A DNA stretch of 64,000 nucleotides from Klebsiella sp. RHBSTW-00484 (GTDB taxonomy: Bacteria; Pseudomonadota; Gammaproteobacteria; Enterobacterales; Enterobacteriaceae). Location: positions 3,224,001 to 3,288,000 of the forward strand of contig NZ_CP055481.1 in NCBI RefSeq assembly GCF_013705725.1, given 5' to 3'. Position numbers and translations under genes: made by a program. Below, piece by piece: positions 1 through 64,000 of this stretch (positions are counted from its first letter, which is position 1; the number at the start of each line of letters is the position of its first letter). A model generated the notes under the pieces. The model saw only the letters and a list, made by a program, of their open reading frames with translations, was not told the DNA's origin and did not search any database.

Positions 1-51
1 CGTTTAGCGGCAAGCGTTAGAACGTGCGCTTAAGGTTAGGAGTCAGAATCA

Positions 52-474
52 TTAAACAAGAGATTTCAAAAAGCGCTTTCTGACTTCTCTGTAACCATTA
101 TTTTGGTAAAACTTATGCGCCTGCTCCCGCCGTTCGCTGCTGGAGAGTTCAATTTGGCGACAACCGGCGGCAATAGCAATCCGTTCAGCTTCAGCCAACA
201 ATATCCGGCCAACTCCCGCCCCCCGGCAGGATTCGTCAATCACCAGTGCTGAAATTAGTCCCCAGCGCCCTTTTTCATGCATTGGTTCAAGAAGATTGAC
301 CACAATCACCCCGGATAGCTGTTCTTCTACCAGAGCAACTAATGTGTAGCGGTATGGATTATCTTCCCGCAATAAAGCGCGAAGATCGTCTAAATCGACC
401 GAATAGCCGAGCTGTTGAAAAAGCGCGAGCAGATCGGGAGCATCGGCCTCATTCGCGGTTCTGGTCGTGACCAT
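52..474 (-). CDS. GNAT-family N-acetyltransferase
   Basis: A 140-residue single-domain GNAT acetyltransferase, predicted to move an acetyl group from acetyl-CoA to an unknown amine. The acetyl-CoA loop is visible as CRGAGVGRILLAEAERIA (R-x-x-G-x-G/A type), followed by a typical C-terminal stretch with KFYQNNGYRE. The reading frame is open further upstream to 663, but the ATG at 474 is preceded by an AAGGAAA ribosome-binding site and begins the conserved domain, so I chose it. It is divergent from ydcO with about 200 bp between them. The substrate cannot be told from sequence. E. coli has a different gene (ydcN) beside ydcO, so this neighbour is not the E. coli arrangement. Confidence 0.8.
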   Translation of the reverse strand: MVTTRTANEADAPDLLALFQQLGYSVDLDDLRALLREDNPYRYTLVALVEEQLSGVIVVNLLEPMHEKGRWGLISALVIDESCRGAGVGRILLAEAERIAIAAGCRQIELSSSERREQAHKFYQNNGYREVRKRFLKSLV

Positions 475-674
475 GATGGGCAATTTCCTTTGTGATTGAT
501 TGACTGTGATATCTATTGAATTGCGTTCAGCATTGTCAAGATAAAACAACACCGTTTCTTGTCTCAGCCTCACGATCTCCACACTCTGGATGAATCGCCA
601 GAAACAAAGCCAGTTGTACGCTATAGCGCACAGTGTTAAATTACATCGACCGCTATAACGCACAAGAGATACTC

Positions 675-1841
675 ATGCGCACATTTACCGTACCCTTTCC
701 GACGCTGCTTGCCGGATTTGTCGCCGTATTAGTCGGCTACGCCAGCTCCGCCGCCATCATCTGGCAGGCCGCCGCTGCCGCGGGAGCCGATGCCACGCAA
801 ATCGCGGGCTGGATGACCGCATTAGGCTTGGGAATGGGCGTCAGTACCCTGGCGCTAACTTTGTGGCGGAAGGTCCCGATTCTTACCGCCTGGTCAACGC
901 CCGGCGCCGCGCTGTTGGTCAGCGGTCTACAAGGGGTCACGCTGGCGCAGGCGGTTGGCGTCTTTATTTTTGCCAATGCCTTAATCGTACTTTGCGGCGT
1001 CACCGGCCTCTTTGCCCGGTTGATGAAGATCATTCCCCATTCGCTGGCGGCGGCGATGCTGGCCGGGATTTTGCTGCGCTTTGGCATGCAGGCTTTCGCT
1101 AGTTTGCAAGACAATCTACTGTTGTGTGGCGGTATGCTGGCCGCCTGGCTATTGTGCAAAGTCTGGTTTCCCCGATTTGCCGTGGTAGCCGCACTGTTAG
1201 TGGGAGGTGCGGTAGCCGGGCTAAACGGAGATGTGACAACGTCACAGATAAGTTTGAGTTTTGTTGCCCCTTCTTATATTGCTCCGGTGTTTACTCCTGC
1301 GCTGCTGCTTAGCGTCGGTTTGCCTTTTTTCCTCGTCACCATGGCTTCACAAAACGCCCCCGGCTTCGCCACGCTTCAGGCTTCGGGCTATCGGGTACCC
1401 GCCAGCCCGCTAATAGTAGCAACCGGCGGCCTGGCGCTGCTGCTGTCACCTTTTGGCGTGTATTCCATCTGTATCGCGGCGATTACCGCCGCCATTTGCC
1501 AGAGCCCGGAAGCCCATCCGGAACCGCAAAAACGCTGGCTTGCAGCGGCGGCAGCAGGCATTTTTTATCTGCTGGCGGGGATATTTGGTGGCTCGATTAC
1601 GTCGCTGATGGCAGCGCTGCCGATGGCGTGGATCCAGATGCTTGCCGGGCTGGCGCTGCTCGGCACCATTGGCGGCAGTCTGTTTCAGGCACTAAACCAT
1701 GAAAATGAACGCGATGCGGCGGCGGTGACTTTCCTGATAACCGCCAGCGGCGTGACGCTGGCGGGCATTGGATCTGCTTTTTGGGGACTGGTGCTCGGCG
1801 GCGTCAGCTATGTTCTGCTATCAACGCTGCGCCGCCCGTAG
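675..1841 (+). CDS. ydcO: BenE/YdcO-family inner-membrane transporter
   Basis: A 388-residue hydrophobic protein with about twelve membrane segments, matching the YdcO/BenE (benzoate:H+ symporter-like) family. It begins MRTFTVPFPTLLAGF and contains the family's NAPGFA..ASGY segment in its second half. The ATG at 675 was preferred over the in-frame upstream start at 633 because an AAGAGA ribosome-binding site lies just before it and the first membrane helix follows directly. The real substrate of YdcO is unproven. The last codons overlap the convergent AraC-type gene by 21 bp. Confidence 0.85.
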   Translation: MRTFTVPFPTLLAGFVAVLVGYASSAAIIWQAAAAAGADATQIAGWMTALGLGMGVSTLALTLWRKVPILTAWSTPGAALLVSGLQGVTLAQAVGVFIFANALIVLCGVTGLFARLMKIIPHSLAAAMLAGILLRFGMQAFASLQDNLLLCGGMLAAWLLCKVWFPRFAVVAALLVGGAVAGLNGDVTTSQISLSFVAPSYIAPVFTPALLLSVGLPFFLVTMASQNAPGFATLQASGYRVPASPLIVATGGLALLLSPFGVYSICIAAITAAICQSPEAHPEPQKRWLAAAAAGIFYLLAGIFGGSITSLMAALPMAWIQMLAGLALLGTIGGSLFQALNHENERDAAAVTFLITASGVTLAGIGSAFWGLVLGGVSYVLLSTLRRP

Positions 1842-2687
1842 CTGTGATGGCGTCAGGCCGGTGGCGCTTTTAACCCGGTTGCTAAAATGACTGGCGGAGC
1901 TGAAACCACAGGCCATCGCAATATCAGTTAATGGCAGAACGCTTCGGCAGATGAGCTCCTGCGCTTTGATCATACGGCGCTGCATGACGTACTGATGCGG
2001 TGCCATTTTCATCGACTGGCGGAACATCCGCGCAAAATGGTATTCACTCAGCGCCGCTTCCCGGGCCAGATCCGCCAGCGTCAGCGGCTGGTCCAGGTTT
2101 TCCTCAACCCACGCCACAGTATTGCGCAAGATATGCGGTGCCAGCCCGCCGGTCACGGTGGGCAAACGCCACTGAACGTTGGAGTAATTCTGGATAAGAT
2201 GCGTCAGTAGCAACGTGCTGGCGGAGCTTAGCGTGAGTTGGTTCGCCTGTTGCTGCCAGTCGTTATCCAGCAGAAACTGGCGATAGACGGCGGTAATTTT
2301 GTCATCACTGGAGAAAGTTTTTTCCTGCAAGGTGAATGAGGCCGGGCTACGGTCCCAAATCTGCTCGCCAACCCGGCGCAAATGCTCGTCCGTGCAGTAC
2401 ATATGAACAAACGAAAGGTCGCCGCGAATATCCCAGGTGCTCTCATCGCCCTTCGGCATCAGACAGAAACGATCCGGCCCGCCGCCGTTTTTCCAGCCAT
2501 GAGCGGTTTTCTGGTAGCTTTCATAACCATCGGCAACATACAAGCTCAGGGTATGATGGTCGCTTTGCACCGTCAGCGTATCGAGATTGTTATACCAGGC
2601 CGCCAGTTGAATACCGGAGTTAAGCTTTACCGTCTCTCGCAGCACGGCTTTTTTTTGACGCAATGTTTCAAAAGTCCTGTAAGCCAT
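1821..2687 (-). CDS. AraC-family transcriptional regulator
   Basis: A 288-residue regulator. The N-terminal ~180 residues form a ligand-sensing domain without a recognised substrate signature. The C-terminal ~100 residues carry two helix-turn-helix motifs of the AraC/XylS type (LTLADLAREAALSEYHFARM and LPLTDIAMACGFSSASHFSN). It is transcribed divergently from the DMT-type exporter at 2996, with an ERIC repeat between them, so that exporter is the most likely target. Its 3' end overlaps ydcO by 21 bp in convergent orientation. Confidence 0.85.
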   Translation of the reverse strand: MAYRTFETLRQKKAVLRETVKLNSGIQLAAWYNNLDTLTVQSDHHTLSLYVADGYESYQKTAHGWKNGGGPDRFCLMPKGDESTWDIRGDLSFVHMYCTDEHLRRVGEQIWDRSPASFTLQEKTFSSDDKITAVYRQFLLDNDWQQQANQLTLSSASTLLLTHLIQNYSNVQWRLPTVTGGLAPHILRNTVAWVEENLDQPLTLADLAREAALSEYHFARMFRQSMKMAPHQYVMQRRMIKAQELICRSVLPLTDIAMACGFSSASHFSNRVKSATGLTPSQLRAAQR

Positions 2688-2717
2688 AGCCTTAACATTC
2701 CCGATTTCGCCGGTCTC

Positions 2718-2844
<127 letters not shown>

Positions 2845-2995
2845 GTCTATGAAGAGTCGCAGGCAGATACCAGCCTTCCCCCGTCGGTAACCAAAAATAA
2901 GCGCAAGAATATGCAAGTCAGTAACAAGCTGATGACAGCGCGGCTGTAGCCTAAGGCGTCAGAATGACGGGTACAACACTCACGGGAGAGACATT

Positions 2996-3892
2996 TTGAA
3001 CGCATTACTCTACGGATTAGTCGTCGTTATCTGGGGCACGACGTGGATTGCTATCTTTTTGCAGCAAGGGCCGGTCGCCGCGCCGGTGTCCATTTTCTGG
3101 CGCTTTGCGTTGGCCAGCGTCACGATGCTGACCGTTCTTCTGGTCACCCGCCGTCTGCGCCCGCTGGCCGCACGCGACCATCTCTTCTGCCTGCTGCAGG
3201 GCTGCTGCGTATTCTGCTTTAACTTCTGGTGCTTCTATACCGCCGCCGCGTATATCAATACTGGCCTTGAGTCGGTGATATTCTCCATGGCGGTACTGTT
3301 TAACGCCATTAACAGCTTTCTCTTTTTCCGCCAGCAGCCGCCGGGTCGCTTCTGGCTCGCCGCCGCGCTGGGCCTGGCGGGTATCGTTACGCTGTTCTGG
3401 GATGATTTATGGGCCAACGGCCTGAATGCGTCGCTCTTATTCGGCATCGCGCTCAGCGCGCTGGGAACCTACGGCTTTTCGCTGGGGAATATGCTCAGCA
3501 TTCGCCACCAGCGCCGCGGTCTGGAAACATTAACCACCAACAGCTGGGCCATGCTTTACGGCACGCTGGTGATGGGCGCGATCGCTCTGGTACGCGGTGA
3601 TAATTTTACGCCGCAGTGGACGCTAAGCTATATGGGCGCGCTGCTGTATCTGTCGCTATTTGGTTCCGTTATCGCCTTCGGTGCCTATTTCACCCTGGTG
3701 GGCCGAATTGGCGCGAGCAAAGCCGCTTACAGCACCCTGCTGTTTCCGCTGGTTGCACTGACGATTTCGACGTTTTATGAAGGGTATGTCTGGCACAGCA
3801 ACGCCGTGGCCGGGTTGGGTTTAATTCTGTTGGGGAATCTGGTGATGTTTGCTCGTCCTGAGCAGTGGTTCCTGCGCCGCAGGCTGGCATAG
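2996..3892 (+). CDS. EamA/DMT-family exporter (TTG start)
   Basis: A 298-residue protein with ten predicted membrane segments in two homologous halves, the drug/metabolite transporter (EamA, RhtA-like) architecture. The N-terminus MNALLYGLVVVIWGTTWIAI is characteristic of the family. The best start is TTG at 2996 with GGGAGAG about 6 nt upstream; no ATG fits. It is divergent from the AraC-type gene at 1821-2687. Family members export amino acids or metabolites; the substrate here is unknown. Confidence 0.85.
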   Translation: MNALLYGLVVVIWGTTWIAIFLQQGPVAAPVSIFWRFALASVTMLTVLLVTRRLRPLAARDHLFCLLQGCCVFCFNFWCFYTAAAYINTGLESVIFSMAVLFNAINSFLFFRQQPPGRFWLAAALGLAGIVTLFWDDLWANGLNASLLFGIALSALGTYGFSLGNMLSIRHQRRGLETLTTNSWAMLYGTLVMGAIALVRGDNFTPQWTLSYMGALLYLSLFGSVIAFGAYFTLVGRIGASKAAYSTLLFPLVALTISTFYEGYVWHSNAVAGLGLILLGNLVMFARPEQWFLRRRLA

Positions 3893-3923
3893 GTAAATTG
3901 GGACGACCGGTGCTGCATTCTTG

Positions 3924-3955
3924 TCAGGTGGCGGCTGGCGCCTTACCTGACCTAC
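3924..3955 (+). repeat. REP-like palindromic unit
   Basis: TCAGGTGGCGGCTGGCGCC followed by TTACCTGACCTAC, an imperfect palindrome of the REP type downstream of the EamA gene. Similar units recur at 39224 and 45249. Confidence 0.6.
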
Positions 3956-3999
3956 AAAAACCGAGTTCAGCCACCAGTCGATGACTGACTACCAGTAAT

Positions 4000-4034
4000 T
4001 AAAAAGGCGCTATCAACTCATAGCGCCTTTCTTA
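4000..4034. terminator. Bidirectional intrinsic terminator
   Basis: Stem AAAGGCGCTA / TAGCGCCTTT with A-rich 5' and T-rich 3' flanks lies between the convergent exporter (ends 3892) and ydcL (ends 4050). It can serve both strands. Confidence 0.85.
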
Positions 4035-4049
4035 ATTGATAAAACTGAC

Positions 4050-4718
4050 TTAGCGGTTATTCGGGTCGAATTTAACCGCGTCAATCGCCATATCATCAAT
4101 AACCTGCTTCAGGGTATCGACGGTTAACGGCGTATTTTCATTGGAGAGATCTTTACCCTCGCCTTTGCGCACGACTTTGATGACCGGCTTTTTGGTTGCC
4201 GCATCGATCAGCTCACCTTCAAAGTACAGGTTGGTATCCATGGTACGGTGGCCTGTTGCCGCCTGAGTGCCGGCGATAATCATCGCCACCGGGATCACTT
4301 CATAGAACTGCAAGCCTTCTTTGCTGGAGTCCACGCCGGTGATGGCACCACGGAAGATCAGGCTGCGTTTACCTGCGGTGGTTGCCAGCGGCTTACGCTC
4401 GGAAATAGCCTGTTTCATCTCTTTGTTGGTGTAATTTAAGATATCGGCCAAGGCCTTTTCGCCAACCTGCGTCGTCGGTTTTGGTACCGGGTAATAAGTG
4501 ATCGGATTATAAACAACGTTGTCATAATTGCTCGGATTATAATCCGGGGAAATCCAGCGCAGTTCCGGTTTACCGGAGGCTGATGTCGTTTCTTTTAAGC
4601 TGGAGTAATCTTTTAAAAAACCGGAATATTGTTCGGGTTTAGCGAGTTTTGATGAGCAGCCGGCTAGCGCTAACAGGCCAGCAAGCGCGGCGACCTTAAA
4701 AAATAACTGAGTACGCAT
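4050..4718 (-). CDS. ydcL: Lipoprotein YdcL (DUF3313)
   Basis: A 222-residue predicted lipoprotein with signal peptide MRTQLFFKVAALAGLLALAG and lipobox LALAGC, so Cys21 should be lipidated. Length and sequence match E. coli YdcL (222 aa), a DUF3313 protein of unknown role. It lies alone, with a terminator at each side (4000-4034 and the separate one at 4822-4842). Confidence 0.88.
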   Translation of the reverse strand: MRTQLFFKVAALAGLLALAGCSSKLAKPEQYSGFLKDYSSLKETTSASGKPELRWISPDYNPSNYDNVVYNPITYYPVPKPTTQVGEKALADILNYTNKEMKQAISERKPLATTAGKRSLIFRGAITGVDSSKEGLQFYEVIPVAMIIAGTQAATGHRTMDTNLYFEGELIDAATKKPVIKVVRKGEGKDLSNENTPLTVDTLKQVIDDMAIDAVKFDPNNR

Positions 4719-4821
4719 AGGTTAATCCCTGTAAATGTAATCTATCGGCAAGTGTTATAGCAAATTACACGGGTAAGTTTTGTGGCAAAAATGGTGATAC
4801 GTCAAGTACCTGGATAAAATA

Positions 4822-4842
4822 AACCCGCTGTTGCCAGCGGGT
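4822..4842 (-). terminator. Intrinsic terminator of the DppA-like gene
   Basis: Perfect stem AACCCGCTG / CAGCGGGTT just after the 3' end of the gene at 4854-6446. Read on the minus strand it is followed by TTTATTTT. Confidence 0.8.
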
Positions 4843-4853
4843 TCTCATTGTAT

Positions 4854-6446
4854 TTATTTTATATCCACCTGATAAAAAATATGCTTGCCAAAAGGATCTA
4901 TTTCATAGCCGGAAACGTTTGTACGCACCGGTTCAAAAATAGTCGAATGAGCAATCATCACCGCTGGCATCTGGTCGTGCATCATTTGCTGCGCCTCAAC
5001 ATATAAGGCTTCGCGTTTTTGGCGATCGGTTATCGATTTTGCTTCAGTAATCAGCTTGTCAAATGGTTGATAGCACCATTTCGCAGAGTTAGAACCGCCG
5101 TCTGCCGACTGGCAGGTGAATAGCGGGCCAAAGAAGTTATCCGGGTCGCCAGTAGCCGTCGTCCAGCCCATCAGCGCCGCCTGATGCTCACCATCTTTAA
5201 CGCGCTTCAAGTATTCACCCCACTCATAGGTGGTGATTTTGGTCTGCACGCCGATTTTCGCCCAATCGGCCTGAATCATCTCGGCCATACGTTTGGCGTT
5301 CGGGTTATAGGGACGCTGAACCGGCATCGCCCACAGGTCGATAGTGATCGGACCTGCAACCCCCGATTCATCCAGCAGAGCTTTGGCCTTCTGCGGATCG
5401 TATTCATAATCCTTCAGATTGCTATCCGCGCTCCACACACCGGGCGGTAGCAGGTTTTTCGCCGCCGTACCGGTACCGTGGAATACCGCTTCGATAATCG
5501 CCGGTTTATTGATCGCCATGGCTAAGGCCTGACGAACTTTGACATTATCCAGGGGTGCTTTCTGGGTATTAAATGCCAGGAAGCCGGTGTTGAGACCCGC
5601 TTTACTCATCAGATTGATATCTTTGTTCTCTTTCATCCTCGGCAAATCAGCCGGATTGGGGAACGGCATCACCTGACACTCATTCTTCTCAAGCTTGGCA
5701 TAGCGTACTGAGGCATCCGGAGTAATGCTGAAGATCAGCCTGTCGATATTGGCCTTCCCCTGCCAGTATTCCGGGAAAGCAGTGAAAAGAATGCGCGAAT
5801 CCTTTTGATACTGGGCGAGTTTAAACGGACCGGTACCAATCGGGTCCATATCCACCCGCTCCGGCGTCCCGGCTTTTAACATCGAATCGGCATATTCCGC
5901 CGATAAAATAGAGGCGAAATACCAGGCAAGATCGGCAACAAATGGCGCTTCCGCGTGGGCGAGCGTAAAGCGAACCGTATATTCATCCGGCTTATCGATA
6001 TTGGTAATTAATTGACCAAATTCGAGACTTTCAAAATTGGAGTAATTACCGCTGGAGACATTGTGATAAGGATGGTTAGGATCTTTTTGCCGCATAAAAG
6101 AGAAAATCACATCGTCGGCATTAAAATCACGGGTCGGTTTAAAATATTTATTACTCTGAAACTTAACGCCTTTACGTAAATGGAAAGTATAAACTTTACC
6201 ATCTTCGCTGACCTCCCAGCTTTCTGCCAGGCTCGGCAGCAGTTCGGTGGTTCCGGCCTTAAAATCGACCAACCGGTTGTAGACAGGCACCGCGCTGGCA
6301 TCCACGCTGGTACCCGAGGTGTAGAGCTGAGGGTTGAAGTTTTCCGGCGATCCTTCGGAACAGTAGACCAGTGTTTTTGCGCTAATAGCCGAGCTTGCCA
6401 TCAGCGCGGCTAATGCCAGAGCAAGCGTCGTGAATCTGCGTTGCAT
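4854..6446 (-). CDS. Periplasmic peptide-binding protein, DppA paralogue
   Basis: A 530-residue SBP_bac_5 solute-binding protein with signal peptide ending SSAISA-K. After cleavage it runs in close parallel to dipeptide-binding DppA: KTLVYCSEGSPENFNPQLY at the N-terminus, TPDASVRYAKLEKNECQVMP in the middle and LWAMPVQRPYNPNAKRMAE later. It should bind short peptides, possibly haem as DppA does. No permease or ATPase genes are adjacent, so it would have to use the DppBCDF core or another transporter. An AAGGAAAG ribosome-binding site precedes the ATG. It is divergent from a PepT-like tripeptidase gene, which supports a peptide-use role. Confidence 0.88.
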   Translation of the reverse strand: MQRRFTTLALALAALMASSAISAKTLVYCSEGSPENFNPQLYTSGTSVDASAVPVYNRLVDFKAGTTELLPSLAESWEVSEDGKVYTFHLRKGVKFQSNKYFKPTRDFNADDVIFSFMRQKDPNHPYHNVSSGNYSNFESLEFGQLITNIDKPDEYTVRFTLAHAEAPFVADLAWYFASILSAEYADSMLKAGTPERVDMDPIGTGPFKLAQYQKDSRILFTAFPEYWQGKANIDRLIFSITPDASVRYAKLEKNECQVMPFPNPADLPRMKENKDINLMSKAGLNTGFLAFNTQKAPLDNVKVRQALAMAINKPAIIEAVFHGTGTAAKNLLPPGVWSADSNLKDYEYDPQKAKALLDESGVAGPITIDLWAMPVQRPYNPNAKRMAEMIQADWAKIGVQTKITTYEWGEYLKRVKDGEHQAALMGWTTATGDPDNFFGPLFTCQSADGGSNSAKWCYQPFDKLITEAKSITDRQKREALYVEAQQMMHDQMPAVMIAHSTIFEPVRTNVSGYEIDPFGKHIFYQVDIK

Positions 6447-6478
6447 ATGCTTTCCTTTTTAATTTGTCAGCTAATTTA

Positions 6479-6605
6479 TATACCCTAAATAATTCGAGTT
6501 GCATGAAGGCGGCAAGAGAGGGAGTCCCCTGGAGCTTACTAAAGTAAGTGACTGGGGTGAGCGAGCGCTGGCAACGCACATGCAACTTGAAGTATGACGG
6601 GTATA
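6479..6605 (+). repeat. ERIC (IRU) element, full length 127 bp
   Basis: Full ERIC from TATACCCTAAATAATTCGAG to TATGACGGGTATA, containing AAGTAAGTGACTGGGGTGAG. It occupies the divergent promoter region between the DppA-like and PepT-like genes. Confidence 0.95.
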
Positions 6606-6684
6606 GCTTGTTGTTTTGCCGTTCATACATAACACTAAAGCCTCATTGCAAACACCTGAAAAAACAAATAAAGAAGGAATCACT

Positions 6685-7914
6685 ATGTCATCTCCGCTAG
6701 CCAGTCAATTAACCCAACGCTTCTTCCGCTATCTGGCGATCACCAGCCAGAGCGACCCGCGCGCGACCACCCTGCCCACTACGCCGGGACAACACGCGAT
6801 GGCGCAGGCGCTTGCCGATGAGTTACGACAGCTGGGCCTGGATGAAATCGTGATTGACGAACACGCTACCGTCACGGCGGTTAAAAAAGGCAATGTTCCC
6901 GGCGCGCCGCGGATTGGCTTTATTACCCATATCGATACCGTCGACGTTGGACTGTCGCCAGATATTCATCCACAAATTCTGCGCTTTACGGGTGAAGATC
7001 TCTGTTTGAATACTGATAAAGATATCTGGCTACGAGTGGCGGAACATCCGGAAATCTCCGCTTATCCGGGTGAAGAGATCATTTTCAGCGACGGTACCAG
7101 CGTACTCGGGGCCGATAATAAATCCGCCGTGACGGTGGTGATGACGGTGCTGGAAAACCTGAAGGCGGAGCATCGCCACGGCGATATCGTTGTCGCGTTT
7201 GTGCCGGATGAAGAAGTGGGCCTGCGCGGAGCTAAAGCACTGGACCTCTCGCGCTTTGCCGTCGATTTTGCGTGGACTATCGACTGCTGCGAGCTGGGCG
7301 AAATCGTCTATGAGAACTTTAACGCCGCAGCGGCAGAGATCCGCTTTACCGGCGTCACCGCCCACCCGATGTCGTCAAAAGGCGTGCTGGTCAATCCCTT
7401 GCTAATGGCTACCGATTACATGAGCCATTTTGACCGCCAGCAAACCCCGGAGCATACCGCCGGACGCGAAGGCTACGTCTGGTTTAACGGTATCCAGGGC
7501 GATCAAAACAGCACATTGCTACAGGCCAGCATTCGCGATTTTGACCTTGAAAGTTTTAACCGTCGCAAGCAGCAGATGGGCGAAGTGGCGCAGAAAATCG
7601 CCGCGCAGTATCCAACCGGCAGCGTCGAATTTCACGTCAGCGATACCTATAGCAACATCAGCAATGCGATTGGCGAAGATCGCCGGGCCATCGACCTGAT
7701 GTTTGAGGCGATGGAAAGCTTAGGGATCACACCGAAACCGACGCCGATGCGTGGGGGCACCGACGGCGCGGCGCTGTCGGCAAAGGGAGTATTAACGCCG
7801 AACTTCTTTACCGGCGCGCACAACTTCCACTCGAAGTTTGAGTTTCTGCCGCTGCGCGCCTTTGAGGCCTCTTATAAGACCGCGTTACAGCTCTGTCTGC
7901 TGGCCGCGCGTTAA
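6685..7914 (+). CDS. Peptidase T-like tripeptidase (M20B)
   Basis: A 409-residue cytosolic metallopeptidase of the PepT family, which removes the N-terminal residue of tripeptides. The binuclear zinc site is intact: HIDTVD (His82), ADNKSA (Asp144), DEEVG (catalytic Glu176 and ligand Glu177), TIDCCELG (Asp200) and GAHNFHS (His379). The ATG at 6685 has AAGGA upstream and starts the domain; an upstream in-frame ATG at 6616 lies beside the ERIC and lacks a good site. It resembles PepT but sits in a different context (beside a DppA-like binding protein), so it is probably a paralogue. The last 4 bp overlap the convergent tehB. Confidence 0.87.
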
Positions 7915-8507
7915 ATCGGTTTGCGCGCCAGCATAGTGGCGAAACGCAGTTTAATGCGATTACCGTTGGCGTCGGTGCGATGTAGTTCGCCGACGTCTTC
8001 GTTGTACTTGAGGAACTCCCAACCCGCGTAATAATTACGCAGTTCTTGCGGTTTAAAGGCAAACGGGAAGCCAACGGTGCACGGATAGTCTTCAGTATCC
8101 ATCGCCGCGACGATCAGGTTGTATCCACCCGCTTTAGTGCAGCGCTGCATGTTATCAATAAGCCCCGGGATCGTCTTTGCCTCAAGGAACATCATCACCA
8201 CGGTGGAGAGAATAAAATCATACTCGCCGTCGAAGCTCAGCGAGTTAAGGTCCTTAATCGCCGCCTGCAGGTTCTCCAGCCCTTCCGCCTGACGAATACT
8301 TTCAAGATTGTTGATGCTGGCCGGGTTTTTATCCCATGCGGTAACGGCAAAGCCATTAGCCGCCAGATAAAGGCTATTGCGCCCGTTACCGCAGCCCAGG
8401 TCCAGCGTCTTGCCCGGCGCGATCAGCGTCGCGGCATGCACCACTTCCGAGTGGGTGCGGGTCATGCCGTATTTATCGGTAAAGTAGTTTTCATCACGAA
8501 GAGTCAT
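7911..8507 (-). CDS. tehB: Tellurite methyltransferase TehB
   Basis: A 198-residue SAM-dependent methyltransferase; motif I is [18 protein letters not shown]. Sequence is nearly colinear with E. coli TehB ([17 protein letters not shown] at the start, [20 protein letters not shown] at the end). The family methylates tellurite and selenite, contributing to resistance. It is the second gene of tehAB, starting 2 nt after the tehA stop, with the ribosome-binding site AAGGA inside the end of tehA, so the two are translationally linked. Confidence 0.94.
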
Positions 8508-8509
8508 GG

Positions 8510-9508
8510 TTAATCCTTATTTTTTAATAACGTTTCGCGATCGACGCGAATCAGCAGTTTGCCGCGCATCAGCAGCAGGAAGGTACGAATCAGCAGCAGC
8601 CCAATAATGACGTTGGTAAAGATAAACAGCGGCATCGCCAGGGCATGAAAAAATCCGTTGGGATGGGTATGACCGAGATGCAGCCCGGTGGTCGCCAACG
8701 CGGAGATACCGAACGAGAAGCTCCAGAACGACGCGTTAAACGGCTGGCGCAAATACCACGGCATCAGGCGCAACATAAACAGCAACTGAAGCAGGCCGTA
8801 GCCAAACAGCAGCTTAGCAAAGGTATCCGCTTCCCCACCGTTGACGCTCAGCCAGGCGCTGCACGCCACCAGCGCCGGGGCCAGTTGAATGCCCAGCGAG
8901 GTTCGCATGGCGGTCGGTAGTTCGCCGTCGCTGCGCAGACGCTGCAAAATCACCGGCTCCAGGCTGAGCCACGAGAAGATCCCCGCGCCAAGAAACACCA
9001 GCCCGGCATCGTTAAAACCCAGCGCGCCGCAGGCCATGGCGCTAATAAAGTTGTTCGCCACCGTCGGCAAGTAGAGACCCGGCGTCGTCGCCTCTCCGGG
9101 GTGTTGTCCCCGCCATAGTCCGGCGCTTTGCCAGGCAGAATAGGAGAGCTGTAGCACCACGCCAAGACTAAACAGGACCAGCGATAGCGAGCGCAGCCAT
9201 GGCACAAAGCCGATGGAGACCAGCATGGTGGTCGCCGGAAAAAGGCTGACAAAGCTACTGGCGACCGGGTGACGCATCTCTTGCAGTACGCTATGCGGAA
9301 AACGTAGCGCCCGTGAAATAAACGTGACCGCCAGCAACGCCCAAATGACCATCGCCAGAATCACCAGCCCGTCGCCAATAGCCCGGCTCACCGGCCAGAT
9401 GGTACTGGCATAGCGCCAGGCGATGCCCATACCGATAATGCCCAGCACCATGCCAAAGTAACCCGCCGGTAAATTCAATACCTGACTCTTAATCTGGTTT
9501 TTATTCAT
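8510..9508 (-). CDS. tehA: Tellurite-resistance/dicarboxylate-type channel TehA
   Basis: A 332-residue integral membrane protein with ten predicted helices, matching E. coli TehA (330 aa), the founding member of the SLAC1-like anion channel family. Conserved blocks [11 protein letters not shown] near the N-terminus and [13 protein letters not shown] (region of the gating phenylalanine) are present. First gene of the tehAB operon; divergent from ydcK across 110 bp. Confidence 0.93.
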
Positions 9509-9618
9509 TTTGTTTAATATTTCAATTTATCTTAAGTTGCATTTTAAAAGAACCTTCAAAAACGCGCTACGGAGTTTTTTGCTATCTTTATGTTAACCAT
9601 ACGTAATGAGAAAGTCCG

Positions 9619-10599
9619 ATGCGCAAATATTGCCTCAGTGAGAAGGTTCGCCAGTTTCACTATGAAGAGGACGGGAACAAACATAGCGCAAATCTGCGGC
9701 AAATTGTCGCCTTGCGTGATTTCGCTGACGTGAAAGTCGGGGACGAAGGCGGCTGGCTGGACGATGAAGAGGCGCTGAGCCACAGCGGCGAGTGCTGGAT
9801 TTATGATGCCAATAGCGCCGTTTTTGCTGGTTCGAGGATTGAGGGCAACGCGCGGTTGACCGGCGAGTGCGTGATCGGTCACGGCGTCATCATTAGCGAT
9901 AACGCCTGCCTGGATAGCGTACACATCAGCCATCACGCGCGAATAAGTGACAACGTCACGATAGAATCATCCCGGATTCGGGGGTGTTGCCATCTGGCGG
10001 ACGACGCGCGGATCCTCCCCCACAGCCTGATTATCGCCGCTCAGGGACTCACCGCCGACAATGATAAGATCCTGCGTATTTATCAGCGGGCGACGGTCAG
10101 CACATCGCGGATTGTCCATCAGGCGCAAATTTACGGTGATGCCTTTGTCGAACACGCGTTCGTCGAACATCGAGCGGAGATTTTTGACAATGCCCGACTG
10201 GAAGGCAACGACGAGAACGATGTTTGGGTTTGTGATAACGCCAGAGTCTATGGTAATGCGCGGATTATCGCCGGGCGCGAAGAGGACGCCATTCCAACCC
10301 TGCGTTACAGCTCGCAGGTCGCGGAAAATGCAATCGTAGAGGGAAACTGCCTGCTTAAGCACCGGGTGATGGTCGGCGGCCATGCGCACCTGCGCGGTGG
10401 GCCAATCCTGCTTGATGATGAGGTGTTAATAGAGGGAAACGCGGCTATCTGTGGTGATGTGATAATCGAACATCAGGTGGCAATTCGCGACGGCGCACGG
10501 ATTGAGGCAAGCGCTGGCGATGCCATTCACATTCGTGGCGCAAAGGTTATTAGCGGCGACGAGCATATTACCCGTACGCCAATCGTCGGTTTTCTGTAA
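9619..10599 (+). CDS. ydcK: YdcK, left-handed beta-helix protein
   Basis: A 326-residue protein made mostly of hexapeptide-like repeats (short hydrophobic-x-x-N/D-A-R units such as SDNARL, YGNARI, DGARIE) predicting a left-handed beta-helix like acyl/acetyl transferases. Length equals E. coli YdcK (326 aa). No enzymatic activity is established for YdcK. Its 3' flank is a REP element broken by an insertion sequence 39 bp after the stop codon. Confidence 0.9.
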
Positions 10600-10606
10600 G
10601 CCTTAC

Positions 10607-10638
10607 CCCCGGGGGCGGCGCTCAACGCGCCTTGCCCG
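10607..10638 (+). repeat. REP half interrupted by IS copy 1
   Basis: CCCCGGGGGCGGCGCTCAAC followed by GCGCCTTGCCCG. This joins in sense to CGGGCTAC at 12027-12034 on the other side of the IS. Removing 10639-12026 plus one CG restores a complete REP. Confidence 0.85.
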
Positions 10639-10676
10639 TATATGGACACCTCCCGTGATGCAAGCTATTTTTTGTG

Positions 10677-10899
10677 TGAGTCACCAGGGTAAGTTGCGTT
10701 CGTATATCCGGCCTCTCTTTCGGTACCGTCGTACCCGGGCCATGATGTGTTCTGCGCACCTGCTTCCTTTCGGGCTATCGGCTTTGCTTCGCAGGGAGCC
10801 TTCGGACAGGCCGGATTTCTCAGGTGCTGGTCTTACCGGTTACTCATCACGCTAAATCGCTTCGCAATCTCACGACAGGGTTACTGCTCTTTTTACTGC
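10677..10899 (-). ncRNA. Predicted guide (bridge/seeker) RNA of IS copy 1
   Basis: Non-coding right end of the IS, identical to copy 2 in the segments inspected. Minus-strand guide segments: CCTGTCCG (10803-10810), TAGCCCG (10771-10777), CACATC (10744-10749) and ATATACG (10701-10707). They correspond to right target, left target, left IS end and right IS end. RNA ends are guesses. Confidence 0.6.
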
Positions 10900-10918
10900 A
10901 TGGCTCACGGGGCGTCGG

Positions 10919-11941
10919 TTAACCGGCGACCCGTGAACCATGGTAATCTTCTCCGCGACTCATCACCGCCCACGCTATCCGCACATTCTTGTTCGCCAGC
11001 GCCACCGTCGCGATATTCCGGTTCCGTCTTTCCGCCACCGACTGCAGCCACTGGCTCCGCCGGTCTTCTTTGCCTGCACATGTCTTCAGAACTGACCGTG
11101 CCCCGTGGATGACCAGCGTACGCAGGTAGCTGTCACCCCGCTTGCTGATATGCCCCAGCTGCTGCTTACCGCCGCTTGAGTGCTGCCGGGGAACCAGCCC
11201 CACATAAGCCGCCATCTCCCGACCGTTCTTAAACTGCGTCGCGTCACCCAACAACGCCACCATCGCGCTGGCGGTTATCACGCCGATACCTTCTATTTTC
11301 ATCAGCCGCTGGATGCAGATATCTTCCCGCGCCGCCTCTGCGAGCCGCCGGTCATGCCCCGCCACCCGGTCATCCAGCATCCGCAGCTCTTCGGCCAGCT
11401 CGCACAGCAGGCGCATAAACCGGTCATCCCACTGCTCCTGCTGTGACAGTATCTCCGGCAGCGCCTTACGCAACTGGCTGATGCCGACCGGCAGCACCAC
11501 GCCGAATTCGCCCAGAAAGCCCCGTATCTCGTTGCACAGCGCCGTGCGGCTTTTTATCACTCTGGCCCGCACGCGATGCTCAGCCTGAAGAGTCTGCTGG
11601 CGCTCTGTCTTAACCGCGACGAAGCGCATGGCGGGGCGGCTGATGGCTTCACAGATGGCTTCGGCATCGTTGGCATCATTCTTGTTGCCCCTGAGGTAGG
11701 GCTTAACAAACTTCGGGGGAATAATGTGCACGGTATGTCCCATGCGGGTGAGTTCGCGGGCCCAGTAGTGGGATGACGCGCAGGCTTCAATCCCGACGGT
11801 GCAGGGAGCCAGCTGAGAGAAATAAGCGTGCATGTGGGCGCGGCGGAGAGATTTCCGCACGACGACATGTTCATGGTGATCCACAGCATGGATCTGAAAG
11901 ACATTTTTTGCCAGGTCAAGACCGATACGTTTAATATTCAT
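10919..11941 (-). CDS. IS110-family transposase, copy 1
   Basis: A 340-residue DEDD transposase (recombinase). RuvC-like acidic residues are Asp9 (GLDLAKNVF), Glu52 (IEACASSHYW), Asp89 and Asp92 (KNDANDAEA). The C-terminal Tnp_20 domain holds EGIGVITASAMVALLGD and the PRQHSSGGK segment with the candidate nucleophilic serine (Ser255/256). The frame is open upstream to 12154, but translation should start at MNIKRIGLDL, where the ATG follows AGGAGG. It differs from copy 2 by only four residues, all between 49 and 84 (V/I, A/S, H/R, R/K). Confidence 0.95.
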   Translation of the reverse strand: MNIKRIGLDLAKNVFQIHAVDHHEHVVVRKSLRRAHMHAYFSQLAPCTVGIEACASSHYWARELTRMGHTVHIIPPKFVKPYLRGNKNDANDAEAICEAISRPAMRFVAVKTERQQTLQAEHRVRARVIKSRTALCNEIRGFLGEFGVVLPVGISQLRKALPEILSQQEQWDDRFMRLLCELAEELRMLDDRVAGHDRRLAEAAREDICIQRLMKIEGIGVITASAMVALLGDATQFKNGREMAAYVGLVPRQHSSGGKQQLGHISKRGDSYLRTLVIHGARSVLKTCAGKEDRRSQWLQSVAERRNRNIATVALANKNVRIAWAVMSRGEDYHGSRVAG

Positions 11942-12058
11942 GGTGGACACCTCCTCCTGTGGACTGCAGGTAACACTTCCAGTCTGGCACGTTCTGATGC
12001 CGTAAGGTGGGAGGTGTCCATCACATCGGGCTACAGGTTCGAGCGATCTTTGGGTGTT

Positions 12059-12091
12059 GTAGCCGGACAGATGCGCAGCATCGCCTCCGGG
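12059..12091 (+). repeat. REP element beside IS copy 1
   Basis: GTAGCCGGACAGATGCGCAG then CATCGCCTCCGGG. It forms the partner REP of the BIME that received IS copy 1, in opposite orientation to the interrupted unit. Confidence 0.85.
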
Positions 12092-12104
12092 AAGAACCTC
12101 AGTT

Positions 12105-12671
12105 TTATTGCCCATCACAATCAATAATTCGCCCGTAGATATTCTGGTCATCATACGAACCGTTGAGGAACTCGGCCTGCTTCAGACACCCTTCAAGCGT
12201 AAAACCATTACGTAACGCTACCTGATTGCTCTTATGGTTCGCCACCCGGCATTTGATCACAAACCGGCGAACCGTACCGCTGCGAGCGTAATAATCCATA
12301 AAAGCCTGTAGCGCCTGAGAAAGCAGCCCCTGTCCATTATGGCTTTCGTCAATCCAGTAGCCGATATACGCGGTCTTGTTAATCGGTTCAATCTGGTTAA
12401 ACGACAGCACGCCGATAATCTCTTCATGCAAAAAGAGCAAAAACATTTTGGCGTAGCCGCGCTGATGCAGCATTACGTTGCCCTGCACGTGGCGACGGGT
12501 TTCATCTTCGTGGCTGACCTCAGCGGGCCAGCTCAGCGATTGCTGAAGCCAGTGCTGGTTTTTAATCACCAGTTGGTGCAACTCAGTGACGTGACGTTCA
12601 TCAACAGCACGCAGTGAAAGCGTGTCGGTCACGGGGATTTGTTCTTGCATTGGGGTGTTTTCAGCAGACAT
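12105..12671 (-). CDS. rimL: Ribosomal-protein L7/L12 N-terminal acetyltransferase RimL
   Basis: A 188-residue GNAT acetyltransferase. The sequence follows E. coli RimL closely (QGNVMLHQRGYAKMF, NKTAYIGYWIDESH, RRFVIKCRVANHKSNQVALR, NGFTLEGCLKQAEFLN). RimL acetylates the N-terminal serine of L12 to give L7. An alternative start eight codons in (MQEQIP) would give about the E. coli length of 179-181 residues and cannot be excluded. IS copy 1 lies about 80 bp after the stop, so the coding sequence is not damaged. Confidence 0.93.
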   Translation of the reverse strand: MSAENTPMQEQIPVTDTLSLRAVDERHVTELHQLVIKNQHWLQQSLSWPAEVSHEDETRRHVQGNVMLHQRGYAKMFLLFLHEEIIGVLSFNQIEPINKTAYIGYWIDESHNGQGLLSQALQAFMDYYARSGTVRRFVIKCRVANHKSNQVALRNGFTLEGCLKQAEFLNGSYDDQNIYGRIIDCDGQ

Positions 12672-12695
12672 AGCGCACTCTTACAGAAAGGCAAA

Positions 12696-12721
12696 CGCCC
12701 GCAGAATCTCCTCTGCGGGCG
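12696..12721 (-). terminator. Intrinsic terminator of opgD
   Basis: Perfect stem CGCCCGCAGA / TCTGCGGGCG between opgD and rimL. On the minus strand it is followed by TTTGCCTTT. Confidence 0.8.
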
Positions 12722-12734
12722 GGACAAGGAGCGA

Positions 12735-14462
<1,728 letters not shown>

Positions 14463-14612
14463 TCACTCTAGACAAAAACGATTGATAATCCAATTGTTGG
14501 CGGCAGAAAAAGCGTGAAAAAAATATGTCCACCGGACCAGGCCGAATTGCCGACATCTGAAACGGCGATGATCCTCGTTTAACGCGCCAATAAAGGTAAT
14601 GGGGTTGAAAAC

Positions 14613-14631
14613 GGCCAGCCGGTCGCTGGCC
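14613..14631 (-). terminator. Intrinsic terminator of the ycaC-like gene
   Basis: Perfect 7-bp stem GGCCAGC / GCTGGCC followed on the minus strand by GTTTTC, 10 bp after the stop codon of the gene at 14642-15265. The remaining 14391-14612 is opgD upstream sequence without a gene. Confidence 0.65.
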
Positions 14632-14641
14632 GCACGCCCAG

Positions 14642-15265
14642 TTATTTCTGATTTAAGAGGTTAAAGCTGGTCATCAGATTGCGATAGTCCGGGATATGGT
14701 TGGAGAACAAGGTCCCCAGACCTTCAACATCATTGCGCCAATCGCGATGAAGCTCACAGGCTGCACCAAACCACGACATCAACTGCACACCCGCCTGCGA
14801 CATGCGATCCCATGCGGCATCGCGGGTAATCGGATTAAACGTGCCGGACGCGTCGGTTATCACAAAGACATCAAAGCCCTCTTCAATCGCCGACAGTGCC
14901 GGAAATGCCACGCAAACCTCGGTCACGACGCCGGCGATAATCAGCTGCTTTTTACCCGTGGCTTTGACGGCCTTAACAAAATCTTCGTTATCCCAGGCAT
15001 TAATGTTGCCAGGACGAGCAATGTAGGGCGCGTCCGGGAACTGCTCTTTCAGCTCCGGCACCAGCGGGCCGTTGGGACCATTTTCGAAGCTGGTGGTTAA
15101 GATGGTCGGCAGACCGAAGTACTTCGCCAGGTCGCCAAGGGCAAGGACGTTGTTCTTGAACTTATCAGGATCGATATCACGCACAAGTGATAACAGTCCC
15201 GTTTGGTGATCCACCAGCAGCACAGCGGCATCATTTTTATCCAGACGAACATACGGTTTGGCCAT
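14642..15265 (-). CDS. YcaC-like isochorismatase-superfamily hydrolase
   Basis: A 207-residue cysteine hydrolase closely following E. coli YcaC (208 aa): KPYVRLDKNDAAVLLVDHQ at the start, ARPGNINAWDNEDFVKAV, then VVTEVCVAFPALSAIEEG containing the predicted nucleophilic cysteine. Catalytic partners would be the Asp of VDHQTG and the Lys of the ATGKKQL block. YcaC assembles as an octamer and its substrate is unknown. In E. coli ycaC lies elsewhere on the chromosome, so this may be a second copy or a relocated gene. It is divergent from the DUF2235 gene across a long ERIC. Confidence 0.88.
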   Translation of the reverse strand: MAKPYVRLDKNDAAVLLVDHQTGLLSLVRDIDPDKFKNNVLALGDLAKYFGLPTILTTSFENGPNGPLVPELKEQFPDAPYIARPGNINAWDNEDFVKAVKATGKKQLIIAGVVTEVCVAFPALSAIEEGFDVFVITDASGTFNPITRDAAWDRMSQAGVQLMSWFGAACELHRDWRNDVEGLGTLFSNHIPDYRNLMTSFNLLNQK

Positions 15266-15323
15266 GATCTCTTCCTCATTTCGACATCAGATTTTCCGCC
15301 AGATTGCAGCTTCGGCGGGTATT

Positions 15324-15518
15324 TATACCCTAAATAATTCGAGTTGCAGGACAAAACGGTTAACCGTTTTGAACAGCGCTTGCGCTGGCCCTAAAAGGGT
15401 GAGTCCCGTAGGGGCGAATCACGCGGCAAGTGAGCGAATCCCCGGGAGCTTACTCTGGTAAGTGACTGGGGTGAACGAGCGCGGCCAACACACCTGCAAC
15501 TTGAAGTATGACGGGTAT
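15324..15518 (+). repeat. ERIC element with ~70-bp internal insertion
   Basis: Outer parts match ERIC (TATACCCTAAATAATTCGAG at the left, TTGAAGTATGACGGGTAT at the right), but the length is 195 bp instead of 127. The additional segment, about 15351-15421, is a string of small palindromes: AAAACGGTTAACCGTTTT, AGCGCTTGCGCT and GCCCTAAAAGGG. It lies in the divergent region between the ycaC-like and DUF2235 genes. Confidence 0.9.
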
Positions 15519-15683
15519 GGTTAACAGGGCTGATAATAGTGTAATAACTAGCTGAGGATTAGCCGCTGAATGTGAGACGCATTGTCCCATTTGCGGAACA
15601 AGCCGTGGCATACTGCTAAAAAGCAACACCAACCGCAGGGATACTCCTGGCACTTTTTTGTCTTTGATTTCAGGAAGAAAATA

Positions 15684-16883
15684 ATGAGCAAAAATGTCGT
15701 TATCTGTTGTGATGGAACCGGTAATGAAGTGAAGGCGGAGCTGTCAAACGTGCTGAAACTTTACCGGGTGATGAGCAAAAACGCAGCGCAATGCGTCTAT
15801 TATCAACCTGGAATTGGCACTATTGGTCAGCACAACGCCTGGCAACAGTTGCGACAAAAAGTCCGTGGATGGTTTGAACTCGCCACCGGTTTCGGTCTGG
15901 ATAAAGACATTCTTTGCGCCTACCGCTTTCTTTGTGAAAATTATGCCCAAGGGGATAAAGTGTGGCTTTTCGGCTTTAGCCGTGGGGCGTACACCGTTCG
16001 CGTACTGGCGGCCATGGTAAACATGATTGGCCTTCTCAATAAAGACCAATTGAATCTCGCCGAATACGCCCTCGCCGCCTACAAGCGCGCAAGTTTAAGC
16101 AATGAACCGCCTCATCAGAGCAAGCAGCCCTCTTCAGCGCTGGCCGATGCATGGCACTTCTCACGGGTCGCCGGAACGCGGATGATTCAGATCGAGTTTA
16201 TCGGCGTGTGGGATACCGTCTCCTCAATACTGATCCCAAAAAAATTCGGCCTGCTGCTGGATGTGGAAAAGCTGCTCTATACTCAGAAAAACCCCATTGT
16301 GAAGTGCTTTCGCCAGGCCATCGCCATCGATGAACGGCGGCGGATGTTTCGACTGCATCACTGGCTCGACCCCCAATCTTTTAGAGCCAAACCTTTTAGG
16401 CCTGAAAGCGATATTACGCAGGATGTTAAACAGGTCTGGTTTGCGGGCGTTCATGCGGATATCGGCGGCGGATATCCGGAAACGGAGAGCGGCCTGTCAA
16501 AATTTCCGCTGGCCTGGATGATAGAAGAAGCCCGGTCGTACGGCCTGCTGGTGAATCAGGCCAATATTAATCAAATGGTTTTCGGCAAGCCGCGCCAGGG
16601 CAGTAAATATCGCTACGCCGCGCCGGATGAAATGGCTGAAATTCATCGTTCATTGACGCTGTCCTGGATCCCTCTCGAATGGTTGCCAAAAAAGGTGAAA
16701 GCCAGGGAGTGGCGTGAGCGTCGGGACTGGCTGGGTTGGTATCTTCCGCGAGGGGAACCAAGGTTGATTCCTGAAGGCGCGCTGATCCACCAATCCGTTG
16801 AGCGGCGAATGGCAGCAAGTGACTATCGGCCGGTTAATCTCCCTCAACGCTACGAGTGGGTTGACCCGGGCAAGACGCTTTGA
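15684..16883 (+). CDS. DUF2235 alpha/beta hydrolase (T6SS Tle1-like domain)
   Basis: A 399-residue predicted hydrolase. Motifs are CDGTGNE near the N-terminus, GFSRGA (Ser99), GVWDTV (Asp177) and GVHADIGGGY (His257), giving a Ser-Asp-His triad of the DUF2235 fold. The same fold is used by phospholipase effectors of the Tle1 type, but the gene has no VgrG, PAAR or immunity neighbour and no signal peptide, so its cellular role is open. Start at 15684 chosen for AGGAAG upstream; the open frame to 15582 has no site. It is followed by a REP and a possible gene remnant. Confidence 0.85.
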   Translation: MSKNVVICCDGTGNEVKAELSNVLKLYRVMSKNAAQCVYYQPGIGTIGQHNAWQQLRQKVRGWFELATGFGLDKDILCAYRFLCENYAQGDKVWLFGFSRGAYTVRVLAAMVNMIGLLNKDQLNLAEYALAAYKRASLSNEPPHQSKQPSSALADAWHFSRVAGTRMIQIEFIGVWDTVSSILIPKKFGLLLDVEKLLYTQKNPIVKCFRQAIAIDERRRMFRLHHWLDPQSFRAKPFRPESDITQDVKQVWFAGVHADIGGGYPETESGLSKFPLAWMIEEARSYGLLVNQANINQMVFGKPRQGSKYRYAAPDEMAEIHRSLTLSWIPLEWLPKKVKAREWRERRDWLGWYLPRGEPRLIPEGALIHQSVERRMAASDYRPVNLPQRYEWVDPGKTL

Positions 16884-16923
16884 ACACCGCCCCTGGGGGA
16901 AAACCGCCAGGTGTTGCAGAATT

Positions 16924-16958
16924 TCCCGGAGGCGATGCTGCGCATCTGTCCGGGCTAC
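16924..16958 (+). repeat. REP element
   Basis: TCCCGGAGGCGATGCTGCGC then ATCTGTCCGGGCTAC, same family as the units bordering both IS copies. It is an intact potential target of the IS. Confidence 0.85.
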
Positions 16959-16976
16959 AAAACCCGCAGACCGCAC

Positions 16977-17085
16977 GGTTCCGTAGCCCTGAGCGTGAAA
17001 ACCGGTGCCAGCTATCAGCTGGTGGTGCGATCCTCGCAAAGCAAAGCCGACGGACTGGCGCACTTTCGTGAAGAGCTGATTAATC
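16977..17085 (+). pseudogene. Possible 3' remnant of a LysR-type regulator
   Basis: A short open stretch reads SVALSVKTGASYQLVVRSS then QSKADGLAHFREELIN. The pattern (hydrophobic strand, Y-x-L-V-x-R, then an amphipathic F-R-E-E-L end) resembles the extreme C-terminus of LysR-family regulators. There is no start or DNA-binding domain; it begins right after a REP. Could also be chance coding. Confidence 0.3.
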
Positions 17086-18588
17086 CAGGGTCACATGATG
17101 TTTCATGACCCGGCGAAATAGCGCCAGGCGAGCGCGCATAAAGCGGTTTTCCACTTTAAAACCGGCTTGCTTGTGCAACCCGATTCGCAACAACCGATCG
17201 CGCCCACGCAGGCTGGCTGGCCAGCGTACCGCCCCTGAAAGCTCCTGGCAGCCGCCGCCCGCTCGCCGGGCGAATTCAACCCAGTAATCCGCAACCTGCT
17301 CTGCAAAATCCCGATCGCGTTCATTTGCATAATTACGCACCGGCTCAGCCAGTTCGAGATTATCAAAAACGTATGCCACTTCGTTGCCGTGCCACGCGCC
17401 GTGCGGATAGGTTTCGTGCTCGGCCTCGGCAACATAATCAAACCAGTAGCGCCAGCACGGCTGCCCTACCCGCTGCTGCGCCTGCATGACCACGTAGCCC
17501 AGCGTGGTAAACGCCATGTCGCGACACACTTCACGTCCCAGCGCTTCATCCCCCTTGACGCCAGGGTAGAGTAGTTTAATTAACCCGAGACCAAAGCGGC
17601 GTTCGCGACGCAGTTTCTGGATTTGCCCGGCGATATCGACGCCAAACACCGCCATGACGCTGGCCTCATCGCTGTTTGAACCAATCATCACCGGCAGCGG
17701 ATGCTGGCGTCCGCTAAAGAAGGTTTCCAGCATCGGCTGCGGCAGGACAGCATCGCCAACGATAGGTGCCGGGCCGATAGTTAACGGCGCGGTCAGCGAC
17801 CAGAACGCCTCAGCCGGGATCGCCCGAAGCTGTTCGGCGCTGGCCTGCGGCAAAGCGAAATGTTCAGCGATCAACTGCCCCTTCGCCAGCGCCTTCTCGC
17901 GCGGCAGATCCGGCAAAGTATAGCCGCTTTGAATGATCGCTTTATGAAACAACCCTTTGGCTTTCGGCGAGGTCAGTAACGACAGCACGCTGCGCGCCCC
18001 GGCGGATTCGCCGAACAGCGTAACGTTGGCAGCATCACCGCCGAAGGCATGGATGTTTTCCTGAACCCATTGCAGCACGGCAATCTGGTCGAGCAGAGCA
18101 AAATTATAGATTCTTTCGCCATCTTCGCCTTCCAGCGCAGGATGAGCAAAAAAGCCCAGATGTCCCAAGCGGTAGTTGACCGTCACCACCACCACCTCGC
18201 GGGAAGCCAGCGCTTTACCGTCGTAGGGTGGCAAGCTGCCGGCACCGATGGTGTAACCACCGCCATGCAGCCAGACCATCACAGGTAAAGCGCGCGCCCG
18301 GACGGCGGGTGACCAGACGTTAAGGTAGAGACAATCCTCTGAGAAGCTGCCGGGATCGCCGCCGCCAAGTTCACGGCAATACTCAATATCCTGCCAGCTG
18401 GAAGCGGAGAAAGTATCAGCCTGACGCACGCCCTGCCAACGGGCGGCAGGCTGCGGCGCGCGCCAGCGAAGATCGCCGACGGGCGGTGCGGCATAGGGAA
18501 TGCCGCGCCAGATGTGTATTCCTTCTTCGGAGGTGCCCGATAAGGTGCCCTGCCGGGTTTTCACCAGCGGGGTAGACGGATTCTGCAT
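17080..18588 (-). CDS. Type-B carboxylesterase/lipase
   Basis: A 502-residue cytosolic esterase of the carboxylesterase B (PnbA-like) family. Signatures are EDCLYLNVWSP (second family signature), the oxyanion-hole block VWLHGGGYTIGAGS, and FGESAGARSV with the catalytic serine around residue 195; the histidine is likely in the GAWHGNEVAYVF segment. No signal peptide. It lies 42 bp downstream of ydcJ in the same direction and could be co-transcribed. The ester substrate cannot be predicted. Confidence 0.88.
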   Translation of the reverse strand: MQNPSTPLVKTRQGTLSGTSEEGIHIWRGIPYAAPPVGDLRWRAPQPAARWQGVRQADTFSASSWQDIEYCRELGGGDPGSFSEDCLYLNVWSPAVRARALPVMVWLHGGGYTIGAGSLPPYDGKALASREVVVVTVNYRLGHLGFFAHPALEGEDGERIYNFALLDQIAVLQWVQENIHAFGGDAANVTLFGESAGARSVLSLLTSPKAKGLFHKAIIQSGYTLPDLPREKALAKGQLIAEHFALPQASAEQLRAIPAEAFWSLTAPLTIGPAPIVGDAVLPQPMLETFFSGRQHPLPVMIGSNSDEASVMAVFGVDIAGQIQKLRRERRFGLGLIKLLYPGVKGDEALGREVCRDMAFTTLGYVVMQAQQRVGQPCWRYWFDYVAEAEHETYPHGAWHGNEVAYVFDNLELAEPVRNYANERDRDFAEQVADYWVEFARRAGGGCQELSGAVRWPASLRGRDRLLRIGLHKQAGFKVENRFMRARLALFRRVMKHHVTLD

Positions 18589-18630
18589 GACCTGCTTCCT
18601 TTAACGACTCATGCCAGCAGAGTACTGATT

Positions 18631-19974
18631 TCACAGCAGACCGCAACGTCGTTTGCTGCGCTCTTCCGCCTGTCGATACAGTTCAAACTCATCATAGACC
18701 GAGCCGCCCAGCGCCGTTTCAAAGGCCTCGCGGCTGGCGTTGCCGTGGCTATGGGACTGAATCTCATTGCCCAGGTTCGACTGAAAAATCCCCGCGGCGC
18801 TCACCGGTAAGAAGTCTTCATAAATGATCGGCTGGGCAATCACCCAGCCGCGTTCGATCAACGGCTGCGGATCATCGCCCGGGCGAAACGCCTGGCGATG
18901 CGCTTCGCCTGAAGGGGTCAGACGGTAGCGGAACCAGGCCAGCCCCTGCTGGCGCAGCAGAAATTCGCTGTCCGGGAACGCGCTAAAGACTTCCTGCAAA
19001 TGGCGCTGATGATTAAGATTATCTTTGCCCACCCCTGCCTCGCTGAGCAGTCGGTCATAGAGGGCGCGGCCCTTCGGCGTCAGCGCAATGCCGCGCTGCT
19101 CAATTTCGCCAAAGCGGGCGGTGTGCGTGCCTTTATGCTCCCCGGCAAACATCACCGGCTCCTCAAGAGCCTTAAAACTGGTCTGACGCAGTAAAATCGG
19201 GACTTCACGCCTCGGCGGTCCTTCAATCAGCGCTTTCGGCGTGATACCGCACTCCGGCATTAGCGCCTGTACCCGGTCGATATCCAACGTGCGTGGGGTC
19301 AGATGATTGATATGACAGCCGGGGAAACAGACCACATCGGCAATCAGCCGGTGCTCTTCATGCAGCGCGTGATAGGTTTCATCATCAACGGTGGCATGGC
19401 GATGCCAGCGAAAGGTTTCCAGCGCCTGGTTGACAAACTCGCGTGCTTCAGCAGAGGTAAATTCACCCTTATCTTCATAAAGCGCCATCAGTTCACGACA
19501 GCGAGGAGTGAAAATATCGCGGCGGGCGAGAATTTTCGCTGCCCGATTGCGCAGCTCAACGTTAGCAATTAACTCCAGGCGCAGCAGCGAAGTAAAAACC
19601 CGAAACGGATTGCGCGCCAGCGCCGCGTCGTCAATGGGCCGAAACGCAGTCGAGTGCACCGGGACCCCGGCCTGCGACAGATCGTAATAGCTAACGGGAT
19701 ACATTCCCATAATGGCAAACATGCGACGTAAGGTCGCCAATTCCTCCGCCGTTCCGACGCGGATCGCGCCGTGGCGTTCAACGTTCAGCCGCGCCAGCTC
19801 ATCGGCATTGGCCAGTTGTTCATGCAGCTTCGGGTTATTTTCCAGTACTGCCAGATTAACGTCGGCCACCAGCTCCAGTAACGTCCCGTACTGGGGAACT
19901 TCCTGCTGGTACATCGCCGACATCGCCTGCGAAAAGCGCTCCCGAATCTCATCAGCCGTGATGGTGTTCGCCAT
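18631..19974 (-). CDS. ydcJ: YdcJ, HglS-like 2-oxoadipate dioxygenase family (DUF1338)
   Basis: A 447-residue protein, the same length as E. coli YdcJ. The DUF1338 family includes HglS, an Fe(II) enzyme that converts 2-oxoadipate to 2-hydroxyglutarate in lysine breakdown. Predicted metal ligands are visible: His68 (VERHGAIRVG), His224 (GCHINHLTPRT) and Glu290 (TARFGEIEQRG). The arginine-rich IEGPPRREVPILLRQTSFKA block that binds the oxoacid is intact. It is divergent from the pcaH gene. Whether the enterobacterial protein acts on 2-oxoadipate is inference from the family. Confidence 0.9.
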   Translation of the reverse strand: MANTITADEIRERFSQAMSAMYQQEVPQYGTLLELVADVNLAVLENNPKLHEQLANADELARLNVERHGAIRVGTAEELATLRRMFAIMGMYPVSYYDLSQAGVPVHSTAFRPIDDAALARNPFRVFTSLLRLELIANVELRNRAAKILARRDIFTPRCRELMALYEDKGEFTSAEAREFVNQALETFRWHRHATVDDETYHALHEEHRLIADVVCFPGCHINHLTPRTLDIDRVQALMPECGITPKALIEGPPRREVPILLRQTSFKALEEPVMFAGEHKGTHTARFGEIEQRGIALTPKGRALYDRLLSEAGVGKDNLNHQRHLQEVFSAFPDSEFLLRQQGLAWFRYRLTPSGEAHRQAFRPGDDPQPLIERGWVIAQPIIYEDFLPVSAAGIFQSNLGNEIQSHSHGNASREAFETALGGSVYDEFELYRQAEERSKRRCGLL

Positions 19975-20088
19975 GATGTCTTACCTCCAGTGAATACTCC
20001 CTGGAGTGTAGGAAAGCTGCTCGCAGGCGGCGGGAAGAATTTACAAACTGTGATGCGGATAGCTGAGCGACTTCTTTTAGCTGACCAC

Positions 20089-20109
20089 TTCATAACCACT
20101 GGTTATGAA
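20089..20109. promoter_or_regulatory. Palindromic operator, likely PcaQ box
   Basis: Two perfect 10-bp half sites, TTCATAACCA and TGGTTATGAA, flank a single C, 102 bp before pcaH. The core ATAACC-ACT-GGTTAT fits the LysR T-N11-A rule and resembles the ATAACC...GGTTA element reported for PcaQ in rhizobia. The regulator gene is three genes along (21742-22665). Confidence 0.65.
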
Positions 20110-20133
20110 AAACACCCTTTAATTTCACTTTAA

Positions 20134-21569
<1,436 letters not shown>

Positions 21570-21588
21570 CATTGCTCTTCTTTTCATG

Positions 21589-21617
21589 CCCCCGCTCACC
21601 GGGGGTCTCTCTTTTTT
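21589..21617 (+). terminator. Intrinsic terminator after pcaHG
   Basis: Stem CCCCC / GGGGG with a 7-nt loop followed by TCTCTCTTTTTT, 20 bp after the pcaG stop. The AT-rich stretch 21618-21741 is the pcaQ promoter region. Confidence 0.85.
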
Positions 21618-21741
21618 AACAATCTCAACAAAATCAACTTGTAAAATAATAAGATAAAATGTTAATAATATTTTGCTATGAAGTTAACAAATTTAATCAA
21701 CATTACTTGTCACTGGCGCACCTCTGTTTTTAACATTGATT

Positions 21742-22665
21742 ATGCAAAAAAATGGTCTTTTCAGTCAGCGCATTCGCTTGCGCCATCTACATACCTTCGT
21801 GGCCGTCGCTCAACAAGGAACTCTTGGGCGTGCGGCTGAAACCTTAAATCTTAGCCAACCGGCCTTATCAAAAACGCTCAATGAGCTTGAACAGCTGACC
21901 GGCACGCGGCTGTTTGAGCGTGGGCGACTGGGTGCACAGCTCACGCTGGTCGGTGAACAGTTTCTGACTCATGCCGTTAAAGTGCTTGATGCGCTCAATA
22001 CCGCGGGCCAGTCGCTGAATCGCAAAGAAGGTCTTAACAGCGACATCGTGCGTATTGGGGCCCTTCCTACTGCCGCTCTGGGCGTTTTACCCTCGGTAAT
22101 TGGTCAGTATCACCAACAACAAAAAGATATCACGTTGCAAGTGGCGACCATGAACAACACCATGCTGCTGGCGGGGCTGAAATCGGGTGAAATCGATATC
22201 GGTATCGGGAGAATGTCCGACCCGGAGTTGATGAGTGGTTTGAACTACGAACTGCTGTTTCTCGAATCCCTGAAGCTGGTGGTTCGCCCGGGGCACCCGC
22301 TGCTTCAGGAGACGGTCACGCTGAGCCGGGTGATGGAGTGGCCGGTGGTAGTGTCACCAAAAGGAACCCTGCCGCGTCAGAACGCTGAAACCCTGCTGCA
22401 AAGTCAGGGCTGCAAAATTCCTTCAGGCTGCATTGAAACGCTGTCGGCCTCGTTATCGCGCCAGCTCACCGTCGATTACGACTACGTCTGGTTTGTCCCC
22501 TCTGGCGCAGTAAAAGACGACCTTCGCCGCGGACTGCTGACGGCGCTCCCCATCCCGACCCAGGGCGCAGGTGAACCCATCGGTATTCTGACTCGCGTGG
22601 ATGCCACCCTTACCGCAGGCACGCAGATCTTGCTCAGCGCGATTCGCAAATCCATGCCAGTCTGA
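21742..22665 (+). CDS. pcaQ: LysR-type regulator PcaQ
   Basis: A 307-residue LysR regulator. The N-terminal winged helix-turn-helix reads LRHLHTFVAVAQQGTLGRAA then ETLNLSQPALSKTLNELEQL, matching PcaQ-type proteins that activate protocatechuate genes in response to pathway intermediates. The ATG at 21742 is used; an in-frame TTG six bases earlier is possible and no strong ribosome-binding site is seen for either. Its position directly behind pcaHG and before a PQQ dehydrogenase suggests control of both units. Confidence 0.85.
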   Translation: MQKNGLFSQRIRLRHLHTFVAVAQQGTLGRAAETLNLSQPALSKTLNELEQLTGTRLFERGRLGAQLTLVGEQFLTHAVKVLDALNTAGQSLNRKEGLNSDIVRIGALPTAALGVLPSVIGQYHQQQKDITLQVATMNNTMLLAGLKSGEIDIGIGRMSDPELMSGLNYELLFLESLKLVVRPGHPLLQETVTLSRVMEWPVVVSPKGTLPRQNAETLLQSQGCKIPSGCIETLSASLSRQLTVDYDYVWFVPSGAVKDDLRRGLLTALPIPTQGAGEPIGILTRVDATLTAGTQILLSAIRKSMPV

Positions 22666-22681
22666 CTGGTGCTTTAATCAT

Positions 22682-22713
22682 TTCCCCGGTGACGGTCCTG
22701 TTAACCGGGGGAA
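22682..22713 (+). terminator. Probable terminator after pcaQ
   Basis: TTCCCCGGT and AACCGGGGGAA form a stem with one bulge around a 12-nt loop, directly behind pcaQ. No long T tract follows, so strength is uncertain. Confidence 0.5.
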
Positions 22714-22842
22714 TAATGCCTTCTTTCCCTACGCGAAAGCGCAACTCCATTCACCAAAATAATCAATTAGTGCGAAATCATTCATTAACAATTGCGTAGA
22801 TTTATTTAACAGATCTATCATATCCATGATTTCACCAAATGG

Positions 22843-22921
22843 TTCACTTGAAATCAATAACAGCAAAAAACAGGCTTTTATGAAGGCCACAATCACTTCA
22901 TTCAAAAGACTTCACTTGAAA
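22843..22921 (+). promoter_or_regulatory. Direct repeats upstream of the PQQ dehydrogenase gene
   Basis: TTCACTTGAAA occurs at 22843-22853 and again at 22911-22921, 68 bp apart, in an AT-rich 305-bp gap (22666-22970) with no gene. The related words TTCACCAAATGGTTCAC and GGTTCACG occur nearby. They could be binding sites for a regulator of the dehydrogenase. No PcaQ-type palindrome is seen here. Confidence 0.3.
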
Positions 22922-22970
22922 AATTGATTCATCTGGTTCACGCCTGTACAGGGGTGGTTAAGGAGAAAAA

Positions 22971-25343
22971 ATGGCAACTGGCAACGTGCCGCGAGGGTTC
23001 CCCCGGATCCTGCAGTGGCTTCTCGCCGGACTGATGCTGATCATCGGTCTGGCTATCGGTATTCTCGGTGCAAAACTCGCCTCCGTCGGCGGCACCTTCT
23101 ATTTCGCAATTATGGGCCTGGTGATGATTATCGCCTCGCTGCTCATCTTCCGTAGCCGCCGCGGCGGCATCGTGCTGTACGCAATTGCTTTTATCGCCTC
23201 TATCATCTGGGCAATTAGCGATGCTGGCTGGACGTACTGGCCGCTGTTCTCGCGCCTGTTCGCCCTCGGCGTGCTGGCCTTTCTTTCTGCGCTGGTCTGG
23301 CCGTTCCTTTCCCACCAACCAGCGAAAAAAGGCCCGGCGTTTAGCCTTGCGGCGATCTTCGCCGTGGTGCTGCTGGTCAGTTTCGGCTGGATGTTCAAAT
23401 CCCAGCCGCTGGTCAGCGCCAGTGAAGAGGTACCGGTCAAACCGGTCGCCGCTGGCGAACAACAGAAAAACTGGGAACACTGGGGTAACACCACCCACGG
23501 CGACCGTTTCGCTGCGCTCGACCAGATTAACAAACAGAACGTCGACCAGTTGCAGGTCGCCTGGGTCGCCCATACTGGCGATATTCCGCAGAGTAACGGC
23601 TCCGGTGCGGAAGACCAGAACACCCCGCTACAGATTGGCGACACACTTTACGTTTGTACGCCTTACAGCAAAGTGCTGGCACTGGATGTTGATAGCGGCA
23701 AAGAGAAATGGCGCTACGATTCAAAGGCCACCGCGCCGAACTGGCAGCGCTGCCGTGGCTTAGGCTATTACGAAGATAGCCAGGCCCAGGTAACAGCCAC
23801 TGCGGATACACAGCCGGCGGCCTGCTCTCGTCGCCTGTTCCTGCCGACCACCGATGCGCGCCTGATCGCCATTGATGCCGATAACGGCAAGCTGTGCGAG
23901 ACCTTCGGCGACCACGGTATTGTTGACCTCAGCGTTGGCATGGGCGAAATCAAAGCGGGTTACTACCAACAAACCTCCACGCCGCTTGTCGCCGGCAGTG
24001 TGGTCGTGGTTGGCGGTCGCGTGGCGGATAATTTCTCCACCGGCGAGCCTCCGGGCGTTGTGCGCGCTTACGATGTTCACACCGGTAAGCTGGCGTGGGC
24101 ATGGGATCCGGGTAACCCGAATCTGACCGGCGAGCCGCCGGAAGGCCAAACCTACACCCGCGGTACGCCGAACGTCTGGTCGGCCATGTCTTATGACACG
24201 AAGCTGAATCTGATCTATCTGCCAACCGGTAACGCTACGCCAGACTTCTTCGGCGGCGAGCGCACTGCGCTTGACGATAAATACAGTTCCTCTATCGTGG
24301 CCGTTGACGCAACGACCGGTCAGGTGCGCTGGCACTACCAGACGACTCACCACGATCTGTGGGACTTCGACCTGCCTTCTCAGCCGCTGCTGTACGATCT
24401 ACCTGACGGCAAAGGCGGCACCACCCCGGTGCTGGTACAAACCAGTAAGCAGGGCATGATCTTTATGCTCAACCGCGAAACCGGTGAGCCGGTGGCCAAA
24501 GTGGAAGAGCGTCCGGTTCCGCCAGGTGATATCAAAGGCGAGCGCTATTCCCCTACTCAGCCTTACTCCGTTGGTATGCCGATGATCGGCAACGAAACGC
24601 TAAAAGAGTCGGATATGTGGGGGGCGACGCCTGTCGACCTGCTGCTGTGCCGTATCCAGTTTAAAGAGATGCGTCACCAGGGCGTATTTACGCCGCCGGG
24701 CGAAGACCGTTCTCTACAATATCCCGGTTCGCTGGGCGGGATGAACTGGGGCAGCGTGTCGGTTGACCCGAATAACAGCCTGATGTTCGTCAACGATATG
24801 CGCCTTGGCCTTGCTAACTATATGGTGCCGCGCGAGAAAGTGGCGAAAAACGCCAGCGGTATCGAAATGGGTATCGTGCCGATGGAAGGTACCCCGTTTG
24901 GCGCAATGCGCGAGCGTTTCCTGTCGCCGCTGGGTATTCCATGCCAGAAACCACCGTTCGGTACCATGTCGGCGGTGGATCTGAAAACCGGCAAGCTGGT
25001 GTGGCAGGTTCCGGTCGGCACCGTTGAAGATACCGGCCCGCTGGGGATCCGCATGCATATGCCCATCCCTATCGGTATGCCGACGCTGGGCGCTTCGCTG
25101 TCTACCCAGTCCGGGCTGCTGTTCTTTGCCGGTACTCAGGATTTCTACCTGCGCGCGTTTGATACCGCCAACGGTAAAGAGATCTGGAAATCCCGTCTGC
25201 CGGTCGGCAGTCAGTCCGGCCCGATGACCTACGTTTCGCCGAAAACCGGCAAGCAGTACATCATCATCAACGCTGGCGGCGCTCGCCAGTCACCGGACCG
25301 CGGCGATTACATCATCGCCTACGCGCTCCCCGAGCAGAAGTAA
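22971..25343 (+). CDS. Membrane-bound PQQ-dependent quinate/shikimate or glucose dehydrogenase
   Basis: A 790-residue quinoprotein with five N-terminal membrane helices (residues ~13-135) and a periplasmic PQQ beta-propeller, passing electrons to ubiquinone. It belongs to the glucose/quinate/shikimate group: HHDLWDFDLPSQP holds the calcium/PQQ aspartate (465 or 467) and Lys493 (TSKQGMIF) aligns with the PQQ-binding Lys493 of E. coli Gcd. Linkage to pcaHG-pcaQ favours quinate/shikimate oxidation (QuiA-like), whose product leads through dehydroshikimate to protocatechuate. Glucose oxidation cannot be ruled out. A strong AAGGAG site precedes the ATG. PQQ synthesis genes and quiB/quiC are not in the window. 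Confidence 0.88.
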   Translation: MATGNVPRGFPRILQWLLAGLMLIIGLAIGILGAKLASVGGTFYFAIMGLVMIIASLLIFRSRRGGIVLYAIAFIASIIWAISDAGWTYWPLFSRLFALGVLAFLSALVWPFLSHQPAKKGPAFSLAAIFAVVLLVSFGWMFKSQPLVSASEEVPVKPVAAGEQQKNWEHWGNTTHGDRFAALDQINKQNVDQLQVAWVAHTGDIPQSNGSGAEDQNTPLQIGDTLYVCTPYSKVLALDVDSGKEKWRYDSKATAPNWQRCRGLGYYEDSQAQVTATADTQPAACSRRLFLPTTDARLIAIDADNGKLCETFGDHGIVDLSVGMGEIKAGYYQQTSTPLVAGSVVVVGGRVADNFSTGEPPGVVRAYDVHTGKLAWAWDPGNPNLTGEPPEGQTYTRGTPNVWSAMSYDTKLNLIYLPTGNATPDFFGGERTALDDKYSSSIVAVDATTGQVRWHYQTTHHDLWDFDLPSQPLLYDLPDGKGGTTPVLVQTSKQGMIFMLNRETGEPVAKVEERPVPPGDIKGERYSPTQPYSVGMPMIGNETLKESDMWGATPVDLLLCRIQFKEMRHQGVFTPPGEDRSLQYPGSLGGMNWGSVSVDPNNSLMFVNDMRLGLANYMVPREKVAKNASGIEMGIVPMEGTPFGAMRERFLSPLGIPCQKPPFGTMSAVDLKTGKLVWQVPVGTVEDTGPLGIRMHMPIPIGMPTLGASLSTQSGLLFFAGTQDFYLRAFDTANGKEIWKSRLPVGSQSGPMTYVSPKTGKQYIIINAGGARQSPDRGDYIIAYALPEQK

Positions 25344-25347
25344 GTTC

Positions 25348-25374
25348 AAGGGCCCCGATTGGGGCCCTTTCTTT
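25348..25374 (+). terminator. Strong intrinsic terminator
   Basis: Perfect stem AAGGGCCCC / GGGGCCCTT followed by TCTTT, right after the PQQ dehydrogenase stop. Confidence 0.9.
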
Positions 25375-25384
25375 ATTCAGCTAT

Positions 25385-25415
25385 GTTATTATTGCGAATG
25401 GTTATCAATAATAAC
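25385..25415. promoter_or_regulatory. Perfect 10-bp inverted repeat upstream of a small secreted protein gene
   Basis: GTTATTATTG and CAATAATAAC flank an 11-bp spacer, ending 19 bp before the ATG at 25435. Placement suits an operator overlapping a promoter, or a leader hairpin close to the AAGGATA ribosome-binding site. Confidence 0.45.
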
Positions 25416-25434
25416 AACTGAACAAGGATAATGG

Positions 25435-25713
25435 ATGAAACGTTCAACCTGCCGCCTGCTTGCGGGCACCATTATGTCGATAATGGCTGCGTCGGCTCAG
25501 GCGTTGAAGGCTCCAGAGGTGGACCTGCGCAATCCGACGATATGGGAAGAAAAAACCGTGAATCCACTCGCCGATAAACAACAGCCCTGCGAAGTGTACA
25601 GCGGGCCAAACTGCTCGGTGTGGGAAGATGAAAAATCGGATATCCAACGTGAACGGGAGCGACGAGAACAGCGGCGGTGGCAAAACGGTTATGAGAACCT
25701 GCGACGGGAGTAA
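25435..25713 (+). CDS. Small secreted protein of unknown function
   Basis: A 92-residue protein not recognised. The N-terminus is a signal peptide (basic MKRSTCRLLAG, hydrophobic IMSIMAA, cleavage site AQA-LK). The mature ~67 residues carry two cysteines (QPCEVYSGPNCSVWEDE), which may form a disulphide in the periplasm, and a highly charged C-terminal helix (RERERREQRRW). It has its own AAGGATA ribosome-binding site and is enclosed by terminators on both sides, so it is monocistronic. Confidence 0.75.
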   Translation: MKRSTCRLLAGTIMSIMAASAQALKAPEVDLRNPTIWEEKTVNPLADKQQPCEVYSGPNCSVWEDEKSDIQRERERREQRRWQNGYENLRRE

Positions 25714-25726
25714 TTCTGCTTTAGCG

Positions 25727-25750
25727 ATAACCCGGGCATGCCCGGGTTAT
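25727..25750. terminator. Bidirectional intrinsic terminator
   Basis: Palindrome ATAACCCGGGCA / TGCCCGGGTTAT followed by TATTTTT, separating the small secreted protein gene from convergent frmA. Confidence 0.88.
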
Positions 25751-25766
25751 TATTTTTACCGAAAGA

Positions 25767-27184
<1,418 letters not shown>

Positions 27185-27201
27185 GGTTACGCCCTCAAAA
27201 T

Positions 27202-27223
27202 CATATAGGGGGGTATACTATAT
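27202..27223 (-). promoter_or_regulatory. FrmR operator
   Basis: On the minus strand ATATAGTATACC then CCCCTATATG lies 18-40 bp before frmR. AT-rich half sites around a C6/G6 tract are typical of CsoR/RcnR/FrmR operators, and it overlaps the expected promoter. Confidence 0.75.
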
Positions 27224-27321
27224 TTTTTCATTTAAAGAGGCAAATCAACTCGCCGCTTTAACCGTAGCATAGCGGCGAAAATTTGCGTTTAATCGAGCTT
27301 GAGGGTCATGAGAAACAAAAA

Positions 27322-27337
27322 ACCCGCCTAAGCGGGT
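27322..27337 (-). terminator. Intrinsic terminator of cybB
   Basis: Stem ACCCGC / GCGGGT followed on the minus strand by TTTTTTGTTTC, ten bp after cybB. Confidence 0.82.
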
Positions 27338-27347
27338 CTGAAGATGT

Positions 27348-27875
27348 TTAGCGTTTGCGCGGCATCATCCGCAGCAGCGTGTTGTCTTTCCAGAAGTAAT
27401 GGTGCATCAGCGCCGCCAGCGCATGCAGGCCGACGATAAAGTAGCCGGTGTTCGCCAGCAGCTCGTGCCAACCCTTCAGCGTATCCACCAGCTCAAAGTT
27501 GCTTTCTGCCGCATGGGGCATGGTCAAACCAAAAGCAAACCACGGATTGCCACGATAATACATCATCACCATGCCAATCACCGGCAGCGCGATAAACAGC
27601 AGATAGATAACCAAATGCCCGAGGTGCGCAAAGCCCGTCATCATTGGCGACGGTTTGGGCACAATTGGCGGTGCGGGAGATTTCAGGCGTACGAGCAGAC
27701 GCGCCACCATCAGTACAAAGACAGAGATCCCGCAAGAGACATGAATCATATTAATGACCGGCCGCGCGCTCCGAGGGAAAAAGCCTCGTAGCTCCATTGC
27801 CGCATAAGCGCCAATCACTAACAAAAAGACCAGCCAGTGGATGCCTATCTGCAGGCCGGAGTATTTATCGCGCAT
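27348..27875 (-). CDS. cybB: Cytochrome b561 CybB
   Basis: A 175-residue inner-membrane dihaem cytochrome with four helices, oxidising ubiquinol with possible superoxide:quinone activity. It matches E. coli CybB (176 aa): LQIGIHWLVFLLVIGAYAAM holds the first haem histidine, INMIHVSCGISV the next, HLVIYLLFIALPVIG and VGLHALAALMHHYFWKDNT the others. In E. coli gapC lies directly next; here a cold-shock-domain gene and mesX-mesD are inserted between cybB and the gapC remnant. The 27876-28172 gap holds the two divergent promoters only. Confidence 0.95.
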   Translation of the reverse strand: MRDKYSGLQIGIHWLVFLLVIGAYAAMELRGFFPRSARPVINMIHVSCGISVFVLMVARLLVRLKSPAPPIVPKPSPMMTGFAHLGHLVIYLLFIALPVIGMVMMYYRGNPWFAFGLTMPHAAESNFELVDTLKGWHELLANTGYFIVGLHALAALMHHYFWKDNTLLRMMPRKR

Positions 27876-28172
27876 GGAAAACCCTTAAGGAAACAGTGAT
27901 GCCGTCAACATAACTACCTTTCCTTAAAAATTCATTAACTTTTACGAAGCATTAACAAACTATTGCTGAACATGATGTAATCAGATTAAAAGCAAACAGT
28001 TAGCGCCGTTTTATTTGGGGGTGACGTCGTCCGGGTTCACCAGCCCCTCTTCTGGCCTGACCGAAATTTATCGTCCAGACTTAAAGCAAAGACGTGGTCT
28101 GCATCGGCATTGTGCTTTACACTGCGCGCTGCAAAAACTGAGTAGATAAACGATTAACCAGGCGGTAAGGCG

Positions 28173-28649
28173 ATGAACGGAACGATCACAACGTGGTTTA
28201 AAGATAAAGGTTTTGGATTTATCAAAGATGAAAACGGTGAGAACCGTTATTTTCATGTGATTAAGGTCGCCAATCCCGATCTGATTAAGAAAGATGCAGC
28301 CGTCACTTTCGAACCCACTACCAATAACAAGGGCTTATCCGCTTATGCGGTAAAAGTGATACCGGAAAGCAAATACATCTATATCGCGGGTGAGCGTATT
28401 AAGCTCACGTCGATCAAGTCCTATCTGGTTTACAGCGAAGAAGTGCCAGCCGACACCCGCATTGATAAAGAAAACGCTGTACTGTCTGTAGGTGCGCTGA
28501 TGGGGAGTATCAGGCCAAAATCAGCCGCTAAACCGGGTGAAATGCGCTCGCTGAAAAAGCTGGCGGTGACCACTTTTCAGGGAACGACGTTAATCTTTTC
28601 TGAAGATGAAATAGACGTGGATGCCACGGTAAAAATGCTCAAGGTCTGA
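28173..28649 (+). CDS. Cold-shock-domain protein with C-terminal extension
   Basis: A 158-residue protein. Residues 1-65 are a cold-shock (OB-fold) nucleic-acid-binding domain with RNP1 KGFGFIKDE and an RNP2-like YFHVI, starting MNGTITTWFKDKGFGFI. The remaining ~90 residues are not recognised; they include a YIYIAGERIKLTSIKSYLVY segment and an acidic C-terminus. Classic Csp proteins are about 70 aa, so this is a two-domain variant. The long upstream leader (about 300 bp) could regulate it, as in cspA. It has its own terminator at 28660-28695. Confidence 0.78.
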   Translation: MNGTITTWFKDKGFGFIKDENGENRYFHVIKVANPDLIKKDAAVTFEPTTNNKGLSAYAVKVIPESKYIYIAGERIKLTSIKSYLVYSEEVPADTRIDKENAVLSVGALMGSIRPKSAAKPGEMRSLKKLAVTTFQGTTLIFSEDEIDVDATVKMLKV

Positions 28650-28659
28650 AATGATCCTG

Positions 28660-28695
28660 TGCCGAAATCTTGCTTGCATAAGCAGGATTTCGGCA
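28660..28695 (+). terminator. Intrinsic terminator
   Basis: Stem GCCGAAATC / GATTTCGGC with an inner GCTTGCATAAGC hairpin, between convergent genes (28649 and 28725). T tract is weak. Confidence 0.65.
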
Positions 28696-28724
28696 TCGTT
28701 GAGTCGTCAGGATATTTGGCGTAT

Positions 28725-29756
28725 TTATTTAACCGAGAGTTCCTTGCGGATAAGTTCTGCCCCTGCACTTAACGCATTTAGTTTGCCTGCGGCTACCCGA
28801 CGAGATAACGGCGCCATACCGCAGTTGGTAGAGGGATAAAGCTTGTCAGCGTCGACAAACTGAAGGGCTTTGCGTAATGTGTCAGCAACCTCCTCCGGCG
28901 TCTCAATAGAATTCGTTGCCACGTCGATAGCCCCGACCATCACTTTTTTACCGCGAATCAGCTCAAGCAGGTCCATCGGAACATGCGAGTTATGACATTC
29001 CAGTGAGATGATATCGATACTGGATGTTTGCAGCTTAGGAAATGCTTCTTCATATTGACGCCACTCTGTGCCCAACGTCTTTTTCCAGTCGGTGTTCGCT
29101 TTGATGCCATATCCATAGCAGATATGTACCGCCGTTTCGCATTTCAGCCCTTCCACTGCTCTTTCTAAAGCCGCGATCCCCCAGTCATTCACTTCATCAA
29201 AAAACACATTAAAAGCCGGTTCATCAAACTGGATAATATCGACGCCAGCAGCCTCTAGCTCTTTGGCTTCCTGATTCAATATTTTCGCAAATTCCCAGGC
29301 CAGTTTTTCGCGGCTTTTATAGTGGTCGTCATAAAGTGTATCAATCATGGTCATAGGCCCAGGTAGCGCCCATTTAATAGGTTGTTTGGTGAGCTGGCGT
29401 AAAAACCGCGCGTCCTCAACAAAAACGGGTTTTTGGCGTTCAACAGCACCCGTGACGGTTGGGACACTTGCTTCATAGCGATTACGAATTTTCACCACTT
29501 CACGTTTTGCAAAATCAACACCGCTGAGGTGCTCAATAAACGTTGTCACAAAGTGCTGACGCGTTTGCTCACCATCGCTGACAATATCGATACCTGCACG
29601 TAATTGATCGTACAGAGCCAAACTTAGCGCGTCCTTTTTCCCCTCAATTAACTCTTCATTTTGTAGTTTCCAGGGGGACCATAGTTTCTCAGGCTCGGCG
29701 AGCCACGAAGGTTTGGGTAAACTGCCCGCAGTCGAAGTAGGTAATAATTTTTTCAT
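28725..29756 (-). CDS. mesD: MesD-type core methionine synthase
   Basis: A 343-residue protein equal to the catalytic C-terminal half of cobalamin-independent methionine synthase MetE. Zinc ligands are His211 and Cys213 (AVHICYG), Glu253 (SLECHNSH) and Cys312 (STNCGM). It lacks the N-terminal folate-binding half, so the methyl donor is not expected to be polyglutamyl methyl-folate. The pairing with a DUF1852 gene (mesX) immediately upstream is the signature of the MesD/MesX class, reported to need oxygen. Start at 29756; the frame to 29804 overlaps mesX. It lies between cybB and gapC, where E. coli has neither gene. Confidence 0.85.
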   Translation of the reverse strand: MKKLLPTSTAGSLPKPSWLAEPEKLWSPWKLQNEELIEGKKDALSLALYDQLRAGIDIVSDGEQTRQHFVTTFIEHLSGVDFAKREVVKIRNRYEASVPTVTGAVERQKPVFVEDARFLRQLTKQPIKWALPGPMTMIDTLYDDHYKSREKLAWEFAKILNQEAKELEAAGVDIIQFDEPAFNVFFDEVNDWGIAALERAVEGLKCETAVHICYGYGIKANTDWKKTLGTEWRQYEEAFPKLQTSSIDIISLECHNSHVPMDLLELIRGKKVMVGAIDVATNSIETPEEVADTLRKALQFVDADKLYPSTNCGMAPLSRRVAAGKLNALSAGAELIRKELSVK

Positions 29757-29779
29757 AATAGTTGGCCTTATATCGTTAA

Positions 29780-30757
29780 TTAAATAGCGTACTGAGCAGA
29801 CCACTGATCGAGAATGTTCTTGTACGGTTTAATGAAGTTCTCTTCAGTAAATTTCCCCTGCTCAATAGCCAACTGGCTACGCTCTTCGCGGTCATAAACA
29901 ATTTTTGTCAGTGAGTGATCCTGGTGATTCAGGTCAGGTTGATAGCACTGCCCTGCCGCAGAGTTGGCGTTGTAAATCTCAGGCCGATAAATTTTCTGGA
30001 AAGTTTCCATCGTGCTAATGGTACTAACCAGCTCAAGATTAGTGTAATCGCTCAGTAAATCACCTGAAAAATAAAAAGCCAAAGGTGCGACACTATTTGC
30101 AGGCATAAAATAACGAACCTGCAAGCCCATTTTTTTGAAATAGCCCTCAGTCAATGACGTTCCATTCTGTTGGTATTCAATGCCCAGCACAGGATGCTCA
30201 TTACCTGTTCGATGGTAGGTGTTTTTATTGGATACGCTGAGGCATATCACCGGCGGTTTGCTAAAGTTATTTTTGTACTCATTTGAGTTTACAAAATATT
30301 TAAAGATATTACCGTGTAAATCGCCAAAATCATCGGGAAAACTAAACGCTGATTGCTGTTTATTGTGTTCTAACAGCAACACGCTAAAATCATAATCTCT
30401 GACATAAGAAGAGAAGTTATTCCCTACAATGCCTTCAATACGTTCGTTGGTTTTTTTATCAATAATATTCGTTTTTAATATTTCTATTACCGGGAAAGTG
30501 TCGCCATTAGCCTCGATACTCATCTCGACAGAAATGATTTCAAGCTCGAGCGAATAACGCTCGCCTTTCGGATTATCCCAGTGCGCCAGCGTGTTGAAAC
30601 GATTGTCAATCATCAATAAAGTGTTACGCAAATTCTGCTGGCGATTTTGCCCTCTGGCTAAATTAGCAAAATTAGTTGTAATACGCGTATTTTCAGAAGG
30701 GTTATAGTTTTCATCGAAAATACTGCTCTTAATCGTAAAAGTAAAATTTTTATTCAT
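29780..30757 (-). CDS. mesX: MesX (DUF1852), partner of MesD
   Basis: A 325-residue cytosolic protein of the DUF1852 family, starting MNKNFTFTIKSSIFDENYNP. Family members sit beside MesD-type methionine synthases and are required for their function; the biochemical role (possible oxygen-dependent step) is unresolved. It is AT-rich compared with neighbours, which fits acquisition by transfer. The stop is 23 bp from the mesD start. The start has only a weak AGGA site, and no MetJ box was recognised in the 40 bp upstream before an ERIC fragment. Confidence 0.85.
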   Translation of the reverse strand: MNKNFTFTIKSSIFDENYNPSENTRITTNFANLARGQNRQQNLRNTLLMIDNRFNTLAHWDNPKGERYSLELEIISVEMSIEANGDTFPVIEILKTNIIDKKTNERIEGIVGNNFSSYVRDYDFSVLLLEHNKQQSAFSFPDDFGDLHGNIFKYFVNSNEYKNNFSKPPVICLSVSNKNTYHRTGNEHPVLGIEYQQNGTSLTEGYFKKMGLQVRYFMPANSVAPLAFYFSGDLLSDYTNLELVSTISTMETFQKIYRPEIYNANSAAGQCYQPDLNHQDHSLTKIVYDREERSQLAIEQGKFTEENFIKPYKNILDQWSAQYAI

Positions 30758-30797
30758 CGCAATTTTGCATCCTGAGTCCTGGCATGAAAACTGAATT

Positions 30798-30833
30798 TAT
30801 ACCCGTCATACTTCAAGTTGCATGGGCGTTGGC
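30798..30833 (+). repeat. Truncated ERIC end
   Basis: TATACCCGTCATACTTCAAG then TTGCATGGGCGTTGGCT, the end of an ERIC in reverse orientation. The similarity stops here; the remaining ~90 bp is missing. The following 30834-31000 holds nothing I can identify. Confidence 0.8.
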
Positions 30834-31000
30834 TCAGTCAGCGGTCTTCATGTTGCCAATAAGTTAATATGGTGTATTTTATGCCAGAGCCACTGGATGA
30901 GTGAAAGCGACTTAATTTCATTACAACATGAGCTATCTTCATGATCTTCTGTCGCTGATTTGGCGCCAGGCCAATCCTGTTCACAATCTGCCTACCCCAG

Positions 31001-31478
31001 CTTATCGTCGATGGTAAAAAAATTACCGTGTACGCAGAGAAAGCGCAGGTGCGAAAAAGGTGCTGATTTCCGCGCCAGCAGGCGACATGACCACCCTCCA
31101 CGCCTATACCGGCACCCAGTCGTTGGTTGATGGCCCACGCGGTAAACTAAAAGGCCATGCCCAGCACGTACCGACCAAAACAGGATCGGTAACGGAACTG
31201 GTCTCCGTGCTGGCGAAAAAAACCACCGCTGAAGAGGTCAATCAGGCGATGAAAAACGCGGCGACGAACAATGAATCGTTCGGCTATACCGAAGAGGAAA
31301 TTATCTCGTCAGATGTGATTGGTAGGCAGGTAGGCATTTCGGTTCAATTTACGACGCCACGCAGCTTGAGATAGTCGAAGCCGGTGATGTTCAGTTGGTC
31401 AAAACCGTGACCTGGTACGATAACGAATATGGCTTTGTCACCCAGCTCATTCGCGTGCTGGATAAATTCGCAAAATAA
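31001..31478 (+). pseudogene. gapC: gapC remnant (glyceraldehyde-3-phosphate dehydrogenase)
   Basis: Pieces of GapC appear in order: [84 protein letters not shown], then after a frameshift [20 protein letters not shown] and [18 protein letters not shown]. Against intact GapC, the N-terminal NAD-fold start, the segment between AEKA and KKVLIS, the segment with the catalytic SCTTNC cysteine, and the segment after GPRG are missing. It cannot encode an active enzyme. GapC is also a pseudogene in E. coli K-12. A REP and IS copy 2 lie just downstream. Confidence 0.9.
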
Positions 31479-31540
31479 ACAGCAAGCAGCAGTACCTTGC
31501 CTGGCTGGCAAAAACCACACACTCCTCGTAACCCCATCCC

Positions 31541-31608
31541 CCCCGGGAGGAAGCCCCCCCCTGCGGCCTTCCTCCCGGGGGCGGCGCAAAGCGCCTTGCC
31601 CGGGCTAC
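31541..31608 (+). repeat. GC-rich hairpin overlapping a REP
   Basis: CCCCGGGAGGAAG (31541-31553) and CTTCCTCCCGGGG (31568-31580) form a perfect 13-bp stem. The right arm runs into a REP (CCGGGGGCGGCGCAAAGCGC then CTTGCCCGGGCTAC, to 31608). The partner REP, 24 bp further, carries IS copy 2. Confidence 0.8.
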
Positions 31609-31646
31609 GGGACCGCAGACGGCTCAAAACTTGTAGCCCGATGTGA

Positions 31647-31723
31647 TGGACACCTCCCACCTTACGGCATCAGAACGTGCCAGACTGGAAGTGTTACCTG
31701 CAGTCCACAGGAGGAGGTGTCCA
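31647..31723 (+). promoter_or_regulatory. Left-end fold that can hide the transposase ribosome-binding site
   Basis: The left subterminal repeat TGGACACCTCC (31647-31657) is perfectly complementary to GGAGGTGTCCA at 31713-31723, which contains most of the Shine-Dalgarno AGGAGG (31712-31717), 8 nt before the ATG at 31726. RNA entering from outside the IS would pair the two; RNA started inside the left end would lack the first arm. Same arrangement in copy 1 (11944-12020). Confidence 0.6.
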
Positions 31724-31725
31724 CC

Positions 31726-32748
31726 ATGAATATTAAACGTATCGGTCTTGACCTGGCAAAAAATGTCTTTCAGATCCATGCTGTGGATCACCATGAACAT
31801 GTCGTCGTGCGGAAATCTCTCCGCCGCGCCCACATGCACGCTTATTTCTCTCAGCTGGCTCCCTGCACCATCGGGATTGAAGCCTGCGCATCATCCCACT
31901 ACTGGTCCCGCGAACTCACCCGCATGGGGCATACCGTGCGCATTATTCCCCCGAAATTCGTCAAGCCTTACCTCAAAGGCAACAAGAATGATGCCAACGA
32001 TGCCGAAGCCATCTGTGAAGCCATCAGCCGCCCCGCCATGCGCTTCGTCGCGGTTAAGACAGAGCGCCAGCAGACCCTTCAGGCGGAGCATCGCGTGCGG
32101 GCCAGAGTGATAAAAAGCCGCACGGCGCTGTGCAACGAGATACGGGGCTTTCTGGGCGAATTCGGCGTGGTGCTGCCGGTCGGCATCAGCCAGTTGCGTA
32201 AGGCGCTGCCGGAGATACTGTCACAGCAGGAGCAGTGGGATGACCGGTTTATGCGCCTGCTGTGCGAGCTGGCCGAAGAGCTGCGGATGCTGGATGACCG
32301 GGTGGCGGGGCATGACCGGCGGCTCGCAGAGGCGGCGCGGGAAGATATCTGCATCCAGCGGCTGATGAAAATAGAAGGTATCGGCGTGATAACCGCCAGC
32401 GCGATGGTGGCGTTGTTGGGTGACGCGACGCAGTTTAAGAACGGTCGGGAGATGGCGGCTTATGTGGGGCTGGTTCCCCGGCAGCACTCAAGCGGCGGTA
32501 AGCAGCAGCTGGGGCATATCAGCAAGCGGGGTGACAGCTACCTGCGTACGCTGGTCATCCACGGGGCACGGTCAGTTCTGAAGACATGTGCAGGCAAAGA
32601 AGACCGGCGGAGCCAGTGGCTGCAGTCGGTGGCGGAAAGACGGAACCGGAATATCGCGACGGTGGCGCTGGCGAACAAGAATGTGCGGATAGCGTGGGCG
32701 GTGATGAGTCGCGGAGAAGATTACCATGGTTCACGGGTCGCCGGTTAA
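31726..32748 (+). CDS. IS110-family transposase, copy 2
   Basis: A 340-residue DEDD transposase with Asp9, Glu52, Asp89 and Asp92 and the C-terminal HSSGGK serine motif intact. ATG at 31726 with AGGAGG upstream; longer open frames run out of the IS and are not real. Compared with copy 1 the changes cluster between nucleotides ~31870 and ~32090, with the remainder essentially identical. The last codons lie within a hairpin (32726-32767). Confidence 0.95.
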   Translation: MNIKRIGLDLAKNVFQIHAVDHHEHVVVRKSLRRAHMHAYFSQLAPCTIGIEACASSHYWSRELTRMGHTVRIIPPKFVKPYLKGNKNDANDAEAICEAISRPAMRFVAVKTERQQTLQAEHRVRARVIKSRTALCNEIRGFLGEFGVVLPVGISQLRKALPEILSQQEQWDDRFMRLLCELAEELRMLDDRVAGHDRRLAEAAREDICIQRLMKIEGIGVITASAMVALLGDATQFKNGREMAAYVGLVPRQHSSGGKQQLGHISKRGDSYLRTLVIHGARSVLKTCAGKEDRRSQWLQSVAERRNRNIATVALANKNVRIAWAVMSRGEDYHGSRVAG

Positions 32749-32767
32749 CCGACACCCCGTGAACCAT
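32726..32767 (+). terminator. Hairpin spanning the transposase stop codon
   Basis: ATGGTTCACGGG (32726-32737) pairs perfectly with CCCGTGAACCAT (32756-32767); inside is the palindrome CGGTTAACCG containing the TAA stop. No T tract, so it may be a processing or structural boundary between the mRNA and the guide RNA rather than a terminator. Copy 1 has a G:U pair at one position. Confidence 0.5.
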
Positions 32768-32990
32768 GCAGTAAAAAGAGCAGTAACCCTGTCGTGAGAT
32801 TGCGAAGCGATTTAGCGTGATGAGTAACCGGTAAGACCAGCACCTGAGAAATCCGGCCTGTCCGAAGGCTCCCTGCGAAGCAAAGCCGATAGCCCGAAAG
32901 GAAGCAGGTGCGCAGAACACATCATGGCCCGGGTACGACGGTACCGAAAGAGAGGCCGGATATACGAACGCAACTTACCCTGGTGACTCA
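32768..32990 (+). ncRNA. Predicted guide (bridge/seeker) RNA of IS copy 2
   Basis: Non-coding right end. A stem GCACCTG (32840-32846) / CAGGTGC (32905-32911) encloses CCTGTCCG (32857-32864), the reverse complement of right target CGGACAGG, and TAGCCCG (32890-32896), equal to the left target. A second loop holds CACATC (32918-32923), the reverse complement of GATGTG at the left IS end, and ATATACG (32960-32966), equal to the right IS end plus core CG. This is the two-loop design of IS110/IS1111 guide RNAs. Exact RNA ends are not known. Confidence 0.65.
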
Positions 32991-33028
32991 CACAAAAAAT
33001 AGCTTGCATCACGGGAGGTGTCCATATA

Positions 33029-33059
33029 CGGACAGATGCGCAGCATCGCCTCCGGGAGG
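33029..33059 (+). repeat. REP half interrupted by IS copy 2
   Basis: CGGACAGATGCGCAGCATCG followed by CCTCCGGGAGG. Continues GTAGCCCG at 31633-31640 across the IS. Confidence 0.85.
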
Positions 33060-33076
33060 CGTGGCTACCCGCTGAC

Positions 33077-34516
33077 TTAGGCTTGCAAATAGACTACCTG
33101 AGTTTGCAGATACTCATTCAGGCCATGACGCCCATCTGCACCGCCAATTCCCGATTTACGCCATCCGGCATGGAAGCCCTGCATCGCTTCAAAGTTTTCG
33201 CGGTTGATGTAGGTTTCGCCGAACTTCAGCCCTTTTATCGCCTTCATGGCAACGTTCAGATCCCGCGTATAAATGGAAGAGGTCAGACCATAATCGCTGT
33301 CGTTAGCCATTGCCAGCGCCTCTTCGAGCGTGTCAAACGCCACCACCGGCAGTACCGGGCCAAACGTCTCTTCATGAACGATGTCCATCTCCTGACGCAC
33401 ATCCAGCAGTAGCGTCGGCGGATAAAAATAGCCCTTGCCTGCGACAGCTTTACCACCAAGGACAACGCGGGCGCCCTGCGCGACCGCCTTCGCCACCTTC
33501 TGCTCAACGCGCTCCAGCGCGGCGGCGTTGATCAACGGCCCCATGGCGATATCGTCACGTGATGCCGGGTCGCCAAACTGCACCGCTTTCATCGCTTCGC
33601 CAAGTCGGTTAACGAAGCGGTCGTAAATCCCTTTTTGCACATACACGCGCTCGACGCAGTTACACACCTGCCCGGTATTGATGACTCGTGAATCCACCAC
33701 CGCTTTGACCGCCAGCTCGATATCCGCATCATCCATCACGATAGCGGGCGCTTTACCACCCAGCTCAAGGCAAACTTTGGTGATGTTTTTCGCCGCCGCA
33801 GCCATGATTTTCTCACCCGCCACCACGCTGCCGGTCATGCTAACCATCGCCACTTTCGGGTTACCCGCCAGCTCCTGGCCCACGGTTTCGCCACGGCCCA
33901 GCACCATGTTAAATACGCCCTTCGGCAGTCCGATCTCATGAACAATTTGCGCAAAGGCGATGGCGTTATTTGGCGTAAATTCACTCGGTTTAATGACGAT
34001 GGTATTGCCGGTAATCAACGCAGGAGCCAGCTTGCGGGCAATCAGGAAAAACGGGAAGTTCCACGGCAGGATACCGGTCGTTACGCCCAGCGCACGTTTA
34101 AAGACTAGTATGTTTTCGCCCGGACGGTCACTCTGGAGGATTTCACCTTCATAACGGCGTGCCCATTCGGCCATGTAATCGAGGTAATCAGCGGTAAATG
34201 AGACTTCGACTGCCGCCAGTTGCTGAATTTTCCCACCTTCGGCGACAATCAGCGCGGCGATTTCATCCGCCCGCTCGCGAATACCGGCAGCAATTTTGCG
34301 CAACCACCCCGCCCGCTCAATAGCTGGCAGCGCTTCCCAACCGGGCTGTGCGCGTTCAGCTGCCTGAATCGCCCGTTGTGCATCCTCCGCGCTCCCGTCA
34401 GGAATGCGCGAAAGCAGCGCTTCCGTCGCCGGGTTGATAACATCAATCCAGGCATCACCGCGGCCAGATTCAAACTGACCGTCAATGTACATAGGGTGTT
34501 GAACGGGTGCTGTCAT
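33077..34516 (-). CDS. aldA: Lactaldehyde/glycolaldehyde dehydrogenase AldA
   Basis: A 479-residue NAD-dependent aldehyde dehydrogenase, the same length as E. coli AldA, oxidising L-lactaldehyde and glycolaldehyde in fucose, rhamnose and glycol use. Visible are GILPWNFPFFLIARKLAPAL (Asn of the active site), VCLELGGKAPAIV (general base Glu) and INTGQVCNCVERV (nucleophilic Cys). The ATG at 34516 follows a GGAG-containing site; the frame open to 34549 is longer than the family. It is the intact neighbour of the decayed gapC, separated from it by IS copy 2. Confidence 0.96.
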   Translation of the reverse strand: MTAPVQHPMYIDGQFESGRGDAWIDVINPATEALLSRIPDGSAEDAQRAIQAAERAQPGWEALPAIERAGWLRKIAAGIRERADEIAALIVAEGGKIQQLAAVEVSFTADYLDYMAEWARRYEGEILQSDRPGENILVFKRALGVTTGILPWNFPFFLIARKLAPALITGNTIVIKPSEFTPNNAIAFAQIVHEIGLPKGVFNMVLGRGETVGQELAGNPKVAMVSMTGSVVAGEKIMAAAAKNITKVCLELGGKAPAIVMDDADIELAVKAVVDSRVINTGQVCNCVERVYVQKGIYDRFVNRLGEAMKAVQFGDPASRDDIAMGPLINAAALERVEQKVAKAVAQGARVVLGGKAVAGKGYFYPPTLLLDVRQEMDIVHEETFGPVLPVVAFDTLEEALAMANDSDYGLTSSIYTRDLNVAMKAIKGLKFGETYINRENFEAMQGFHAGWRKSGIGGADGRHGLNEYLQTQVVYLQA

Positions 34517-34676
34517 GGTTTGCTCCTGTGGAGTTATTGTTTTTAACAAGTGAATTTAATGTTAAAAACTATCTCCTGAACGGCAAATCGACAGTCCGGA
34601 CGCGCATTATTGTGAGTTATTTCATAAAAATAGATGAGTTAGACGCAGAAAAAATCACAATTTCGTAACACATAAT

Positions 34677-34716
34677 GCCCGTTTGCGATAACTCTGACTC
34701 AAACGGGCAAATTTTT
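34677..34716 (+). terminator. Intrinsic terminator on the plus strand upstream of aldA
   Basis: Perfect 9-bp stem GCCCGTTTG / CAAACGGGC followed by AAATTTTTC. No plus-strand gene precedes it, since aldA runs the other way from 34516. It may end a short non-coding transcript that starts in the aldA promoter region. CRP-like words (TTGTGAG at ~34609 and ATCACAA at ~34654) lie just upstream. Confidence 0.6.
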
Positions 34717-34844
34717 CGATTCAGTGCTTAGCAGCAATTCGTTGAAAGGGGATCTGAAGGTGTTTTCAGGAATATGTTGTTGAAGTGGAATACTCCGTTC
34801 ACGTCTGTTCTGTACACCTTATTATTTCCTCTACGAGTGAAAGG

Positions 34845-34874
34845 CATGGGGGGGCGTTTCGCCCGCCCCCCATG
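34845..34874. repeat. Very GC-rich hairpin in a gene-free stretch
   Basis: CATGGGGGG and CCCCCCATG enclose an inner GCG/CGC stem. It is part of the 516-bp gap between aldA and ydcF (34517-35032). Bases ~34870-34990 are GC-rich and contain no supported gene. On the minus strand this hairpin could end the ydcF transcript. Confidence 0.6.
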
Positions 34875-35032
34875 ACCCCCGGCATTGCGCTGAAAATTGC
34901 CGCTACGCGGTTCGCTCCACTTCGGCTTCATCTGGCGGCCAGCCCTGGATGCGCGCCTGCGTTCTCGCCAATTTCCTTGATGCGCCAACCCCATCGCTGC
35001 AAGCCCGCATTTAAAACCACTGACTAAAGAAC

Positions 35033-35827
35033 CTAACCCAGCGTTCGCGCGCTCAGCGCATCGGACAACAGACGATCATCGCGCAGCGTCTCCCACGCCT
35101 GCACAATATGCGGCGGAATATCCACATGGGCGATAAACCCCTTACCCAGCGGACCGTATCCCTGCGGATTATCTGCCAGCCGCGGCAGTTCGCCGAGGAT
35201 TAACGCCAGATAGCGCCCAACCGGCCACAGACCCTCTTGCTCACCACTGAAGGTTAAACCGTTATCACTATTACACAGCACAGGCGAGCAGCCCGGCGTG
35301 CTGTACCATTGCGGCGCAGCGGTCTCCTCCCCCTGCCAGACGCGGGCAAACGTCGCCATCGTTCTGCGCTGCATCGTCGGGTCTTGAATCACCACGCCCG
35401 TGCGATGTGCAATCTCTCTATCTTCGAGCATTTGTCGGGTAAAGCGCGCGTTCTCTCCGCAGTTGGTGGAGCGGTCTTCCACCACAATCCTTTCACGAGG
35501 AATCTGCCAGAACTGATGGGCGATATCAGCAAGAATATGCGACTCGGCGCGCCCCGATACCGACAGCATCCGGTAGCGAGAGTCGCTCAACACCGCATCA
35601 TATAAAAATGAGGTGGAATGGCCGATGCCACCACTGATCAGTAACGGCACAGCGTGACGTACCGCCAGCTGGCAGGCAAAATCAATGGTCGGGATCACCG
35701 CATTGCCCGCCAGTACCACCACATCTATTTGCGGATCCTGCGACAAATCATCCTGCGCCAGCCAAGCCCCCAGCCGGTTTGCCGCGTCTAATGTGGCCTC
35801 CGGCAGCGATGGAAAATATTCTGACAT
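35033..35827 (-). CDS. ydcF: YdcF, DUF218 family protein
   Basis: A 264-residue cytosolic DUF218 (SanA/ElyC/YdcF-type) protein resembling E. coli YdcF (266 aa), which binds S-adenosylmethionine but has no known reaction. Conserved blocks are [50 protein letters not shown] and the [19 protein letters not shown] motif. It lies alone; the 373-bp gap to 36201 is AT-rich promoter sequence with no other gene. Confidence 0.92.
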
Positions 35828-36200
35828 GCTCTCTCCTTTTCACTCAATGTCATCTTGAGCATCATCATAAACCGCTCAGGCCTTTAATCGTCAATAAACG
35901 AGAATCTGTAACAAGATTGAAATAACAAGAAACGTCCAAAAACAGCGTGGTTGCACCTGAATAACTCACCACTGAATGCAATTTTTTTAGCGTATTAGTT
36001 TAAAAACAGGTCTAAAAATCCACGCTATCTGCCATAAAAAACCGCAAAGTTCATCTCATCTCGCCGCCCAAAACTTGCTAAATGCAACTCACAACTCTAG
36101 TTTTCTTAACAATTAAATAACCTCATCACTCACCAGGTTGCACCGGTAAAAGGCTGGGTAGCACCTGATAGTGATGATTCTGGCAGGAGTACATTGAATA

Positions 36201-37526
36201 ATGACAATACAAGACGGCAGCACCGCATCAATCCTTAAGAAAAACAAAAAGGTGCTCATTGCCAGCCTCACCGGTAGCGCCATTGAATGGTTTGACTATT
36301 TTCTTTACGGCACGGCGGCCGCGCTGGTGTTCAACAAGATTTTCTTTCCGATGGTCGACCCGGTGATTGGCTTAATCCTCTCCTGGCTCTCGTTCTCACT
36401 GACCTTTTTCATCCGTCCGATTGGCGGCGTCGTCTTCGCGCACATCGGTGACCGGATCGGACGCAAGAAAACGCTGGTCCTGACGCTTTCCCTGATGGGC
36501 GGCGCAACGGTCGCCATTGGACTGCTGCCCACCTATGACATGATCGGTTTATGGGCACCCGCGCTCCTGATTACCTTACGTATCGTTCAGGGGATGGGCA
36601 TCGGCGGCGAATGGGGCGGCGCGCTATTGCTGGCTTACGAATATGCACCGGAAAAGCGCAAAGGCTTCTTCGGCAGCATCCCGCAGGCTGGCGTGACCAT
36701 CGGTATGCTGATGGCCACGTTTATCGTCTCGCTGATGACGCTGTTCAGCGAAGAGCAGTTTCTCTCCTGGGGCTGGCGCATCCCTTTCCTGCTGAGCTCG
36801 GTGCTGGTTCTTATCGGTCTGTGGATCCGCAAAGATATTGATGAAACACCGGAATTTAAGAAAGTAAAACAGTCAGGCCAGGTAGCGAAATCGCCACTGC
36901 GCGATACGCTCAAATTTCACTGGCGTGAAGTACTCATTGCCGCCGGGCTAAAGGTGGTCGAAACCGCACCGTTCTATATCTTCTCCACCTTCGTCGTCAG
37001 CTATGCCACCACCACGCTGAGCTATCAAAAATCCCAGGCATTGGAAGCCGTCACCCTCGGCGCGCTGGTCGCCACGGTAATGATCCCACTAATGGGACTC
37101 TTGTCAGATAAAGTCGGGCGGCAAAAAATGTACACGCTCAGTGTGATATTGCTTGGCCTGTTTATTGTGCCGTGGTTTCTGCTGCTGGATACCCGCACCA
37201 CGTGGGGTATTGCGCTGGCGACGGTGATTGCGTTCGGCATTCTGTGGGCACCCGTTACCGCCGTGCTGGGAACGCTATGCTCAGAGATCTTCAGCGCTAA
37301 CGTTCGTTATACCGGTATCACCCTCGGCTACCAGCTGGGCGCAGCGCTTGCCGGAGGAACCGCTCCGCTGATCGCCACCGGCCTGCTGGCAAAATATGAC
37401 GGCGACTGGGTGCCAGTCGCGTGGTATCTGGCAGGAACGGTTGTCATTCCACTTATCGCTATTTTCTGCGCCAGCCGCATAAAGCAGGCGCCTGCCGCCA
37501 TTGCCGCCCGGGCTGGGACGCGATAA
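36201..37526 (+). CDS. MHS-family MFS symporter
   Basis: A 441-residue, twelve-helix transporter of the metabolite:H+ symporter branch (ShiA, ProP and KgtP relatives). Diagnostic segments are SAIEWFDYFLYGTAAALVFN at the first helix, GDRIGRKKTLV (loop 2-3 motif) and MGIGGEWGGALLLAYEYAP. An AGGAG site precedes the ATG. It is followed in the same direction by a glutamate-type dehydrogenase 369 bp on, so it may import a substrate related to amino or keto acid use. The substrate is not deducible. Confidence 0.85.
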   Translation: MTIQDGSTASILKKNKKVLIASLTGSAIEWFDYFLYGTAAALVFNKIFFPMVDPVIGLILSWLSFSLTFFIRPIGGVVFAHIGDRIGRKKTLVLTLSLMGGATVAIGLLPTYDMIGLWAPALLITLRIVQGMGIGGEWGGALLLAYEYAPEKRKGFFGSIPQAGVTIGMLMATFIVSLMTLFSEEQFLSWGWRIPFLLSSVLVLIGLWIRKDIDETPEFKKVKQSGQVAKSPLRDTLKFHWREVLIAAGLKVVETAPFYIFSTFVVSYATTTLSYQKSQALEAVTLGALVATVMIPLMGLLSDKVGRQKMYTLSVILLGLFIVPWFLLLDTRTTWGIALATVIAFGILWAPVTAVLGTLCSEIFSANVRYTGITLGYQLGAALAGGTAPLIATGLLAKYDGDWVPVAWYLAGTVVIPLIAIFCASRIKQAPAAIAARAGTR

Positions 37527-37534
37527 GCCAATAC

Positions 37535-37566
37535 GCTGCCGACAGCGGACCACCGTTGTCGGCAGC
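37535..37566 (+). terminator. Stem-loop after the MHS transporter
   Basis: GCTGCCGACA and TGTCGGCAGC form a perfect 10-bp stem with a 12-nt loop, 9 bp after the stop codon. No T tract, so possibly Rho-independent termination is weak or it stabilises the mRNA. The rest of 37567-37895 is AT-rich promoter-type sequence. Confidence 0.6.
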
Positions 37567-37895
37567 AGACGAAAAACTGCCCACTGCGATGCAACAAAGT
37601 CAACACATCCACATAGCGTTTTGTTCACTTTTTGAAGAGAGTCAAGATTCTAATAAATAGGGATAAATAGCCGCAACTACGGCTTTAATGCACAAAGATG
37701 CATATTCATCCGCAGCAGGCGTTATTTCTCGTTTTTTTATTCATAAAAAACTCAAACCCACCCGTAACGACAGCATATTCTGAATTTTTGCCAAATACCG
37801 TCCCATTAAATTGGTGATAACATTCTCGTTACAGAGTTTCTCGCTGTATCTTTCCACGGTTAACAAAATAATTATCACTGCAAAACAGGACTCTT

Positions 37896-39170
37896 ATGGA
37901 AAAGTTATCTTACGCTTCTGAAAGTAGTACATCCCCATGGACCACCTACCTGCGCCAAATCGACCGCGTCGCGCCCTACCTGGGCGATCTCGCCTACTGG
38001 ATCGAAACCCTGCGCCACCCAAAACGCGCGCTGATTGTTGATATTCCGGTACAAATGGATGACGGTACCATCCGCCATTTCGAAGGCTATCGCGTCCAGC
38101 ACAACCTCTCGCGCGGGCCAGGTAAAGGCGGGGTGCGCTACCATCCGGATGTAGACCTGAATGAAGTGATGGCGCTCTCTGCCTGGATGACCATCAAGTG
38201 TGCTGCAGTCAATATTCCTTACGGCGGCGCTAAAGGCGGGATCCGCGTCGACCCGTTCTCATTATCCGAAGGTGAACTGGAGCGTCTGACCCGCCGCTAT
38301 ACCAGCGAAATCGGCATTATTATTGGGCCGCAAAAAGATATTCCGGCACCAGACGTCGGCACCAACGGTAAAGTGATGGCCTGGATGATGGATACCTACT
38401 CCATGAACCACGGCACCACCATCACCGGCGTGGTTACTGGTAAGCCTATCCACCTCGGCGGCTCTCTGGGCCGTGAAAAAGCCACCGGACGCGGCGTATT
38501 CGTGACCGGACGCGAAGTGGCTCGCCGCAGCGGGATCGAAATTGAAGGCGCGAAAGTAGCGTTACAGGGTTTTGGTAACGTCGGTAGCGAAGCGGCACGC
38601 CTGTTCGCGGGCGTCGGCGCGCGCATCGTGGTGATTCAGGACCACACCGCCACCCTGTTTAATGAAGGCGGCATTGATATGGCCGCGCTGACCGCATGGC
38701 AGACCGAGAACAAACAGATTGCCGGTTTCCCCGGCGCGCGCGAAATCGCCAAAGAAGAGTTCTGGACGACGCAGATGGATATTCTGATCCCGGCGGCGCT
38801 GGAAGGCCAGATTACGCGTGAACGCGCGGAAACCATCAGCTGCAAACTGGTACTGGAAGGCGCTAACGGCCCGACCTACCCGGAGGCAGACGATGTGCTG
38901 GCCGAACGCGGCATCGTGGTGGTACCGGACGTTATTTGTAACGCCGGCGGCGTCACCGTGAGCTACTTTGAATGGGTGCAGGATATGGCCAGCTTCTTCT
39001 GGAGCGAAGAGGAGATCAACGCCAAGATGGACCGCATAATGACCGATGCGATCGTTCATGTCTGCGAAAAAGCCGCTGAAAAAGAGTGCTCTTTGCGTAC
39101 TGCCGCCTATATCGTGGCCTGTGAGCGCATCCTGATGGCGCGTAAAGATCGCGGTATTTATCCGGGATGA
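37896..39170 (+). CDS. Glu/Leu/Phe/Val-type dehydrogenase (NAD-type glutamate dehydrogenase)
   Basis: A 424-residue oxidative deaminase of the RocG/GudB size class, distinct from the 447-residue GdhA of E. coli. It has the substrate lysine motif [15 protein letters not shown], the catalytic aspartate in [18 protein letters not shown], and the nucleotide fold [17 protein letters not shown]. The acidic residue at the end of the second strand (VVIQDHT) suggests NAD preference. It would convert glutamate to 2-oxoglutarate and ammonium, a catabolic role, perhaps with the upstream MHS transporter. An AGGA site precedes the ATG and a terminator follows at 39183. Confidence 0.87.
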
Positions 39171-39182
39171 TCTGCCCCTCTC

Positions 39183-39202
39183 AGCCCGGTTTATGCCGGG
39201 CT
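39183..39202 (+). terminator. Stem-loop after the dehydrogenase gene
   Basis: AGCCCGG / CCGGGCT with a 6-nt loop, 12 bp after the stop codon; weak T content behind it. Confidence 0.6.
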
Positions 39203-39223
39203 TGAGTCTGCTGGTCTATTTTC

Positions 39224-39322
39224 GCCGGATGGCGGCTTACGCCTTATCCGGCGTACAAAACCCACGGTACCAACATGTTATGCCTCCTCCCGTAGGCCCG
39301 TGCAAGCGTAGCGCCGCCGGGC
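39224..39322 (+). repeat. BIME (REP pair)
   Basis: First unit GCCGGATGGCGGCTTACGCC then TTATCCGGCGTAC, followed about 45 bp on by an inverted unit starting GTAGGCCCGTGCAAGC. These fill the 304-bp gap between the dehydrogenase and the marR-like gene. Confidence 0.8.
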
Positions 39323-39432
39323 AATGCAACACCTTCTTAGCCCAACCGGTTGTGTTTTCTTATCCCCCTACAATAAACGCACATACCGTTAACCGATTTT
39401 TATCAATCAGCTTGAATTCACGCTTTTGCCAG

Positions 39433-39444
39433 GCCTAAAATCAT
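39433..39444. promoter_or_regulatory. Candidate MarR operator
   Basis: Perfect 12-bp palindrome TTAGAGCTCTAA about 30 bp before the marR-like start codon, in the expected promoter position for self-repression. Confidence 0.5.
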
Positions 39445-39474
39445 TAGAGCTCTAACGATATTGCAGACTGGCCT

Positions 39475-39906
39475 ATGGATAACCGACAGCTTAACTTTTC
39501 TCATCTTTTATATCTCACCGCCCACCACTGGCGGCTGGCGGTTAACCGTCGGCTCAAAAACCTTGGCATGAGCCAGGCCAGTTGGGTCGCCGTTGCCGCC
39601 ATTGCGCGCAATGAACAGCCGCTGTCACAAAGCGAGCTGGCCCAGGAGCTGGGCGTCGAAAGCGCCACCCTCGTGCCGCTGCTTAATCGGCTGGTCGATC
39701 TCGGCCTGGTTGAGCGGGTCAAAACCGAACGCGATAAGCGTAAACGGCTGCTGATCGCCACCGCCAAAGGCCTTGAGATTTATCAACAGGTGAAAACGGT
39801 GGCCGACGATTTGCGTGAGGAGATCCTCACCGCCATTACCCCTGAAGAACAGCAACAGACCCAGCGGGTGCTGGAAAAACTGCTGCGCGAGGTGGAGAAA
39901 AAATAA
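39475..39906 (+). CDS. MarR-family repressor of an efflux operon
   Basis: A 143-residue MarR regulator with winged helix-turn-helix (LSQSELAQELGVESATLVPL then LNRLVDLGLVERVKTERDKR) and flanking dimerisation helices. It is the first gene of a four-gene operon; its stop overlaps the start of the MFS gene (TAATG). By analogy with MprA-EmrAB it should repress its own operon and release DNA upon binding a hydrophobic compound. ATTAGAGCTCTAACGAT, a palindrome containing TTAGAGCTCTAA at 39433-39444, lies before the start and is the likely operator. Confidence 0.87.
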   Translation: MDNRQLNFSHLLYLTAHHWRLAVNRRLKNLGMSQASWVAVAAIARNEQPLSQSELAQELGVESATLVPLLNRLVDLGLVERVKTERDKRKRLLIATAKGLEIYQQVKTVADDLREEILTAITPEEQQQTQRVLEKLLREVEKK

Positions 39907-41558
39907 TGCCTCGCCGTAAAAGTAACCCCTACGTTCCCCACGACTGGGCCCCGCATGAAAAACCGGCCATTCTCGGCTCACCTTCAACGCCTATTCACAG
40001 CACGCCAAAACGTATTGCCTACGGAATCGTCGGGCTGCTGGTATGCCTGACCGGGGCGCTGGGCAACGCGGTGGTCACTGCCAACCTGCAGCTATTGCAG
40101 GGGACCTTTGCCGCCTGGTCGACGGAGATCGCCTGGCTACCGGCGGTCTACGTGATGACCAACGTCTCCATCAACCTGCTGCTGGTGAAATTCCGCCAGC
40201 AGTTTGGCCTGCGCGCCTTTACCGAAGGTTTTCTGGTGCTCTACGTGCTGGTGACCTTCTTCCACCTGTTCGTCAACGACCTCAGTTCAGCCCTGATGGT
40301 GCGCGCGGCGCATGGCATGGTGGCGGCAGCACTCAGCTCGTTAGGGATTTATTATCAGGTGCAGGCCTGGCCTGCCCGCCATCGGCTAAAGGCGCTGACT
40401 ATCGGCATCACTGGCTCCTCGCTGGCGATCCCCCTTGCCCGCCTTTTCTCTACCGAACTGCTGCAAATTGATGAGTGGCGCGGGCTGTACTTCTTCGAAC
40501 TGGGGCTGGCGCTGGTGTCGCTGGCCTGCGTGATGGCGCTGAAACTGCCGCCGAGCGATCGCAAAAAAGTATTCGAGAAGAAAGATTTCATCACCTTTTG
40601 CCTGCTGGCGCCGGGGATGGCGCTGGTGTGCGCAGTGCTGTCGCTGGGGCGTCTGGACTGGTGGTTTGAAGCGCCGTGGATTGGCTGGTCGCTGGCGGGC
40701 GCGGTGGTGTTGATTGTTTCCGCTATCGCCTTTGAACATAACCGCAGCAACCCGCTGCTCAATACTAAATGGCTATCCAGTGGCAGTATTCTGCGCCTCG
40801 GGCTGATTATGCTGCTGATCCGTATCGTGCTGGCGGAGCAAAACACGGGGGTGATCGGCTGGCTGCAGTACGTCGGCCTGCAAAATGAGCAGATGACCAA
40901 TCTGGCCTGGTCTATTTTTGCCGGGATCGCCTGCGGGATTGTCGCCAGCTGCCTGACGCTCAATCCGCAGCGCCTCTACTGGCCCACCGCCACGGCGCTG
41001 GCGTTGATAATGATTGCCTCACTGCTCGACAGCCAGTCGACGATCCTCACGCGCCCGGAACAGCTGATGTTCAGCCAGTTCCTGCTCGGTTTCGGCAGCG
41101 CCTTCTTCCTCGCCCCGGCGATGCTGGCGGGCATTGGCGGCGTGATTGCCGATCAGCGCAACCTGGTGAGTTTTTCGGTGCTGTTTGGGATGAGCCAGAA
41201 TATTGGCGGTCTGCTGGGCTCCGCTATTCTCGGCACCTTCCAGACCTGGCGGGAGAAGTTTCACTCCAGCCAGCTTGCCGACCAGCTCACCACGCTTAAT
41301 CCGCTGATCACCGAACGCTTACAGCAATACAGCCAGATGTACCAAAGCCAGATTGGCGACAGCACGCTGCTGAACGTTCAGGCCACCACGCTGCTGCAAA
41401 ACGCCGCCACGCTACAGGCCAATATTCTCGCTTACAACGACACGTATCTGCTGACGGCGGCGATTTCCGCCGCCACGCTGGTATGGGTTTTCTGGCGCTT
41501 AATAAGATTGCGTATTACCGCCCGCATCGCGCTGAAACGCGCGACGGGCAGCAAATAA
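39906..41558 (+). CDS. MFS efflux pump, EmrB-like (DHA2)
   Basis: A 550-residue inner-membrane transporter with about fourteen helices, longer than twelve-helix MFS exporters and consistent with the DHA2/EmrB group. A hydrophilic N-terminal tail of ~35 residues precedes helix 1 (RIAYGIVGLLVCLTGALGNA). The region TWREKFHSSQLADQLTTLNP to ILAYNDTYLL before the last helix is the periplasmic loop seen in EmrB-type pumps of tripartite systems. Operon order MarR-MFS-HlyD-OMF shows it works with the two downstream genes to expel toxic compounds across both membranes. Confidence 0.86.
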   Translation: MPRRKSNPYVPHDWAPHEKPAILGSPSTPIHSTPKRIAYGIVGLLVCLTGALGNAVVTANLQLLQGTFAAWSTEIAWLPAVYVMTNVSINLLLVKFRQQFGLRAFTEGFLVLYVLVTFFHLFVNDLSSALMVRAAHGMVAAALSSLGIYYQVQAWPARHRLKALTIGITGSSLAIPLARLFSTELLQIDEWRGLYFFELGLALVSLACVMALKLPPSDRKKVFEKKDFITFCLLAPGMALVCAVLSLGRLDWWFEAPWIGWSLAGAVVLIVSAIAFEHNRSNPLLNTKWLSSGSILRLGLIMLLIRIVLAEQNTGVIGWLQYVGLQNEQMTNLAWSIFAGIACGIVASCLTLNPQRLYWPTATALALIMIASLLDSQSTILTRPEQLMFSQFLLGFGSAFFLAPAMLAGIGGVIADQRNLVSFSVLFGMSQNIGGLLGSAILGTFQTWREKFHSSQLADQLTTLNPLITERLQQYSQMYQSQIGDSTLLNVQATTLLQNAATLQANILAYNDTYLLTAAISAATLVWVFWRLIRLRITARIALKRATGSK

Positions 41559-41579
41559 AATTTTCACTCTGGAGTTATT

Positions 41580-42665
41580 ATGAGTCAGCAGGATGCGGCC
41601 AAACAGCAGGCCAACACCCGTAACAATATTCGCGTCGTTTCCATCTTTACCGCTGCAGCGATTGGTATCGTCGGCGTACTGGTTATTCTCTACGCCTGGC
41701 AGCTACCGCCGTTTACCCGCCAAAGCCAGTTTACCGATAACGCCTATGTGCGCGGGCAGACCACCTTTATCAGCCCGCAGGTTAACGGCTATATCACTCA
41801 GGTGAAGGTGCAGGATTTCAATCAGATTAAAGCCGGAGACGTGCTGTTTCAGATTGACGATCGCATTTATCACCAGCGCGTTCACCAGGCGGAAGCTCAG
41901 GTGGCGATGAAAGAGGCGGCGCTGAAGAATAACCTGCAACAGCGTAAAAGCGCCGAGGCAGCGATCGCGCGTAACGAAGCGGCGCTGCAAAACGCCCGCG
42001 CGCAGAATCTTAAAACGCAGGCGGATCTGAAACGCGTTCAGGAGCTGACCGCCGACGGTTCCCTTTCCATTCGCGAGCGCGATTCTGCCCGCGCCAGCGC
42101 GGCGCAGGGCAATGCGGATATTGAACAGGCGAAGGCAACGCTTGAGATGTCACGTCAGGATCTGCAATCGACCATCGTTAACCGTGATTCGCTGGTGGCC
42201 GATGTCGCCAGTGCCAAAGCGGCGCTGGAGCTGGCGCAGATCGACCTGCAAAACACCCGAATAGTCGCTCCGACTGACGGCCAGCTAGGACAGATTTCCG
42301 TCCGGCTGGGCGCTTACGTCACCGCCGGGACGCATTTGACCTCGCTGGTGCCGCCGCAGCACTGGCTGATCGCCAATCTAAAAGAGACCCAGTTGGCGCA
42401 GGTGCGCGTTGGGCAGCGGGTGACTTTCACCGTCGATGCGCTCAACAGCGAGAAATTCACCGGCACCGTGCAAAGTATTTCTCCGGCTACCGGCGTTGAA
42501 TTCAGCGCCATTTCGCCGGATAACGCCACCGGAAACTTTGTCAAAATCGCCCAACGCATTCCTGTGCGTATCGCCGTAGATGAAGGGCAGAAAAACCACC
42601 AGCGGCTGCGTCCGGGGATGTCGGTGCAGGTCACCATTGATACGCGCGGGGAGGAGAAACAATGA
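41580..42665 (+). CDS. HlyD/EmrA-type membrane fusion protein
   Basis: A 361-residue periplasmic adaptor anchored by one N-terminal helix (VSIFTAAAIGIVGVLVILYA). It has the split lipoyl motif (YVRGQTTFISPQVNGYITQV at the front, LQNTRIVAPTDGQLGQISVR later) and a long alpha-helical hairpin from about residue 95 to 210, rich in Ala, Gln and Lys, that contacts the outer-membrane channel. A GGAG site precedes the ATG, 21 bp after the MFS stop. The 3' end overlaps the channel gene by 4 bp. Confidence 0.88.
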   Translation: MSQQDAAKQQANTRNNIRVVSIFTAAAIGIVGVLVILYAWQLPPFTRQSQFTDNAYVRGQTTFISPQVNGYITQVKVQDFNQIKAGDVLFQIDDRIYHQRVHQAEAQVAMKEAALKNNLQQRKSAEAAIARNEAALQNARAQNLKTQADLKRVQELTADGSLSIRERDSARASAAQGNADIEQAKATLEMSRQDLQSTIVNRDSLVADVASAKAALELAQIDLQNTRIVAPTDGQLGQISVRLGAYVTAGTHLTSLVPPQHWLIANLKETQLAQVRVGQRVTFTVDALNSEKFTGTVQSISPATGVEFSAISPDNATGNFVKIAQRIPVRIAVDEGQKNHQRLRPGMSVQVTIDTRGEEKQ

Positions 42666-44041
42666 TCCGCCCGCTCACCCTCGCCGTCATTCTCGCGTTG
42701 GTTGGCTGTCAGTCTGCCGACATCCAGCAAGCCGCCCCCACGTTACAAATCCCCGCCGCCTGGCGCGCGGATGTCGGTCCAGGCAGCCCGGTGGAAGGCG
42801 TGTGGTGGCGCAACCTTCATGACAGCACGCTCAATCTGTATGTCGATCAGGCGCTGCGTTACAACAGCGACGTGCTGATTGCCCGCGAGCGGGTGAATGA
42901 GTATCAGGCGCGGGTTTATGCCGCCGACAGCAGCTTATTTCCCTCTCTTGACGCCGGACTAACCGGCACCCGCACGCGCTCGCAGTCGGCAGCGACCGGC
43001 CTGCCTGTTCATAGTACGGTGTATAAAGGCGCGCTAACCGCGAGTTACGATGTTGATATCTGGGGTGCAAACCGCAGTGCCGCCAGCGCGGCGGAGGCTA
43101 GCCTTGAGGCGCAAAAGGCCGCTGCCGCGGCGGCGAACCTGACCGTCGCGACGTCGGTGGCGGTTGGCTACGTTACTCTGCTCTCGCTGGATGAACAGCT
43201 GCGGGTGACGCAGCAAACGCTGAAATCGCGGGAAGATGCGTTTAATCTGGCGAAACGCCAGTTTGAGACCGGCTACACCTCCCGTCTGGAGCTAATGCAG
43301 GCGGATTCGGAACTGCGCTCCACGCGGGCGCAGATCCCGCCATTGCAGCACCAAATCGCCCAGCAGGAAAATGCGCTTAGCCTGCTGATCGGGTCTAATC
43401 CTGGAGCCGTTAAGCGCAATGAATTCGCCCAGTTGACGCCGCTGACGCTGCCGGCACAGCTACCGTCAACGCTGCTTAACCGCCGCCCGGATATCGTTCA
43501 GGCCCAGCGTCAACTGATCGCCGCCGACGCCACGCTGGCGTCCTCGCAGGCGCAACTGCTGCCGTCAATTAACCTTACCGCCACCGGCAGCATGCAGGAC
43601 CGCACCCTGCCCGATCTGCTCGATAATCCGCTACGCTTATGGAGCCTGGGCGGCAGTATTTTGGCACCGCTCCTCAACCGTCAGGCGCTAAATGCTCAGG
43701 TGGATGTGTCGATGGCCCAGCGCAATCAGGCGCTGTACGGCTATGAGAAAACGGTACGCAGTGCGTTTAAGGAGGTGAACGACAGCCTCGATGCGATTGG
43801 CCGCTACGGCGAGCAGTTGACGGAGTTACAGGAGCAGGAGAAAGTCGCCCAGGAGACGCTGCGTATCGCCCAGAACCGCTATCGCAACGGTTACTCATCT
43901 TACTTAGACGTGCTGGATGCCCAGCGTACGCTGTTCTCCACTCAGCTCAGCGTGGTGCAGGTGAAAAACAACCTGCTGCTGGCGCAAATTGACTTGTACC
44001 GGTCGCTGGGAGGTGGCTGGTCTGATTCATCAGGGATGTAA
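42662..44041 (+). CDS. Outer-membrane efflux lipoprotein (NodT/TolC family)
   Basis: A 459-residue OMF channel subunit with lipoprotein signal MIRPLTLAVILALVGC, so Cys16 is lipidated. Two OEP repeats follow; signatures are GVWWRNLHDSTLNLYVDQAL at the front, VGYVTLLSLDEQLRVTQQTL, LLNRRPDIVQAQRQLIAADA and the closing LYRSLGGGW. It completes the tripartite pump. The next 120 bp hold only a gene remnant. Confidence 0.88.
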   Translation: MIRPLTLAVILALVGCQSADIQQAAPTLQIPAAWRADVGPGSPVEGVWWRNLHDSTLNLYVDQALRYNSDVLIARERVNEYQARVYAADSSLFPSLDAGLTGTRTRSQSAATGLPVHSTVYKGALTASYDVDIWGANRSAASAAEASLEAQKAAAAAANLTVATSVAVGYVTLLSLDEQLRVTQQTLKSREDAFNLAKRQFETGYTSRLELMQADSELRSTRAQIPPLQHQIAQQENALSLLIGSNPGAVKRNEFAQLTPLTLPAQLPSTLLNRRPDIVQAQRQLIAADATLASSQAQLLPSINLTATGSMQDRTLPDLLDNPLRLWSLGGSILAPLLNRQALNAQVDVSMAQRNQALYGYEKTVRSAFKEVNDSLDAIGRYGEQLTELQEQEKVAQETLRIAQNRYRNGYSSYLDVLDAQRTLFSTQLSVVQVKNNLLLAQIDLYRSLGGGWSDSSGM

Positions 44042-44048
44042 TACGGGA

Positions 44049-44165
44049 ATAGTTAGAGAGTTTATCGCGATGATGGGCAGCGATCCGCGCCTGACGGTCA
44101 CGGCACTGCAAACGGTGGGCAGCAAAGGCTGGGATGGTTTTACCCTGGCTTGGGTGAACGCGTAA
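44049..44165 (+). pseudogene. 3' remnant of an O-methyltransferase-like gene
   Basis: An in-frame tail reads IVREFIAMMGSDPRLTVTAL then QTVGSKGWDGFTLAWVNA and ends with TAA at 44163-44165. The T-x-L-Q-T-V-G-x-K-G-x-D-G-F ending is typical of class I SAM-dependent O-methyltransferases. No start, ribosome-binding site or SAM-binding motif is present, so only about the last 38 codons remain, butted against the efflux operon. Confidence 0.55.
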
Positions 44166-44230
44166 TTAACCTGAAAATCCGGATTGCGGCGCTAATCCAC
44201 GATCCGGATCAGACTGGCTATTGTTATTAG

Positions 44231-45058
44231 TTAATTCTGATAATGGATTTGTGTATCAGACCGCATACGTCTCTTTTCCGCAATATCGCCCTTCGGCGTA
44301 ATGTCCGTCTCAACCATATGACTTACTGTACAGTTACCCACGCGATCCCAGGCAGAACATACATCCTGTCGCACTAATTTTGCCTTAGCATTTTCGCGCA
44401 CCACTTCAGTAGACAGCCAGCGCCCGCGGTCATCCCAGCGCAGCGTCTGGGTTCGATGCATTGCAGAGGTGCCGATTAAGCGACCGTTTTCATCATAATG
44501 AAATTCAGTCGTGTAATTTTGCGAGGTTTCATCGTCGTTTATTGTCTCGCGCAGCAGGCGGTTGGCGTCGTCGTAGTGATATTGCCAGGAGTACTGCCCA
44601 CGCGTTTCACCGTTAACCGTCTTTTTTTCCTTCATCCAGGCGATTCGTCCAAGATCGTCGGTATAAAAATGACGCCTGGAAATAATAAGGGTCCCATGGC
44701 TGCCTTCTGCAACGCTCTCCTGTATCCACCCTTTTTCTTTACTCTGCTCCTGTTGGGTGAGCGTCATTTTTGTTTTGATCGACACCGCGCCAATACCTGA
44801 ATAAGAAGTCACGACTTGCTTCTCCAGCAAACCACAGTGAGAAAAATCCAGCGTTTCACGATAGCTATTGGTATTACCGGCAATATGGACTATTTGCGGA
44901 TTGCCAGCCAGCGCCGGGGACTGCGTCATAATGAGAACATTAGTCCTGTTGATAGCCAGTTGCGTCCGATCGCAGGAATTCCATTTCCATAGCGTAAATG
45001 CAACGCCGCAGGCTACGATGGCCAACGCCAGAAAAACGACTTTCGATTTTTTTCGCAT
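44231..45058 (-). CDS. Membrane-anchored YD-repeat-like protein, paralogue A
   Basis: A 275-residue protein not recognised. One N-terminal hydrophobic anchor (MRKKSKVVFLALAIVACGVAF) leaves the rest outside the cytoplasm. It contains RHS/YD-like units (YHYDDANRLLRE, FHYDENGRLIGTS, LRWDDRGRWLSTE) and a conserved end C-S-A-W-D-R-V-G-N-C-T-V with a cysteine pair. Paralogous to the genes at 45412 and 46281; shares with B an almost identical first 25 residues. Much shorter than Rhs toxins and without a toxin tip. Confidence 0.72.
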   Translation of the reverse strand: MRKKSKVVFLALAIVACGVAFTLWKWNSCDRTQLAINRTNVLIMTQSPALAGNPQIVHIAGNTNSYRETLDFSHCGLLEKQVVTSYSGIGAVSIKTKMTLTQQEQSKEKGWIQESVAEGSHGTLIISRRHFYTDDLGRIAWMKEKKTVNGETRGQYSWQYHYDDANRLLRETINDDETSQNYTTEFHYDENGRLIGTSAMHRTQTLRWDDRGRWLSTEVVRENAKAKLVRQDVCSAWDRVGNCTVSHMVETDITPKGDIAEKRRMRSDTQIHYQN

Positions 45059-45115
45059 GGCTATTCACTTCCCTGTGAATCATTCCCGATAATGAGACTG
45101 ATGACAAACCTGTTT

Positions 45116-45242
45116 TATACCCGTCATACTTCAATTTGCTTATGTGTTGGCTACGCTCGCTCACCCCAGTCACATAGTTATCTATGCTCCTGGGGATTCA
45201 CTCCCTTGCCGCCTTTAAGCAACTAGAATTATTTAGGGTATA
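45116..45242 (-). repeat. ERIC (IRU) element, reverse orientation
   Basis: Full 127 bp, from TATACCCGTCATACTTCAA to CTAGAATTATTTAGGGTATA, with GCTCCTGGGGATTCACTCCC inside. It separates paralogues A and B. Confidence 0.93.
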
Positions 45243-45248
45243 GATATT

Positions 45249-45346
45249 GGGCGGTGGCTGACGCCTTGCACGGCCTACAAAACCCACAATATCATCATGT
45301 TCCGAATTTTCCGTAGGCCCGGTAAGGCGCTAGCCGACACCGGGCA
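45249..45346 (+). repeat. BIME (REP pair)
   Basis: GGGCGGTGGCTGACGCC then TTGCACGGCCTAC, and the inverted unit GTAGGCCCGGTAAGGCGC then TAGCCGACACCGGGCA. With the ERIC this explains most of the 353-bp gap 45059-45411. Confidence 0.8.
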
Positions 45347-45411
45347 ATTCCAGAGAGGCGCACTTTGTCAGCAATTTGATAATCATTTCAACTTCGGCAG
45401 ATACAATACGT

Positions 45412-46248
45412 TTATTGATACTCATACTGATATTTCCGCTGTAAGCGTTGCCCCTTTTCCACATATTCCCCATCCGCTGAACGTATTTTCGTAATAATAT
45501 CAGCCAGCGTACAGTTTCCGATGTTGTCCCAAGCGGAACACACATTTTCCAGAATCAGTTTGGCATTGCCGTACTCAGCCTCGTCAGATAACCAGCGTCC
45601 TTTACGGTCCCAGCGAGACTGACGGACGTAAGCAGTGGAGGCAACGCGATTTAAGCGACCATTTTCGTTATAGCTAAAATCGGTGAAAACCTTCTGCGGT
45701 GAATCAACATCATATTCCCGAACCAGACGATGCTGGTCGTCATAACGGTAGCGCCAGGTTGTTATGTCGTTCGGTTTCCCCTTCCCTGTCTTGTATTCCT
45801 CTGACCAGGCGATCCGCCCCAATTCATCGGTATGGAAATAACGGTTTGTCGTTAAGGTAGACTCTTTTTTATCGCTATCAATGACAATCGTGATTTCCTG
45901 TACCCACCCTTTACCGTCATCCTCGCTGTTGCGGCTAAGTTTGATTTTACTGCTTGATGCCATACCACCACCAAAATCACTCTCCCGTGTAGATACACGA
46001 CTTTCCAGCATACCGCAGCGGGAAAAGATCATCTTGGTGTGATACTGATTATCCTCGCCGGAAATCTGCACGCTACGTAGCTCTCCCGTAAACGGCAGCA
46101 TCCTTGTCAAAATAAAAAAATTCGCTTCATTGATGGCCAGTTGTGCCTTATCGCAGGCCGGACTGTTTTGCCATTTCCATAGCGTAAATGCTGCGCCGCA
46201 GGCCACTACGCCCAACACCAGAAAAACGATTTTCGATTTTTTTCGCAT
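45412..46248 (-). CDS. Membrane-anchored YD-repeat-like protein, paralogue B
   Basis: A 278-residue paralogue of the gene at 44231. Anchor MRKKSKIVFLVLGVVACGAA, then CDKAQLAINEANFFILT, an internal CGMLESRV, YD-like units (YRYDDQHRLVREYD, FSYNENGRLNRVAS, RWDRKGRWLSDEA) and the C-terminal CSAWDNIGNCTLADI. The leader GGGAAGTAAACAACCATG is nearly repeated before paralogue A, so the duplication included the translation start. It is 32 bp downstream of paralogue C. Confidence 0.72.
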   Translation of the reverse strand: MRKKSKIVFLVLGVVACGAAFTLWKWQNSPACDKAQLAINEANFFILTRMLPFTGELRSVQISGEDNQYHTKMIFSRCGMLESRVSTRESDFGGGMASSSKIKLSRNSEDDGKGWVQEITIVIDSDKKESTLTTNRYFHTDELGRIAWSEEYKTGKGKPNDITTWRYRYDDQHRLVREYDVDSPQKVFTDFSYNENGRLNRVASTAYVRQSRWDRKGRWLSDEAEYGNAKLILENVCSAWDNIGNCTLADIITKIRSADGEYVEKGQRLQRKYQYEYQ

Positions 46249-46280
46249 GGTTGTTTACTTCCCTGTTAATCATAAAAATA

Positions 46281-47117
46281 TCACTCTAAATTATTCGGCT
46301 GATAGTGTATTTGATAATTCACCTGCATTTCTCGTTCGGTTCCCGCGCGATTTGCATCCGCTTCCCACATATTGATTACCGTACAGTTTCCTACAACGTC
46401 CCACCTTGCGCATTTATCCTCAAACCGCATCGTATTACTGGCCGCATTCCCCTGAAGCATACTGGACAACCAGCGCCCTTGTTCATCCCAGCGCAGCAAG
46501 CGGGTGCGGGCCCCTTCGGTAATATGCGCTAAGTGCCCATTGATATCGTAGTAATATTCGATAATGATATCCGCCGGAAAATCAGCGTGTTTCATCACTT
46601 CACGTATCACACGGTTCTGATCATCATATAGATATTGCCAGGCCGTCGGTTCCCTTTGCTCTTCACCAACACGATATTGACCTTTTGCATGGGTGATCCT
46701 GCCCTTTTTGTCGGTAGAGTAATGTCGGGTATCGACGCCAGTCCTGTTCTTATACGAGCCATCAGTTGTTATCTCCATTAGCCATCCCTGCCGTTTATCA
46801 CGCGTAATATGAATTATCGTTCGCATCGTTTTATTATCACCAATATCACGTTCTTCCGTTTCAGAGCGATTTTCCAATCTTCCGCAGCGGGAGAGAGACA
46901 TGGAGCCGGATGACTCATAATAATAAAGCTTTCCACGGCCAGAAAACTGCATGGTAAGAGAACCTTCGTCAGGCATCATTGGCGGCATTTTTGTCAGAAT
47001 AATATAATTTGAATTATTAATAGCCAGCTGTTCTGCCGAGCAAGCGGCCCCGGCCAGGGCTGGAGTACAAAATACGGCGGCTAAACTTGTAATAAGCCCT
47101 ATTAATTTATTATTCAT
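46281..47117 (-). CDS. Secreted YD-repeat-like protein, paralogue C
   Basis: A 278-residue protein, first in the direction of transcription. Unlike A and B it has a cleavable signal peptide (LITSLAAVFCTPALAG-A) and no anchor. Shared blocks are CSAEQLAINNSNYIILTKMP, SRCGRLENRSE, YLYDDQNRVIREVM, YYYDINGHLAHITE, LLRWDEQGRWLSSM and CARWDVVGNCTVINM. The domain is therefore likely periplasmic. Function unknown; it lies between a TAAT-rich leader and hrpA. Confidence 0.72.
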   Translation of the reverse strand: MNNKLIGLITSLAAVFCTPALAGAACSAEQLAINNSNYIILTKMPPMMPDEGSLTMQFSGRGKLYYYESSGSMSLSRCGRLENRSETEERDIGDNKTMRTIIHITRDKRQGWLMEITTDGSYKNRTGVDTRHYSTDKKGRITHAKGQYRVGEEQREPTAWQYLYDDQNRVIREVMKHADFPADIIIEYYYDINGHLAHITEGARTRLLRWDEQGRWLSSMLQGNAASNTMRFEDKCARWDVVGNCTVINMWEADANRAGTEREMQVNYQIHYQPNNLE

Positions 47118-47218
47118 ATGTAATCTATTTCCCTATAGATAAAATCAATGATCTAATGTCGTAGTTTTGCTTCTTGCAGTCATATTAATAGATGCAATAA
47201 AAATAATATCAGGTCGGC

Positions 47219-47258
47219 ATGGCGTTTTCACTCCCCGAAAAGAGAATGAAAACGCCAT
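47219..47258. terminator. Long hairpin downstream of hrpA
   Basis: ATGGCGTTTTCA and TGAAAACGCCAT form a perfect 12-bp stem with a 16-nt loop, 11 bp after the hrpA stop. Probably the end of the hrpA transcript; the T tract is inside the stem rather than behind it. Confidence 0.65.
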
Positions 47259-47268
47259 TATCAAGACA

Positions 47269-50200
47269 TCAGGCCGCGATTGCGTCCATCGCCTGCAACA
47301 CTCGCTTATCCGAAATCGGGTACGGCGTACCGAGCTGCTGGGCAAACAGGCTGACGCGCAGTTCCTCGATCATCCAGCGGACTTCCTGCACGTCGTCATC
47401 CTGACGGCGCGCTGGCGGTAGCTTATTCAGCCACTGCTGCCACGCCTGCTCGAGGCTCTCGACCTTCAGCATCTGCACGCGGTCGCGATGCGGGTCGATA
47501 GCCATTTTCTCCAGACGTTTTTCAATCGCCTGTAGATAGCGCAAGGTATCGCCCAAACGGCGGAAACCGTTGCCGGTAACGAAACCGCGATAAACCAGCC
47601 CGCTCATCTGCGATTTGATATCCGACAGCCCCAGCGCCATGGTCATATCCACGCGGCCTTTCAGACGCTTGTTGACGTTAAATACCGCGGTCAGAATCTG
47701 CTCGACCTGTTTGGCTATTTCCACCACCGTCTCGTTCAGCTCGGCGCGCACTTTTTCATGCAGTACGGCAAAGCCCTCTTCCGTCCACACCGGCCCCCCC
47801 GCTTCATCGATCAGCTTATCGACGCCGCAGGAGATGCAGTCATCAATCAGATCCAGCACTTTACCGTACGGGTTGAAATAGAGCCCCAGCTTGGCTTTGT
47901 TCGGCAGCTTCTCGTGCAGATACTTAATCGGCGACGGAATGTTCAGCAGCAGTAAACGACGCAGACCGCGCCACATTGCCTGCTGCTGCTCCAGCGGATT
48001 ATCAAACAGCTTGATCGCCACGCTGTCGCGTTCGTCCACCAGTGCAGGCCACGCTTTCACTTTGTAGTTACCACGCTTCTGCTCGTAGCTCTCCGCGAGG
48101 GTGCCAAAACTCCAGATATGCAGCCCACTCTGCTCGATACCATCGTCGGCCACCGCCGACAGCGTCTCCTGCACTTTCCCCTTCAGCGCATCCTTCAGCG
48201 CCTGGAGCGAACGTCCTTCCTGCAGCTTCTTGTTCTTATCATCCACTACCCGGAAGGTGATTTTCAGGTGATCGGGCACCTGATCCCACTGCCAGGACTC
48301 GCGGTCGATAGTCACCCCGGTCATCCGGCGCAGTTCCCGCTCAAGAGAATCCAGCAGCGGTAGCTCAAGCGGCGTGGCTCGGCCTAAAAACGCTTCTGCA
48401 TAGTTGGGCGCGGGGACGAAGTTGCGGCGAACCGGCTTCGGCAGCGATTTAATCAGCGCGATAACCAGCTCGCGACGTAAACCGGGGATCTGCCATTCAA
48501 ACCCAGCGTCTTCGACCTGATTTAATAAAGGCAGCGGAATATGCACCGTCACGCCGTCGGCGTCGGCACCCGGTTCAAACTGATAGGTGAGACGCAGCTT
48601 CAGGTTGCCCTGATGCCAGAAGTTCGGATAGTCCAGCTTGCTGACCTGCTCCGCCCCCTCTTTAATCAGCATGCTCTTCTCAAAGTTGAGCAGATCCGGC
48701 GTCTCGCGACTCGCCAGCTTCCACCACTTATCGAAGTGGCGCGCGGAGACAACGTCATGGCTGATGCGCTGGTCGTAGAACTCAAACATCGTTTCGTCAT
48801 CGACGAGAATGTCGCGGCGGCGCGATTTATGCTCCAGCTCTTCGATTTCGTTGCGCAGCTTCAGGTTGTCGCGGAAGAAGGCGTGACGCGTCTGCCAGTC
48901 GCCCTCCACCAGCGCGTGGCGGATAAACAGCTCGCGGCACAGTGCCGGGTCAATCTGGCTGTAATTCACCTTACGCGCGGCAACGATTGGCAGGCCGTAA
49001 ACGGTGACCTTTTCGGTCGCCATCACCGCGCCCTGCGCGCGCTCCCAGTGCGGTTCGCTGTACGAGCGTTTAATCAGATGCTGCGCCACCGGCTCAACCC
49101 ATTCCGGGTCAATACGCGCGGCAATGCGTCCCCACAGACGGCTGGTTTCCACCAGTTCAGCAACCATCGTCCACTTCGGCGGTTTCTTAAATAGCCCGGA
49201 ACCAGGGAAGATGGAGAAACGCGCATTACGCGCGCCAGTAAACTCCTGCTTATCGGCGTCTTTCATGCCAATATGCGACAGCAGGCCGGTCAGCAGCGCA
49301 ACGTGAATTTCCCGATATTCAGCAGGTTCGCTGTTAACTGGTATACCCAGCTCTTTGACCACCTGACGCAGTTGGGTGTAAACATCCTGCCACTCGCGCA
49401 CGCGCAGATAGTTAAGGAAATCGACCCGGCACTGTCGGCGGAACTGATTCGATGACAGCGCTTTCTGCTGTTCGCCGAGGTAGTTCCACAGGTTTACAAA
49501 CGCCAGGAAGTCAGACTCTTTGTCGTGGAAACGGCGATGTTTCTCATCGGATGCCTGCTGTTTATCCATCGGCCGCTCGCGCGGGTCCTGAATGGAGAGT
49601 GCCGAGGTGATGATCATCGCCTCGCGCACGCAGCCGTGTTTTTGCGCTTCCAGCACCATCCGCGCCAGACGCGGATCGACCGGTAATTGACTGAGCTGAC
49701 GGCCCATTGGCGTCAGCTTATACGCAGTCTGCTGCTCGTCGGTGGTAATCGCCCCCAACTCTTCCAGCAGGCGCACGCCGTCCTGAATATTGCGCTTATC
49801 CGGCGCTTCAACAAACGGAAACGCGGCGATATCGCCCAGCCCCAGCGCGGTCATTTGCAGGATAACGGACGCCAGGTTGGTACGCAGAATTTCCGGGTCG
49901 GTAAACTCCGGGCGCGACAGAAAATCATCTTCGGAATAGAGACGAATACAGATCCCTTCCGACACGCGACCACAGCGGCCTTTACGCTGGTTAGCGGAGG
50001 CCTGCGAAACCGGCTCGATCGGCAAACGCTGCACTTTGGTGCGGAAGCTGTAGCGGCTGATACGCGCGGTACCCGGGTCGATAACGTACTTGATACCCGG
50101 TACGGTCAGCGAGGTCTCCGCGACGTTGGTCGCCAGCACGATCCGCCGCCCGCTATGAGCCTGGAACACGCGGTTCTGTTCGCTATTGGAAAGCCGCGCA

Positions 50201-51171
50201 TACAGCGGCAGCACTTCGGTGTGGCGCAGATTCAGCTTATTGAGCGCATCGGCGGTATCGCGAATTTCACGCTCGCCGCTCATAAAGATCAGAATATCAC
50301 CGGCACTTTCGCGCCCCAGCTCATCAACCGCGTCGAAAATCGCTTGCAACTGATCGCGCTCGGTGTCGTCCGCATCTTCGACAATCGGACGATAGCGCAC
50401 TTCTACTGGATAAGTTCGACCAGACACTTCGATAATCGGCGCATTATTGAAATGCTTTGAAAAACGCTCAGGGTCAATGGTCGCCGAAGTGATGATGATT
50501 TTCAGATCTGGACGGCGCGGCAGCAGCTCACGCAGGTAGCCAAGCAAAAAGTCGATATTCAGGCTGCGCTCATGCGCTTCATCGATGATGATGGTGTCGT
50601 ACTGCATCAGCAGTCGATCCTGCTGGATCTCTGCCAGCAGGATACCGTCGGTCATCAGCTTGACCATAGTATTGTCGCTAACGTGGTCGCTGAAGCGGAC
50701 TTTATAGCCGATGCAGCCGCCCGGCTCGGTTTGTAGCTCTTCCGCAATACGGTTGGCCACGGTTCGCGCCGCCAGACGACGCGGCTGAGTATGGCCGATT
50801 AAGCCTTTGACTCCGCGCCCCAGTTCCATACAGATTTTCGGCAACTGAGTGGTTTTACCAGAACCGGTCTCGCCCGCCACAATCACCACCTGATGGTCGC
50901 GAACGGCTTCGAGAATCTCTTGCTTTTTCTGGCTAACCGGCAGGTTTTCCGGATAGGTGATCTCAGGTCGTGCGGCTTCGCGCAGCAGGACTCTCCCTGC
51001 CGCCTGTTCAATTTCTTGCGCCATCTCCTGAAGAATGGCTTGTTGAGCTTCAGGATTTTTAACCTTCTTCACGCCATGCAGGCGACGGGCGAAGCGCGGT
51101 TTATCGCGCAACATCAGGCCGTCAAGCCGTTGCAGGAGCTGTGAGAAGGTGAGTTTTTGTTGTTCTGTCAT
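47269..51171 (-). CDS. hrpA: ATP-dependent RNA helicase HrpA
   Basis: A 1300-residue DEAH-box helicase, the same length as E. coli HrpA, which resolves stalled or collided ribosomes and processes the daa mRNA. Motifs in order are Walker A GETGSGKT (100-107), motif Ia TQPRRLAARTVA, DEAH (197-200), SAT (ITSATID), and QRKGRCGRVSEG (motif VI). A long C-terminal region includes the helicase-associated and OB-fold domains. The gene is monocistronic and divergent from azoR across 203 bp. Confidence 0.97.
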   Translation of the reverse strand: MTEQQKLTFSQLLQRLDGLMLRDKPRFARRLHGVKKVKNPEAQQAILQEMAQEIEQAAGRVLLREAARPEITYPENLPVSQKKQEILEAVRDHQVVIVAGETGSGKTTQLPKICMELGRGVKGLIGHTQPRRLAARTVANRIAEELQTEPGGCIGYKVRFSDHVSDNTMVKLMTDGILLAEIQQDRLLMQYDTIIIDEAHERSLNIDFLLGYLRELLPRRPDLKIIITSATIDPERFSKHFNNAPIIEVSGRTYPVEVRYRPIVEDADDTERDQLQAIFDAVDELGRESAGDILIFMSGEREIRDTADALNKLNLRHTEVLPLYARLSNSEQNRVFQAHSGRRIVLATNVAETSLTVPGIKYVIDPGTARISRYSFRTKVQRLPIEPVSQASANQRKGRCGRVSEGICIRLYSEDDFLSRPEFTDPEILRTNLASVILQMTALGLGDIAAFPFVEAPDKRNIQDGVRLLEELGAITTDEQQTAYKLTPMGRQLSQLPVDPRLARMVLEAQKHGCVREAMIITSALSIQDPRERPMDKQQASDEKHRRFHDKESDFLAFVNLWNYLGEQQKALSSNQFRRQCRVDFLNYLRVREWQDVYTQLRQVVKELGIPVNSEPAEYREIHVALLTGLLSHIGMKDADKQEFTGARNARFSIFPGSGLFKKPPKWTMVAELVETSRLWGRIAARIDPEWVEPVAQHLIKRSYSEPHWERAQGAVMATEKVTVYGLPIVAARKVNYSQIDPALCRELFIRHALVEGDWQTRHAFFRDNLKLRNEIEELEHKSRRRDILVDDETMFEFYDQRISHDVVSARHFDKWWKLASRETPDLLNFEKSMLIKEGAEQVSKLDYPNFWHQGNLKLRLTYQFEPGADADGVTVHIPLPLLNQVEDAGFEWQIPGLRRELVIALIKSLPKPVRRNFVPAPNYAEAFLGRATPLELPLLDSLERELRRMTGVTIDRESWQWDQVPDHLKITFRVVDDKNKKLQEGRSLQALKDALKGKVQETLSAVADDGIEQSGLHIWSFGTLAESYEQKRGNYKVKAWPALVDERDSVAIKLFDNPLEQQQAMWRGLRRLLLLNIPSPIKYLHEKLPNKAKLGLYFNPYGKVLDLIDDCISCGVDKLIDEAGGPVWTEEGFAVLHEKVRAELNETVVEIAKQVEQILTAVFNVNKRLKGRVDMTMALGLSDIKSQMSGLVYRGFVTGNGFRRLGDTLRYLQAIEKRLEKMAIDPHRDRVQMLKVESLEQAWQQWLNKLPPARRQDDDVQEVRWMIEELRVSLFAQQLGTPYPISDKRVLQAMDAIAA

Positions 51172-51314
51172 AGCGTTATCGGGCAGCGCACTGCCGGGAA
51201 AAATCTCTTTTGAAGTATCGCGTTAGAGTACCACATCCGCGCATTTCGTGCCTTGTTCAAAAAAATTGAACACAGAGTTCGATTTATTGCGCTTTCTCTG
51301 TGGCATGATTGTGA

Positions 51315-51980
<666 letters not shown>

Positions 51981-51986
51981 GGCTGA

Positions 51987-52014
51987 ATGCCTCCCGCTTC
52001 ACTGCGGGAGGCAT
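51987..52014. terminator. Bidirectional intrinsic terminator
   Basis: Perfect 11-bp stem ATGCCTCCCGC / GCGGGAGGCAT followed by ATTTTA, between convergent azoR and the GFA gene. Confidence 0.88.
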
Positions 52015-52017
52015 ATT

Positions 52018-52425
52018 TTACTCTTTCTCGTAGCGCAAATACCCTGCCACGCCGCCGCCCCCATCCTTTGGATGATTGATCCCATTGCTCACCTCTACGC
52101 AAGGAAAATCAAAAGGCGATACGCCCTCAATGCATGCCACATTCACGCCATACTGCTGCGGATTCGAACGCCGCTGATGAAACGTGTAGATCCCGCACAC
52201 CGAGCAAAAAAAGTGCACGGCTTCGCCAGTATTAAAGCGATACTCCGTGAGCTTATCTCGTCCACGTAATATATCGATTCCTGCAAGCGGAGCAGAGACC
52301 GCCACCGCTCCCCGCATCCGACAGTACGAACAGTTGCAGCGCCGAATGGTATTGAATCCATCGCTGAGTTCAACGGTAAATGCCACCGCGCCGCAGTGGC
52401 ACTGAGCGGACAGTTTTTCAGCCAT
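52018..52425 (-). CDS. GFA/CENP-V domain protein
   Basis: A 135-residue zinc protein of the glutathione-dependent formaldehyde-activating enzyme family. The cysteine pattern is complete: QCHCGAVAF, RRCNCSYCRMRG and FFCSVCGIYTFHQRRSNP. Despite the family name, most members have no proven link to formaldehyde, and the frmRA genes are 25 kb away. It sits alone between the azoR terminator and a repeat-containing gap. Confidence 0.85.
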   Translation of the reverse strand: MAEKLSAQCHCGAVAFTVELSDGFNTIRRCNCSYCRMRGAVAVSAPLAGIDILRGRDKLTEYRFNTGEAVHFFCSVCGIYTFHQRRSNPQQYGVNVACIEGVSPFDFPCVEVSNGINHPKDGGGGVAGYLRYEKE

Positions 52426-52507
52426 AGCGTCTTCTCTCTTCAGGCATTGGTCGTACAGCCTGTATTAGGGTGAATGTAAACAACAACCTGAGAACATACT
52501 TAACCAT

Positions 52508-52548
52508 TCACGCCATTAATGCCAGTATCAACATCATCTATGTTGCGG
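52508..52548 (-). pseudogene. Decayed duplicate of the 3' end of the gene at 53351
   Basis: On the minus strand this reads A-T-stop-MMLILALMA-stop, against [16 protein letters not shown] at the end of the 134-residue gene. About 33 of 41 bases agree. It lies on the other side of the lipoprotein gene, so that gene is bracketed by two copies of the same tail. Followed by a REP-like unit near 52560-52590. Confidence 0.5.
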
Positions 52549-52641
52549 TTCGCCGTTTACCCGGAAGCGGCGCTACGCACCGGTCCGTAGGATCCACAAA
52601 CAAAAGGGCCATCGGACGATCGCCGCAGATAATCCATACCG

Positions 52642-53325
52642 CTAGTATCTCATCGCGGGCAGGTTGTTTATCACAATAAAATAACCTATTAGCTGGAATG
52701 GCGCGGTCACCACATCCCCGACCAAGGCAAAAGGATACAGAAGACCGAGCGCAGAAAATTTCGAGCCTTCTTTCTCTAAGTTAATCGTCGCCGGTAAGAA
52801 GGTCACTTTATCTTTACCGCCAGATTTGCTCTGTAATACGCCGGAGACATAATTCATTCGATAAATCAGTTCAGGACGTTCATCACCCTGGTAAAGACGA
52901 AAACCAGAGGCAATCAGCACCTGTTTCTCTTTCTCAGTCAATTGACGATCTCTTACGATATAGCTAATTTCAATCGGCCCGTTGCTGGAAAATTTATGCT
53001 TCGAATTCACGTGGAACGTAGTCAAACCCGCATAAAATGATAAATAATTGATATCTATAACATTTCCAACATCTTCTTTTGCCAGAAAATCAGCGAGTGC
53101 CTCTCCATCGGAGGTTATCTGATAGGTGTATTTGTCGCCAACCAGACTTAACGTATTCCTCTTTTCCATCCCGTTACTGCTTGCCCGCATCGCGTAAAGC
53201 GAGTCTTTATCAATGGTATTGGCGCTTTTACTTCGCTCAATCTTCTCTGACAACCCCATCGTCATACAGCCGGATAAAAGCGGTGTCAGTAATAACAGCG
53301 CGCCGATAGTTTTCCATTTCATCAT
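52642..53325 (-). CDS. Lipoprotein of unknown function
   Basis: A 227-residue predicted lipoprotein with signal MMKWKTIGALLLLTPLLSGC (lipobox LLSGC, Cys20 lipidated). The mature part is not recognised; near the end is LYPFALVGDVVTAPFQLIGY, a pattern also seen in YceK/YidQ-like small lipoproteins, suggesting a re-entrant or membrane-associated helix. AGGAAG precedes the start. It lies 25 bp behind the 134-residue membrane protein gene in the same direction and is AT-richer than its neighbours. Confidence 0.78.
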   Translation of the reverse strand: MMKWKTIGALLLLTPLLSGCMTMGLSEKIERSKSANTIDKDSLYAMRASSNGMEKRNTLSLVGDKYTYQITSDGEALADFLAKEDVGNVIDINYLSFYAGLTTFHVNSKHKFSSNGPIEISYIVRDRQLTEKEKQVLIASGFRLYQGDERPELIYRMNYVSGVLQSKSGGKDKVTFLPATINLEKEGSKFSALGLLYPFALVGDVVTAPFQLIGYFIVINNLPAMRY

Positions 53326-53350
53326 TGATCTTCCTGATTGCTATTTCATA

Positions 53351-53755
53351 TCAAAACATTAAAGCCAGTATCCACATCATCCACGTTGCGGCGACAGCCA
53401 TCAGCGTTCGGCGAAGCTGTTTGAGTGCGCCCTGCTGGCGCTCGATAAACGTCAGTTCACGCAGTCTTGCACGCCGCCAGATAAAAGCCAGCGCCTCTCC
53501 GGCCTGGTCGTTATTCTCCTGCGTGATAAGCGTGAAATAGCGTGCATCCAGCCAGATTCGCCAGCAGCCAAAAAAGACGATGCCGCACAACAACACGATG
53601 ACGGCGCGCATCACGCCCGGTGGCGCGATAAACATCGCCCATAGCAATGGCGGAGTGGCAAACAGCAGCAAATAGCGCCAGCTGGCCAGCGTATGCTGAA
53701 GCAAACGATACTGAAGATCTGCCTCGATTGTTACATTGTCACTTTCTGTTGCCAT
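53351..53755 (-). CDS. Small inner-membrane protein following ynbD
   Basis: A 134-residue protein with two hydrophobic segments in the first half ([37 protein letters not shown]) and one at the C-terminus ([17 protein letters not shown]), enclosing a charged cytosolic loop. It overlaps the ynbD 3' end by 25 bp, so it belongs to the ynb operon here. No family recognised; it may assist the phospholipid-type enzymes encoded upstream. A decayed copy of its 3' end is at 52508. Confidence 0.72.
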
Positions 53756-55053
53756 TGCCGTAGTCTCTCCAGATGTTCATTCGTCAGCACCACCTGCGGG
53801 CGACATCGGCGCAGAGACGCCACCGCCTGCTCTGCCGTCGCCACGTGCCCGTAGCACAGGAGCCATGCTGCCACCACCATCGCGCTGCGCGACAATCCCA
53901 GCGCGCAGTGAACCAGCACCGATCCCTGCTCCTCGCGCAGCGTTTCCAGCATCGCTACCGCCAGGCGCAGCTCGGCTTCCTCCGGCGGCACCAGATCCAG
54001 CATCGGTATGCAGTAATAAGCACGTGATAAGGTTGCGCGGCTGCGCGGAAACTCACAGGTCAGATCCAACACCGCATGTTGCTCAGGCGTGCGGCGTGGA
54101 TAGCTGCCCAGGTAAACACCCGCAGCGATGGCGTTCACCGGCGGCAGACGGCGTGTGAACCAGCGCATCGACAACCACATACCAACGCGCCACGGTAGCG
54201 TCAGCCAGTACACGGCTGGCGGCAGTCGCCCCAGCTCATCTTTTCCCATGGTCGCCGCGCCAAACCCGCCATAGCCGCGTCCGGCAATCAGCAGCGCCAA
54301 CATCGGCCAAAGCAGCACGATCGGCAGCCAAACGGACCAATGCATTAACAGCATTCCGATCAATATGCAGAGGACAAAACCCAGCAAGTAATAGCGCGCC
54401 AGCCTGAAGTGGGTCACATCCGGCTGCTGCCAGCGCCAGCGACTTTGATAAGGCACCATCCAGTCGATTAACATCCCCACCGCGAGCCCGGTCACAATAT
54501 CGATGAAATGATGCTGCCAGGTGGTCAGTACCGAAACCGCAATCAGTAAAAACCAACCACTGCATAGCCTGCGCCAGCCGCCGGAAAGGTGGCGGCTGAA
54601 ATGACGCCACAGCAGCCAGCAGAGAATAATATGCAGCGATGGCGACTGATTATACGGCAGGTCGAACTGCTCAAGCTGGCTGAACAACCAGCCCGCCGCG
54701 CCGGAAACCGGTGGGCGCGTAAAGCTAAACTGCAAGGGGAAAAGTGCAAATCCGACGCAGGCGAGAACCGAAGCTAACACCAGGCGGTGCACCAGCCGCC
54801 GCTGCTCGAAACGCGTCGCGCAGATAAACAACGACAGCCCGTAAAACAGATCCAGACTCCAGTAAGGAATAATGCTCCACGGAATAAAGGGGATCGCCGA
54901 CTCCCAGCCAAACACGATGCTGCCAACGTCATGGGTCTGAGCATCGCGATAAGCGGTAAATAGATTCAGCTTGCCGTAGGTGAAGAAGAAAAACGGTGCC
55001 AAAAAGAGTAACCAGCCAACCGCCTGCAGCATAACCTTACGACGTTCAGTCAT
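53731..55053 (-). CDS. ynbD: YnbD, PAP2-like membrane protein with dual-specificity phosphatase domain
   Basis: A 440-residue two-part protein. The first ~220 residues are a membrane PAP2-like phosphatase domain ([16 protein letters not shown], then [16 protein letters not shown]). The C-terminal ~140 residues are a cytosolic tyrosine/dual-specificity phosphatase with the C-x5-R loop [11 protein letters not shown]. The start at 55053 overlaps the ynbC stop by 8 bp (ATGACTGA arrangement), indicating coupling; the open frame to 55098 lies inside ynbC. Substrates, perhaps a lipid phosphate made by YnbA/YnbB, are unknown. Confidence 0.9.
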
Positions 55054-56806
55054 CACGGCGCACCGCCATGGAAACGGTGAAAATTCCCCACTCGTCAATC
55101 AGCTGCGTACATTTCTCAAAGCCCGCTTCGCGCACCAGTGCATCCATTTCGCCCTGGGTACGCACCCGCATCACCCACGCTTTGCCATCTTTATGGCTGG
55201 TCAGCGACCAGGCGATGGTTTTTAACTGCGGGTGCCACGGCTGGCCGGTGTAAATCAGCACCCCACCAGGCGGGATAGCCTGCGCAAGGCCTTTTAGCGA
55301 CTCACGCACCGGCGCATTTTCCGGGAACAGCTCGTACAGCCCGGAGACAATGCCCAGCGTCGGTTTCGGCTCCAGCGCCGCCAGCTCCGCGCGGTTAAAG
55401 GCATCGCCCTGCTCAAAGCGCGCGCGGGCTGACATATCGCGTTCGGCGATCATCTGCTGGCCCTTCTCAACGTTCAGCTCGCTGTAATCACGCAGCAAAA
55501 TGTCGCTTACCGTCGTTTCTGCCTCCAGCGCATCGAGCACGTAGCGCCCATGTCCGGCGGCGATATCCACCACTCGCACCGGCATGCCTTGTGCTGAGAG
55601 TTGCGCCACTGCTTGCTGAATCAACTGCTGGAGATGGACCTTACGCTGACGAATACCGCGCCAGCCAACGCTATTCAGGTAATTTTTATCGATGTGTCGC
55701 CCCAGCCAGCTACTGCCCTGCGGCTGGTTACGGTAGACGTAATCGAGGGTGCTGCCAGAGTCAAAACCGGTTGTAAAACCCAGGCGAACACCGGCAGATT
55801 GCGTGCCCAGCATCCTCATCGCATAACGCAGCCCCCGGTAAGCTAAATCGTCACAGGAGTAAGGCTCCGGGCCGCCGTTCAATTGCCGCCAACTATCCGC
55901 CCCCGGACTCCAGCGATCTTCCTGAGAGTAATCGAAAGGCTGCGGCGGCTGCGCGTACAGCACATCAAGAAACGCGCGTATTTTGTCGAACGCCAGCGCG
56001 CGGTCGCGCTCACCCAAGGTATCGTGATAAAAACCGGGCAGCACATGCATTTCTTTCAGCGGGTGACGCAAACGCTGGTAAAAATCACGCTGCGGCTTAC
56101 GGTGAACCACATAATCCGCGCCGGAGACAAGCATCAGCGTCGGTAACGTTATCGCCGCCGCGTCGCTCACCAGCCGTTCCGCCGTGCGATAGAGATCGAG
56201 CAAGATATTGACCGCAATCGCCCGCGCAATCAGCGGGTCCTGGTTAAAACTCGCCACGCGCTGCGGGTCGTGCGTCAGGTATTTTCCTTTTACATAGGAA
56301 TTAACAAAAAACAGGCCGCGCAGCTTGTGCATCAATCCCAAACCCGCACGCGCAAACGGAACGTAAAGCTTGACCTTAAACGCCGGTGAAGCCAGCACCA
56401 GGCCGCGAATATTCGGCGCATAATCATGGGCCCAGGCGGCGGCCAGCACAGCGCCAACGCTTTGCGCGATCACCGTAACGTCCAGCATCTCAGCCTGAGA
56501 ATTCACAGCTGTAAAGCGAACAAACTCATCGACATCGCGCACCGAGCGCGCCAGCGAGGGACTGAACCCGCGCTCTCCCGGAGAGCGTCCGTGGCCACGT
56601 GCATCCCAGGCGTAAAAATCGGCCTCGGGCATGCCCAGTTCATCGACAATATGCTGCAAACGCCCAGAGTGCTCGTGCCCCCGATGGAACAGCACAATCA
56701 CTTTGCGCGGCGCTCCCGTCGCCAGGGCTGGCCAGTAGCGATAAAACAGCGACGTGTTGTCGCTGGTGACAAAATGGTGTTCCTGCGCAATACGAGTCTC
56801 AACCAT
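55046..56806 (-). CDS. ynbC: YnbC, hydrolase-methyltransferase fusion
   Basis: A 586-residue bifunctional protein (E. coli YnbC 585 aa). Residues ~15-295 form an alpha/beta hydrolase of the monoacylglycerol lipase type ([29 protein letters not shown], nucleophile in [11 protein letters not shown], His in [13 protein letters not shown]). Residues ~330-586 form a class I SAM methyltransferase ([19 protein letters not shown]). The order of the operon is ynbA-B-C-D, suggesting modification of an unusual phospholipid. Confidence 0.9.
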
Positions 56807-56836
56807 GAGATTTTTATCCTTGTGTACGCCGTAGCG

Positions 56837-57754
56837 TTAGTAGCAGAAATAGCGAATAAAGTGGAAAAACACCGGTGCGGTGAAAATCAGTGAATCAAGC
56901 CGGTCAAGAATGCCACCGTGGCCAGGGAGCAGCGTGCCGCTATCTTTCACGCCCATATCGCGCTTCACGGCCGACATCACCACATCACCGCAAAAACCGG
57001 TGACGCCGATGATCACCCCCGCCAGCAGCGACATTCCCCAGCCGAGCGGCGTCATTAACGGCCCCAGCAGCAGTGCGGCCAGCGTCGTAGAGCCGATCCC
57101 GCCCAGCAGCCCGGCCAGCGTCTTATTCGGGCTCACTTTTGGCGTCACCTTGATGTGCCCCAGCGATTTGCCCCACAGATACTGGGCGACATCGTTGAAC
57201 TCGGTGAGCCCGACCAGGAACAGCACCAGCAGCGCGCCGGTTTGCAGACCATCAGCGGGAAGAACCAACAAAAAAGCGACATGACTCACGGCAAAGACGG
57301 TGGTCATCAATCCCCAGTGCAGCTGCGCCGCACTGTGTAAAAAGCCCTGCGTCTCCCCCACCAGCACCATCCGGGCAGGCAAAAAGAGAAAGGCATAAAC
57401 CGGAATAAAAATAATGAACAGTCCATACCAGTCGATGCCGATTAACCCGTAGTTAATGGGGATAGCGATAAACATCCACAGTACGGGCATCCGGTCGGAG
57501 TGGCGCGCGGGTACCAGCGTCAAAAACTCCTTTAACGCCAGTGCGCTCACCAACGCAAAGAAGGTTAACACCAGCCAGCGCGGGCTGATGAGCGCCAGAG
57601 AGAAGAGAACGGCAATCACCCACCAGGTGCGGATACGTAGCGTTAACTCACGCCAGTCTTTATTCGGTTTGCACCAGACCAGCAGGCCATTAATGAGCGT
57701 CGCCAGCAGCAGCACGGCGAAGACCGCGACCAGCGATTTTTCCAGCAGCATCAT
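56837..57754 (-). CDS. ynbB: YnbB, CdsA-like phosphatidate cytidylyltransferase
   Basis: A 305-residue membrane enzyme of the CDP-diglyceride synthase family. The CdsA signature is complete: SPNKTLAGLLGGIGS, then GDVVMSAVKRDMGVKDSG followed by LLPGHGGILDRLDSL. It would make CDP-diacylglycerol or a related CDP-lipid. The ATG at 57754 overlaps the ynbA stop by 4 bp; the longer open frame up to 57844 lies in ynbA. A second CdsA-type enzyme in addition to the essential one suggests a dedicated lipid. Confidence 0.91.
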   Translation of the reverse strand: MMLLEKSLVAVFAVLLLATLINGLLVWCKPNKDWRELTLRIRTWWVIAVLFSLALISPRWLVLTFFALVSALALKEFLTLVPARHSDRMPVLWMFIAIPINYGLIGIDWYGLFIIFIPVYAFLFLPARMVLVGETQGFLHSAAQLHWGLMTTVFAVSHVAFLLVLPADGLQTGALLVLFLVGLTEFNDVAQYLWGKSLGHIKVTPKVSPNKTLAGLLGGIGSTTLAALLLGPLMTPLGWGMSLLAGVIIGVTGFCGDVVMSAVKRDMGVKDSGTLLPGHGGILDRLDSLIFTAPVFFHFIRYFCY

Positions 57755-58353
57755 GGGTGATTCCCCGGTAGCACGCTGCGACAGCGGTTGATGATGGTCC
57801 AGACCAACAGCAGCGTGACAATCCCCCAGGCGACATTGCACCACGCGATCAACTCAGGCCAGCCGCTCAGCGCCAGTCCCCAGGCACCGAACACCAACGC
57901 GCGATCGCTTTTGCCCATCGGTCCGGCATAGCTGCGCACGCCGTTAATCGCCTGCGCCAGCACCCCGGCGAATTCGCTGAGAATGGTGAAAAATAACATC
58001 GACAGCACCAGCTGCGGGCTGCTGCCAGGCAACAATATAAAGGGAAGATAGAGCGCGATATCAGATAAGACATCGCCGAATTCATTCAACAGCGCGCCGA
58101 GCCGGGTCTTCTGATTACATTCCCGGGCCAGCATGCCGTCCAGCGCATTGAGCGCCATACGGATAAACAGCACCACCGGCAGAAGCCAGAACAGTTCGGG
58201 ATTGGGGAACAGCAGCAACAGGCCGCCGGTGAGAAATGAGAGCGCCATCGCGGCCAGGGTAACCTGATTAGCGGTGATCTGTTTCTTCGCCAGGCAGAAC
58301 ATTAGCGGACGCAACAGCGCCTGAAATGCCGGTTTCACGCAGTAGAGGGTCAT
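57751..58353 (-). CDS. ynbA: YnbA, CDP-alcohol phosphatidyltransferase
   Basis: A 200-residue membrane enzyme (E. coli 201 aa) that should join a CDP-lipid to an alcohol. The CDP-OH motif starts normally, DGMLARECNQKTRLG, and ends GDVLSD, but the residue expected to be the third aspartate is Asn/Glu (ALLNEFGD), as also in E. coli YnbA. It is the first gene of ynbABCD. The start is at 58353; ten further codons are open upstream. A weak GCGCCAG/CTGGCGC stem at 58429-58462 separates it from paaY. Confidence 0.9.
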   Translation of the reverse strand: MTLYCVKPAFQALLRPLMFCLAKKQITANQVTLAAMALSFLTGGLLLLFPNPELFWLLPVVLFIRMALNALDGMLARECNQKTRLGALLNEFGDVLSDIALYLPFILLPGSSPQLVLSMLFFTILSEFAGVLAQAINGVRSYAGPMGKSDRALVFGAWGLALSGWPELIAWCNVAWGIVTLLLVWTIINRCRSVLPGNHP

Positions 58354-58471
58354 TATCAATCCTTGATAAAAACAAAGAACCATACTGCATCAGAGCGCTA
58401 TCTGACCGCTACTGTGCTTACTGCAACAGCGCCAGTTTCGGAATTAATTCAGACTCTGGCGCGGGTTCTTA

Positions 58472-59068
58472 TTACAGCTGCGACTTCGGCTTCAAATCTT
58501 CATCAAACTCCAGCCGCTTGCGGTCGGGCTCCGCTTTGCTCAGCGGTTGCACTTCAGAAAGCGTATTCTGACAGCGTTCGACCAGCACCTGATACTCACG
58601 CGTGCCCTGCTTTTTCCACTCAAGCTCCTGCTCGGTTAAAGTGCGAATCGCCTTTGCCGGGCTACCGACGATCAGATGGTTGGCGGGCATCTCAGCCCGG
58701 GCTTTCACAAACGCCGACGCGCCGACAATGCTGTTTTCGCCGATCGTCGCCCCGTCGATAATCACCGCGCTCATGCCGACCAGCGCATTACGCCCAATCA
58801 CGCAGCCATGCAGGATCGCGCCGTGGCCAATATGCCCGTCTTCTTCCACCACCGTGTCCTGCCCCGGAAAACCGTGCATTACGCAGTTATCCTGAATGTT
58901 CGCACCATCTTTCACCACAATGCGGCCAAAATCACCGCGCAGACTGGCGTTGGGGCCAACGTAAACCCCTTTGCCGAGGATCACATCGCCGATCAGTACG
59001 GCAGTTGGGTGAACGTAGCTTTCGTTAGGTACGACGGGGATCATTCCGTCCATCTGGTAAATCGGCAT
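58472..59068 (-). CDS. paaY: PaaY, hexapeptide-repeat thioesterase
   Basis: A 198-residue left-handed beta-helix protein of the gamma-carbonic anhydrase type (repeats such as [34 protein letters not shown]). PaaY is a thioesterase that removes dead-end or inhibitory CoA esters in phenylacetate degradation. Metal-binding histidines lie in CVMHGFPG and GHGAILHG. It follows paaX in the same direction, separated by an inverted-repeat element (59097-59179). Confidence 0.94.
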
Positions 59069-59096
59069 GGCTTCTCCTGTATTGGCACGGTGCACT

Positions 59097-59179
59097 CCCT
59101 CTCCCTTAGGGAGAGGGCCGGGGTGAGGGTTAATGCACTTTGCCCCCTCACCCTAGCCCTCTCCCCAGAGGGGCGAGGG
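59097..59179. repeat. GC-rich dispersed inverted repeat between paaX and paaY
   Basis: CCCTCTCCCTTAGGGAGAGG is itself a hairpin; GGGGTGAGGG pairs with CCCTCACCCT 15 bp on, and CCCTCTCCCCAGAGGGG closes the element. This class of repeat is distinct from REP and ERIC but common in enterobacterial intergenic regions. It lies inside the paaXY transcript. Confidence 0.75.
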
Positions 59180-59227
59180 AACAGTGCGGCAATGTTTTCT
59201 CTACAGTGCAAATAGTTGGCATCTTTT

Positions 59228-60148
59228 TTAGGCTAATCCACCAAAGCGTTGATAATAAAGCGGCCCCGGCGCGGGCAGTTCGCCCACCGAGCTTTCGCCT
59301 TTATCACTGACGAAAATCTGGGCGCCGGGTGCAACGCGTTGATAGATATTGATACACAGCTGGCGCGCGGTTTGCCCCAGCCAGTGGGCAGGCAGCAGTT
59401 CCTCTGGCAGCAACGGATCTTTTAGCACCACGCGACGATAAAAATGGATCAGCAGTAAACGGACCTGGAAGCAACGTTCCGGCGTCAGTTCATCCGGCTC
59501 GGCATCACGCAGCAGCGGCAACAGCGGACGAAACAGGGTGATAAACGCCTCGTACATGGTGTTCTGTTCGGTCAGGTGCCAGCACCCTTCTACCCGTTCG
59601 CGAAGCGCCGCACGGGAGAGCGCTAACGGCGAGTGGGCTTCAAAGCAGATAACGTTTTCCGCCACGCCCGCTTCATGTAGCAACGATTGCACGTCCGCCA
59701 GCTTTTGTGACGGCGAGGCCAGCAGACTTGGCGCGAGGACGCCGAATCCCTGCCAGATCAACTGCTTTTTGACCTCCGCGAGGGTGTTTTTTTCTAACCC
59801 TTCCGAGAGTAACAGCAGCCAGGTGCCGTCCCATTCCGGGGCACCGGCGCGATAAATTTTACTTTCGGCGCGGCGCGTCAGGCGTAAACCTTTGTCGCTC
59901 AGGCGATAGAAGCTGCGGCGGCCAATGCGCACCACGTCCAGCCACTCTTCTTTGTTGAGGCGAAACAGCGCGGTACGTACAAAGCGCTCGCCAAAGCCGA
60001 GTCCTTCAAGCAGTGCCGCCACGCTGCCGAGCCAAATTTCCCCGCCACGCTGGGATAAGCAGTCGCCGTATAACGAGGCGATAAGCGAGGTGCCGCTCAC
60101 CGGCATCGCGGTCACCGCCTGCTGAATAAAGCTATCGAGTTTGTCCAT
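59228..60148 (-). CDS. paaX: PaaX, phenylacetyl-CoA-responsive repressor
   Basis: A 306-residue GntR-like repressor of the paa genes, released by phenylacetyl-CoA. The N-terminal helix-turn-helix region includes SLYGDCLSQRGGEIWLGSVA and the central PaaX_C domain has LLLLSEGLEKNTLAEVKKQL. Compared with the 316-residue E. coli protein the C-terminus ends early, at YYQRFGGLA, missing the last ~11 residues. Start at 60148 (MDKLDSF); an in-frame ATG three codons upstream is equally possible. Confidence 0.94.
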   Translation of the reverse strand: MDKLDSFIQQAVTAMPVSGTSLIASLYGDCLSQRGGEIWLGSVAALLEGLGFGERFVRTALFRLNKEEWLDVVRIGRRSFYRLSDKGLRLTRRAESKIYRAGAPEWDGTWLLLLSEGLEKNTLAEVKKQLIWQGFGVLAPSLLASPSQKLADVQSLLHEAGVAENVICFEAHSPLALSRAALRERVEGCWHLTEQNTMYEAFITLFRPLLPLLRDAEPDELTPERCFQVRLLLIHFYRRVVLKDPLLPEELLPAHWLGQTARQLCINIYQRVAPGAQIFVSDKGESSVGELPAPGPLYYQRFGGLA

Positions 60149-60200
60149 ATGATTCATTCTGTTGTTATTTTTGTCCTTTTCGAATCATAGCACAGGAAAT

Positions 60201-60284
60201 CCCGGAGGCGGTGCTACGCACCTGTCCGGGCTACGGGCTTGAGGCATCAGGTAGCCCGGACAGGCGCAACGCGCCGCCTCCGGG
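60201..60284 (+). repeat. BIME (REP pair) between paaX and paaK
   Basis: CCCGGAGGCGGTGCTACGCA then CCTGTCCGGGCTAC, followed by the inverted unit GTAGCCCGGACAGGCGCAAC then GCGCCGCCTCCGGG. Both units are intact and carry the IS target words GTAGCCCG and CGGACAGG, but no IS is present. Confidence 0.92.
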
Positions 60285-60292
60285 AGAAGGTA

Positions 60293-61609
60293 TTAACCGT
60301 TAGCGGCAGCTTTGCGCAGGTCAAACACCCGGCACGCTTTGCCTTCGGAGCGCGGAATGCTGCCGCAGTTAACGATGCTGACGTCGGTGGAAATCCCGAC
60401 CATCGACTTAATACGGTGACGCAGATGGTGGCAAATCTGGCAGCGTTGCTCATGGTCCAGCGCCAGACCGCTCTCTTTTAGCTCCACGCGTACGGAAAGT
60501 GAATCAAGATGCCCACGGCGATCCACCTCCAGCTGGTAATGCGGCGCCAGATGTTCAATCTTGAGGATCTCTTCTTCCAGCTGCGACGGGAAGACATTAA
60601 CGCCACGAATAATCAGCATGTCATCGCTGCGCCCGCTGATGCGATCCATCCGGCGCATAGTGCGGGCGGTGCCCGGCAGCAGGCGCGTCAGGTCGCGGGT
60701 GCGGTAGCGGATCACCGGCAACGCTTCTTTGGTGAGCGTGGTGAACAGCAGCTCACCATGCTCACCGTCGGCCAGCGGCGTGCCGTCGTCCGGGTTGACC
60801 ACTTCCGGGAAGAAATGGTCTTCCCAGATAGTCGGGCCATCGCCAGTTTCAATACATTCCATCGCCACGCCAGGCCCCATCACTTCAGACAGGCCGTAAA
60901 TATCCAGCGCGGTAATGCCGAGGCGACGTTCAATTTCTGCCCGCATTCCCGCCGTCCACGGCTCGGCGCCAAACACGCCAGTACGCAGCGAGCAGCCGCG
61001 CGCGTCGCCGCCCATCTGGCGTTCGAGTTCTTCAATCAGGTTCAGGCAGTAAGACGGCGTCACCATGATCATGTCGGGCTTGAAATCACGAATCAGCTGC
61101 GCCTGCTTCTCGGTTTGCCCGCCGGACATCGGGATCACCGTGGCCCCTAAACGTTCCGCGCCGTAATGCGCGCCCAGGCCGCCGGTAAACAGGCCATAGC
61201 CGTAGGCCACATGGATTTTGTCTTTCGCGGTGCCGCCCGCCGCACGCAGTGAACGCGCCACGATATTGGCCCAGGTGTCGATGTCGTTTTGCGTATAGCC
61301 GACGACGGTCGGTTTGCCGGTGGTACCGGACGACGCATGGATACGCACCACCTGCTCCATCGGCACCGCAAAGGTGTCGAACGGATAGTTATCACGCAGG
61401 TCCTGTTTGGTGGTGCAGGGAAACTTGCTCAGGTCACTCAGCTCACGAAAATCATCCGGATGAACCCCCGCCGCGTCGAACTTACGGCGGTACATCGGCA
61501 CATTTTCATAGGCACGTTTGAGCGTCCACTTCAGACGTTCGGTTTGCAGAGCCTGTAATTCGTCACGCGATGCAGTTTCAATCGGATCTAATGTTGTTGT
61601 AGTTGTCAT
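60293..61609 (-). CDS. paaK: Phenylacetate-CoA ligase PaaK
   Basis: A 438-residue AMP-forming ligase that activates phenylacetate with ATP and CoA, the first step of the pathway. The adenylate-forming motif is IHASSGTTGKPTVVGYTQND; further motifs are GLSEVMGPGVAMEC and YRTRDLTRLLPG. It is 28 bp downstream of paaJ and ends the catabolic operon. Sequence is nearly collinear with E. coli PaaK. Confidence 0.97.
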   Translation of the reverse strand: MTTTTTLDPIETASRDELQALQTERLKWTLKRAYENVPMYRRKFDAAGVHPDDFRELSDLSKFPCTTKQDLRDNYPFDTFAVPMEQVVRIHASSGTTGKPTVVGYTQNDIDTWANIVARSLRAAGGTAKDKIHVAYGYGLFTGGLGAHYGAERLGATVIPMSGGQTEKQAQLIRDFKPDMIMVTPSYCLNLIEELERQMGGDARGCSLRTGVFGAEPWTAGMRAEIERRLGITALDIYGLSEVMGPGVAMECIETGDGPTIWEDHFFPEVVNPDDGTPLADGEHGELLFTTLTKEALPVIRYRTRDLTRLLPGTARTMRRMDRISGRSDDMLIIRGVNVFPSQLEEEILKIEHLAPHYQLEVDRRGHLDSLSVRVELKESGLALDHEQRCQICHHLRHRIKSMVGISTDVSIVNCGSIPRSEGKACRVFDLRKAAANG

Positions 61610-61637
61610 TTTGTAGGGTATCCGCAGGTCAATTAGC

Positions 61638-62843
61638 TCACACTCGCTCGAGGATCAGGGCAATGCCCTGGCCCACGCCAATACACATCGTACACAGCGC
61701 ATAGCGTCCATTGCGTCGTTCCAGTTCCAGCGTTGCTGCCAGCGCTAAGCGCACGCCGCTCATGCCCAACGGGTGGCCTAAGGCGATGGCGCCACCGTTG
61801 GGATTCACGTGTTCAGCATCATCTGCCAGACCGAGCTGGCGCATCACGCCCAGCGCCTGAGCGGCGAAGGCTTCGTTCAGCTCAATCACGTCCATATCGT
61901 TAATATTCAGCCCGGCACGCTCCAGCACTTTACGCACTGCCGGCACCGGCCCCAGCCCCATAAACTTCGGTTCCACACCCGCCGTCGCCATTGCCACGAT
62001 GCGTGCTCGCGGCGTCAGCCCCTGCGCACTAGCCTGTTCTGCGCTGGCAATAATCATCGCCGCCGCGCCGTCGTTCACGCCTGAGGCATTCCCGGCGGTG
62101 ATCACGCCGCCTTTGCGAAACGGGGTTTTCAGTGAAGAGAGTTGTTCGAGGGTGGTTTCCGCACGCGGATGTTCATCATCACGCACCGCGCTAACCGCGC
62201 CCTTCTTGCCGATAATCTGCACTGGCACAATTTCCTGCGCCAGAATGCCGTCGCGCTGAGCTTGTGCCGTGCGCTGCTGACTGCGATAAGCAAAGGCGTC
62301 CTGGTCTTCGCGGCTGATATTTAACAATTCAGCTACATTCTCCGCCGTTTCCGGCATGCTGTCAGTTCCAAATTGTTGCTGCATGAGCGGGTTCACAAAA
62401 CGCCAGCCGATAGTGGTATCAAACATCTCCGCCTGACGCTGAAACGGCGAGGTGGCTTTGCCCATCACAAACGGCGCGCGGGACATGGATTCCACGCCAC
62501 CGGCAATCAGCAGATCCGCATCACCGGCTTTAATCGCCCGAGCGGCAAAACCAATCGCGTCCAGCCCGGAACCGCACAGGCGGTTGATGGTCGTGCCCGC
62601 CACCGTGTGCGGATAACCCGCCAGCAGCGTCGCCATATGCGCCACGTTACGGTTATCTTCCCCCGCCTGATTGGCGCAGCCGAAGATCACATCGTCGATG
62701 GCGCTGGCGTCAAGCGCGGGGTTACGGCTGAGTAATTCCCGCAGCGGGATAGCCGCCAGATCGTCGGCGCGAACGCCGGCCAGCGCGCCGCCGTAGCGAC
62801 CAATCGGGGTACGAATGCCGTCACAAATAAACGCGTCACGCAT
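61638..62843 (-). CDS. paaJ: 3-oxoadipyl-CoA thiolase PaaJ
   Basis: A 401-residue thiolase. Catalytic residues are Cys90 ([12 protein letters not shown]), the histidine in [14 protein letters not shown], and the second cysteine near 387 ([10 protein letters not shown]). It cleaves 3-oxoadipyl-CoA to succinyl-CoA and acetyl-CoA, and a second ring-derived thioester. Its start shares one base with the paaI stop (TAATG), showing translational coupling. The same reaction would also serve a complete protocatechuate branch. Confidence 0.97.
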
Positions 62844-63265
62844 TAGACTTCTCCTGTAATAGTGCCGCCGATGCGGTGCGATTTGCCGCGAAACAGGGCC
62901 ACGGTTTTTTGCTGCTGATTGGTAATTTCAATGTCATAGACGCCGTTTAGCTTTCCCTGCTGTTTCACCCGCGCAGTGGCGGTCAGCAGCTCACCAACAA
63001 AGGCCGGACGCAGGAAATCGATACTGGCGGCAGAGGCCACCGCCGCCAGCCCCTGACTGTTGCAGGCGTAGGCGAATGCGGTATCAGCGAGCGAAAAAAG
63101 CTGTCCGCCGTGGCAGGTTTTATGGCCGTTCAACATATTCGGTGACACCGCCATGGTCATCTGCGCGTAGCCTTCGTCCATTTCGATAATCTTGATACCC
63201 AGCGTTTTGGCACAGGTGTCGTTCTCATACATGGTGCGCGCGTTGCGCCAGGCTTCATTACTCAT
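62843..63265 (-). CDS. paaI: Hydroxyphenylacetyl-CoA thioesterase PaaI
   Basis: A 140-residue hot-dog-fold thioesterase, same length as in E. coli. The catalytic aspartate is Asp61 in TCHGGQLFSLADTAFAYACN. It frees CoA from hydroxylated dead-end phenylacetyl-CoA products. Start at MSNEAW (63265) overlaps the paaH stop by 8 bp; the longer open frame to 63616 is in paaH and not real. Confidence 0.96.
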   Translation of the reverse strand: MSNEAWRNARTMYENDTCAKTLGIKIIEMDEGYAQMTMAVSPNMLNGHKTCHGGQLFSLADTAFAYACNSQGLAAVASAASIDFLRPAFVGELLTATARVKQQGKLNGVYDIEITNQQQKTVALFRGKSHRIGGTITGEV

Positions 63266-64000
63266 GACGCATCTCCAGTAGCGCTTTTTCGCGCAGCAGC
63301 GCGCTCGGGCGATAACGTTCTTCGCCGTAGTGCTGTTGCAGGTTTTCCAGCAAACGCAGGACGCGCCCCCAGCCCAGTGATTCCCCCCAGCCAATCGGGC
63401 CTTGCGGGTAGTTGACACCCAAACGCATGGCGGTATCGATATCCTCGGCGCTGGCGACGCCTTTTTGCAGCGCGTCCAGCGCTTCGTTCGCCAGCATCGC
63501 CACCGTGCGCCACACCAGCAGGCCCGGATAATCGGCGATGCGCAGCACCTTTTTGCCCTGCTGCTGGTAGAAATAAACCGCTTTGTCGGTGGCGGCTTGT
63601 GAATTGATGGCAGCACTTGCCAGCACTACCGTGTCGCCCGCCGCGTAGTCGTACAGCACCACCGGGCGGTTGTGCTGTACGCTTAAGGCCAGCGCGGTTT
63701 CGCCAGTGGTTTCCAGCAGCAGCACCTCGTCCAGTTCAGTGACAACGTCACGCTTAATATTCTTTGCACCACTCGCTGCTGGTACCGCAGCCAACGCCAG
63801 TTCCGGCGCTGCTTCAACAGGCCAGCGATAAACGCCGTGACCGCTTTTCTTGCCCAGACGCCCGGCAATAGCCAGCTCCTGTTGCAGCAGCGACGGCAGA
63901 AAACGTCGGTCCTGCCAGAAGGCGTTAAATACCGAACAGGTCACCGCAAAATTGACGTCCTGGCCGATAAGGTCGGTCAGCGCCAGCGGCCCCATCGGGA
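63258..64000 (-). CDS. paaH: 3-hydroxyadipyl-CoA dehydrogenase PaaH (partial)
   Basis: The C-terminal ~247 residues of PaaH; the gene continues beyond the window, so the NAD-binding N-terminus is not seen. Visible are the first HAD C-terminal domain (GPLALTDLIGQDVNFAVTCS) and the second copy (FYQQQGKKVLRIADYPGLLV with GPIGWGESLGWGRVLRLLEN). It oxidises 3-hydroxyadipyl-CoA to the 3-oxo form, the step before PaaJ. Confidence 0.93.
   Translation of the reverse strand, partial: PMGPLALTDLIGQDVNFAVTCSVFNAFWQDRRFLPSLLQQELAIAGRLGKKSGHGVYRWPVEAAPELALAAVPAASGAKNIKRDVVTELDEVLLLETTGETALALSVQHNRPVVLYDYAAGDTVVLASAAINSQAATDKAVYFYQQQGKKVLRIADYPGLLVWRTVAMLANEALDALQKGVASAEDIDTAMRLGVNYPQGPIGWGESLGWGRVLRLLENLQQHYGEERYRPSALLREKALLEMRHE

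Follow-up and report, generated by a model that had tools for sequence, protein, structure and literature searches.

A predicted two-loop guide RNA in the right end of an IS1111-type insertion sequence of Klebsiella, and its fit to REP insertion sites

The window analysed here, a 64,000-nucleotide stretch of the chromosome of Klebsiella sp. RHBSTW-00484, contains an insertion sequence of the IS1111 type at positions 31639–33028 on the + strand. This 1390 bp element begins with the left core CG and finishes at the right-end ATA, limits which were set by comparing its copies, their ends and flanks, and an empty site. Its transposase gene (31726–32748, +) is intact, without internal stops, and encodes a protein of 340 amino acids with DEDD/RuvC and Transposase_20 domains (matches to PF01548 and PF02371), which also matches NF033542, the NCBI model for RNA-guided transposases of the IS110 family. 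Published descriptions of the IS1111 family give transposases of 330–350 amino acids with the motif GL-P----S(T)G, and subterminal inverted repeats of about 11–13 bp with 7- and 3-bp extensions (PMC11187229). In the window element the motif reads GLVPRQHSSG, and the repeats (left, ATGGACACCTCCC at 31646–31658, +; right, 33013–33025, reading ATGGACACCTCCC on the − strand) are identical at 13 of 13 bp, the extensions beyond them being CGATGTG (7 bp) at the left end and ATA (3 bp) at the right. A long non-coding region of 280 bp (32749–33028) follows on the 3' side of the transposase gene, again as in IS1111 elements. The arrangement is not that of the IS110 group (IS621 type), since 87 bp of left end precede the gene, the predicted RNA lies in the right end, and the 13-bp repeats are present.

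The element is flanked by the two halves of its target, both on the + strand. The left half, TAGCCCG (31634–31640), includes the core CG (31639–31640) and is identical in 26 of 26 copies, while the right half, CGGACAGA (33029–33036), begins with the core CG (33029–33030) and matches the corresponding guide at 7 of 8 positions. A second copy in the window, at 10639–12028 on the − strand (L019), has the right flank CGGGCAAG, a match at 6 of 8. Upstream of the element, at about 30980–31480, there are short frames resembling a broken glyceraldehyde-phosphate dehydrogenase gene, which we take to be gapC-like, and an aldehyde dehydrogenase gene (33077–34549, −) lies beside them. A repeat of 96–133 bp, presumably of the enterobacterial ERIC type, occurs at four places in the window (2718–2845, 6479–6606, 15393–15520 and 45116–45248).

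The predicted guide RNA is encoded on the + strand of the non-coding right end, where its conserved part of about 148 nt spans 32830–32977, with ends that are approximate and based on an alignment of 16 elements and on structure counts. A first stem-loop of 72 nt (32840–32911), closed by the arms GCACCTG (32840–32846) and CAGGTGC (32905–32911), contains both target guides: the right target guide CCTGTCCG (32857–32864), which is the complement of CGGACAGG, and the left target guide TAGCCCG (32890–32896), which has the same sense as the top strand. Between them an apical hairpin (GGCT...AGCC, 32867–32887) is predicted in the fold of the window RNA and is partly kept in relatives. The left-end donor guide CACATC (32918–32923) is the complement of GATGTG at 31640–31645 and leaves the first core base unpaired; it is followed by a donor-side stem of four pairs between GGCC (32926–32929) and GGCC (32954–32957), and then by the right-end donor guide ATATACG (32960–32966), which equals the right IS end plus core (33024–33030). 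The four segments and the stem GCACCTG/CAGGTGC had been read from the window before this analysis, and we confirmed them base for base, together with the flank matches given above for the copies at 31.6 kb and 10.6 kb. The layout in that original prediction holds for the target segments, which do lie inside one stem-loop, but not for the donor segments, which lie on either side of a second stem instead of in a common open loop. As in IS1111 elements, the complement of the target's top strand precedes the match to its bottom strand, and relatives keep the same order. By analogy, the RNA is probably transcribed from the right end; the junction promoter is weak in the window element (7 of 12) and scores 8–11 in 15 of 18 other elements. 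A search of the window against Rfam gave no match.

Segments of 6–8 nt picked by eye might match their targets by chance, given that short words recur, and the single-sequence fold of this RNA is unremarkable, being only weakly better than that of shuffles (z = −1.47, with 16 of 200 as good). When the 280-bp right end was shuffled with dinucleotides preserved, however, no ordered pair of target guides exceeded 13 of 15 positions in 400 shuffles, compared with 15 of 15 in the real sequence, and none exceeded 14 of 15 in another 400 when any strand or order was allowed; none of the 400 reached the real match under either rule, and other elements fit their targets likewise. We consider coincidence of this kind to have a negligible probability. 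Because the z-score of the single-sequence fold is weak, the structure was tested instead by covariation in the alignment of 16 elements, which leaves out L127, L088 and L090. Both partner bases have changed at all eight pairs of the helix that closes the target loop, whereas in the donor-side stem two of the four pairs show double changes and the other two are invariant, hence uninformative. Standard pairs fill 97.8% of the cells for the three helices, compared with 30–37% when these are slid by 1–3 columns; shuffles averaged 77%, and none (0 of 500) was as high. Two hairpins, one at the apex of the target loop and one within the donor stem (about 32932–32945), align poorly across relatives and were excluded from this pair count.

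The host genome (6.94 Mb) carries 26 copies of the element at 99–100% identity and one at 78% (L027). All four guide segments are unchanged in each of the 26, one of which (L015) has a one-base deletion elsewhere, and all 26 share the same left target half and the same orientation. The original prediction held that the RNA programs insertion into REPs with some tolerance of mismatch, and proposed collecting every genomic copy to compare flanks with guides. Both claims are supported by the result: the left flank is TAGCCCG (7 of 7) throughout, and the right flank matches at 8 of 8 positions in 17 copies, 7 in six, 6 in two and 3 in one, which amounts to 7–8 of 8 in 23 of 26 and 6–8 of 8 in 25 of 26. 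On the right, 17 copies are flanked by CGGACAGG and four by CGGACAGA, with CGGTATAA, CGGTCAGC, CGGGCAGG, CGAACAGG and CGGGCAAG seen once each. Many copies at unrelated sites were not seen; the one exception, L009 (G000:C1:5515017–5516414), retains a perfect left half and matches the right guide only at CGG (3 of 8). It is flanked by the two parts of an open frame, presumably a TssA-type VI secretion gene, and a search of 20 genomes of the genus did not turn up its empty site. For another copy, L014, the uninterrupted sequence GTAGCCCGGACAGG is present at the matching place in two genomes (L135 in G297 and L137 in G296), and a one-base variant of it in two more (L138 and L139). The insertion point is therefore fixed, with no duplication beyond the shared CG.

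Since REPs are abundant, a fit of this kind could arise from REP preference alone, and unoccupied sites were therefore listed as a comparison. The host genome has 349 unoccupied GTAGCCCGGNNNV sites, of which 100 were listed and 86 of these are REP-like. Of the 26 occupied sites (two of which, L005 and L012, differ little in their flanks and are perhaps not independent), 21 carry the guide-matched variant ACAG, compared with 26 of the 100 unoccupied sites listed (Fisher p = 5e-7) or 26 of the 86 that are REP-like (Fisher p = 6e-6), among which it is the commonest variant. Exact TAGCCCGGACAGG sites number 66 in this genome, and the reversed control pattern is absent (0).

Relatives of the element provide cases of natural retargeting, which on this comparative evidence we regard as decisive for the guide reading. 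In G306, a genome of the same genus, there are seven copies with a transposase 78% identical to that in the window, in which the left guide is the same and the right guide is CTTATCCG. Their right flanks (CGGATAAG in four, CGGGTAAG in two and CGGACAAG in one) fit the changed guide at 7 or 8 of 8 positions in all seven, averaging 7.6 of 8 positions against that guide and 5.9 against the guide of the window element; conversely, the window element's right flanks match their own guide at a mean of 7.4 and the G306 guide at 5.6. The stem closing the target loop has changed in both arms, from GCACCTG/CAGGTGC to GCATCTG/CAGATGC, and ATAA is the commonest REP-like unoccupied variant in G306 among the sites listed (19 of 54; 100 listed of 129). 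In a genome of another genus, G370, the element (76% identity) has guides CAGGCCG and TTTATCCG, and here both guides and both flanks are changed. At least five copies are present (5 of 29 candidates were scored), with left flanks CAGGCCG (four) and TAGGCCG (one), and right flanks CGGATAAG (four) and CGGATAAC (one) that match the guide at 7 of 8 in 5 of 5. Most REPs of G370 among the sites listed begin with T, and a C at this position occurs in 21 of 97 AGGCC-type sites (100 listed of 388) compared with 4 of 5 occupied sites (p = 0.012).

Searches of plasmids and E. coli genomes for near-identical DNA yielded no copy, but a more distant search mode gave E. coli relatives, with a related piece in 207 of 5426 genomes and coverage of at least 80% in seven. 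We sampled six of these seven (two being the same strain) and a shorter match, L158, in which the end pair was not found. The six relics (L152–L157) are all annotated as frameshifted and share one site, next to a 5S rRNA gene and kgtP, so that they count as one event. Their left guide CAGGCCG faces the flanks TAGGCCG (four) or TAGGCCA (two), a match at 5–6 of 7, while their right guide CTTATCCA fits the flank TGGATAAG at 8 of 8 in 6 of 6. The 78% copy in the host genome, L027, was set aside as uninformative about retargeting, because its right guide has 6 matches in 8 positions to the one right flank there is, and the guide from G306 would fit that flank at least as well.

The same observations bear on the possibility that the transposase alone recognises REP DNA, the matches in the right end being captured REP fragments without a guiding role. 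Protein-driven REP targeting has precedent in the IS3-type elements IS1397 and ISKpn1 (PMC1525189), and protein and guide changes are unseparated in our comparison because the transposases of differently guided elements differ too (76–78% identity). Captured fragments would nevertheless account poorly for the distant relatives, in which the same guide positions match unrelated flanks that are not REP-like (TAACGTA/TAAAGCTA and TTTGTTA/TGAATAAA), for segments that lie on opposite strands at constant spacing within a covarying stem, or for donor segments that match the IS ends and not REPs. We judge this explanation to be very improbable, and both it and the chance reading were rejected on the strength of the shuffles, the relatives' flanks, the stem covariation and the donor-end matches.

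The fit of guides to flanks was compared over 19 elements, comprising the window element and 18 others with readable ends that are 38–78% identical to it. Among 40 loci checked for subterminal repeats, 10 duplicated an element that had been retained and 12 lacked a usable ATGG-type repeat; in L044, where two right-end-like repeats stand in tandem, the outer one was used, and the left flank of L034 is cut by a contig end. The guides fit their own flanks at a mean of 12.8 of 15 positions, compared with 10.3 for the flanks of other elements, and none of 20,000 random re-pairings was as good, in tests that ignore phylogeny. An element's own flanks are strictly the best fit in 8 of the 19, tie only with an element having the same flanks in four, and are not the best in seven (L034, L035, L037, L038, L040, L043 and L118). 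A held-out set of 12 plasmid loci included four without a repeat by our rule, three with chance repeats of at most 7 bp, and five with subterminal repeats of at least 12 bp; these last five fit at 13, 11, 15, 13 and 13 of 15 positions, the target of one (L167) being nearly that of L088. Re-pairing of the eight held-out elements with rule-given ends, three of them spurious, was as good in 17 of 20,000 trials, phylogeny again being ignored. At the junctions of L033–L044 the second core base mostly differs, with A on the left and G on the right, as if exchange took place between the two core bases and a match between donor and target were needed at the first only.

The donor segments follow the IS ends in a similar manner. 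In 18 of the 19 elements the right-end segment is identical, at 108 of 108 positions, to the right end with the first core base, in four versions (ATATAC, ATATAT, ATCTAT and ATAGAT), and the left-end segment is complementary to the left end at 83 of 90 bases, over five left-end versions; for neither segment was any of 20,000 re-pairings as good (phylogeny ignored). L088 was left out of this count, having been lost to the search pattern, and its second donor segment fits at 5 of 6. In the held-out set the right-end guide fits at 6 of 6 in all four elements in which it is readable (of five), including a new version, ATACAT, while the left-end guide is readable in two of the five and fits in one. 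Donor pairing has been predicted for three IS1111 elements (PMC11208160).

It could still be that only the target loop works, as a short target-only seekRNA, and that the donor-like segments reflect ancestry shared with the IS end. In ISEc11 an RNA of 82 nt is enough for transposition and performs better than the 154-nt form (PMC11187229), sizes close to those of the 72-nt target stem-loop and the conserved RNA of about 148 nt described here; by analogy, the shorter form may be the target loop alone and the longer one may add the donor loop. The left-end donor guide is also mismatched at one of five positions in seven elements (L027, L085, L034, L039, L040, L043 and L118). The exact agreement of the right-end segment through four versions of the IS end and a fifth in the held-out set, and the following of five left-end versions by the other segment, nonetheless argue for a donor loop, and we regard a purely target-directed RNA as unlikely.

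We therefore favour, with a probability of roughly 0.93, an IS1111 element with a two-loop RNA that guides its insertion into REPs. The four guides, the target with its empty site, the copy statistics, the guide covariation and the covarying stem are features of the sequences themselves, whereas an RNA–protein complex, a circular intermediate and strand exchange would be expected by analogy with studied relatives. In the proposed mechanism the first loop would pair with both halves of the enterobacterial REP, TAGCC-CG-GACAGG, presenting the complement of the right-half top strand and then that of the left-half bottom strand, and the second loop, following the same order, would pair with ATATA-CG-ATGTG, the junction at which the IS ends meet in the circular intermediate. 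By means of the RNA the transposase would align the CG cores of donor and target and then recombine them, a step which is probable because it is published for IS621 and, as regards the target part, for IS1111 elements; the IS would then land in REPs at one point and in one orientation. Slightly better than even odds may be given to a broader proposal, namely that in this Enterobacteriaceae clade the guide RNA evolves along with the REP dialect of its host, close relatives having guides fitted to the variants most common in their hosts (TAGCCCGGACAGG, TAGCCCGGATAAG and YAGGCCGGATAAG), and that IS1111 elements use a full bridge RNA with two loops, the donor loop being selected for pairing with the IS ends, although a target-loop RNA suffices in a plasmid assay.

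The RNA-guided mechanism of IS110 and IS1111 elements was published in 2024 under the names seekRNA and bridge RNA (PMC11187229; PMC11208160), and natural redirection has been described for ISEc11/ISXne4 (PMC11187229). The window element resembles the IS1111 seekRNA elements ISEc11, ISKpn4, ISPst6 and ISPa11 in the length and domains of the transposase, the subterminal repeats and their 7- and 3-bp extensions, the location of the RNA 3' of the gene, and the order of top-strand complement before bottom-strand match (PMC11187229). It differs from the published examples in element and target, and in retargeting between REP variants over many copies; the donor-end guides visible here do not figure in the accessible account of IS1111 seekRNAs (PMC11187229). 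ISPa11 of Pseudomonas aeruginosa, for which a bridge RNA has been predicted (PMC11208160), was found in 2006 at one point in REPs in 6 of 6 copies (PMC1525189). Compared by description, it is like the window element in being IS1111-type and in using a single REP point, with another REP sequence and another host. REP targeting by IS621 was reportedly described in 2003. This member of the IS110 group in E. coli likewise combines a two-loop RNA, one guide per half, a short core and a REP target (PMC11208160, PMC11208158). IS621 and other IS110-type elements carry the RNA in the left end with the opposite guide order, unlike the window element with its right-end RNA and long subterminal repeats. 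The C-terminal part of the window transposase matches the IS621 structure 8wt6 weakly (E = 1.5e-6) and ISCro4 9t56 with E = 7.4e-8.

RNA-guided recombination by IS110 and IS1111 elements is of wide interest in that a small protein together with a single RNA selects the site. The mechanism, REP targeting and one redirection being already known, what is new here is an unusually well-sampled IS1111 member: a natural series, counted over many whole-genome copies, in which a few guide bases have changed with the insertion sites changing alongside, and in which mismatch is tolerated in nature. Its added value is that the guides track the REP variants of their hosts and that the comparison provides evidence bearing on donor-end pairing by IS1111 RNAs. 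In the literature searched, which lay mostly outside subscription journals and bioRxiv, we found no paper on the window element or on guides following host REP variants.

IS5075 and IS4321 encode a transposase about 39% identical to that of the window element. Their target, according to the title of a 2003 paper, is the ends of Tn21-type transposons. They differ from the window element in having the right end AGA and the donor guide ATAGAT. An element in our set taken as IS5075-like (L090, 38% identical) has guides that fit its flanks at 14 of 15 positions and serves as a rough positive control. The host genome also has eight places with a 38–39% identical IS5075-like transposase (contigs C2, C3 and C5) and ten with a 26% identical IS110-type transposase; several RNA-guided IS lineages co-occur in it.
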